This document shows positions 1 through 33,833 of a DNA stretch of 33,833 bases, piece after piece. The notes below the pieces were generated by a model. That model searched no databases and was not told the origin of the DNA. It was given only the letters and a program-made list of their open reading frames with translations. A program made the position numbers and the translations under genes. Source of the stretch: Verrucomicrobiota bacterium (GTDB lineage Bacteria; Verrucomicrobiota; Verrucomicrobiia; Opitutales; T3Sed10-336); NCBI GenBank assembly GCA_003565135.1, contig PXDC01000105.1, positions 1 to 33,833 on the forward strand, read 5' to 3'. Every line of letters starts with the position of its first letter. The stretch's first letter is position 1.

Positions 1-1561
1 TGCCCGTCAGCACGAGCCGGTGGCGCGCCTCGATGGAGTAACAGGCCCGGGAAATCTTGGAGTCGGGATTCTTGATCCACTGGCCCTCGTCCAGGACCGC
101 GTACCCGAAACGCACCTGCCCGAGTAACTCGGCATGCCGGCGGAGCTGGGCGTAACTGGCCAACCAGACGCCCGGTTGCCGGTTGGTGACAAAATCGTTG
201 CCGGATTTGAGCACGTGGATCGGTCTGCCCGGGGCGAAGCGATTCCATTCGTTGGCCCAGACCGGCACCACGCTGGCCGGCCCCACCACCAGATGGCGCT
301 CTTCCTCGACCGGCCGTGCCTCCAGCAGCGAGATCACCTGGAGCGTTTTGCCCAGCCCCATTTCATCCGCCAGCAAAGCGTGGCATTCGTGACGGCACAT
401 GTGGGCGAGCCACTCGACGCCCCGTTTCTGGTACGGCCGGAGGATTTTCGGCAGGCCGCGGATTTTTCCCGGCTCGCTCCTGAAGGCCTCCCGCCACTTC
501 TCGATGGCCGGACTGAGCTGCAACCCGATGCGGTTTTCGAGGGAAAAAAGGGAAAAGAGCAGGTAGCGCGCACGGGCGTCCGCATGCCCGTTTCCCTCGG
601 GCGAGCGCCAGCGCCTGACCGTTTCCAGGGTTTCGCCGGAAAGTTCGACCAGTCCCGTGTCGGGCAGAAAAACCGGTCCCCCCTGGGCGCGAAACAGGCG
701 TTCCGCCTCGTCGTCGCCGAGCAGCCGCTCGCCCGAGCGGAAGATCCATTTCAGGCTCAGACCGCCCCCCTGGGCACCGTTGCGCGAAGCTCCCGACTCG
801 CCCGCTTCCACCGTGACCTCCACCCGGCGGATCCCGTCCATCATCTTTTGAGCGACCGGACTCAATTCGATCTGGAAGTAGCGTCGCCAGACCGGCAAAT
901 CGTGTTCGAGGAAGGACGGGACGCGCGCCATTTCCGGCAGGGCGTAGGCGTTCTGATCCTTATCGAAACTGAATTGGGCCTTGCGGGCGAGCGACGCGAG
1001 GCGAATCAATTTCTCCCGCTCGGCATCGATCAGGTGGCCGTTGCCGTTGAGAAGAGCGGGCTCGTGACCGGAGGATTCCTGCCAGAAAGCCTGAAACTCC
1101 AGTTTGTCGGCCAGGGCCTCGAAACGAAGGCACAGGGGCCGCGCCGGTCTCTGGGTCTGCTTGATCTCCACCGACGGAGCCGGTTTCCGCGCCTCCGCCC
1201 CGCGGCTCAGGGTGTCGTCCTCCAGCGCGCCGACTTCGTCCGCCACCAACTCCTCGATTTCGTAAATCCCCGCCACCGCGATGGCCTGCCCGACGTCCGA
1301 ATCGTCCACCGAAGCCCTTACGCGGACGGTGGACTCCTCCCATTCGACCACGGCGTAACACGCCTTGCCGTCCATTTTGGTGTGCACGATCCCCTGCCCG
1401 ATTTCCAGTTCCACTTCCCGGATGACCCCATCGCGGTACCATTCGCGCCCCTGGCGCAGCACGGATTCGGAAAAGTCGCCTTCCCAGTCGGCGGTCAGCT
1501 TCCCAAACCAGAATTCCAGGGAATGAGGGTTGTATATGCGCTTAGGTCCGTGCACCTGCAT
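1..1561 (-). CDS. SNF2-family DEAD/DEAH-box helicase, C-terminal part beyond the window edge
   Basis: About 520 codons of an open frame read leftward from an ATG at 1561 and leave the window at base 1 without a stop. The N-terminal ~370 residues are an acidic, helicase-associated region with no recognised zinc finger. It is followed by the SNF2 core: PYQKRGVEWL just upstream of the Walker A box ADEMGLGKT (about residues 398-406), then VVGPASVVPVWANEW, and the Walker B/motif II box as LDEGQWIKNP near residue 490, ending at RLVLTG (motif III). DEGQ in place of DEAQ or DEAH is a mild variant. Family members are ATP-driven double-stranded DNA translocases; the substrate of bacterial stand-alone copies is mostly unknown. 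It is divergent from mutS with about 210 bp between the starts. The ATG is the first good start after an in-frame stop at 1580-1582; no clear ribosome binding site is visible. Confidence 0.9.
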   Translation of the reverse strand, partial: MQVHGPKRIYNPHSLEFWFGKLTADWEGDFSESVLRQGREWYRDGVIREVELEIGQGIVHTKMDGKACYAVVEWEESTVRVRASVDDSDVGQAIAVAGIYEIEELVADEVGALEDDTLSRGAEARKPAPSVEIKQTQRPARPLCLRFEALADKLEFQAFWQESSGHEPALLNGNGHLIDAEREKLIRLASLARKAQFSFDKDQNAYALPEMARVPSFLEHDLPVWRRYFQIELSPVAQKMMDGIRRVEVTVEAGESGASRNGAQGGGLSLKWIFRSGERLLGDDEAERLFRAQGGPVFLPDTGLVELSGETLETVRRWRSPEGNGHADARARYLLFSLFSLENRIGLQLSPAIEKWREAFRSEPGKIRGLPKILRPYQKRGVEWLAHMCRHECHALLADEMGLGKTLQVISLLEARPVEEERHLVVGPASVVPVWANEWNRFAPGRPIHVLKSGNDFVTNRQPGVWLASYAQLRRHAELLGQVRFGYAVLDEGQWIKNPDSKISRACYSIEARHRLVLTG

Positions 1562-1736
1562 AGATAAAGCCTGCAATGATCACAGCTCCGACCCGGTCCG
1601 GGCAACTCCTTTTTTTGTTAAAGATTTCCGAAAATCGAAACGGCTCCCGCGGGCGGGACGGGGATGCGCCCGGCTCCGTCGATCCGCGGTTCCGGAGGGC
1701 AATCGAGCGCAAGGGCCGTCGATCACGCCTAAAACC

Positions 1737-1766
1737 TTGCTCTCCCCGAACATCCTCCGAGATAAA
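1737..1766 (+). promoter_or_regulatory. Putative mutS promoter
   Basis: TTGCTC (1737-1742), an 18-base spacer and GATAAA (1761-1766) resemble -35 and -10 boxes. The expected transcription start falls on or next to the mutS ATG at 1773, which would make the message leaderless. Read by eye only. Confidence 0.4.
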
Positions 1767-1772
1767 GTCCCC

Positions 1773-4349
1773 ATGGCGAAAGAAACGGCAAAAGGCAAAG
1801 CGACGCCCATGATGGAGCAGTACACCGAGGTCAAACGGGGGCTCCCGCCCGGCACCCTGCTCCTTTTTCGACTCGGAGATTTCTACGAGATGTTCCACGA
1901 AGACGCCGAAGAAGGCGCACGCCTGCTGGGAATCACGCTGACCCAGCGCCAGGGGACCCCCATGGCGGGCATCCCCTACCACGCCGCCGAAACCTACATC
2001 GGCAAAGCGCTCGCTGCCGGTCGCAAAGTCGCCCTTTGCGATCAGGTGGAGACCCCGCGTCCCGGAAAACTGGTCAAACGCTCCCTCACCCGGATCATCA
2101 CCCCCGGAACCGCCATCGAACCGGCCCAGGTGGACGCGGATGAAAACCGTTTCATCCTCGCCCTCGACCGCGACAAGGAGGGCTGGCAGGCCGCCTGGAT
2201 GGACCTGTCCACGGGAGACTTCACCCTGTCCAGCAACCGCCACCTTCCGGACCTGCTCCCGGTGATCACCGCCATCCAGCCGCGCGAATTCGTGCTGCCG
2301 GAGGGGCGGGCCGCGGAATGGCGGGAGCAAAGGGACGACGACGTACCCGGTCTGGAACAACTGGTTCCCATGCTCGCCGAGCGACCGGCCACCGACCTCC
2401 CGGCTTTCCATTTCGACCGCGCCTCCGGGGCCCGCGGCGTGGCCGAGGCGCTCAAGGTCCTCAACCTGGAGGGATTCGGCCTCGACGACACCCACCCGGC
2501 CCTGGGGGCGGCCGGCGCCCTGGTCCACTACGTCACGGAGAATCTCTGCGCCCGCCCGGAAAACCTGAGGCGGTTGCGCGAATACCGCTGCGACCGATCC
2601 CTCCTGCTCGATCCCGCCACCCTGCGCAATCTCGAGATTTTCCAGTCCGCCGGCGGCGGCCGCGAGGGCTCCCTCGCCGGTGCCCTCGACGAGACCGTCA
2701 CCGCCGCCGGCGCCCGACTGCTCAACGAGGTCCTCGCCAGCCCGCCCCTGGACCTGGCCGAGCTGCGGCGTCGCCAGACCTGCGTGGGCGAACTCCTCGA
2801 CGTCCCCGGGGAAACCCGCCACCTGCGCGAACACCTCCGGTCGGTCCGCGATATTCCCCGCATCCTCGGCCGCCTCCAGAACCGTCTCCGGAATCCCCGG
2901 GAGCTCGGGGGTGTTCGCGAGACCCTCCATCAGCTCCCGCAGATCCGCCGCCTTCTCGACACCGTTTCGGGTGCCGCCCTGGACTCGGTGCGCGATCCGC
3001 TGGCCGATTTTCCCGATTTGCGCGATCTGCTGGACCGGGCCCTGCGGGACGAACTGCCCGGCCAGTTGACCGACGGCGGTTACATCCGGCCGGGTTATGA
3101 CGAGGAACTCGACCGCCTGCTCAGCCTCACTTCCAACAACAAGACCTGGTTGGCCGAACTCGAACGAACCGAACAGGAACGGACGGGTATCAAGAAACTC
3201 CGCGTTCGCTTCAACAACGCCTTCGGCTACTATATCGAGGTCACCCGGGCCAACCTGCACCTCGTCCCCGACAATTACATCCGCAAACAGACCACGGTCA
3301 ACACGGAGCGCTTCTACACCGAGGAACTCAAACAGAAGGAAAAGGAGATTTTCCACGCCGAGGAGAATGCGCGTTCCCGCGAGACCGAACTTTTCCACAC
3401 CCTGGTCGAAGCCGTCCTCCGGGAGGAGTCCGGTCTCCGGAAATGCGCCGCCGCCCTGGCCGAACTCGACCTGTTCCTCGGCTGGGCGGTTCTGGCCCGG
3501 GAGTGGAATTACTGCCGCCCGGAATTGGACGAGGAAACCGGGCTCGCTATCACCGAGGGCCGCCACCCGGTGGTGGAGCAAACCATCCGCCGGAGCCCGT
3601 CCGGCCTGGCCGGCAGTTTTGCCTTCGTTCCCAACGACACCGCGCTGCATTCCTCCGGCGACCAGATCATGCTCATTACCGGGCCCAACATGGCGGGCAA
3701 ATCCACCTACATCCGGCAGGTGGCCCTCATCACCCTGATGGCCCAGGTCGGTTGCTGGGTGCCGGCCACCCAGTGCCGCATCGGGCTGGTCGATCGCATT
3801 TTCTCCCGGGTCGGCGCCAGCGATGAACTGGCCCGGGGCAACTCAACCTTCATGGTGGAGATGAACGAAACCGCCAATATCCTCAACAACGCGACGGGCC
3901 GCAGCCTCATCATTCTCGACGAGATCGGTCGCGGCACCAGCACCTACGACGGCCTGAGCATCGCCTGGGCGGTGGTGGAGAATCTTCACCGGGCGGACGG
4001 GTCCGGACCCCGAACCCTCTTCGCCACCCACTACCACGAACTCACCCAGCTGGAACGCTCCCTCGATCGCCTGCGCAACTACTCGGTTTCGGTCAAGGAA
4101 TGGAACGATGAAATCATCTTTGTCCGCCAGGTCATTCCGGGACCGGCCGACCGCAGTTACGGGATCCAGGTCGCCCGGCTGGCGGGCCTTCCGCTCGCGG
4201 TCATCAACCGGGCCAAGGAAATCCTGGACCGTCTCGAATCGGACGATACCGCCGCCATTCCCCCGCCGGCAAACGAATCCCCCGGTCCCCGGCGCAAACC
4301 GGGGGTCAAAAAAAAGGAATCCGGCGAGAACCAGCTCTCCCTTTTTTAA
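1773..4349 (+). CDS. mutS: DNA mismatch repair protein MutS
   Basis: An 858-residue protein of normal MutS1 length. It recognises base mismatches and small loops and recruits MutL in an ATP-dependent way. The N-terminus carries the mismatch-reading domain (TPMMEQY, then FRLGDFYEMF, which holds the Phe-x-Glu wedge motif). The ATPase end shows TGPNMAGKST (Walker A, about 636-645), DEIGRGTSTYDG (Walker B and signature, from about residue 716) and ATHYHEL. The last residues, QLSLF, match the canonical beta-clamp-binding pentapeptide. The frame stays open upstream to 1530, but that extension looks non-coding and overlaps the divergent helicase start. The ATG at 1773 gives the usual family N-terminus and is correctly placed behind a promoter-like sequence. 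Confidence 0.97.
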   Translation: MAKETAKGKATPMMEQYTEVKRGLPPGTLLLFRLGDFYEMFHEDAEEGARLLGITLTQRQGTPMAGIPYHAAETYIGKALAAGRKVALCDQVETPRPGKLVKRSLTRIITPGTAIEPAQVDADENRFILALDRDKEGWQAAWMDLSTGDFTLSSNRHLPDLLPVITAIQPREFVLPEGRAAEWREQRDDDVPGLEQLVPMLAERPATDLPAFHFDRASGARGVAEALKVLNLEGFGLDDTHPALGAAGALVHYVTENLCARPENLRRLREYRCDRSLLLDPATLRNLEIFQSAGGGREGSLAGALDETVTAAGARLLNEVLASPPLDLAELRRRQTCVGELLDVPGETRHLREHLRSVRDIPRILGRLQNRLRNPRELGGVRETLHQLPQIRRLLDTVSGAALDSVRDPLADFPDLRDLLDRALRDELPGQLTDGGYIRPGYDEELDRLLSLTSNNKTWLAELERTEQERTGIKKLRVRFNNAFGYYIEVTRANLHLVPDNYIRKQTTVNTERFYTEELKQKEKEIFHAEENARSRETELFHTLVEAVLREESGLRKCAAALAELDLFLGWAVLAREWNYCRPELDEETGLAITEGRHPVVEQTIRRSPSGLAGSFAFVPNDTALHSSGDQIMLITGPNMAGKSTYIRQVALITLMAQVGCWVPATQCRIGLVDRIFSRVGASDELARGNSTFMVEMNETANILNNATGRSLIILDEIGRGTSTYDGLSIAWAVVENLHRADGSGPRTLFATHYHELTQLERSLDRLRNYSVSVKEWNDEIIFVRQVIPGPADRSYGIQVARLAGLPLAVINRAKEILDRLESDDTAAIPPPANESPGPRRKPGVKKKESGENQLSLF

Positions 4350-4359
4350 TTAGGCGGGA

Positions 4360-4393
4360 ACGTTTTCCCGGTAATGACCCGGGGGAAAAACGT
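4360..4393 (+). terminator. Imperfect hairpin after mutS
   Basis: ACGTTTT-CCC pairs with GGG-A-AAAACGT around a short loop, giving roughly twelve pairs with bulges just after the mutS stop. There is no T tract, so termination here is only a possibility. Confidence 0.3.
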
Positions 4394-4504
4394 CGAGTCG
4401 TGCTTGGATGGCAAGGTTCAAATGCGACGCGGGGGAACGATGCCGACCCGGGCGCAAAATTCAGTCAGAGTGTGGCATTTCCATGACTAATATTTACATT
4501 TCTT

Positions 4505-4548
4505 TTGCCTAATAACGATTTGACAATATGGAACTTCACGGTTTGAAG
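4505..4548 (+). promoter_or_regulatory. Possible promoter of the Hcp-like gene pair
   Basis: The 207-bp gap after mutS becomes AT-rich near its right end. Two overlapping readings are possible. One is TTGCCT (4505-4510), 16 bases, TATGGA (4527-4532). The other is a consensus TTGACA (4520-4525), 17 bases, and a poor TTGAAG (4543-4548). Both leave a very short leader before the ATG at 4557. Confidence 0.35.
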
Positions 4549-4556
4549 TTTTTGGC

Positions 4557-5129
4557 ATGAAACTCCGACCTTCCGCCGTTACCGGGCTTCTCGCCCTTTC
4601 AGCGCCCCTGACCACCGTTTACGTCACTCCCGCCCACGCCGCATTCGACGCTTTTCTCAAGATCGATGGGGTCGATGGCGAGGCTACGGATGAACGGCAC
4701 CGCGATGAGATAGAAGTTTTCTCCTGGTCGTGGGGCGCCGCCAACCGTGAGGCGGTGGGCGGGACCGGCCCGGCCGTCTCGGAAATCACTGTCACCAAGC
4801 AACTGGACAAATCCTCGCCGCTCCTTTTTCTGAAAACCGCCCGCGGCGAACCGGCGGAGAAAGTCGTTCTGCGCCTCGCCGATGTCCGTTATGAGGGCGA
4901 AGCTCCCGTCTTTTACGAAATCGTCATGGAGGACGTGCTCGTGACGAGCATTGAAAGCGGCGCCCGCACGGATGACGAACGGTTGACCGAAAACATTACC
5001 CTCAATTTCAGCTCCGTCCGGTTCTCGTTTGCCAACCGCGACGACGAGGGGCGTTACATCGACCTGGAAAGAGACGAGGAACCGATCCGGGTCACGATTG
5101 ACAACCCCGAGCGGGAGCGCCCCCATTAA
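4557..5129 (+). CDS. Exported Hcp-family (type VI tube-like) protein
   Basis: A 190-residue protein with a signal peptide (residues 1-28, cleavage probably after AHA). The rest has the whole Hcp/DUF796 pattern: FDAFLKIDGVDGEATDE, then EIEVFSWSWG, ITVTKQLDKSSPLLFLKTARGE, a V-R-L strand, EIVMEDVLVTSIESG and the closing ITLNFSSVRFSF. Hcp proteins form hexameric rings that stack into the type VI secretion tube. True tube subunits lack a signal peptide, and no type VI gene lies within this window, so this is more likely a secreted ring or scaffold protein built on the same fold. It is followed after 4 bases by a diverged relative. Fold assignment is strong; function is unknown. Confidence 0.85.
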   Translation: MKLRPSAVTGLLALSAPLTTVYVTPAHAAFDAFLKIDGVDGEATDERHRDEIEVFSWSWGAANREAVGGTGPAVSEITVTKQLDKSSPLLFLKTARGEPAEKVVLRLADVRYEGEAPVFYEIVMEDVLVTSIESGARTDDERLTENITLNFSSVRFSFANRDDEGRYIDLERDEEPIRVTIDNPERERPH

Positions 5130-5133
5130 GGCG

Positions 5134-5916
5134 ATGCAAACGCGCGGGCCACTCGCCGGAATCCTGGTTGCGCTCGTGCTTCCGGGATACGCCCTGGCCG
5201 AGTCCGCCTGGGTGCGATTCGATCCGGATCTGCCCGGTGACGCCGCCGCCGAAGTCCGTTCCGGCTGGAGTGTCGTCGAGGGCTTCGGTCTGGATTCCGT
5301 GCTGGCCCAGGGACAGCCGGGGTCGTTCATACTCACACGACCGGCCGACCGCAGCACCGGCCCCCTTTCCGCGGCATTGACCGACGGCCGTACCTTCCCG
5401 CGCGTCGACATCGATATCGCTTCGGTCGGAAAGGATTCCGACGATTCACCGCGGGCTGTCCGGGTCAGACTCGAAGAGGTCGTCCTTCTCTCCCAGGGCC
5501 TCGAATGGAGAGGACCCGGCGAATCGCCGCGGGAAATGCTGGAACTGGGCTTTCGCTCCATCACCTACGCCTATTACCTCCCCGAAGCGGATGCGGGCGG
5601 AACCTTTCTTCACTTTGATTATGAGACCCTCGAGGGCGAGGCCGGCGCCTTTACCGACGAAGATCCGATCGACGGCCGCGGCGGCGACCCGGTCGCCCCC
5701 CCGTTCCAGGTCCGCCTGGACCGTTTCGACAGCGCAGCCGGCACCATGAAACTTTCCTGGGACAGCGAGGAGGGCACCGACTACACGATCGAATGGACGC
5801 CCGACCTGGTTGCTCCCTTTGAAGCGATCGAAACCATCCGGGCGGAAGATTCCGAAACGGAGTTTGAAATTCCGGTCGAGGGCCCCACCGGTTTTTACCG
5901 GATCCGGATCGATTGA
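5134..5916 (+). CDS. Exported diverged Hcp-like protein with a C-terminal module
   Basis: A 260-residue protein starting at the ATG four bases after the previous stop, with a signal peptide ending near ALA. Residues ~24-155 align by eye with the upstream Hcp-like protein: WVRFDPDLPGD for the first strand, SFILTRPADRSTGPLSAAL for the TKQLDKSSP block, RVRLEEVVLLSQ for the MEDVLVTS strand, and LELGFRSITYAYY for the closing strand. The last ~70 residues form a second, beta-rich module (MKLSWDSEEGTDYTIEWT ... FYRIRI), of a kind that ends many secreted verrucomicrobial proteins and is also seen at the end of the subtilase at 27057. Its TGA overlaps the next ATG, implying translational coupling. No function is known. 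Confidence 0.75.
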   Translation: MQTRGPLAGILVALVLPGYALAESAWVRFDPDLPGDAAAEVRSGWSVVEGFGLDSVLAQGQPGSFILTRPADRSTGPLSAALTDGRTFPRVDIDIASVGKDSDDSPRAVRVRLEEVVLLSQGLEWRGPGESPREMLELGFRSITYAYYLPEADAGGTFLHFDYETLEGEAGAFTDEDPIDGRGGDPVAPPFQVRLDRFDSAAGTMKLSWDSEEGTDYTIEWTPDLVAPFEAIETIRAEDSETEFEIPVEGPTGFYRIRID

Positions 5917-7409
5917 TGGCACCCGCGCTCTTTCGGGATCTCCCCTCATGGAGCCCAAGGGAATTCAGACGGTCACTCGCCGGGGCGGGCTTTAACGCCG
6001 AAGCGATCGACAACCTGATTCCCGGACTCGGCAGCGCTCAAAACGAACGGGCCATGACGGCTGCGCAGGCCTGCCTTGCCGGGGATGATACACCCCTCGC
6101 CACGGCCATCCGGCTGTTCCTGCTGGCCGATAACGTCCCGCTGGAACCGGTGATGAATCTCTTCGGCTGGCAGGTCACCGAACTGACCCGCCTGGGTCTG
6201 CTCAAGCAGGGAAACGGGGGTATTTGTTCCCGCGTCCGTGTCACGCCGGTCGAAGAAGACCTGGTGGCCGCCGATTTTCCCCGCCGCCAGATTGAACATC
6301 CGGATGATTTTGTCATGGGTGTCGGACCGGCCACCCGCCAGTTGGATGCGCTCACCCCCCGCCTTAAATCCGGGCGGGCACTGGAGGTCGGGTGCGGCAT
6401 CGCCTGGCTCGGCGCCCGACTGGCACGCGCCGGGGCGACCGTGACCGCATCCGACATCAATCCGCGCGCACTGGAACTCGCCGCGTTCAACGCCCGGTTA
6501 TGCGGAACCGAAGGGATCGACCTGCGCCGGGGATCCCTTTTCGAGCCGGTGGAAGGCGAAGCCCCCTTCGATATTATCGCCTGCAACCCCCCCTTTGTCC
6601 AGACTCCGGACAGCACGCTCACCTACCGCGACTCGCCCTCAGGCAACGCCTTCTGCCGCGAGCTTGTGGCCGGTCTGCCCGAGCGCCTCGCTCCGGGCGG
6701 GTTGGCCGTGGTGTTGCTCAACTGGGGGCACCGGGACGACGAGGATTGGAGCACCGCCCCCCTGTCTTGGCTTTCAGGATACGGTCTGCAGATCTGGCTG
6801 AACCGTTCCGACTGTGCCGGACCCGCCGAATACGCCTGGCGCTGGCTCCAGGGAGATCCCCGATTCGCGGAGCCACAAGCTGCCGCCGCCGCCCTCACCC
6901 GGTGGATCGGACACTTTCGCGACCGGGGAATGCGGCGCCTGAGTGCGGGATTCCTCGCCATCCGCAAGCCGGCCGATCCGGACGAGCCCGAATGGATCCG
7001 ATCCGACTCCCGCGCCACCGGGACCCTTCCCGGCACCGCCGCCCACGACCTTCAACGCATCTTCCGGAATGAATCGTGGCTGAGGCGTGCGGGCGCGGCA
7101 TCTCCTCTCATCGACTTTCGATACTGCGCCCCCGAAGGGATACGCGGCACGGTGTCCCTGGATTTTCGGTCCGGATGGCAACGGGAGTCGATTCGGCTGC
7201 AATCGCCCGGAACCCTTTCCTACGACGGACCGGTGGATGAAAACCTCATGCGTCTGCTCGACCTGGTGCGCTCCGGAAATCCCCCGCGCGCGCTGGTCGA
7301 CGAACTGGAATCGCGAGCCCCATCCGGCAAGGTACCCGGATTGACGGATCGGGTCGATTCGCTTACCCGTGAATTGTTGCGCTACGGACTGCTCGAACCT
7401 GCCCCCTGA
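5916..7409 (+). CDS. HemK/PrmC-like class I SAM methyltransferase with N-terminal accessory domain
   Basis: A 497-residue protein. Residues ~1-135 are a helical/winged region ending in a LTRLGLLKQG segment, like the accessory domain (DUF7059 type) seen on a family of actinobacterial methyltransferases. The SAM domain follows: ALEVGCGIAWLG (motif I), TASDINPRALELA (acidic loop), and IIACNPPFVQ. NPPF is the hallmark of enzymes that methylate planar amides or exocyclic amines (glutamine, adenine, guanine). The C-terminal ~170 residues are a further conserved region of uncertain role. The ATG overlaps the stop of the secreted protein upstream (TTGATGG), so the two are probably cotranscribed although one is exported and one cytoplasmic. 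The substrate (protein glutamine, RNA or DNA) cannot be told from sequence. Confidence 0.8.
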   Translation: MAPALFRDLPSWSPREFRRSLAGAGFNAEAIDNLIPGLGSAQNERAMTAAQACLAGDDTPLATAIRLFLLADNVPLEPVMNLFGWQVTELTRLGLLKQGNGGICSRVRVTPVEEDLVAADFPRRQIEHPDDFVMGVGPATRQLDALTPRLKSGRALEVGCGIAWLGARLARAGATVTASDINPRALELAAFNARLCGTEGIDLRRGSLFEPVEGEAPFDIIACNPPFVQTPDSTLTYRDSPSGNAFCRELVAGLPERLAPGGLAVVLLNWGHRDDEDWSTAPLSWLSGYGLQIWLNRSDCAGPAEYAWRWLQGDPRFAEPQAAAAALTRWIGHFRDRGMRRLSAGFLAIRKPADPDEPEWIRSDSRATGTLPGTAAHDLQRIFRNESWLRRAGAASPLIDFRYCAPEGIRGTVSLDFRSGWQRESIRLQSPGTLSYDGPVDENLMRLLDLVRSGNPPRALVDELESRAPSGKVPGLTDRVDSLTRELLRYGLLEPAP

Positions 7410-7540
7410 AGCCGCCTGGGCCGACCGGGAGACGACAAGAATCTTCAGCTCCCGGTGGCAACGCGGCGCTGGATCATCCGGCCGCCGCAATTCCTCCGTT
7501 TTTCCTTTTCACCGCCAAAGCAATCTGCCAGCGTTCGCCG

Positions 7541-7897
7541 ATGCTGAATCTTTTTGTTTACAAATGGATCCACCTGGCCGGGGTCTTCCTCGTGTTTCTC
7601 GCCTTCGGCGGGTTGCTGGTGGAACAAAAATTCAAGCTCGCCAAACAGCGTTGGGCCAGCATTTCGCACGGTGTGGGCATGTTTCTGCTGTTGCTCGGCG
7701 GGTTCGGAATGCTGGCCCGGCTGGGCATCCACTGGCCCTGGCCCGGTTGGATCGTCCTCAAGCTCGGGATCTGGATTGTCTTCGGCTTCTGGCTCGTGGT
7801 CACCCGCCGCAACTGGCTGCCGCCCGCGGTCAGCTACACGGTCCTGTTCGGCCTCGCCCTGGCGGCCACTTATTTCGCCCTCTGGAAGCCATTTTGA
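7541..7897 (+). CDS. Small four-helix integral membrane protein
   Basis: 118 residues with four predicted membrane segments: about 3-25 (YKWIHLAGVFLVFLAFGGLL), 42-62 (HGVGMFLLLLGGFGML), 66-88 (WPGWIVLKLGIWIVFGFWLV) and 95-115. The arrangement of short loops and a His-containing first helix recalls CopD/SirB-like small membrane proteins common in this phylum, but no family-defining motif is certain. It lies 131 bp after the methyltransferase. The peptidase/ATP-grasp cluster downstream has its own promoter-like sequence, so this gene may be monocistronic. Function unknown. Confidence 0.75.
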   Translation: MLNLFVYKWIHLAGVFLVFLAFGGLLVEQKFKLAKQRWASISHGVGMFLLLLGGFGMLARLGIHWPWPGWIVLKLGIWIVFGFWLVVTRRNWLPPAVSYTVLFGLALAATYFALWKPF

Positions 7898-7936
7898 TCC
7901 GCGCGGCCGGCGGCGGAAAAAACCTGCCTTACTCTC

Positions 7937-7965
7937 TTGCCCGGCGGTGCGGGCGACGTTAGGCT
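7937..7965 (+). promoter_or_regulatory. Putative promoter of the peptidase / ATP-grasp / GCS2 operon
   Basis: TTGCCC (7937-7942), exactly 17 bases, then TAGGCT (7960-7965). The expected start near 7972 leaves about 13 bases before the ATG at 7985, with no Shine-Dalgarno sequence in that leader. Confidence 0.5.
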
Positions 7966-7984
7966 CGTTCGCACAAACACCGTC

Positions 7985-8677
7985 ATGCACCTTCCGCTCG
8001 AGATGCCCGCGCAGCCGACCGAATCGACCTGCGGGCCCACTTGCCTCCACGCCATCTACCGGTTTTACGGGCGCGATTATCCCCTCGAAAAACTGATCGA
8101 AGAAATCGAAAGGGACGAGGAAGGAGGGACCGTTTCGGTACACCTCGCCCTGCATGCTCTTCGCGAGGGGTTTCGCGCCACCACCTACTCCTACAACCTG
8201 AGGATCTTCGATCCCACCTGGTGGACTCTCGAACCCGTCGAGGTTGTGGAGAAACTGGAGCGGCGCATTCCGCTCCTGGACGATGCCAAGATGATCGAAA
8301 CGCACCGGGCCTACGTGGAATTCCTCCAGGCCGGCGGCCGGCTCCGCTTTCACGATCTGACCCCGCGCCTGGTCAACCGCCTGCTGGCCAGGGGAACCCC
8401 GATCCTGACCGGACTCAGCGCCACCTACCTTTACGAAACCGTCCGCGAGCTGCCCAACGGTCAGAACGACGATGTCGCGGGGTTCCCGGTCGGGCACTTC
8501 GTGGTGGTGAACGGGTTCGAGGAGGAGAGCGACGAAATTGTCATCTCGGACCCCTACCGCGGCAATCCTTTCAACCCGCGCGGGATCTACCGCGTGGACA
8601 CCCACCGGTTCATCAACTCGGTCATGCTCGGCATCGTTACCTACGACGCGAATCTTCTCCTCATATCCCCGGCCTGA
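7985..8677 (+). CDS. C39-like papain-fold peptidase homologue
   Basis: 230 residues, cytoplasmic (no signal peptide or membrane segment). The N-terminus holds the papain-like active site: Gln10 and Cys16 in AQPTESTCGPTC. The His is in VGHFVVVNGF (His171) and the Asp in ISDPYRG (Asp189), so a Cys-His-Asp triad with oxyanion Gln appears complete. This resembles bacteriocin-processing C39 domains but with no ABC transporter attached. The frame is open further upstream (to 7937), but that stretch overlaps the promoter-like boxes, so the ATG at 7985 is preferred. It is followed by an ATP-grasp ligase and a GCS2 ligase. In published comparative genomics of amidoligases such peptidases are linked to RimK-like ligases and are thought to trim or hydrolyse the product or precursor. 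Actual substrate unknown. Confidence 0.8.
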   Translation: MHLPLEMPAQPTESTCGPTCLHAIYRFYGRDYPLEKLIEEIERDEEGGTVSVHLALHALREGFRATTYSYNLRIFDPTWWTLEPVEVVEKLERRIPLLDDAKMIETHRAYVEFLQAGGRLRFHDLTPRLVNRLLARGTPILTGLSATYLYETVRELPNGQNDDVAGFPVGHFVVVNGFEEESDEIVISDPYRGNPFNPRGIYRVDTHRFINSVMLGIVTYDANLLLISPA

Positions 8678-8686
8678 CCCGACCCC

Positions 8687-8714
8687 GAACCACCAATCAC
8701 GAACCACCAATCAC
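8687..8714 (+). repeat. Perfect 14-bp tandem repeat, two units
   Basis: GAACCACCAATCAC occurs twice head to tail (8687-8700 and 8701-8714) in the 53-bp gap between the peptidase and the ATP-grasp gene, ending 16 bases before the GTG start. A third partial unit (ACCCATCC) follows. No hairpin or Shine-Dalgarno sequence is present. Confidence 0.85.
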
Positions 8715-8730
8715 CCATCCCCAAATCCCC

Positions 8731-10215
8731 GTGAAACCCTCCCGGAATCTGATTGTCGTCGACAACCTGAACGACTGGTCGCCGGACTGGACCGGTTACC
8801 ACGTCGTTTCGGCGGAGGCCTTTTTCATCACCGATGCGTACACAACTTCCGGATACAAGATCATCAATCTTTGCCGCCACGGCCACACCCTCAGCACCGG
8901 TTACTTTATTTCGCTCCTGGCCGAAGCCCGGGGCCACCGGGTGATGGCCTCGGCCCGGACCCTGCACAACCTATCCAGCAAGCGCATTTACGCGGAGGAA
9001 CTCGATCACCTCAACGCTCTCATCCGGCGAAGCCTGGCCCGCATCACCCAGGAAGACTTCACCCTGAGCGTCTATTTCGGGCAAAACCTGGCCGAACGCC
9101 ACACACGTCTTTCCCAGCAGCTCTTTTCCCTCTTTCCCTGTCCCCTCTTCCGGGTGGAATTCACCTTCCTCCGGGGAAAGGGGTGGGATATCAGATCGTT
9201 GAAACCGCTCGGCCTGAGCGAGGTTCCGGACAACCACCTGGAGAAGGTCAAGGAGTCGATCGACACCTTTCTCAGCAAGCGTTGGAGCGCCGGGCGCAAC
9301 CGCAGCAACGCCGGTTACGACCTCGCCATCCTCCACGACCCGAAGGAAACCCATCCGCCCTCCGACGAAAAGGCGCTCCGGCAATTCGTCCGGGCCGGAC
9401 GGGCACTCGGCATGAACGTGGATCTGGTCACCCGCACGGAATACCCGAGGCTCCTTGAGTTCGACGGTCTCTTCATCCGCGAAACCACGTCCATGACCAG
9501 TCACACCTACCGTTTCGCCGTCAAGGCGCAGCGGGAGGGCATGGCGGTTATCGACGACCCCGACTCCATTCGTCGCTGCTGCAACAAGGTGTACCTGCAC
9601 GAACTGCTGCGCAAGAACCGTATCCGCACGCCCGGAACGGCGATTCTCTACCGGGGTAATGTGGACCAGTTGGCGGTCCGGCTCGGGTTCCCGCTGGTGG
9701 TCAAGATTCCCGACAGCGCCTTTTCCCTCGGGGTTTTCAAGGTCGACTCCCTCAAGGAGCTCCACAAAATCGTCCAGCGTCTCCTCAAGACCTCCGATCT
9801 CCTCCTGGCCCAGGAATTCCTCCCCACCCCTTTCGACTGGCGGGTCGGGATCCTCGCGGGCGAACCGCTCTTTGTCTGCCGCTACTACATGACCAACCAG
9901 CACTGGCAGATCTACAACCACGGCGCCGAAGGCCGGTTCGAGGAGGGCGATTTCGACGCCCTGCCCGTGAAGGACGCACCCGCGTGTGTGGTCCGGACGG
10001 CCGTCGCGGCCGCCGGATTGATCGGACGGGGCCTGTACGGTGTCGACCTCAAACAGCGGGACGGGAATATCTACGTGATCGAAGTCAACGACAACCCCAA
10101 TATCGACTCCGGCGTGGAGGATTCCTTTTTGAAGGGGGAACTCTACACCCGCATCATGCGGGAATTTCTCAAGCGTATCGAAACGATGAAACATCCCTCC
10201 CGGCCGGAACGTTAA
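8731..10215 (+). CDS. RimK-like ATP-grasp ligase with N-terminal RLAN-type domain
   Basis: 494 residues from a GTG start. Residues ~1-190 match the alpha+beta domain found ahead of RimK-like ATP-grasp modules (LIVVDNLNDWSPD, then TSGYKIINLCRHGHTLSTGYF). A middle segment (YDLAILHDPKE) leads into the ATP-grasp core: PLVVKIPDSAFSLGVFKV (nucleotide lysine and loop), LLAQEFLPTPFDWRVGIL, and the metal-binding end GVDLKQRDGN ... VIEVNDNPNIDSG. Such enzymes activate a carboxylate as acyl phosphate and join it to an amine, as RimK adds glutamate to ribosomal protein S6. The frame is open far upstream, but that part overlaps the peptidase in another frame; the GTG gives the conserved N-terminus. It lies between a peptidase and a GCS2 ligase, suggesting one pathway. 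Substrates are unknown. Confidence 0.88.
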   Translation: MKPSRNLIVVDNLNDWSPDWTGYHVVSAEAFFITDAYTTSGYKIINLCRHGHTLSTGYFISLLAEARGHRVMASARTLHNLSSKRIYAEELDHLNALIRRSLARITQEDFTLSVYFGQNLAERHTRLSQQLFSLFPCPLFRVEFTFLRGKGWDIRSLKPLGLSEVPDNHLEKVKESIDTFLSKRWSAGRNRSNAGYDLAILHDPKETHPPSDEKALRQFVRAGRALGMNVDLVTRTEYPRLLEFDGLFIRETTSMTSHTYRFAVKAQREGMAVIDDPDSIRRCCNKVYLHELLRKNRIRTPGTAILYRGNVDQLAVRLGFPLVVKIPDSAFSLGVFKVDSLKELHKIVQRLLKTSDLLLAQEFLPTPFDWRVGILAGEPLFVCRYYMTNQHWQIYNHGAEGRFEEGDFDALPVKDAPACVVRTAVAAAGLIGRGLYGVDLKQRDGNIYVIEVNDNPNIDSGVEDSFLKGELYTRIMREFLKRIETMKHPSRPER

Positions 10216-10260
10216 GGGCGGTCCGCAGGAGCTACGCCCGATCCCGAGGTCCATTCTTAC

Positions 10261-11496
10261 GTGCTTCACCTATTCGAAAAATTCGGCGTCGAGCTCGAGT
10301 ACATGATCGTCCGCCGCGACGACCACCGCGTCTCACCCATCGCCGACAAACTGATCACCGATATCTGCGGCGCCCCACTCAACGAGTGCCGGATGGGCGA
10401 CTGCGGCGTTTCCAACGAGCTCGCCGCCCACGTCATCGAGCTCAAGACGGCCGAGCCCGCAGGTGACTTTCGGGAAATGGAAGCGGAATTCGTCCGGGCC
10501 GTGGGCCGCATCAACGAAATCCTCGGGCGCCGGGACGCCCTGCTGCTGCCCGGCCCCATGCACCCGACCCTGGATCCGGCCCGGGAATCCTTCACCTGGC
10601 CCCACGAGGGGCGGGAAATCTATTCGCTTTACGACACGATTTTCAACTGTCGCGGCCACGGGTGGTTCAACCTCCAAAGCTGCCACCTCAACCTCCCCTT
10701 TACCGGCGACGAGGAGTTTGCCCGCCTTCATGCCGCCGTGATTCTCCTCCTCCCGCTCATGCCCGCCCTGACCGCCGGCAGCCCCTTCCGGGACGGACGC
10801 GTTACCGGCCTCGCCGACACGCGGCTCGAGATTTACCGACACAACCAGGACCGTTGCCCCTCCATCACCGGCCTCGTTATTCCCGAACCTGTCTTTTCCG
10901 AATCCGAATACCGGGAGAGCATCCTCGCTCCCATGTACCGGGAGATCGCCCCGCTCGACCCGCGGGGAATCCTGCGCGACGAGTGGCTCAACTCGCGCGG
11001 AGCGATCGCCCGCTTCGACCGGAGCGCGCTGGAAATCCGCCTCCTCGACGTGCAGGAATGCCCCGCCGCCGACCTCGCCCTTGCCCGGTTCTTCGTCGCC
11101 GCCCTTCGCCTTCTGACGGAACACCCCGAGCATTCCCTGAGGAAATGGGTGCTGCAGTCGCCCACCGCCGAGAGGCATCGGCAGCTTCAGCACGTCATTC
11201 GTGAAGGAATGAAGGCGCCGCTTCTCCTCCCGGAACTCCGCGCCGCTTTCGGGCTCCCGGCTTCCGTCACCTGCGCCGGGGCATTCTGGCGACATCTTTT
11301 CCGTTCCGGGGATCTCCCCGAACTTCCGGACGACGCCCGGGCCGTCGTTGCCCGCATCCTGCGCCACGGCAACCTCAGCACCCGCCTCCTCGCCGCTTAT
11401 CGCCGCTCCCGCCATCCCCGGGAATTTCGGCCCCTGACCGAGGCTCTCGCCGCCTGTCTGGCGGAAAACCGGCTCTTCCAAGCCCCCCGGGACTGA
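10261..11496 (+). CDS. GCS2-type glutamate-cysteine ligase family carboxylate-amine ligase
   Basis: 411 residues from a GTG start, 45 bases after the ATP-grasp gene. It opens with the GCS2 signature FEKFGVELEYMIV and continues with NELAAHVIELKTAEP, LLLPGPMHPTLDP, CHLNLPF, ALTAGSPFRDGRVTGLADTR and ALEIRLLDVQECP, covering the glutamine-synthetase-like fold of the family. Members ligate the gamma- or alpha-carboxylate of an amino acid to an amine, the best known reaction being gamma-glutamylcysteine synthesis. Nothing in the neighbourhood (no gshB, no egt genes) argues for glutathione or ergothioneine. Together with the ATP-grasp ligase it could make a small peptide-like metabolite or a peptide tag. 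Placing the start at the GTG is supported by the family N-terminus lying immediately behind it. Confidence 0.87.
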   Translation: MLHLFEKFGVELEYMIVRRDDHRVSPIADKLITDICGAPLNECRMGDCGVSNELAAHVIELKTAEPAGDFREMEAEFVRAVGRINEILGRRDALLLPGPMHPTLDPARESFTWPHEGREIYSLYDTIFNCRGHGWFNLQSCHLNLPFTGDEEFARLHAAVILLLPLMPALTAGSPFRDGRVTGLADTRLEIYRHNQDRCPSITGLVIPEPVFSESEYRESILAPMYREIAPLDPRGILRDEWLNSRGAIARFDRSALEIRLLDVQECPAADLALARFFVAALRLLTEHPEHSLRKWVLQSPTAERHRQLQHVIREGMKAPLLLPELRAAFGLPASVTCAGAFWRHLFRSGDLPELPDDARAVVARILRHGNLSTRLLAAYRRSRHPREFRPLTEALAACLAENRLFQAPRD

Positions 11497-11569
11497 GCCG
11501 CATGGCAACCGAACGGCCCGGATTGTTCCGGACGGAAGCGGGCGCGCCGCCGCTTTATCGGGTTTCCCG

Positions 11570-11597
11570 TTGACGGATCCGGCAAACAAATTACCGT
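11570..11597 (+). promoter_or_regulatory. Putative hflX promoter
   Basis: TTGACG (11570-11575), 16 bases, TACCGT (11592-11597); the predicted start leaves a leader of about 12 bases before the ATG at 11616. Confidence 0.45.
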
Positions 11598-11615
11598 AAG
11601 TCACACAAATACTGA

Positions 11616-12917
11616 ATGTTTGAGGTCAAAGAAAAACCCCGGCAGGTGGAAAATGCGTTGTTGATCGGAATCCAACGCCCCGGCATGGAACCGGGGGAAG
11701 GCGATCACCTTCTGGCCGAGCTCAATGACCTGGTCGAAACACTCGGAATCGAAATCCACGATCGGCGCACCGTCAGCCTGCGGGATCCGAATCCGCACTA
11801 CCTGATCGGCAAAGGCAACGCGACCGAAATCATGGAAAAGGTCAAAGCCGAGAAAATCGAGCTGATCGTGTTCGACGACGACCTCTCCCCCGCCCAACAG
11901 CGAAACTGGGAGCGTGAATCCGGCGTCTGCGTCATCGACCGCCAGGAGATTATCCTCGATATTTTCGGGCAGCGCGCCACCACCCGCGAGGCCAAGCTCC
12001 AGGTCACCCTTGCCCAGCTCAACTACTCGCTTCCCCGCCTGAAACGGGCATGGACTCACCTCCACCGCCAGCGCGGGGGAGGCACGCTCATGCGGGGCCA
12101 GGGGGAGACACAGCTCGAAGCCGACCGCCGCATGGTCCAGGACCGCATTTCACGGGTGCGAAAGGACCTGGCGGGCGTGCTCAAGCAACGGGGCGTGCAG
12201 CGGAAAAAACGCTTGAAGAAACCCGTGCCCACCGCCGCTATCGTGGGCTACACCAACGCGGGCAAATCGTCCCTGCTCAACGCCCTGACCGGCGCCTCCG
12301 TTCTGGCCGAAGACAAACTCTTCGCCACCCTGGACCCGACCACGCGGCAGTGCCAGCTGCCCACCGGGCAAAAACTCCTTCTCTCGGACACCGTCGGTTT
12401 CCTCCGCCGCCTTCCCCACGACCTGGTCGACGCCTTCCGCGCCACCCTGGAGGAAGCCGTTGTATCCGATTTCCTGATCCATGTGCTCGACCTGACCAAC
12501 CCGGAGGTGGAGCGCCATCACGCCACCACCATGGAGGTCCTCACCAGTCTCGGCGCCCACGAAAAGCGCATCATCACCGTGTTCAACAAGGTCGACCTGT
12601 GCGACGGCAACGATCTGAGGTTGCACTCGCTGCGGTTGCAGGCACCCAATCCGGTTTTTGTCAGCGCCCATTCCGGCAAGGGGATGGATACCCTGCTCGA
12701 AAAATGCGCCGACATGATCGCGGACGAAGTCATCGAGCTCGATCTCCTGGTTCCCCACGACCGGTACGACCTGATCAATAAACTGCACACCGTCGACTGT
12801 ATCCGCGAAAAACAAACCGCGCCGGAAGGCATACACCTGCAGTGCCTCCTGCCGGTCCAATTGCGCAAAGAGGTGGAGGCCTTTATTGTCAACGGTCACT
12901 CCGCCCTCGCCGTTTAA
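11616..12917 (+). CDS. hflX: Ribosome-associated GTPase HflX
   Basis: 433 residues, the usual HflX length. The N-terminal glycine-rich HflX domain contains the HYLIGKGNATEI segment, FDDDLSPAQQRN and the signature QLNYSLPRLKRAWTHLHRQ followed by MRGQGETQLEADRR. The G domain follows: GYTNAGKSSLLNAL (G1, about 211), DTVGFLRRLPHDLV (G3) and NKVD (G4, about 324). HflX binds the 50S subunit and splits stalled 70S ribosomes during heat or antibiotic stress. The start is the only sensible ATG and has a promoter-like sequence just upstream. It is followed 38 bases later by a small membrane protein gene, possibly cotranscribed. Confidence 0.97.
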   Translation: MFEVKEKPRQVENALLIGIQRPGMEPGEGDHLLAELNDLVETLGIEIHDRRTVSLRDPNPHYLIGKGNATEIMEKVKAEKIELIVFDDDLSPAQQRNWERESGVCVIDRQEIILDIFGQRATTREAKLQVTLAQLNYSLPRLKRAWTHLHRQRGGGTLMRGQGETQLEADRRMVQDRISRVRKDLAGVLKQRGVQRKKRLKKPVPTAAIVGYTNAGKSSLLNALTGASVLAEDKLFATLDPTTRQCQLPTGQKLLLSDTVGFLRRLPHDLVDAFRATLEEAVVSDFLIHVLDLTNPEVERHHATTMEVLTSLGAHEKRIITVFNKVDLCDGNDLRLHSLRLQAPNPVFVSAHSGKGMDTLLEKCADMIADEVIELDLLVPHDRYDLINKLHTVDCIREKQTAPEGIHLQCLLPVQLRKEVEAFIVNGHSALAV

Positions 12918-12955
12918 TATCGACCCCGCCGCCTCTTCCCGCGGAAGCTATTTCC

Positions 12956-13420
12956 ATGGAAACCGTCATTGATTTTTTTTCCCGCTTTGTCGTCACCCTC
13001 AGTGCCGCCGTCCTCGTCGGCAAAGTCGTGTACTTCAACTTCTTTGTCTCCCCCGTCCTCAACCGAATCCTCGAACCCGAATCCCGGGTCAAAGTCACCG
13101 GGGCCCTCTTTCCCCGCTATTACTACCTCGGCATCGTCTGCGGCCTCGTTATCGCGGTCGCCGGCTCGATGCTGCAGTTACAGTTCCAGCGCTGGGTCGC
13201 GGTGGGCACCGGAACGGTCGTCATCGCCATCGACGCGGTCTGCCGCTTTTATTTTCTCCCCCGCCTCAACGGCCTGAAATCGGTCATCGAACAAATGCCC
13301 CGCGAGGAACAAAAGGGTTCCCGGGAACAGCAGGAGTGGAAAAAACTCCATAAATTCGCCCTGCGGCTCAATTTTGTCGTCCTGGTGGCCGGGCTCATCC
13401 TGATCGGCCGGATGAGCTGA
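12956..13420 (+). CDS. DUF4149-type membrane protein
   Basis: 154 residues with four predicted membrane helices (about 7-28, 48-72, 78-98, 132-152) separated by a charged cytoplasmic loop (PREEQKGSREQQEWKKLHK). The pattern, with VGKVVYFNFFVSPVLNRIL in helix 1-2 and FPRYYYLGIVCGL in helix 2, fits the DUF4149 family of uncharacterised four-helix proteins. The frame is open back into hflX, but the ATG at 12956 sits behind GGAAG at a suitable distance and gives the expected N-terminal helix. Function unknown. Confidence 0.8.
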   Translation: METVIDFFSRFVVTLSAAVLVGKVVYFNFFVSPVLNRILEPESRVKVTGALFPRYYYLGIVCGLVIAVAGSMLQLQFQRWVAVGTGTVVIAIDAVCRFYFLPRLNGLKSVIEQMPREEQKGSREQQEWKKLHKFALRLNFVVLVAGLILIGRMS

Positions 13421-13455
13421 ATACACCGAAGGTTTTCCGGCCGTCCGTAGCTGCG

Positions 13456-13488
13456 ACAGCAGCGAAGGAGGGCTGCCCGGCAAGGATT
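13456..13488 (+). repeat. 33-bp direct repeat, distal copy
   Basis: Identical over 33 bases to 13614-13646. It reproduces 16 bases of the tRNA-Gln 3' end plus the 17 bases just beyond that tRNA, 158 bp away from the intact gene. Confidence 0.9.
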
Positions 13489-13494
13489 GGCTCC

Positions 13495-13592
13495 GTTACG
13501 GCTGCGCCGTAACTCCGGGGCTGCGCCCCGCCGCCCGAGGCGGCACCCATCTCCACCCGCTGCGCGGGTTCCGTCGAACCTCTTCGAGGTTC
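13495..13592. repeat. Cluster of five short perfect hairpins with three-base loops
   Basis: Five consecutive inverted repeats: 13495-13513 (8-bp stem, loop TGC), 13516-13530 (6 bp, TGC), 13530-13544 (6 bp, CGA), 13555-13569 (6 bp, TGC) and 13576-13592 (7 bp, TTC). All are perfect pairs with only three loop bases. The cluster fills the space between the two 33-bp direct repeats downstream of tRNA-Gln. No credible gene is encoded here; the small open frames across it are by-products of the repeats. Confidence 0.85.
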
Positions 13593-13613
13593 TCATCCTT
13601 GCCGTCTTTTTTT

Positions 13614-13646
13614 ACAGCAGCGAAGGAGGGCTGCCCGGCAAGGATT
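13614..13646 (+). repeat. 33-bp direct repeat, tRNA-proximal copy
   Basis: Identical to 13456-13488. Bases 13631-13646 are the 3' end of the tRNA-Gln gene (minus strand), as seen at attachment sites of elements that integrate into tRNA genes. Confidence 0.9.
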
Positions 13647-13701
13647 CGAACCTCGACTAGATGGACCAAAACCACCTGTGCTACCATTACACCACCGGGC
13701 A
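13631..13701 (-). tRNA. tRNA-Gln (anticodon TTG)
   Basis: 71-base cloverleaf on the minus strand. The acceptor strand TGCCCGG pairs with CCGGGCA, followed by discriminator G as expected for glutamine. The D arm has GTGTAATGGTAGCAC. The anticodon loop is TTTTGGT with anticodon TTG between paired AGGTGG and CCATCT. The T arm is CGAGG-TTCGAAT-CCTTG. No CCA is encoded (CCC TCC follows). Its 3' end is duplicated at 13456-13488. Confidence 0.95.
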
Positions 13702-13801
13702 ATCGGTACGGGTAATAGGTAAACACCTAGGACAGCGTGTTGATTCGTCAAGCGATTATGGGGAAATTCTTTTTTCCGCCGTCCGATTTCCCGTCTTGTC
13801 T

Positions 13802-13829
13802 TTTTCACGCCGCCGTTTCGTGGTAGAAG
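13802..13829 (+). promoter_or_regulatory. Possible glpK promoter
   Basis: TTTTCA (13802-13807), 16 bases, TAGAAG (13824-13829). The predicted start is only about 4 bases before the ATG at 13840. Weak match, judged mainly by position. Confidence 0.3.
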
Positions 13830-13839
13830 CGTTCCGCCC

Positions 13840-15332
<1,493 letters not shown>

Positions 15333-15336
<4 letters not shown>

Positions 15337-15881
15337 CCGACGACCGCTCACACGAAACGTTCGCTCATCCCGCCGCCATTCGGCGCGATTACGTGAAGTA
15401 CACCGGGCTGCGCCTTCTCCTGTGGGCGTTGATCGGGATCCCTTTCTGGATCTTCGGCATCCTCATGGCCCTCCGCGGCGACGGCTACGTCGGAATCGGG
15501 TTCGCCGCCGCCTTCACGCTTATCAAGACCGGGTTTGAAATTTTTTTCTACATCGGATCGAGGGAAATCCTGGCTCTGGCCGACTGCCGTATCGTTCTCG
15601 AAGGCGGGCGGCTTCGCCAGGTGGACCCGGACGGAAAAACCGTTGCCTCCATTGACCTGGCGCAGCCCTTCACGGTCGACTTCACCTTCAATCTCCTCGG
15701 CCAGCCGATCTACCGGGTCGCGCAGGAGGATCGCACGCTCGGATTCGCCGCCCGGCTGGACGGCGCCGAGCGCCTGGTCAAAGAGGTGCTCGGCGCCCCC
15801 GCAAAATGGCCGCCCGAAGTGCCGCAACCCGAAAGCGCCGCCCAGCGCTATCACCGCCGCGCCGAACGCGACAACGATTGA
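15333..15881 (+). CDS. Two-helix membrane protein with cytoplasmic beta-rich domain
   Basis: 182 residues from a GTG that overlaps the glpK stop (GTGA), with GGGAGGA about 10 bases upstream inside glpK supporting this start; an in-frame ATG at 15315 is the alternative. Two membrane helices (about 25-45 and 51-72) are followed by a soluble ~90-residue region of alternating strands ([20 protein letters not shown], then [27 protein letters not shown]) reminiscent of bacterial PH-like domains, and a charged tail. No known family motif. Coupling to glpK suggests cotranscription, not necessarily a role in glycerol use. Confidence 0.7.
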
Positions 15882-15893
15882 CCGGTATCCGCC

Positions 15894-15960
15894 TACATAC
15901 TGTCCGTCATCAAGTTTTTCGAAAACAGCGGCATTCCCGTGGTTGTGGCGACGGGGAGTA
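15894..15960 (+). repeat. 67-bp duplicated promoter-like element, copy 1
   Basis: Ungapped match to 21972-22038, 57 of 67 bases by hand count. It begins with a -10-like TACATACT and continues through TCCGTCATC and TTTTTCGAAAACAGCGGC. Here the position of the ATG in copy 2 reads ATC, so no equivalent small gene can start. It lies between two convergent genes. Confidence 0.8.
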
Positions 15961-16049
15961 TAAAACCCGAATGCTCCGCGCGGGGAGCTCCCGGTTCGCT
16001 CGGGCGCGACGACGCCCCACCCGGCCGCGCAGCCGTTTCCGTTTTCATT

Positions 16050-16592
16050 TCAAGGCCGGGCTACCGGCGCCGTATGGCCGCGGAAGATCTCGCGGTACAC
16101 TTCGTTGCGGGGCGCCGGCAAGCGCGATACGTCAAAGTCCTCCCGTTCGAGCGCGTGATGCCCGTAACGGTAGGCGGCCGCCAGGCGCGGATAGGAAAAG
16201 GCGTCGCGCTGCTCGAGAAAGTCCCGTAAAAATGCGAGGTAGGCGATTCCCTGGTCGATATTGACCCGCCACCTCCAGGCGTGGCGAAAGGGCCGCTCCG
16301 TGACCATATCCCAGGCCGGACGCCGCAGTTGCATCATTCCCCGGGCCCCCTGGTTGCTGGCGTTGGCGTTGAACGTGCTCTCGGCTTTGATGATCGCAAA
16401 AACAAATCCCGGGTCGAGGCCGTGCTCCCCTGCCCGGCGTTCCACATACGTCCACACCTCCTCCCGGGGAATATAATCCGGGGGCCGGGTGATCCCGTTC
16501 CAAAGAAACGAAAGAGCCATCAACCCCAGGACGCTCCCCACCAGCCAGCGATAGGGATAAAGGCGAAGGGAACGGTGGAGTCTCTCGTTCAT
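16050..16592 (-). CDS. Membrane-anchored lytic transglycosylase (SLT domain)
   Basis: 180 residues. A short cationic N-terminus precedes a membrane helix (about 16-33) that would anchor the protein with its catalytic domain outside the cytoplasm. The SLT/family-1 core has IIKAESTFNANASNQG with catalytic Glu71, then ARGMMQL and the AAAYRYG segment in place of the usual AAYNAG-type motif. Such enzymes cleave peptidoglycan glycan strands with formation of 1,6-anhydro-muramic acid. The ATG at 16592 overlaps the stop of the DAHP synthase gene by 4 bases (ATGA), so translation is probably coupled. It is the last gene of a three-gene minus-strand operon. Confidence 0.88.
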   Translation of the reverse strand: MNERLHRSLRLYPYRWLVGSVLGLMALSFLWNGITRPPDYIPREEVWTYVERRAGEHGLDPGFVFAIIKAESTFNANASNQGARGMMQLRRPAWDMVTERPFRHAWRWRVNIDQGIAYLAFLRDFLEQRDAFSYPRLAAAYRYGHHALEREDFDVSRLPAPRNEVYREIFRGHTAPVARP

Positions 16593-17680
16593 GGGGCCGG
16601 GCGAACGCCCCCGGGAACCGCCGGTTCCTTTACCCGCGGTCCGTCTCCGTAGCGGGCGCGAAGCGTCCACAACCGCCGGGCGTCCTCGATGATTTTCCCG
16701 AGCGTTTCGGGCGATATCGCCTGCTTCGGGTCATCCCCGATTCCCCGCCGGGAATCCACGTGCGTCTCGATGCAAAGGCCGTCCGCCCCGTAAACCATCG
16801 CGGCCAGGGCGCAGGCCGGCACGTAAACCGACTTGCCCACCGAATGCGACGGGTCCACCACCACCGGGGCCCAGGTCCGCTCCCGCAACAGCGGGGTGAT
16901 GGATTCGTCCGGGTGGTTGCGGAATCCCTCCAGGGCCGGCATGGTCCCGCGTGGACACAGCAGCACATTGGGATTTCCCGCCGCCGCCAGGTATTCCGCC
17001 GCGGCGATGAATTCGTCCGGCGGCCCCATGTGCCGCCCGCGCTTGAGCAGGACCCGTATTTCCTTCGGACCGGACAATTCCCCGACCTTACGCAACAGGG
17101 AATAATTAAGCGCGTTCCGGGTGCCGACCTGCAGCATGGAAACACCCGCTTCCAGGGCGGCCCGCAAGTGAACCTCTTCCATGACCTCGGTATTGACCGG
17201 CAGCCCGGTGCGGCGCGACGCCTCCATGAGGATGTCCAGCGAATGGATATCGCCCTGGAACGAATGCGGCGTCGTGCGCGGCTTCCACACACCGCCCCGG
17301 AGGACGTGAGCCCCGGCCTCTTTCACCGCGTGGGCCGTCTCGTAGAACAGGTTGGGTTCCCTCGGGTCGATGGTGCAGGGACCGGCGATAAACAGGGGCT
17401 CCTCCCCCAGCGTGATCCCGCCGATGCGAATCCGGTGGGACGCCAGGTCGGACCGGATATCCATCAGCTTGTGCGGGGATTGGATCGTATCCACTCGATC
17501 GATATAGGTCAGCCCCTCGATCCTGCTGATAAGCAATTCGCTCCGTTCGTCGCCCAGAATGGCGTAGACGGAGCGGTGGGTCCCCACAATTACCTGTATC
17601 CGGCAGCCGAACTCCTCCACGATAGCGGTGACTTCGCGCAGCTGTTCGTTCGTCAGGCGGTCTTCTTTCGGAATGATCAT
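16589..17680 (-). CDS. aroF: 3-deoxy-7-phosphoheptulonate (DAHP) synthase with N-terminal regulatory domain
   Basis: 363 residues. DAHP synthase joins phosphoenolpyruvate and erythrose 4-phosphate in the first step of aromatic amino acid synthesis. The first ~75 residues form a ferredoxin-like regulatory domain (EFGCRIQVIVGTHRSVYAIL) as in the Thermotoga-type enzyme. The barrel shows FIAGPCTI (metal-binding Cys), VLRGGVWKPRTTPHSFQG, LLKRGRHM, VVVDPSHSVG and CIETHVD. The ATG at 17680 has GGAG nine bases upstream; the frame is open farther but that part is not family-like. Feedback inhibition by an aromatic amino acid through the N-terminal domain is expected from relatives. A small conserved gene precedes it and a lytic transglycosylase gene overlaps its end. 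Confidence 0.95.
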   Translation of the reverse strand: MIIPKEDRLTNEQLREVTAIVEEFGCRIQVIVGTHRSVYAILGDERSELLISRIEGLTYIDRVDTIQSPHKLMDIRSDLASHRIRIGGITLGEEPLFIAGPCTIDPREPNLFYETAHAVKEAGAHVLRGGVWKPRTTPHSFQGDIHSLDILMEASRRTGLPVNTEVMEEVHLRAALEAGVSMLQVGTRNALNYSLLRKVGELSGPKEIRVLLKRGRHMGPPDEFIAAAEYLAAAGNPNVLLCPRGTMPALEGFRNHPDESITPLLRERTWAPVVVDPSHSVGKSVYVPACALAAMVYGADGLCIETHVDSRRGIGDDPKQAISPETLGKIIEDARRLWTLRARYGDGPRVKEPAVPGGVRPAP

Positions 17681-17741
17681 GACGGCAATCTCCAACCGGA
17701 TGGCCCGGACACGGCGAGCGGCCGTCCCGGCGCCGGGCGTC

Positions 17742-18032
17742 TCAGCCGAGCAGCGCGGCGGCGATCGAGCGCCACTCGTCGTCCAACGAACCGGTCGGTT
17801 TGGGCTTCCCCGCACGCGAGTACCAGTGGGAGGCGTTGCCTTCGTCACCCTCCTTGCGGTGGAGGTAGGCGTGAACCCAATCGCCGGCCGGGCTCCCGGC
17901 CCGCTGGCAGAGGCCGTGAGCCTTTTCCCAATCGCCGCGGGCATCCCACCAGAGGGCTTGCAGCGCGGGATCCAGGTCTCCGCCGGGCGCATGCTCGGAC
18001 TCGACCGATTTGCGGAATTCTTCCAGTGTCAT
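17742..18032 (-). CDS. Small conserved helical protein of unknown function
   Basis: 96 residues, soluble, rich in Trp, Ala and charged residues. The middle (ALWWDARGDWEKAHGLCQ ... DWVHAYLHRKEGD ... ASHWYSRAG) looks like one or two TPR-like helical hairpins, and this short protein type recurs widely in bacteria without a known role. The ATG at 18032 is almost exactly at the start predicted from a good promoter upstream. It is first in a minus-strand operon with aroF (61 bp on) and the transglycosylase. Confidence 0.75.
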   Translation of the reverse strand: MTLEEFRKSVESEHAPGGDLDPALQALWWDARGDWEKAHGLCQRAGSPAGDWVHAYLHRKEGDEGNASHWYSRAGKPKPTGSLDDEWRSIAAALLG

Positions 18033-18334
18033 AAATCAATGATTACAGGCTGGTTTCGATAAAGTCAAACCCATCGGGTCCCCCGATTCCGGAATTCCCG
18101 GCGCGCCCATGGGCTCCGTCCGCAGCGCGCCGCTTCCGGCAGCGGCCGGGGTTTCCAATGTGGCTTGATGGAACGTTCGGGCTGAAGCGGCGCACGGTTT
18201 GGTACCGGCCCGGCCGGGTTGGGATTTGCATGATATGAAGGGCGAACCAAAGTCGCATTTCGCTTGCGTTCGCATCGCTCTGATTTAACCCTTTTTCCAT
18301 TCCGCATTTTTTATTCGAGCCTTAAATCCCGCTT
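18033..18334. other. 302-bp divergent intergenic region
   Basis: Separates the minus-strand aroF operon from the DUF1080 gene. Besides the promoter at 18040-18068 it holds GC-rich short inverted repeats (for example CCGGC-CCG-GCCGG near 18206-18218) and a T-rich stretch (18291-18318) just before the DUF1080 start. Three overlapping minus-strand frames of 79-85 codons show no domain or plausible composition and were not called. No clear promoter for the rightward gene was found. Confidence 0.6.
18040..18068 (-). promoter_or_regulatory. Putative promoter of the small protein / aroF / transglycosylase operon
   Basis: On the minus strand, TTGACT (18068-18063), 17 bases, TAATCA (18045-18040). This is the best sigma-70-like match in the window. 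The expected start lies at about 18033, one base ahead of the ATG, implying a leaderless transcript. Confidence 0.6.
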
Positions 18335-19027
18335 ATGCATAACCTTTACCGATCCCTGTTGCCGTTAATAGCGGCCGCCACCCCCGCCCTCATGGCCGGA
18401 GAGACCGACTGGAAAATCCTCTTCGACGGGGAATCGACCGATGCCTGGCGCGGCTACCGAACGGAAACCTTCCCCCAGGCGGGCTGGGAAGTGAAAGACG
18501 GGGTTCTTTCCACCGTTTCCGGCGACGCCCGCCCGGACATCATCACGGTCGAGTCGTATGACAACTTCGAGCTGCACCTGGAATGGCGGGTCGCGCACCG
18601 GGGCAACAGCGGGATCTTTTTTCATGTCTCCGAGGAACCCGCCGCCATCTGGCACCATTCCCCCGAATTCCAGATCCTCGACGACGAGGGATACGGGGTG
18701 GCCCCGGATCACTTTCACGCCACCGGTTCGCTTTACGACCTGCTCGCACCCGAACTGCCCAAACCGGTCCATCCCGTCGGTGAATTCAACTCCAGTCGCC
18801 TGATCGTAAACGACGGGCACGTCGAGCACTGGATGAACGACCGCAAGATTCTGGAATACCACCTCGAGAGCGACGACTTCCGCGAGCGGGTTGCCGCGAG
18901 CAAATTCAGCGATTACCCGGAGTTTGCCCGGGTGGGAGACGGTCCGATCGGCCTCCAGCATCACGGGGGCGGGGTCGACTTCAGGGACATCAGGATCCGG
19001 CGGCTCGACGGCGATACCGATCGATGA
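18335..19027 (+). CDS. Exported DUF1080 (3-keto-disaccharide hydrolase-like) protein
   Basis: 230 residues with a signal peptide (1-21, cleavage near LMAGE). The single DUF1080 domain has the family opening WKILFDGESTDAWRGY, then GWEVKDGVLSTVSG, the strand pair FELHLEWRVAHRGNSGIFFHV, SPEFQILDDEGY, and the closing GPIGLQHHGGGVDFRDIRIRRL. The fold is a concanavalin-like beta sandwich. Characterised members act on 3-keto-glycosides made by Gfo/Idh/MocA dehydrogenases, and two such dehydrogenase genes follow directly, so a role in oxidative glycoside breakdown in the periplasm is likely. Substrate unknown. Confidence 0.88.
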   Translation: MHNLYRSLLPLIAAATPALMAGETDWKILFDGESTDAWRGYRTETFPQAGWEVKDGVLSTVSGDARPDIITVESYDNFELHLEWRVAHRGNSGIFFHVSEEPAAIWHHSPEFQILDDEGYGVAPDHFHATGSLYDLLAPELPKPVHPVGEFNSSRLIVNDGHVEHWMNDRKILEYHLESDDFRERVAASKFSDYPEFARVGDGPIGLQHHGGGVDFRDIRIRRLDGDTDR

Positions 19028-19105
19028 AACAAATTTGTTCCTCCCGCTGTCCCGAACCAGGGGAAACCGGGGGCACCCTGCCGCCCCGAATCTGATTTTT
19101 GCCCA

Positions 19106-20404
19106 ATGACTCAATCAAAATCATCCGGCCTTGACCGGCGGACTTTCCTTCGGGCCGGTTCGCTCGGAACCCTGGGAATGCTGCTCGGCGGCATGAACTC
19201 GGTCGCCGAAATCCGCGCTCCCTCATCCGCCGAAAACGGGTACGGCGACGAGGACGAGGATCCGGGGCGCACCGTTTCCTGCGCCGTGATCGGTGCCGGT
19301 CCCCGGGGCCGTGAGCTCCTGGAAACCCTGACCCGTTTGCGGGGCGTCCGGGTGGTTTCCGTTTGCGATACGTACGAACCTTTCCGTCGCCGAGCCAAAC
19401 GGCTCGTCGACGACGCCGACACCTTCCAGGATTACCGCTCCATCCTGGAGGACCGCCAGGTGGAGGCGGTGTTCGTCGCCACCCCGTCACACCAACACCG
19501 CAACATCGCCATCGAAGCCCTCGAGGCCGGCAAACACGTCTATTGCGAGGCTCCCCTGGCGGCGGACATCGACGACGCCCGCGCCATCGCCCGCGCGGCG
19601 CGGGACGCCGGTAACAAGCGGATTTTCCAGGTCGGTCAGCAGTACCGAGCCGAACCCCAGCACCACCATGTTCGCCAATTCGTGCGCGCCGGGGCGCTCG
19701 GGCAGACCCTGTTTGCGCGCTCCCACTGGAGCCGGCGGGAAAGCTGGCGGCGGGCGGCGCCCACCCGGGAGCGGGAAAACGAGATCAACTGGCGGCTCAG
19801 CCGGGAGACCTCGCCCGGACTCATCGGCGAAGTCGGCATCCATGCCCTCGACGTCGCCTCCTGGTTCCTGGATTCACGTCCAACAGCGATCACCGGCCGG
19901 AGCGGTCTGCTCTACTGGAACGACGGGCGCGACGTCCCCGACACGGTCAACGCCCTTCTCGAGTACCCGAACGGGGTCAACCTGACCTTCGAAGCGACCC
20001 TGGCGAATTCCTACCAGGGCATCGGCGACGTCATTTGCGGCTCCGACAGCGCCATCCTCATGCAGGAAAACCGCGCCTGGATGTTCCGCGAGGCGGACGC
20101 TCCCCTGCTCGGCTGGGAGGTCTATGCGCGCCGCGAACAGTTCTTTGAGAAAACCGGCATCTCCCTCGTGGCGGACGCGACGCAGCTTCTGCAGGACGGC
20201 CTCGACCCGGCCACCGACGCGCCCGAGCCCGAGCCATCGGTTTATTACGCACTCAAGGACTTTTTCGCCTGTATCCGTGAAGGTCGTACGCCGTACGCGG
20301 ATTACCAGACCGGGTTCGAAGCGGCCGTCACGGCAATCAAGACCAACCAGGCGGTTTTGGAGCAATCCACCATCGCCTTCAAAGACGAATGGTACACCCT
20401 CTGA
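19106..20404 (+). CDS. Tat-exported Gfo/Idh/MocA oxidoreductase
   Basis: 432 residues. A twin-arginine signal (DRRTFLRAG plus a hydrophobic stretch, residues 10-32) predicts export of the folded, cofactor-loaded enzyme. The Rossmann domain has CAVIGAGPRGREL, VVSVCDTYEPF and VFVATPSHQHRNIAIEALEAGKHVYCEAPLA. At the usual Glu-Lys-Pro motif this protein reads Glu148-Ala149-Pro150, so the conserved lysine is absent. The C-terminal domain has GEVGIHALDVASWFL (active-site His and Asp). It probably oxidises or rearranges a sugar or cyclitol with tightly bound NAD(P). It sits between the DUF1080 protein and a second family member. Confidence 0.88.
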   Translation: MTQSKSSGLDRRTFLRAGSLGTLGMLLGGMNSVAEIRAPSSAENGYGDEDEDPGRTVSCAVIGAGPRGRELLETLTRLRGVRVVSVCDTYEPFRRRAKRLVDDADTFQDYRSILEDRQVEAVFVATPSHQHRNIAIEALEAGKHVYCEAPLAADIDDARAIARAARDAGNKRIFQVGQQYRAEPQHHHVRQFVRAGALGQTLFARSHWSRRESWRRAAPTRERENEINWRLSRETSPGLIGEVGIHALDVASWFLDSRPTAITGRSGLLYWNDGRDVPDTVNALLEYPNGVNLTFEATLANSYQGIGDVICGSDSAILMQENRAWMFREADAPLLGWEVYARREQFFEKTGISLVADATQLLQDGLDPATDAPEPEPSVYYALKDFFACIREGRTPYADYQTGFEAAVTAIKTNQAVLEQSTIAFKDEWYTL

Positions 20405-20466
20405 CCGGTTCCCTCCTTGCCGCCCCGGAGTCTTTCTCTTAACCGAATCGCAACACACGAGCGACC

Positions 20467-21816
20467 ATGAACAACAACCCAGAATCCAATCCCTCCCCGC
20501 CGCACAGCCGGCGCGATTTCCTTAAACGCGTTGCCGCGGCCACCGCGGCGGCCGCCGGCGCCGGCTTTATTTCCGGAGGGCTGCCCGCGGCCAGGGCATC
20601 GGAAAACGCTTCCGGCGGCAGCGCCAACGACCGCATCGGCATCGGGGTCGTCGGGCTCGGCAGCCAGGGGCAAACCCATATCCGCAACATCCTCGCCCAG
20701 CAGGACGAGCAAAACGTGGAAATGCGGGCGATTTGCGAGCTCTGGGACAAACGGCGGAACAGCGTCCAGGGAAACCTCGGGCTCCCGGACGACAAAGTCT
20801 ACACCGATTACCGCCGCCTGCTCGAAGACGACGACATCGACGCCGTCATCATCGCCACCGTCGATCACTGGCACGCGCGTATTGCCATCGAGGCGATGGA
20901 GGCGGGCAAGGATGTTTACATCGAAAAACCCGCCACCCGTTACCTGGGAGAGGCGTTTGATGTTTACGACGTGGCCCGGAGCACCGGGAAAACGGTTCAA
21001 GCCGGTTCGCAGTTCTGCTCCGGCCCCCTGTGGCATAAGGCGCGCGAGGTGATCGCCGACGGCCTGCTCGGTCCGGTGGTTCTCGCCCAGGCTTCGTACA
21101 TGCGCAATTCCGGACCGGCCGGCGAATGGAATTACCGGATCGACCCGGATTTGACGCCGGATTCGGTCGATTGGAAGGAATGGCTCGGGCCCGTGCCCGA
21201 CCGCCCGTTCAACGAGGATCACTACTTCCGCTGGCGGAAATACTATCCGTATTGCTCGGGCATCCTGGGCGACCTGCTCTCCCACAAAATCGGCCCCATG
21301 CTGGTCGCGCTGGGCGACCAGGGTTTCCCGCGGCGCGTGAGCTGCCAGGGTACCCGCGAGATCACCACCGACCGTGACGTGGCCGACGACATTCAGATCC
21401 TGGCCGAATTCGACAGCGGGGCCTCCCTCCTGGTGGTCGGCAGCACGGTCAACGAACAGGGGATTCCCGACGTGATTCGGGGACACCACTCGACGTTGAG
21501 CCTGGGCGGCGGGCGCATCACCCTGAACCCGGAGCGGCCCTTCGCCGACGAGGTCGACCCCGAAACCTTTACCGGGCTCGGGCAAACCAGCGCCCTGCGG
21601 GAGCACCAGAAGAACTGGCTTGAATGTATCCGCGAGGGGGGCGAACCCGCCTCGGGACCGGACAACGCGCTCAAGACCCAGGTCCTCCTGTGCCTGGCGG
21701 AAATGTCCGATCGCATGGGTGTGGTGTGCCGTTACGACGCCGAGTCGCGGGAAATCACCACCGGCGACGGCCGTCCGCTGGAGCCGATTACCTACGGTTC
21801 ACTCGAGCCGGTCTGA
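20467..21816 (+). CDS. Tat-exported Gfo/Idh/MocA oxidoreductase (second copy)
   Basis: 449 residues with a twin-arginine signal (SRRDFLKRV followed by an Ala-rich hydrophobic core). The Rossmann part has IGVVGLGSQGQTHI, VIIATVDHWHARIAIEAMEAGKDVYIEKPATRY; unlike its upstream neighbour it keeps Glu153-Lys154-Pro155. The C-terminal part has WLGPVPDRPFNEDHYFRWRKY and GDLLSHKIGPML, typical of the exported subfamily found with DUF1080 proteins. The two enzymes differ enough to suggest different substrates or successive steps. A strong GC-rich hairpin follows the stop, so the set probably ends here. Confidence 0.9.
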   Translation: MNNNPESNPSPPHSRRDFLKRVAAATAAAAGAGFISGGLPAARASENASGGSANDRIGIGVVGLGSQGQTHIRNILAQQDEQNVEMRAICELWDKRRNSVQGNLGLPDDKVYTDYRRLLEDDDIDAVIIATVDHWHARIAIEAMEAGKDVYIEKPATRYLGEAFDVYDVARSTGKTVQAGSQFCSGPLWHKAREVIADGLLGPVVLAQASYMRNSGPAGEWNYRIDPDLTPDSVDWKEWLGPVPDRPFNEDHYFRWRKYYPYCSGILGDLLSHKIGPMLVALGDQGFPRRVSCQGTREITTDRDVADDIQILAEFDSGASLLVVGSTVNEQGIPDVIRGHHSTLSLGGGRITLNPERPFADEVDPETFTGLGQTSALREHQKNWLECIREGGEPASGPDNALKTQVLLCLAEMSDRMGVVCRYDAESREITTGDGRPLEPITYGSLEPV

Positions 21817-21833
21817 TCCCGATTTAATTCCTC

Positions 21834-21881
21834 GGGCGCGCCCACGCTTTCCGGGTTTCCGGTTCCGGGTGCGGCGCGCCC
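21834..21881 (+). terminator. Strong GC-rich hairpin after the oxidoreductase genes
   Basis: GGGCGCGCC (21834-21842) pairs perfectly with GGCGCGCCC (21873-21881), and the stem continues with CAC/GTG past one bulged base. No T tract follows, so it may act as a Rho-independent-like terminator or as an RNA-stabilising stem. Confidence 0.5.
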
Positions 21882-21971
21882 GCGGCGATTATTCAGAAGT
21901 TTGCGGTCCTTTTTGCCCTTCCCGGAGACGGATTTTTTTCGGTTCGTCATGGAATTCCCGGACCGCTTGGT

Positions 21972-22038
21972 TATAGACTCTCCGTCATGAAGTTTTTCGA
22001 AAACAGCGGCACTCCCGTGGATGGGGCGACCGGGTTTA
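21972..22038 (+). repeat. 67-bp duplicated promoter-like element, copy 2
   Basis: Ungapped match to 15894-15960 (57 of 67 bases by hand count). It starts with TATAGACT, a good -10-like box, and the conserved part runs over CTCCGTCATG and TTTTTCGAAAACAGCGGC. The match stops just before the hairpins that follow. Confidence 0.8.
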
Positions 22039-22076
22039 TCCCGGGAGATCCGGGGACCCGGAGAAACGGGGGATAA
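21987..22076 (+). CDS. Possible 29-residue peptide in the duplicated element
   Basis: An ATG eight bases after the -10-like TATAGACT opens a 29-codon frame starting MKFFENSGTPVDGATG and ending in a Gly/Pro/Arg-rich tail. It has no Shine-Dalgarno sequence and would be leaderless. In the sister copy the ATG is ATC, which argues against coding. Kept only as a candidate; a small RNA is equally possible. Confidence 0.2.
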   Translation: MKFFENSGTPVDGATGFIPGDPGTRRNGG

Positions 22077-22172
22077 CCCCCATCGCTACGAAAAAATCCG
22101 AAAACGTGGCGCCGGAGAGTAGAGTCGCCTTATGCGCCCGAACGATTCGAACCACAAACCGATTGATTGACC

Positions 22173-23063
22173 ATGGCCACTGCGGATAAACCGAAATCCA
22201 GCCTCCCGGAAAACGAGGGGCGCTATGATCCGGGCGCGGAAATGCACGCGCCGGACCTCTACGCTCACGACGCGTTGGCCGAACCCATCGACGGTCTCGA
22301 CAACGTCACGGACGAACACATCGAGCTCTACCGCGAACAGGGCTACCTGGCCATCGAGAACGCGTTCACGCCGGAGGAGGTCGAAGCCGGACTGGCCGGG
22401 CTGATCCACCTGATCATGGGCGGCAACCCGGATTTCGAGGGAATCATGTTCGAGGCGAAGGCCCGCGAAGTCCTGTCCACCCTCGGTCCGGAAGCGCGGC
22501 AGGATGCCGTTCGCAAATTGATGTATTTCGTCGAGTTCGACGGGCGCCTCAAGGAGCTCTCCCACCACCCGAAGCTGCTCTCCGTGGTGGAACGGATCAT
22601 GGGTGGTGAGCGCGCCGGCATGTTCCAGGACATGGCCCTGCTCAAGCCGCCCCGCATGGGACGCGAAAAACCCTGGCACCAGGATCACGCCTACTTTGAC
22701 TTCCCGCTCGACACAAAGGTGGTGGGCGTTTGGATCGCCCTCGATGAGGCGACCCTGGAAAACGGGTGCATGCGGGTCCTGGCCGGACGCCACAGGGAGG
22801 GTCCGGTGGTCCACTTCAAGCGCCGCGACTGGCAAATCTGCGACACCGAGATCGAGGGCAAGAGCGGCGTGGTTGCGGTGCCGCTCAAACCGGGAGGCCT
22901 GTTGCTGTTCGACGGCCTCCTGCCCCACGGGACGCCGCACAACAATTCACCCGCCCGCCGCCGCGCGCTCCAATTCCACTACCGGAACGAAAGCTCGCAA
23001 AAATGGACGCAGGAGGAACGCCTCGCTATTTTCGGAAGCGAAGGCAAGGATGTGGAGTGCTGA
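22173..23063 (+). CDS. Phytanoyl-CoA dioxygenase (PhyH) family Fe(II)/2-oxoglutarate oxygenase
   Basis: 296 residues, cytoplasmic. After a low-complexity N-terminus (~45 residues), the double-stranded beta-helix domain begins at YREQGYLAIENAFTPEEV. Iron ligands are visible as His169 and Asp171 in PWHQDHAYF and the distal His252 in LLPHGTPHNNS; the Arg for 2-oxoglutarate is in RRRALQFHY. All residues needed for activity appear present. Family members hydroxylate diverse small molecules, and the substrate cannot be inferred. It is close downstream of the sugar oxidoreductase set but separated by a strong hairpin and 356 bp. It converges on the next gene with only 7 bases between stops. Confidence 0.88.
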   Translation: MATADKPKSSLPENEGRYDPGAEMHAPDLYAHDALAEPIDGLDNVTDEHIELYREQGYLAIENAFTPEEVEAGLAGLIHLIMGGNPDFEGIMFEAKAREVLSTLGPEARQDAVRKLMYFVEFDGRLKELSHHPKLLSVVERIMGGERAGMFQDMALLKPPRMGREKPWHQDHAYFDFPLDTKVVGVWIALDEATLENGCMRVLAGRHREGPVVHFKRRDWQICDTEIEGKSGVVAVPLKPGGLLLFDGLLPHGTPHNNSPARRRALQFHYRNESSQKWTQEERLAIFGSEGKDVEC

Positions 23064-23070
23064 AGGTTTC

Positions 23071-24483
23071 TCACAAACCGAGAATCTTCATCACACCGTT
23101 CCAGAATCCCGACCACAACCGCTTGGCGCCCGGTTCCTTGCCCCGCTCGGCGATCTCCTGGCAGACGAACGTGCCGGTCCCGGTGAACAGGTCGTCGAAC
23201 AGCGGATTGCGTCCGCGGAAAAACGACCAGAACGTTTCCGCCCGGATCGCGTGGTACTGGAGCTGGGGCGTGAATCCGATGGTGGCGGTCTGATTGGTCC
23301 GGCGCGCCCGCCGCGTTTCGCGGGTCAGGTTGTCCAGGTGTTCGATGCGCACCCCCCGCTTGCCCCACACCACCAACCGGCACGGTCCCCGGAATTCGAA
23401 GTAACGAAAGCGAAGTGTAATCCAGGCGTGAACGGAGAAAAACCGCCAGTACCGGCGGATTTCCATGCGCCGGCCCGGGGGCAGGATCACTCCGGCCAGG
23501 AACCGCGGACGCATCACCAGGGCGCCCCCCTCCGGGACCTCGATCAGCGCGATTTCCGTTGTGGGCTCCTCCTGGGTCGAGAGGGTGATACTGAAGGTTT
23601 CCTCCTTGTTCGGATTGTGCACCCGGATCAATTCAATCAGGCCGCAGGCCAGACAGCTGAACGGGACCCGCCAATTGAACACGAATTTGGTCCGCCGGCG
23701 CACGCCCTCGTCCGAGGCCTGGAGGAATTTCTCCTTGATGAGGAGCGTTTCGCCCGGCTCGAGGTTCACCCCCACCGAAACCCGGCTGGGAGAACCCGCA
23801 ACCGGGGGCAACACTTCCCGGCGCAGGGTCACCGCCGGTGTGAGACGCAGCAGCGGCGCCCAGAGGAAAAAGAGCGTGCCTTTGAAAACCCAGGGGCCGG
23901 CGACCAGCATACCCAGCCCCACCAACACCGGTAAACGGACCGTTTCCCAGGAACGGGTGGCATAATGGAAGAGGTCCGGATTGCCGCTGTCCAATTCCGC
24001 GCGCTCCGTGCGCACGGTCAGGATTCGGGTCTCCGTCGACTCGACCTCATCGGCCAATCGGTCGCGCCGCGCTTCCATCTCCCGCAGCCGCTCGCGCGCC
24101 TCGCGCTCCCGGGATTCAACGCGGGCCAGTTCCTCCTCCCGCTGCTCGCGCTCTTCCCGGCCCGCGAAGAGGCGGTCCCAAAAGCCGAGAGCGGACCGGA
24201 TCTTATGGGCCAGTTGCTGGGCCTCGTTCAACCGGATCTGGGCTTCGGTCAATTCCCGCCGCACCTCCGACAGGCGTACCTCCAGTTCCTGTCGCGCCGC
24301 AAGCAACCGCTGCTCCTCGTCCATGAGCCGCTCGATGGCCTGGTTGCGGTCGAGGTCGAGGCCGGCGTGGTCCTGGTAATAAAAATAGCCGCCCACCGCC
24401 GCGACCACCGCCACCACGGCGATCCCCAGCGGCAAAACCCAGTAAACCAGCCACCCGATAACCTTGGAAAGTAGGATCCACAC
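23071..24483 (-). CDS. Coiled-coil membrane protein with AIM24-like C-terminal domain
   Basis: 470 residues from a GTG at 24483, with GGGAGGG about 12 bases upstream. A membrane helix (about 5-37) is followed by a long charged coiled coil (about 45-170, rich in Glu, Arg and Leu: EEREQREEELARVESREREA) and a second membrane helix (about 183-210). The C-terminal ~240 residues are beta-rich (VSVGVNLEPGETLLIKEKFL ... WSFFRGRNPLFDDLFTGTGTFVCQE); the ending matches the pattern of AIM24/TRAP-like beta proteins, in which G-G-x-x-L-F...F-x-G-x-G is typical. The AIM24 link is an inference by eye. Function unknown; perhaps an envelope or membrane-scaffold protein. Confidence 0.7.
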   Translation of the reverse strand: MWILLSKVIGWLVYWVLPLGIAVVAVVAAVGGYFYYQDHAGLDLDRNQAIERLMDEEQRLLAARQELEVRLSEVRRELTEAQIRLNEAQQLAHKIRSALGFWDRLFAGREEREQREEELARVESREREARERLREMEARRDRLADEVESTETRILTVRTERAELDSGNPDLFHYATRSWETVRLPVLVGLGMLVAGPWVFKGTLFFLWAPLLRLTPAVTLRREVLPPVAGSPSRVSVGVNLEPGETLLIKEKFLQASDEGVRRRTKFVFNWRVPFSCLACGLIELIRVHNPNKEETFSITLSTQEEPTTEIALIEVPEGGALVMRPRFLAGVILPPGRRMEIRRYWRFFSVHAWITLRFRYFEFRGPCRLVVWGKRGVRIEHLDNLTRETRRARRTNQTATIGFTPQLQYHAIRAETFWSFFRGRNPLFDDLFTGTGTFVCQEIAERGKEPGAKRLWSGFWNGVMKILGL

Positions 24484-24630
24484 GACGCTTAAGCCCTCCC
24501 GCTCTCCCCTGGTTTCATCAACATGCCCCTGTTTACCAAATGCACCCCTTAGTGGACAGTCATTTATCCGGACCCGCCGTTACCCGCCCGGCACCCCGTG
24601 ATGGTGACCGCCTGCCGGCAACAATCCGCG

Positions 24631-25185
24631 CTACCGGGAATCGGGGGTTGCCGCCGGTCCGGCCGCCGCCGCGTGAGCCCGCCCGACTTCGATATACTTG
24701 AGCGCGTAATGGCGGATTTTCTCCGATTCCTCCGGAGACAGCGCACGGACCGTTTTTGCGGGCGATCCGAGCACGAGCGACCGCGGCGGGCATGTGAAGT
24801 TACCGGTGACCAGGGAATGGGCACCGACCAGGGAGCCGTCCCCGATGTCGGCCCCGTCCAGGATCACCGCCCCCATACCGATAAGGCAGCCACCGCCGAT
24901 CCGGCAGGCGTGAAGAATCGCGCGGTGGCCCACGGTGGTATAGGCCCCGACCTCGACGCCGTGGTCGTCCGAAAGGTGAACCACAACCCCGTCCTGCAGG
25001 TTGGTCCCGTCCCCGATTCGGATGCGGTTGATGTCCGCCCGGAGGACCGCGCCGTACCAGATGCTGCTGAGTTCGCCGAGCGCGACGTCACCCAGAACGG
25101 TGGCGTTCGGGGCGACAAAAACAGCCCGTTCCACCGACGGGGCAACACTTAAGTAGCGCTGGAGCCGTTGATTGACATTCATCAT
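24631..25185 (-). CDS. Gamma-carbonic-anhydrase-like left-handed beta-helix protein
   Basis: 184 residues made of hexapeptide repeats (VFVAPNATVLGDVALGELSS and onward). The three zinc-ligand histidines of gamma-class carbonic anhydrases are in place: His70 (VVVHLSDDH), His87 and His92 (TVGHRAILHAC). It is of the short YrdA/CaiE-like type, where activity as a carbonic anhydrase is often not demonstrated, so another hexapeptide-type function is possible. Two adjacent ATG codons (25185 and 25182) can start it; neither has a clear ribosome binding site. Confidence 0.9.
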   Translation of the reverse strand: MMNVNQRLQRYLSVAPSVERAVFVAPNATVLGDVALGELSSIWYGAVLRADINRIRIGDGTNLQDGVVVHLSDDHGVEVGAYTTVGHRAILHACRIGGGCLIGMGAVILDGADIGDGSLVGAHSLVTGNFTCPPRSLVLGSPAKTVRALSPEESEKIRHYALKYIEVGRAHAAAAGPAATPDSR

Positions 25186-25258
25186 GGTCGCCAGTCTCGC
25201 ACCGGGCGGTCCCGGATTCAATCCCGCACCGCCCGTCGGACAAGCCCCGCGCCGGACC

Positions 25259-25918
25259 TCAGCGAATGTAGGCGTAAAGCGAAAACGCGCGCGGGTTGGA
25301 GACCTCGGGCGAGGTCTTGAGGAAGATCACCGTCCGTTCCGGTTCGCTGATATTGAGCGGGGTGATTTCCAGGCGGTACCGGTTTTCGTTTTCCTCGTCC
25401 GCAATCACCCTGACCTCGAAGTTCTCGCTTTCGACCTCGACCTCCTCCAGCTCGAACGGTGAATCGGGATGAAACGCCACGTCCACGGTCTGCGTCTCCG
25501 CATCGCCGTCGCGCCGCCAGCTCAGGAAGCGGGGTGACAGGGTCAGGGCCCTCGGGATGTCCACCACCATGCGCAGGTTGTAACTCGGGTTGGCCGGATC
25601 ATCGGTTTCGAGACTGATCGTGTTCACCCGCTCTCCCACCCGGTTTCCGACCGTGAAGATGCCGGTGATTTTCCCGCCCTCGCCCGGCTCGTAGGTGCGC
25701 TTTTCCAGGTCCGCCGTGGTGCAGCCGCAGCTGCTGCGGATTTCCCGGATGGTGACCGCATAGGTTCCGGTGTTCTCGAACGCGAAATCGCGCTCCACCC
25801 GCTCGGCGCCGTATTCGACGTCGACATGAATCTCGGTCGTTTCAAAGGAAAGCTGGCCGGAGAGAAACGAGGGAATCGCCAGGAGGGCGACGGTGAAAAC
25901 AGCGGCTCTAAGATTCAT
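25259..25918 (-). CDS. Exported DUF1573 protein
   Basis: 219 residues with an N-terminal signal peptide (about 1-22). Its DUF1573 domain, an Ig-like beta sandwich, shows the hallmark DFAFENTGTYAVTIREI followed by SSCGCTTADL (two cysteines), EPGEGGKITGIF and NTISLETDD. A second beta domain follows. Such exported proteins are common in Bacteroidota, Verrucomicrobiota and Planctomycetota without a settled role; the Cys pair suggests metal or redox chemistry. Divergent from a rhodanese/MauE gene pair across 91 bp. Confidence 0.88.
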   Translation of the reverse strand: MNLRAAVFTVALLAIPSFLSGQLSFETTEIHVDVEYGAERVERDFAFENTGTYAVTIREIRSSCGCTTADLEKRTYEPGEGGKITGIFTVGNRVGERVNTISLETDDPANPSYNLRMVVDIPRALTLSPRFLSWRRDGDAETQTVDVAFHPDSPFELEEVEVESENFEVRVIADEENENRYRLEITPLNISEPERTVIFLKTSPEVSNPRAFSLYAYIR

Positions 25919-26009
25919 AAGCGAAAGGATTGCAATCAGCAGAACACCGATTACCTTGAACGAGTTCGGGCGGATTTGCAATCGCCCGCGACGCACTTTT
26001 CGTTACAAA

Positions 26010-26477
26010 ATGGTAAAAGGCGACCGAAATCCGGAACCGCCCGCCGCCGGGATGACGCCGGTGTTACGGCAGGTTCTTATCCTGCTTTTGCTACCCGTGT
26101 TCCTGGCCGCGGCCACCGCCTTGCTCCACCCGGCCGCGCCGCCCTGGTCGGAAGACTCGCTGGCGGAGGGCGAGGTCAATCTCGCCGTCGTCGATGCGTG
26201 GGATGAGGAGGTCCTGTGGGTGGACGCCCGTTCGCGTGACGACTACGAGGAAGCCCATGTCCCGGGGGCGCTGCTTCTCAACGAGGACGCCTGGGACGAT
26301 CTGCTGTTCGACTTTTTCGACCGCTGGCACCCGGGCAGGAAAGTGGTGGTTTATTGCGGCAGCCGGGGCTGCCGGGCCAGTCACCAGGTGGCCGAACGGC
26401 TGCGCGAGGAAACCGGCGACGACGAAATTTACGTTCTCCACGGGGGGTGGCGTCATTGGCGGGAGGGGCGGTTGTGA
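26010..26477 (+). CDS. Membrane-anchored single-domain rhodanese
   Basis: 155 residues from the ATG at 26010 (an in-frame ATG at 26052 is the alternative). One N-terminal membrane helix or uncleaved signal (MTPVLRQVLILLLLPVFLAA) precedes a rhodanese domain: VLWVDARSRDDYEEAHVPGA, the active-site loop YCGSRGCRAS (catalytic Cys116; Cys-x5-Arg pattern) and VLHGGWRHW. Rhodaneses carry sulfur as a cysteine persulfide; here the domain would face outside the cytoplasm. Its stop overlaps the start of the MauE-type gene, so the two products probably work together. Confidence 0.9.
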   Translation: MVKGDRNPEPPAAGMTPVLRQVLILLLLPVFLAAATALLHPAAPPWSEDSLAEGEVNLAVVDAWDEEVLWVDARSRDDYEEAHVPGALLLNEDAWDDLLFDFFDRWHPGRKVVVYCGSRGCRASHQVAERLREETGDDEIYVLHGGWRHWREGRL

Positions 26478-26932
26478 TTATCGCCATTCAATGGGCCCTC
26501 CGGTTTGTCCTCGGCGGCGTGTTCGTCTACGCGGGCGCGGTCAAGATCGTCGACCCGGCGCAGTTCCTCGTCGATATCGAATCGTATCGCCTCGTCCCCT
26601 ACACCGTGGCGGTGGCGACCGCGCTCTACCTGCCTTGGCTGGAACTTCTGGCCGGGGCGGCGCTCTGGGTCGGCCGGGGCTATAGGGGTGCCCTCGTCAT
26701 TCTTCTCCCGCTGACGGTCCTTTTCGGCATCCTGATCACCTCGGCCTGGATCCGGGGACTCGACATCTCCTGCGGGTGTTTCGGGGTCACCGATGCCTCC
26801 GAAACCAATTACCCCTGGCTCCTGGGGCGGGACCTCCTGATCCTTGCGGGCCTGGGCGTGCTGGCGGCGTTCGAGTGGACCCGGCGCGGCGGGGGCCGGG
26901 CCTCCGGAACCGGGCGTTCGGTCGCCCCTTGA
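26474..26932 (+). CDS. MauE/DoxX-type four-helix membrane protein
   Basis: 152 residues from a GTG that overlaps the rhodanese stop; GGGAGGGG about 8 bases upstream supports this start. Four membrane helices (about 3-20, 42-64, 70-88, 110-130). FVYAGAVKIVDPAQF in helix 1 and the CGCFG motif (DISCGCFGV) before helix 4 are typical of the MauE family, in which the Cys pair is thought to take part in disulfide or redox transfer during maturation of exported proteins. With the anchored rhodanese and the divergent Cys-containing DUF1573 protein it suggests an envelope thiol/sulfur module. Confidence 0.85.
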   Translation: MIIAIQWALRFVLGGVFVYAGAVKIVDPAQFLVDIESYRLVPYTVAVATALYLPWLELLAGAALWVGRGYRGALVILLPLTVLFGILITSAWIRGLDISCGCFGVTDASETNYPWLLGRDLLILAGLGVLAAFEWTRRGGGRASGTGRSVAP

Positions 26933-27056
26933 CCGCTTTCCCGGCGATCTCCCGCTCCCCGCTGTTTGGCTAAATTTCTGTAAATTCCGCCCAAAATCCG
27001 GGGAAACCCTTTTCGAATCGCCGATTCCGGGTCAAAATGACCGAAACGCCGAATCG

Positions 27057-29336
27057 ATGAACCACTTATTATTACTTTCCCGGGGCGGCCTGATCGCCCT
27101 GATCTCCGGCACGTTGTTTTTCCTCGCGATGGAAGGCCGTGCCGGGCCCGCCGATATTCCCTCGGAAGCCGCCCCGGCCGCCGTGGCCGCGCGTGACCTG
27201 CCCGACCGGTTCGCCGGTGCGGAGGTCCTGGTCGAAACCACCCGGGCGCTCGGTGACCACGAATCCGAACGCCGCCGGGTCGTGCGGTACGGTCGCGACG
27301 AAAAACCGGTCCGACTGATCGAACACCTGCGTCACGACCCCGAAACCGGTGACGATAAGCTGCTGTACCAGGGGGCCGCGGTTGCGGACCGGATCCTCGT
27401 TTCCGTGGACTCGGCCGCGGCGTTGCACGAGCTGCAAACATTTCTGAACGGGCACGATGCCTACGCCCTGGTGGACGGGAAACCGGGCGCGCGCATCCGG
27501 CAGCTCTCGGTCCTGGGCGGCGCATCGGTGGAATCGGAAACGGCCCTTCACGCGGTGGAGGAGGCCGTCGAGGCCATCGAAGCGGCCGGCCTGGACGGGA
27601 TCATGGCCGGTGTCAACCGCCTCTATTTCCCCGCCACCGAACCCAACGACCCGTCGTACTCCCTGCAGTGGGGGCTGGAAAAAATCGACGCTCCCTCCGC
27701 CTGGGATATTGCCACCGGATCGCGCGGCGTCTACGTGGCCGTTATCGATTCCGGTATCGCCCGGAACCATCCCGACCTGGCCGACAATATAGCGGTCGAA
27801 TACGGCCGGAATTTCGTCCCCGACGCCGACGAGGACGCCTTTGACGACCAGCACGGGCACGGCACCCGCGTCTCCGGAATCATCGGCGCGGTTGGTAACA
27901 ACGGGATCGGGATTGCCGGAGTGAACTGGGAGGTGAGTCTCATTCCCCTCCGGGTGGGCGACGGAAGTTTCACCACCGACCGGCTGGCCGACGCCCTGGA
28001 TCACGTCACCGACCTGCGCCAACAGGGTGTGCCCGTCGTCGCCACCAACAACTCCTATGGCATCGAGGAGCAGAGGCCGCCGAACCAGCGACAGGTCGAC
28101 CGCATCCTCAAATCGGCGATCGAACGCTCGCGCGATGCCGGAATCCTCTTCGTCGCCGCCTCCGGAAACGCGGGTGAAGACATGGACAACGGCACCAAGA
28201 CGTACCCGGCCGCCTATTCCGCCGATCTTGACAATGTCATAGCCGTCGCCAGCACCACCGGCAGCGACGGCCTCGCCGGCAGTTCAAACTACGGGCAAAC
28301 CCTGGTTCACCTCGGCGCGCCCGGGCAGAGTATCTACTCGACCACGATGAGCGGCAGTTACGGAACCGCCAGCGGCACATCGTTCGCCGCCCCGTTTGTC
28401 GCCGGTGCCCTCGCCCTCATGAAGGCGGCCGATCCCGAACTCGATGCGGCCGATCTCAAAGCCTTCCTGCTCGACACGGTCGATCCGATTCCCTCGCTGG
28501 ACGGCAAAACCATAACGGGCGGGCGCCTCAATCTCGGCGCCGCGCTGCAAGCCGTGGTGCCGGAGGCGGTGGCCGTTCCGGTTCTGTCGCTGGAGAGCTC
28601 CGCCCCCACCCTCCTCCGAACCCCGCTTTATCCGGTGGACCTCCAGGTTGTCGCCGATAGCGAGCCGGCCCACGATGTCGCCGTGTCGCTGGGAACCTAC
28701 GGGGACGCCGTCGCGGGCGACGATTACGCCCCCTTGCCGCCGGAGGTTGTTCTGCCCGCCGGCGAAACCCGTGTTGTCTTTACCCTGCAGGGTCTCACCG
28801 CTTCGGAAACCCCGCCCGACGAAGCCATGATCGGGATCGAGATACTCGCCTCCGACGATTACGAAACCGGGGATGCGACCGTCGAACTTGTGCTGGTCCC
28901 GCACTCGTTTGCCCACTGGCAGGAATTTTTCGCCCAGCACCAGCCCCTCGAGGACCACGACGGGTCGGACGCCTTGGCGGCGGGGGGCGACGGTATCCCG
29001 GACCTCCTTCGGTACGCCCTCGGTCTCGTCCCCGGCCTGCCCGTACCGGACCGGAGAGAAGCCCTGCCCGCGCTGGAAAACGTCGTCGACGACGGCGCCG
29101 TTTACCCGGCCCTGTCGTTCAATCGGCCGCAGGGCCTCGGGGACATCCGGTACCGGCTGCAGGTTTCCGAATCGTTGGCGGCCGACTCCTGGCAAAATGC
29201 CGAATGGGAGGTCCTGGACGTGACGGAACGGGAGGATGGGACCGAGCGCGTGACCGTGCGCGACGCAATTCCGGCCGGGGATCGGGAACGCCGATTCCTG
29301 CGGCTGAATGTCTTGCACGAGGACGACGGATCCTGA
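27057..29336 (+). CDS. Secreted subtilisin-like (S8) serine peptidase with C-terminal modules
   Basis: 759 residues. A signal peptide (1-28), a ~160-residue pro-region, then the S8 domain (about 200-490) with the full triad: Asp231 (VAVIDSGI), His268 (HGHGTRVSG) and Ser442 (SGTSFAAPF), plus oxyanion Asn in VAASGNAG. Next comes a Calx-beta-like domain (about 500-620: GTYGDAVAGDDYAPLP). The end carries GGDGIPDLLRYALGL and a beta module (YPALSFNRPQG ... RFLRLNVL), both standard endings of secreted verrucomicrobial proteins. The ATG at 27057 gives a clean signal peptide. TTTTCG-17-CAAAAT just upstream, with the palindrome GAATCGCCGATTC between the boxes, may be its promoter. Confidence 0.93.
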   Translation: MNHLLLLSRGGLIALISGTLFFLAMEGRAGPADIPSEAAPAAVAARDLPDRFAGAEVLVETTRALGDHESERRRVVRYGRDEKPVRLIEHLRHDPETGDDKLLYQGAAVADRILVSVDSAAALHELQTFLNGHDAYALVDGKPGARIRQLSVLGGASVESETALHAVEEAVEAIEAAGLDGIMAGVNRLYFPATEPNDPSYSLQWGLEKIDAPSAWDIATGSRGVYVAVIDSGIARNHPDLADNIAVEYGRNFVPDADEDAFDDQHGHGTRVSGIIGAVGNNGIGIAGVNWEVSLIPLRVGDGSFTTDRLADALDHVTDLRQQGVPVVATNNSYGIEEQRPPNQRQVDRILKSAIERSRDAGILFVAASGNAGEDMDNGTKTYPAAYSADLDNVIAVASTTGSDGLAGSSNYGQTLVHLGAPGQSIYSTTMSGSYGTASGTSFAAPFVAGALALMKAADPELDAADLKAFLLDTVDPIPSLDGKTITGGRLNLGAALQAVVPEAVAVPVLSLESSAPTLLRTPLYPVDLQVVADSEPAHDVAVSLGTYGDAVAGDDYAPLPPEVVLPAGETRVVFTLQGLTASETPPDEAMIGIEILASDDYETGDATVELVLVPHSFAHWQEFFAQHQPLEDHDGSDALAAGGDGIPDLLRYALGLVPGLPVPDRREALPALENVVDDGAVYPALSFNRPQGLGDIRYRLQVSESLAADSWQNAEWEVLDVTEREDGTERVTVRDAIPAGDRERRFLRLNVLHEDDGS

Positions 29337-29349
29337 AAGCTCGGGATCC

Positions 29350-29892
29350 ATGAAAGTCATCCTCGTCGCCGCGATCTCGCTCGACGGCTTCATCACCCGT
29401 CACGACGAACCGGGCAGCGATTTCACCTCCGAAGCGGACAGCCGTTACCTCGGGGAGATCCTGCCCCGTTTCGACTGCGCGGTTTTCGGGGGTCGAAGTT
29501 ACCGCGTCGCCCCCGAATGGATGCGAACCCGCCTGATGCCGGGAAAACTTCGTGTGGTCATGACCCGGTCGCCCGACCGGTATGCCGGCCAGGCCGAGCG
29601 CGACAGCTTTGAGTTCACGGACGGAAGCCCGCCGGACATTGTCGACGATCTCCGCTCCCGCGGCTTCCGCGCCTGCGCCCTGCTGGGGGGAGGACAGGTC
29701 TACAGCGCTTTTCTCCAGGCCGGTTGCGTGGATGAACTCTGGCTCACCCTGGAGGCCCGACTGTTCGGCAACGGGACGCCGCTTTGTCCGGGAAGTTTTG
29801 ACCTCTCCCTGCGCCTCCTTTCCCATCAGCCGCTGGACGGAGACACCCTGCTGCTGAAATACGCTCCCGCGAGCCCGGGCCCAAACCTCTGA
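29350..29892 (+). CDS. RibD-C / dihydrofolate-reductase-like oxidoreductase
   Basis: 180 residues of the DHFR fold: KVILVAAISLDGFITR at the N-terminus, FDCAVFGGRSYRVAP, LRVVMTRSP, the nucleotide loop ALLGGGQVYSAFL and VDELWLTLEARLFGNGTPL. The pattern fits the bacterial RibD C-terminal/YyaP-like group, NADPH-dependent reductases with mostly unknown substrates, not the folate-pathway FolA (no proline-rich Trp motif). It starts 13 bases after the peptidase stop and may be cotranscribed with it, although the products act in different compartments. Confidence 0.87.
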   Translation: MKVILVAAISLDGFITRHDEPGSDFTSEADSRYLGEILPRFDCAVFGGRSYRVAPEWMRTRLMPGKLRVVMTRSPDRYAGQAERDSFEFTDGSPPDIVDDLRSRGFRACALLGGGQVYSAFLQAGCVDELWLTLEARLFGNGTPLCPGSFDLSLRLLSHQPLDGDTLLLKYAPASPGPNL

Positions 29893-29941
29893 TAGCCGGG
29901 GTACCGCGCGGGCTCACGGGCTTGGGTGCGGCCCCTGCCGT

Positions 29942-29996
29942 AGGGTTTGCCCCGATGCCTCATGAGGGTTTAACCCATGGCTAAAGCTGAGGGTTT
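29942..29996 (+). promoter_or_regulatory. Three spaced AGGGTTT heptamers, one in a palindrome
   Basis: AGGGTTT occurs at 29942, 29965 and 29990 (spacing 23 and 25 bases). The middle copy is inside GGGTT-T-AACCC, flanked by CATG and CATGG, giving an operator-like inverted repeat at 29961-29980. No regulator is known to match it. Confidence 0.35.
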
Positions 29997-30153
29997 TCCT
30001 TATTGCCGCTCCCGTAGTTTCTTAACTATTCTTTTATCGAATTTTTTACAAAGGAAACAGGGCCGGCCGGAGTCTTGATTTTCACGTTGTCACCGCTCCG
30101 GGCATCGCGTCCCCTTTACACCTTTTAAACTAAACGACAACGAAACCGATTTC

Positions 30154-30450
30154 ATGAACCCGAGCTATGGTAACCCCGATAACCTTTTCATCTTCACCAC
30201 GAGAACCGGCACCCACCGCGACCGGCGGAAAACCGATCCTCCCCGAGCGTTTTCCGAAGGGCCCGCCCATCCTACCGGGGAACCGCCTTACTCCTTCAAT
30301 CCATTGATTTGTTCAGGGAAAACCCTTCGGGGGAAAATCCACAAAAAAGCGGACGCTGAGGACAAATATTTACGCAGAGTATCGAAAATATTCGTTAAAA
30401 GCATAAAAACTGAACCGAGCCTACCAAAAAGCTTGATTAAGCAAAAATAA
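30154..30450 (+). CDS. Doubtful 98-residue open reading frame
   Basis: Opens with ATG without a ribosome binding site. The product is basic and Pro/Lys-rich with no domain, signal or membrane segment. Codon use is unlike the GC-rich genes around it (many AAA, TTA, ATA codons near the end). Probably a chance frame in leader DNA. Confidence 0.15.
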   Translation: MNPSYGNPDNLFIFTTRTGTHRDRRKTDPPRAFSEGPAHPTGEPPYSFNPLICSGKTLRGKIHKKADAEDKYLRRVSKIFVKSIKTEPSLPKSLIKQK

Positions 30451-30478
30451 CTTGCTAGCGTACAAACCATTATATAAG
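30433..30478 (+). promoter_or_regulatory. Promoter-like boxes before the histidine kinase
   Basis: TTGATT (30433-30438), 17 bases, TAGCGT (30456-30461) is one reading. A second -10-like TATATAAG lies at 30471-30478, 13-15 bases after TTGCTA (30452). Either would start transcription between about 30468 and 30485. Confidence 0.4.
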
Positions 30479-30526
30479 CGTAGAGTGAATTCACCTACCG
30501 GTCATCCGCATCGAGCGACCGCGGCC

Positions 30527-31678
30527 ATGTCCACAATCCCCTTCGGGGTTTCTCGTGTTTCGAACGGATCCTTGCACTACCCGGGATTCGACGGCCTATC
30601 GACTGGAAATGAAATGAAAATGGGACCTCAAAACGGATTGCAATTTCTTCCGACAGTCCAGGAATCGCTGATCGAGCAGGAGGTATGGGGACAGTTGAGC
30701 CAGTTTTACGCCCGCAGCAACCACGTGATTTCATGGCGGGCGCGCGGTTCCCGCGAATGCCTTGACTTCATCGATCCCCTGGTGGAGTCGTGGTTCGGGC
30801 AATCGGAAAAACACTGGTGCCTGCCCGGGTTCTGGGAAGGACGGGTTCACCCCGACGATCTCGACGCGTTCCGCGCCTTCAGCCGTGGCCCGGCCCTGGA
30901 AACCGGACTCCACCGGTACCGGTACCGGATGGTGACCGACCGGGACGAAACCGTGTGGATCGAGGAGGTCAGCTGCGTGCGCCCGGTCTCGCCGGATGAT
31001 CGCCTGATCTGCGGCATGTTCATCGACGTCAGCCGCGAGCAGGAATTGACCGAAGAGGTCCTCAGGATCAGTAATTTCGAACGCGAGCGCCTGGGCCAGG
31101 ACCTGCACGACGATTTTTGCCAGGATTTGGCCGGGATTGCCTGCCTCTCGCGCCGCTTCGAGAAGATCCTGGAAAAGGAATCGCCCGCCAACGCCTCCTT
31201 CGCCCGCGAGATCACGGAGCAGATCAACCAGGCCCTGCAACATGTTCGAGCCCTCTCGCACAGCCTTTCGCCCCTGCAACTGGAAGACGGCGACCTGGTG
31301 GAACACCTGGAGAAACTCACCCGCGAGACCGAACAGCGCGCCGGTATCGAATGCCGCACCTCCCTCGATCCGTCCATCCAGGTAGCCGCGTCGGATACCC
31401 GCCTGCACCTCTTCCGGCTCTCCCAGGAAGCGATTCGCAACGCCGTGTCCCACGGCCGGGCCAGCCGCGTTTCCCTTTCCCTCGCCTGGGTCGAGGATTC
31501 ACTTTGCCGCCTCACCATCCGTGACAACGGCCGCGGATTCCCCGACCGTCCGACTTCCCAGGAAGGCCTCGGAATCCGCCTGATGAAACACCGCTGCCGC
31601 CAGTTCGGCGGAACCTTGAACCTCAGCAATGCCCCCGACGGAGGCGCCATTGTCGAATGCGTCTTTTCGAACCCGTAG
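30527..31678 (+). CDS. Cytoplasmic PAS-domain histidine kinase (NarX-like HisKA_3 type)
   Basis: 383 residues if begun at ATG 30527. No membrane helix. A PAS domain (about 55-180: VISWRARGS, VHPDDLDAF, VWIEEVS, GMFIDVSREQE) precedes the dimerisation box FERERLGQDLHDDFCQDLAG with phospho-accepting His194, then an HATPase_c domain: LSQEAIRNAVSHG (N box), IRDNGRGFP (G1) and GLGIRLMKHRCRQFGG (G2). It should phosphorylate the NarL-type regulator that follows 39 bases later. The start is uncertain: ATG 30614 has GGA a few bases upstream and omits a poorly conserved N-terminus, and a TTG at 30452 also opens the frame. The ligand or signal read by the PAS domain is unknown. Confidence 0.88.
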   Translation: MSTIPFGVSRVSNGSLHYPGFDGLSTGNEMKMGPQNGLQFLPTVQESLIEQEVWGQLSQFYARSNHVISWRARGSRECLDFIDPLVESWFGQSEKHWCLPGFWEGRVHPDDLDAFRAFSRGPALETGLHRYRYRMVTDRDETVWIEEVSCVRPVSPDDRLICGMFIDVSREQELTEEVLRISNFERERLGQDLHDDFCQDLAGIACLSRRFEKILEKESPANASFAREITEQINQALQHVRALSHSLSPLQLEDGDLVEHLEKLTRETEQRAGIECRTSLDPSIQVAASDTRLHLFRLSQEAIRNAVSHGRASRVSLSLAWVEDSLCRLTIRDNGRGFPDRPTSQEGLGIRLMKHRCRQFGGTLNLSNAPDGGAIVECVFSNP

Positions 31679-31703
31679 AGCCGGTAACGGTTCTCGATGA
31701 CAC

Positions 31704-31710
31704 AGGAGTT
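31704..31710 (+). promoter_or_regulatory. Ribosome binding site deciding a TTG start
   Basis: AGGAGTT lies 7-9 bases ahead of TTG at 31718 and is downstream of the alternative ATG at 31697. It is one of the few strong Shine-Dalgarno sequences in this window and favours the TTG as start of the response regulator. Confidence 0.55.
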
Positions 31711-31717
31711 AAACCCA

Positions 31718-32383
31718 TTGAAACGTAAAATTAAAGTTTTTATCGTCGACGATCACGCCCTCATGCGACGGGGCCTGGCCGACCTCGTCAACAGCGAGGA
31801 GGATCTTTCCGTATGCGGGGAAGCCGAGGACGCCCCCAACGCTTTGAGCGGCGTCAGCAAGACCTCCCCCGACCTGCTCATCGCCGATATGTCGCTGCGC
31901 GGGAGCAGCGGGATCGAATTGATCAAGAACGTCAAGGTACTCTACCCCGACCTGCCCATTCTCGTGCTCTCGATGCACGACGAAAACATTTACGCCCAAC
32001 GGGTTTTGCGGGCCGGGGCCAAGGCCTACGTCATGAAACAGGAGGCGGCCGACCGGGTCCTGCAGGCCATCCGCAAGATCCTCAAGGGAGAGATCTACGT
32101 GAGCGAGCGGGTGGGCACGCAGATGCTGCAGCAAATCGTACGCGGACGCTCGCCCACCGAATCCTCCCCCATCGATCGCCTGAGCGACCGCGAGCTGGAG
32201 GTGGTCCAATTGATCGGGCGCGGGCGCACCACCCGGGAGATCGCGAAAAATCTCAACGTCAGCATCAAAACCATCGAATCACATCGGGCACACCTCAAGG
32301 AAAAGCTCGATTTGAAAAACGCCACCGAACTGGTTCAATTTTGCGTGCAATGGGTCGAGCAGGAAAACGTCGCCAAGCACTGA
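31718..32383 (+). CDS. NarL/FixJ-type response regulator (orthodox)
   Basis: 221 residues from TTG 31718 (228 from ATG 31697). The receiver has all key residues: acidic pair Asp11-Asp12 (VFIVDDH), phospho-acceptor Asp57 (LLIADMSL), Ser85 (LVLSMHDE) and Lys107 (AYVMKQEA). The C-terminal LuxR-type helix-turn-helix (about 150-215) reads LSDRELEVVQLIGRGRTTRE and IAKNLNVSIKTIESHRAHL. It is very likely the partner of the kinase upstream, acting as a phosphorylation-controlled DNA-binding dimer. A related but degraded regulator lies 230 bp downstream. Confidence 0.95.
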   Translation: MKRKIKVFIVDDHALMRRGLADLVNSEEDLSVCGEAEDAPNALSGVSKTSPDLLIADMSLRGSSGIELIKNVKVLYPDLPILVLSMHDENIYAQRVLRAGAKAYVMKQEAADRVLQAIRKILKGEIYVSERVGTQMLQQIVRGRSPTESSPIDRLSDRELEVVQLIGRGRTTREIAKNLNVSIKTIESHRAHLKEKLDLKNATELVQFCVQWVEQENVAKH

Positions 32384-32581
32384 AGCATCGGGTTTGTTCC
32401 CGGTTCCGCCAAGGTGAATCGCCCGGACGATCGGCCCGTCTCCGGCTGTTTGTGGGTCGCGGCCGCAACCCCGGTGCCCGGGGGCCCGTCTCGCATCGGG
32501 GAAACCCCTTGCCGATGATTTCCGGCCTCCCCCATCCCCGCATGGGAATTTCGGGGGTCCGGTGGGACAGGGGTTACCTGA

Positions 32582-32611
32582 TTGTGAACAGGCATGGGTT
32601 CACGCTACACT
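32582..32611 (+). promoter_or_regulatory. Putative promoter of the second regulator
   Basis: TTGTGA (32582-32587), 18 bases, TACACT (32606-32611). Predicted transcription starts near 32618, between the two candidate GTG starts (32614 and 32626), suggesting separate control and a very short or absent leader. Confidence 0.4.
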
Positions 32612-32613
32612 CC

Positions 32614-33327
32614 GTGTTAAAAAGCGTGAAAAATCCCATTCCTTATCAAATATTTATAATAGACAGTCATCCCGTCCTCGCGGACGGGTTGCGGGCGTTG
32701 CTCGAGAAGGCGGAGGGCCTGGCGTTTGCCGGTGCCTGCGAGTCCGTCGAGGCCATTCCCGCGGCGGTCCGGAACGATCCGCCGGACGTCTTCATGGTTG
32801 ATGTCTACTTTAAATTCTCCGAGGCCCTGGAGACGTTAAAGCACCTGCAACGGGCGTTCCCCGGGGTCAAAGTCCTCGTTTTTTCCATGCACGACGAAGC
32901 CTTCTACGCGGAGCGTACGCTGCAATCCGGGGCCCGGGGCTATATCATGATGAGTGAACCCTCGGGGCAGGTACTGGAAGCGGTCAGGAAGGTCGCCGAG
33001 GGGCATCTCTACCTGAGCGAGCGTTTGAAATCGATCCTTTTCTCACAACTCGACACCACCGCGGCCCCGCATGCGGGGCCGGTCAGCTTGGCCCCCAACC
33101 CGGTCAAAAAATTGACCAACCGCGAATTACAGGTCATCGAACTGATAGGTCAGGGTAAGGACAACCGCGAGATCTCCGACGTGATGAATATCCGCCTCAA
33201 AACGGTGGAAGCCTACCGGTTCCGCATCAAAGACAAACTCAACCTGCGCCACTCCACTGAATTGATACAGTTCGCCATACACTGGCTGCAGCGCGAGGAT
33301 AACTTTAACCAGGTGGCCGCCCGTTGA
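32614..33327 (+). CDS. NarL-type regulator with atypical receiver domain
   Basis: 237 residues from GTG 32614. Other in-frame starts are GTG 32626, which fits the promoter-like boxes better, and ATG 32515, whose extension looks non-coding. The receiver keeps Asp63 (VFMVDVYF) and Ser91 (LVFSMHDEAF), but the acidic pair is Asp17-Ser18 (IFIIDSHPVL) and the invariant Lys is Met113 (GYIMMSEPSG). These changes usually abolish normal phosphorylation switching. The C-terminal LuxR helix-turn-helix is intact: LTNRELQVIELIGQGKDNRE, NIRLKTVEAYRFRIKDKL. It resembles the orthodox regulator upstream and probably arose by duplication. It may bind DNA constitutively or heterodimerise with its neighbour. Confidence 0.9.
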   Translation: MLKSVKNPIPYQIFIIDSHPVLADGLRALLEKAEGLAFAGACESVEAIPAAVRNDPPDVFMVDVYFKFSEALETLKHLQRAFPGVKVLVFSMHDEAFYAERTLQSGARGYIMMSEPSGQVLEAVRKVAEGHLYLSERLKSILFSQLDTTAAPHAGPVSLAPNPVKKLTNRELQVIELIGQGKDNREISDVMNIRLKTVEAYRFRIKDKLNLRHSTELIQFAIHWLQREDNFNQVAAR

Positions 33328-33391
33328 GCCGGGTACGCCGCAAAACAAGACACCGAGCCTGCCATCTCAGCAGGAATCATCGATTTATACC

Positions 33392-33811
33392 ATGAGCACC
33401 AGTTCTTCCAAAACACGATCCGCCGCAACCAAAGCCACTTCGGGCAAACGCATTCTCCTCGTCGAAGACGAACCCTCGGCCCTTTCGCTTTTTTCCAAGA
33501 TTCTCCGGGACGAGGGCCATGAAGTCATCGAAACGCAGAACGGCGAGGAAGCGATCGAGAAAGTGGCACAGGACAAGGAAACCAGGATCGACCTGTTGAT
33601 TTCCGACCTGGTTATGCCCGGTGTCGGCGGCCTGGAGCTGGCTTCACGGTTCCGCGAAATGTTTCCGAGTACAAAAATCCTCCTCCTTTCCGGCTACACC
33701 GAAGATGTTGTCATCCTGGAGGAAAAACTGAGCCAGGATACGCATTTCCTGCCCAAGCCTTTCCGCTCGGACACATTGCGGTCAAAAGTACAGGAACTGC
33801 TGACGGATTGA
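33392..33811 (+). CDS. Stand-alone receiver-domain protein (CheY-like)
   Basis: 139 residues: a Ser/Thr/Lys-rich N-terminal tail (1-18) and a single receiver with the acidic triplet Glu25-Asp26-Glu27 (ILLVEDEP), acceptor Asp72 (LLISDLVMPG), a Ser in LLLSGYTED and the conserved Lys in FLPKPF. No output domain. It closely resembles receivers at the ends of hybrid kinases and could serve as a phosphate shuttle or sink for the kinase at 30527. It starts 64 bases after the atypical regulator and ends near the window edge. Confidence 0.9.
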   Translation: MSTSSSKTRSAATKATSGKRILLVEDEPSALSLFSKILRDEGHEVIETQNGEEAIEKVAQDKETRIDLLISDLVMPGVGGLELASRFREMFPSTKILLLSGYTEDVVILEEKLSQDTHFLPKPFRSDTLRSKVQELLTD

Positions 33812-33833
33812 TCCCTTTCCTTCGTTCCGAAGG

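Follow-up and report, generated by a model that had tools for sequence, protein, structure and literature searches.

The window analysed here is a stretch of 33,833 nucleotides of a Verrucomicrobiota genome (contig PXDC01000105.1), in which three co-oriented genes occupy positions 7985-11496 of the plus strand. The first encodes a C39/papain-like cysteine enzyme of 230 amino acids (7985..8677; Pfam Peptidase_C39 2e-10 and Peptidase_C39_2 2e-10). It is followed by an RLAN domain fused to a RimK-like ATP-grasp amide ligase (8731..10215; 494 amino acids, GTG start) and by a GCS2-fold carboxylate-amine ligase of a distinct subfamily (10261..11496; 411 amino acids, GTG start; Pfam GCS2 1e-28). A cassette of these three genes in one orientation had been described in the initial annotation, and Pfam confirmed the C39-like, RLAN-RimK and GCS2 assignments. 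The beginning of the cassette had been set at 7937, where the open frame has its first TTG; the start codon conserved for the C39 gene is the ATG at 7985.

The C39-RLAN and RLAN-GCS2 gaps measure 53 and 45 bases, and such short distances make it likely that the trio lies on one shared transcript. The promoter-like sequence formerly assigned to all three genes is unsupported, as a scan of 7300-11700 found no sigma-70 promoter common to the trio and its single sigma-70-like match falls within the GCS2 gene and is on the minus strand. A perfect 14-base tandem repeat (8687..8714, plus strand) was found within the C39-RLAN gap. The trio is flanked by a SirB-like membrane gene upstream and by hflX downstream, which bears out that no glutathione, ergothioneine or export gene adjoins it. 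In all three genes, substitutions fall mostly at third codon positions; these codon-position counts were the usable measure, YN00 dN/dS being mostly unusable, probably because synonymous sites are saturated.

The C39-like protein carries a complete triad, as had been claimed: Cys16, His171 and Asp189, together with the oxyanion Gln10, are invariant in an alignment of 59 C39 relatives. Its AlphaFold model (pLDDT 94) was aligned by VIA-align with a C39 peptidase at Z 17.9 and with the acyl-enzyme of the phytochelatin synthase Alr0975 at Z 17.3 over 160 residues, while Pfam gave no phytochelatin-synthase match in the protein. The fold and the Gln/Cys/His/Asp set are those that define C39 leader peptidases. 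Leader peptidases also go with an ABC exporter and a GG-leader precursor; here the protein is single-domain, with no ABC-transporter domain, no fused or adjacent exporter and no conserved precursor ORF. Since phytochelatin synthase fits the model as well as C39 leader peptidases do, the enzyme may transfer amides and not just cleave them; by the same token, the model does not favour transfer over cutting. Of the earlier view of an amide-cleaving C39 enzyme, the C39/papain fold therefore stands, and cleavage itself is not secured because an acyl-transferring enzyme fits the model equally.

In the second protein, the RLAN domain is N-terminal to the ATP-grasp domain, and both were detected above the Pfam cut-off (RLAN 3e-38, RimK 2e-8). 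The ATP/Mg residues K286, K325, D439, E451 and N453 are invariant among 59 aligned RLAN relatives, and the ATP-grasp region can be aligned with LysX 3vpd. Residues 196-488 of the model matched LysX, ArgX and RimK at Z 27-29 and the ATP-grasp part matched glutathione synthetase at Z 22.3; among the matches listed, all lie within residues 188-494 only. The protein scored 50 bits against the 143 bits of the RimK family model TIGR00768.

The GCS2 protein shows invariant E11, E13, E53 and E60 across an alignment of 43 GCS2 relatives. It falls below the curated NCBIfam cut-offs for glutamate-cysteine ligases (42 of 176.4 bits for TIGR02050, 28.9 of 249 for TIGR02048), and all 43 members are far short of every such cut-off. 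Grouping with proven gamma-glutamylcysteine synthetases had been named beforehand as a result that would refute the proposed pathway; the protein lies outside the known glutamate-cysteine ligase families. No match to the glutathione-synthetase ATP-grasp family GSH-S_ATP was found in the source genome, which is 82% complete. A glutathione operon was rejected on these two grounds. Another trio genome (G236) also carries a strong GSH-S_ATP gene.

Co-occurrence was studied in a sample of 289 Verrucomicrobiota genomes, 37 of which contain RLAN. The GCS2 subfamily is present in 10 of the 289, and the RLAN and C39 genes adjoin it in 10/10; the C39 subfamily is present in 12, and 12/12 hold RLAN. This nested pattern has hypergeometric probabilities of 4e-10 for the GCS2 subfamily and 3e-12 for the C39 subfamily in RLAN genomes. 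In a GTDB scan, at least 545 candidate stretches encode an RLAN-RimK relative, and the C39-RLAN-GCS2 order recurs in about 16 phyla. Rare adjacency in relatives, which the initial annotation had seen as a refutation, is thus not what was found. Across relatives, the median gaps of the trio are 4 and -2 bases, and the nearest relatives retain the trio while their flanking genes vary. What is kept as a unit is a pair of ATP-dependent amide ligases that differ in fold, plus a C39/papain-fold enzyme, and the active site of each is conserved. As a recurrent fifth gene, DUF155/RMND1 was considered; it lies directly upstream in three loci (L029, L036 and L086), too few lineages for a module member.

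A fourth enzyme of the pathway, absent from the earlier picture, is the N-formylglutamate-amidohydrolase-like hydrolase FGase. Its gene comes after GCS2 at roughly half of the trio loci, an adjacent copy being absent from 28 of 60; the GTDB scan gave 33 loci with FGase behind GCS2. All four genes are present in Pontibacter roseus DSM 17521 (L069). The source locus is without a downstream FGase, hflX following GCS2, and the enzyme is dispersed in the source genome: one copy is found on C352 and another on C382, the latter behind a second GCS2 that is 58% identical to that of the trio. Strong FGase matches occurred in 6 genomes of the Verrucomicrobiota sample, all of them trio carriers, including two with unlinked copies (G000 and G071). 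FGase-like genes were also present in two family members without RLAN (G005 and G007).

The alternative partner set of RLAN comprises an acetyltransferase, to which a C39-like domain is fused in some cases. The best score of this acetyltransferase against curated models is to RimI, a protein N-acetyltransferase, and one locus (L157) encodes an ATP-grasp domain fused to a RimI-like acetyltransferase. About 11% of RLAN loci lack a recognised partner, from which it follows that RLAN-RimK alone must do something useful. Nine relatives were found on viral contigs, none with C39 or GCS2.

The reading preferred here, at a probability of about 0.45, is that the locus represents a conserved pathway of the cytosol for the synthesis and turnover of a peptide-like metabolite that contains glutamyl residues and is made without the ribosome. 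GCS2 would join glutamate or a similar side-chain carboxylate to an amine. Like RimK, LysX and glutathione synthetase, RLAN-RimK would convert a carboxylate to an acyl-phosphate and attach another amino acid, and the C39 protein would form an acyl-enzyme before cutting or transferring the product, in the manner of phytochelatin synthase acting on glutathione. FGase would remove a C-terminal glutamate-type residue. The overall scheme would resemble glutathione synthesis plus phytochelatin synthase, a thiol not being implied. Nested co-occurrence, an order held in about 16 phyla, FGase linkage, the fold matches, the lack of a precursor ORF and the third-position bias of substitutions count for such a metabolite pathway; the equal fit of leader peptidases to the C39 model, the RimI-like alternative partner, the partnerless RLAN loci and the FGase-like genes in genomes without RLAN count against it. 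The earlier core reading, one uncharacterised amide-bond pathway other than glutathione, survived the adjacency and GCS2-family tests.

Several known systems are related in composition. The 2009 work of Iyer et al. (doi 10.1039/b917682a) is said to have predicted amidoligase linkages in which ATP-grasp, COOH-NH2 ligase/GCS2-fold and acetyltransferase genes stand with peptidases. The module is like these linkages, as they are described, in joining ATP-grasp, GCS2, acetyltransferase and peptidase-type genes. It is a further case of this known, uncharacterised kind of linkage, for which we know of no established product. That work is cited for DUF3335-GNAT fusions (PMC10318531) and for linked ligases (PMC4431377). 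Glutathione synthesis (a GCS2-type GshA and an ATP-grasp GshB) together with phytochelatin synthase uses an identical trio of folds; however, the ATP-grasp of the module is nearer to RimK/LysX and has an added RLAN domain, and the module's GCS2, unlike GshA, is below all glutamate-cysteine ligase cut-offs. In N-acetylglutaminylglutamine synthetase (TIGR03103), a GNAT is linked or fused to an ATP-grasp, as in the alternative partner set of RLAN, but the ATP-grasp is different and the fused GNAT-C39 protein matches TIGR03103 weakly, through its GNAT part only (28 of 569 bits). In butirosin biosynthesis, the ATP-grasp protein BtrJ is paired with the C39-related acyltransferase BtrH, which transfers a gamma-glutamyl-type acyl group. 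This pair of an ATP-grasp and a C39-related protein is like the module by description, BtrH_N being presented as a close relative of C39 in PMC10318531; unlike butirosin, the locus has no acyl-carrier protein or aminoglycoside genes.

RimK adds glutamates to the C terminus of ribosomal protein S6. Reversible protein tagging, in which RLAN-RimK would extend a protein C terminus, probably with glutamates, GCS2 or the acetyltransferase would cap it and C39 and FGase would remove the tag, is a rather unlikely rival. The ATP-grasp part fits RimK and LysX/ArgX, enzymes whose substrates are glutamates carried on proteins, one ATP-grasp is fused to a RimI-like acetyltransferase, two hydrolases would suit tag removal, and a protein target is favoured because the RimI-like partner family acts on proteins. 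However, no target-protein gene or small carrier ORF is conserved in the neighbourhood, and the GCS2 enzymes of established function known to us use free amino acids and amines; the peptide tag that had been offered as an alternative found no direct support. A glutathione-type thiol pathway, with GCS2 making gamma-Glu-Cys, the ATP-grasp adding a third residue and C39 serving as a phytochelatin-synthase-like transpeptidase, is quite improbable. Its fold types equal those of GshA, GshB and phytochelatin synthase and the source genome has no GSH-S_ATP match, but the GCS2 scores, the strong GSH-S_ATP gene of one trio genome and the lack of a recurrent cysteine-supply or metal-resistance gene nearby speak against it.

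Graspetide loci can combine a C39 double-glycine peptidase with an ATP-grasp enzyme (PMC8939145), and a graspetide-like ribosomal peptide cluster would have C39 cutting a leader and the ATP-grasp making side-chain links. This is very improbable: beyond near-identical relatives, no conserved precursor or carrier ORF of 18-90 codons was found beside the module, the C39 protein is without an ABC transporter, module genes overlap or nearly touch and GCS2 plays no part in graspetides. That three housekeeping enzymes without a common pathway are neighbours by chance is of negligible probability, and was refuted by the co-occurrence data; solely the alternative partner sets of RLAN would suit it, against the order and adjacency described above and a trio that stays as its flanks change.

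Within the metabolite reading, a bolder version is doubtful: a new, widely distributed bacterial pathway to a glutamyl-peptide that serves as cofactor or osmolyte, running parallel to that of glutathione, with an RLAN-type ATP-grasp, a separate GCS2 branch, an amidotransferase of C39 fold in the place of phytochelatin synthase and a hydrolase dedicated to turnover. Literature searches that paired ATP-grasp with GCS2 and RimK with FGase, or that concerned RLAN or DUF3335, found no functional study, and a strictly co-inherited pathway of three to four enzymes so widespread and without a known product leaves a considerable gap in the picture of bacterial metabolism. The C39-GCS2 form found in about 16 phyla includes cultivable Bacteroidota, and the paralogous GCS2-FGase pair of the source genome provides a natural comparison.

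The C39-like cysteine enzyme gene (7985-8677, +), the RLAN-RimK ATP-grasp ligase gene (8731-10215, +) and the GCS2 carboxylate-amine ligase gene (10261-11496, +) follow one another on the same strand, as initially annotated. A start at 7937 had been proposed; the TTG there is not the conserved start, and the C39-like gene was placed from 7985. A common promoter had also been suggested, and a simple promoter scan found none upstream of the trio. Upstream lie a PrmC/HemK-like methyltransferase gene between DUF7059 and DUF7782 domains (5913-7409) and a SirB-like membrane gene (7541-7897; score below the Pfam cut-off). Two successive genes with Hcp-type (T6SS_HCP) domains were observed at 4557-5916, the first starting with a signal-peptide-like stretch. 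The C39-RLAN gap contains a perfect 14-base tandem repeat (8687-8714; GAACCACCAATCAC), whose unit also occurs singly at two sites outside this contig in the same genome (4.2 Mb, 82% complete).

The linkage of the trio is real. Scanning GTDB genomes with the RLAN alignment gave at least 545 confirmed relatives, of which the best 80 loci were read, a set biased because these are the most similar ones. Together with the phylum sample, 289 evenly drawn Verrucomicrobiota genomes, 119 distinct RLAN loci were compared. Both C39 and GCS2 adjoin RLAN in 60, and an N-formylglutamate-amidohydrolase-like gene (FGase) is adjacent as well in 32 of these; a GNAT-C39 fusion lies near RLAN in 23, a GNAT acetyltransferase gene in 14, and no partner was recognised in 13. 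In the phylum sample, RLAN occurs in 37 genomes and, counting strong matches only, the C39 subfamily in 12 and the GCS2 subfamily in 10. All 12 of the former carry RLAN and, in line with the association first proposed, GCS2 sits beside RLAN and C39 in all 10 of the latter; the chance probabilities of such nesting (~3e-12 for C39, ~4e-10 for GCS2) are both too small because of shared ancestry. Median gaps are 4 bases (C39 to RLAN) and -2 bases (RLAN to GCS2). The trio is kept while its flanks vary between the window, its nearest relative in the genus, G001 (RNase R upstream), G002 and G003 (beta-galactosidase upstream). In G002, ~950 bases of extra DNA separate RLAN from GCS2 (L017, 3723-4671), and two ORFs tested there had no Pfam match. 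The RLAN gene of G147 (L164) is in fragments with an internal stop.

The C39 triad, described earlier as complete, is invariant across 59 aligned relatives (Cys16, His171, Asp189), as is Gln10. In the same way, Lys286, Lys325, Asp439, Glu451 and Asn453 of the RLAN-RimK ATP-grasp part (59 relatives) and the acidic Glu11, Glu13, Glu53 and Glu60 of GCS2 (43 relatives) are invariant. Metal and substrate binding by such residues is established for these folds and would be expected here. Third codon positions carry most changes in all three genes across the window, G001, G002 and G003.

The C39 model (pLDDT 94) matches the C39 leader peptidase 6mpz (Z 17.9, 133 residues, 1.8 A) and the acyl-enzyme of the phytochelatin synthase Alr0975, 2bu3 (Z 17.3, 160 residues, 2.4 A). 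These model-based matches are tied, and the predicted fold therefore permits cutting or transfer; the amide-cleaving role first assigned is allowed, with transfer equally so. CtaG, an amide-forming C39 homologue, and AziU2-U3 appeared in the Foldseek list with weaker scores. Residues 196-488 of the RLAN-RimK model match LysX, ArgX and RimK (Z 27-29), the RLAN domain (about 1-190) being outside the matched part.

FGase was found directly 3' of GCS2 in 33 loci; in the window, hflX takes the place it has in many relatives. The window's genome carries on contig C382 (L020, 7001-8968) a second GCS2, 58% identical and directly followed by FGase, with neither RLAN nor C39 beside it, and a further FGase on C352. 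Strong FGase matches (>250 bits, a score gap partly built in because the alignment included some of these sequences) occur in six phylum-sample genomes, all trio carriers, and are unlinked in two. A more distantly related FGase is present in G005 and G007, which lack RLAN.

The best supported reading is a cytosolic pathway of GCS2, RLAN-RimK, C39 and FGase, whose folds, active sites and co-inheritance are observed and whose substrates, order and product are putative. GCS2 would form a gamma-glutamyl-type amide, RLAN-RimK would add a further residue via an acyl-phosphate, C39 would form an acyl-enzyme before cutting or transfer, and FGase would take off a glutamate-type residue. A glutathione pathway was rejected, since all 43 GCS2 members fall well under curated cut-offs, against the grouping with proven gamma-glutamylcysteine synthetases that would have refuted the first interpretation; YbdK and plant glutamate-cysteine ligases were reached by the GCS2 profile at E ~0.0025 only. 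GSH-S_ATP had no match in the window's genome (18% of which is missing) and a strong one in 1 of 13 trio genomes (G236). The main rival to the cytosolic pathway is protein tagging, for which the kinship to RimK and a RimI-like acetyltransferase partner argue. The ORFs beside the module gave no conserved candidate for a precursor or carrier peptide.

A 2009 amidoligase study reportedly predicted linkage of amidoligases with peptidases, and no functional study of such linked genes was found in the literature searched; the window locus belongs to this already predicted, uncharacterised kind of linkage. New here are the nesting put in numbers and an FGase association that persists even where the genes lie apart, together with a second locus for GCS2-FGase and a predicted phytochelatin-synthase-like fold of the C39 enzyme.

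When GCS2 is lacking, RLAN is often paired with a GNAT acetyltransferase (closest curated model, RimI). This partner stands by itself, is joined to a C39-like DUF3335 domain, or forms a single protein with RLAN. DUF3335-GNAT fusions were noted in PMC10318531, which cites the 2009 paper for them. Across these alternating partner sets RLAN-RimK is the hub, accompanied by a second acylating enzyme and often also by a C39-like one; both sets may represent one chemistry with different caps. A DUF155/RMND1-family gene lies directly 5' of modules of both types (L086 8446-9243, L029 8099-8884, L036 8012-8854). In Pelagicoccus, a RimK-type ATP-grasp gene (L024 6156-7373, L025 6031-7374) is located ~2 kb upstream of C39-RLAN-GCS2-FGase, and a domain scan of L024 found TrkA_C on it. 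Finally, in IMG/VR viral contigs (L176-L178, L180), GNAT is directly 5' of an RLAN-less ATP-grasp gene whose product is kin of the window protein (~34-39% identical).
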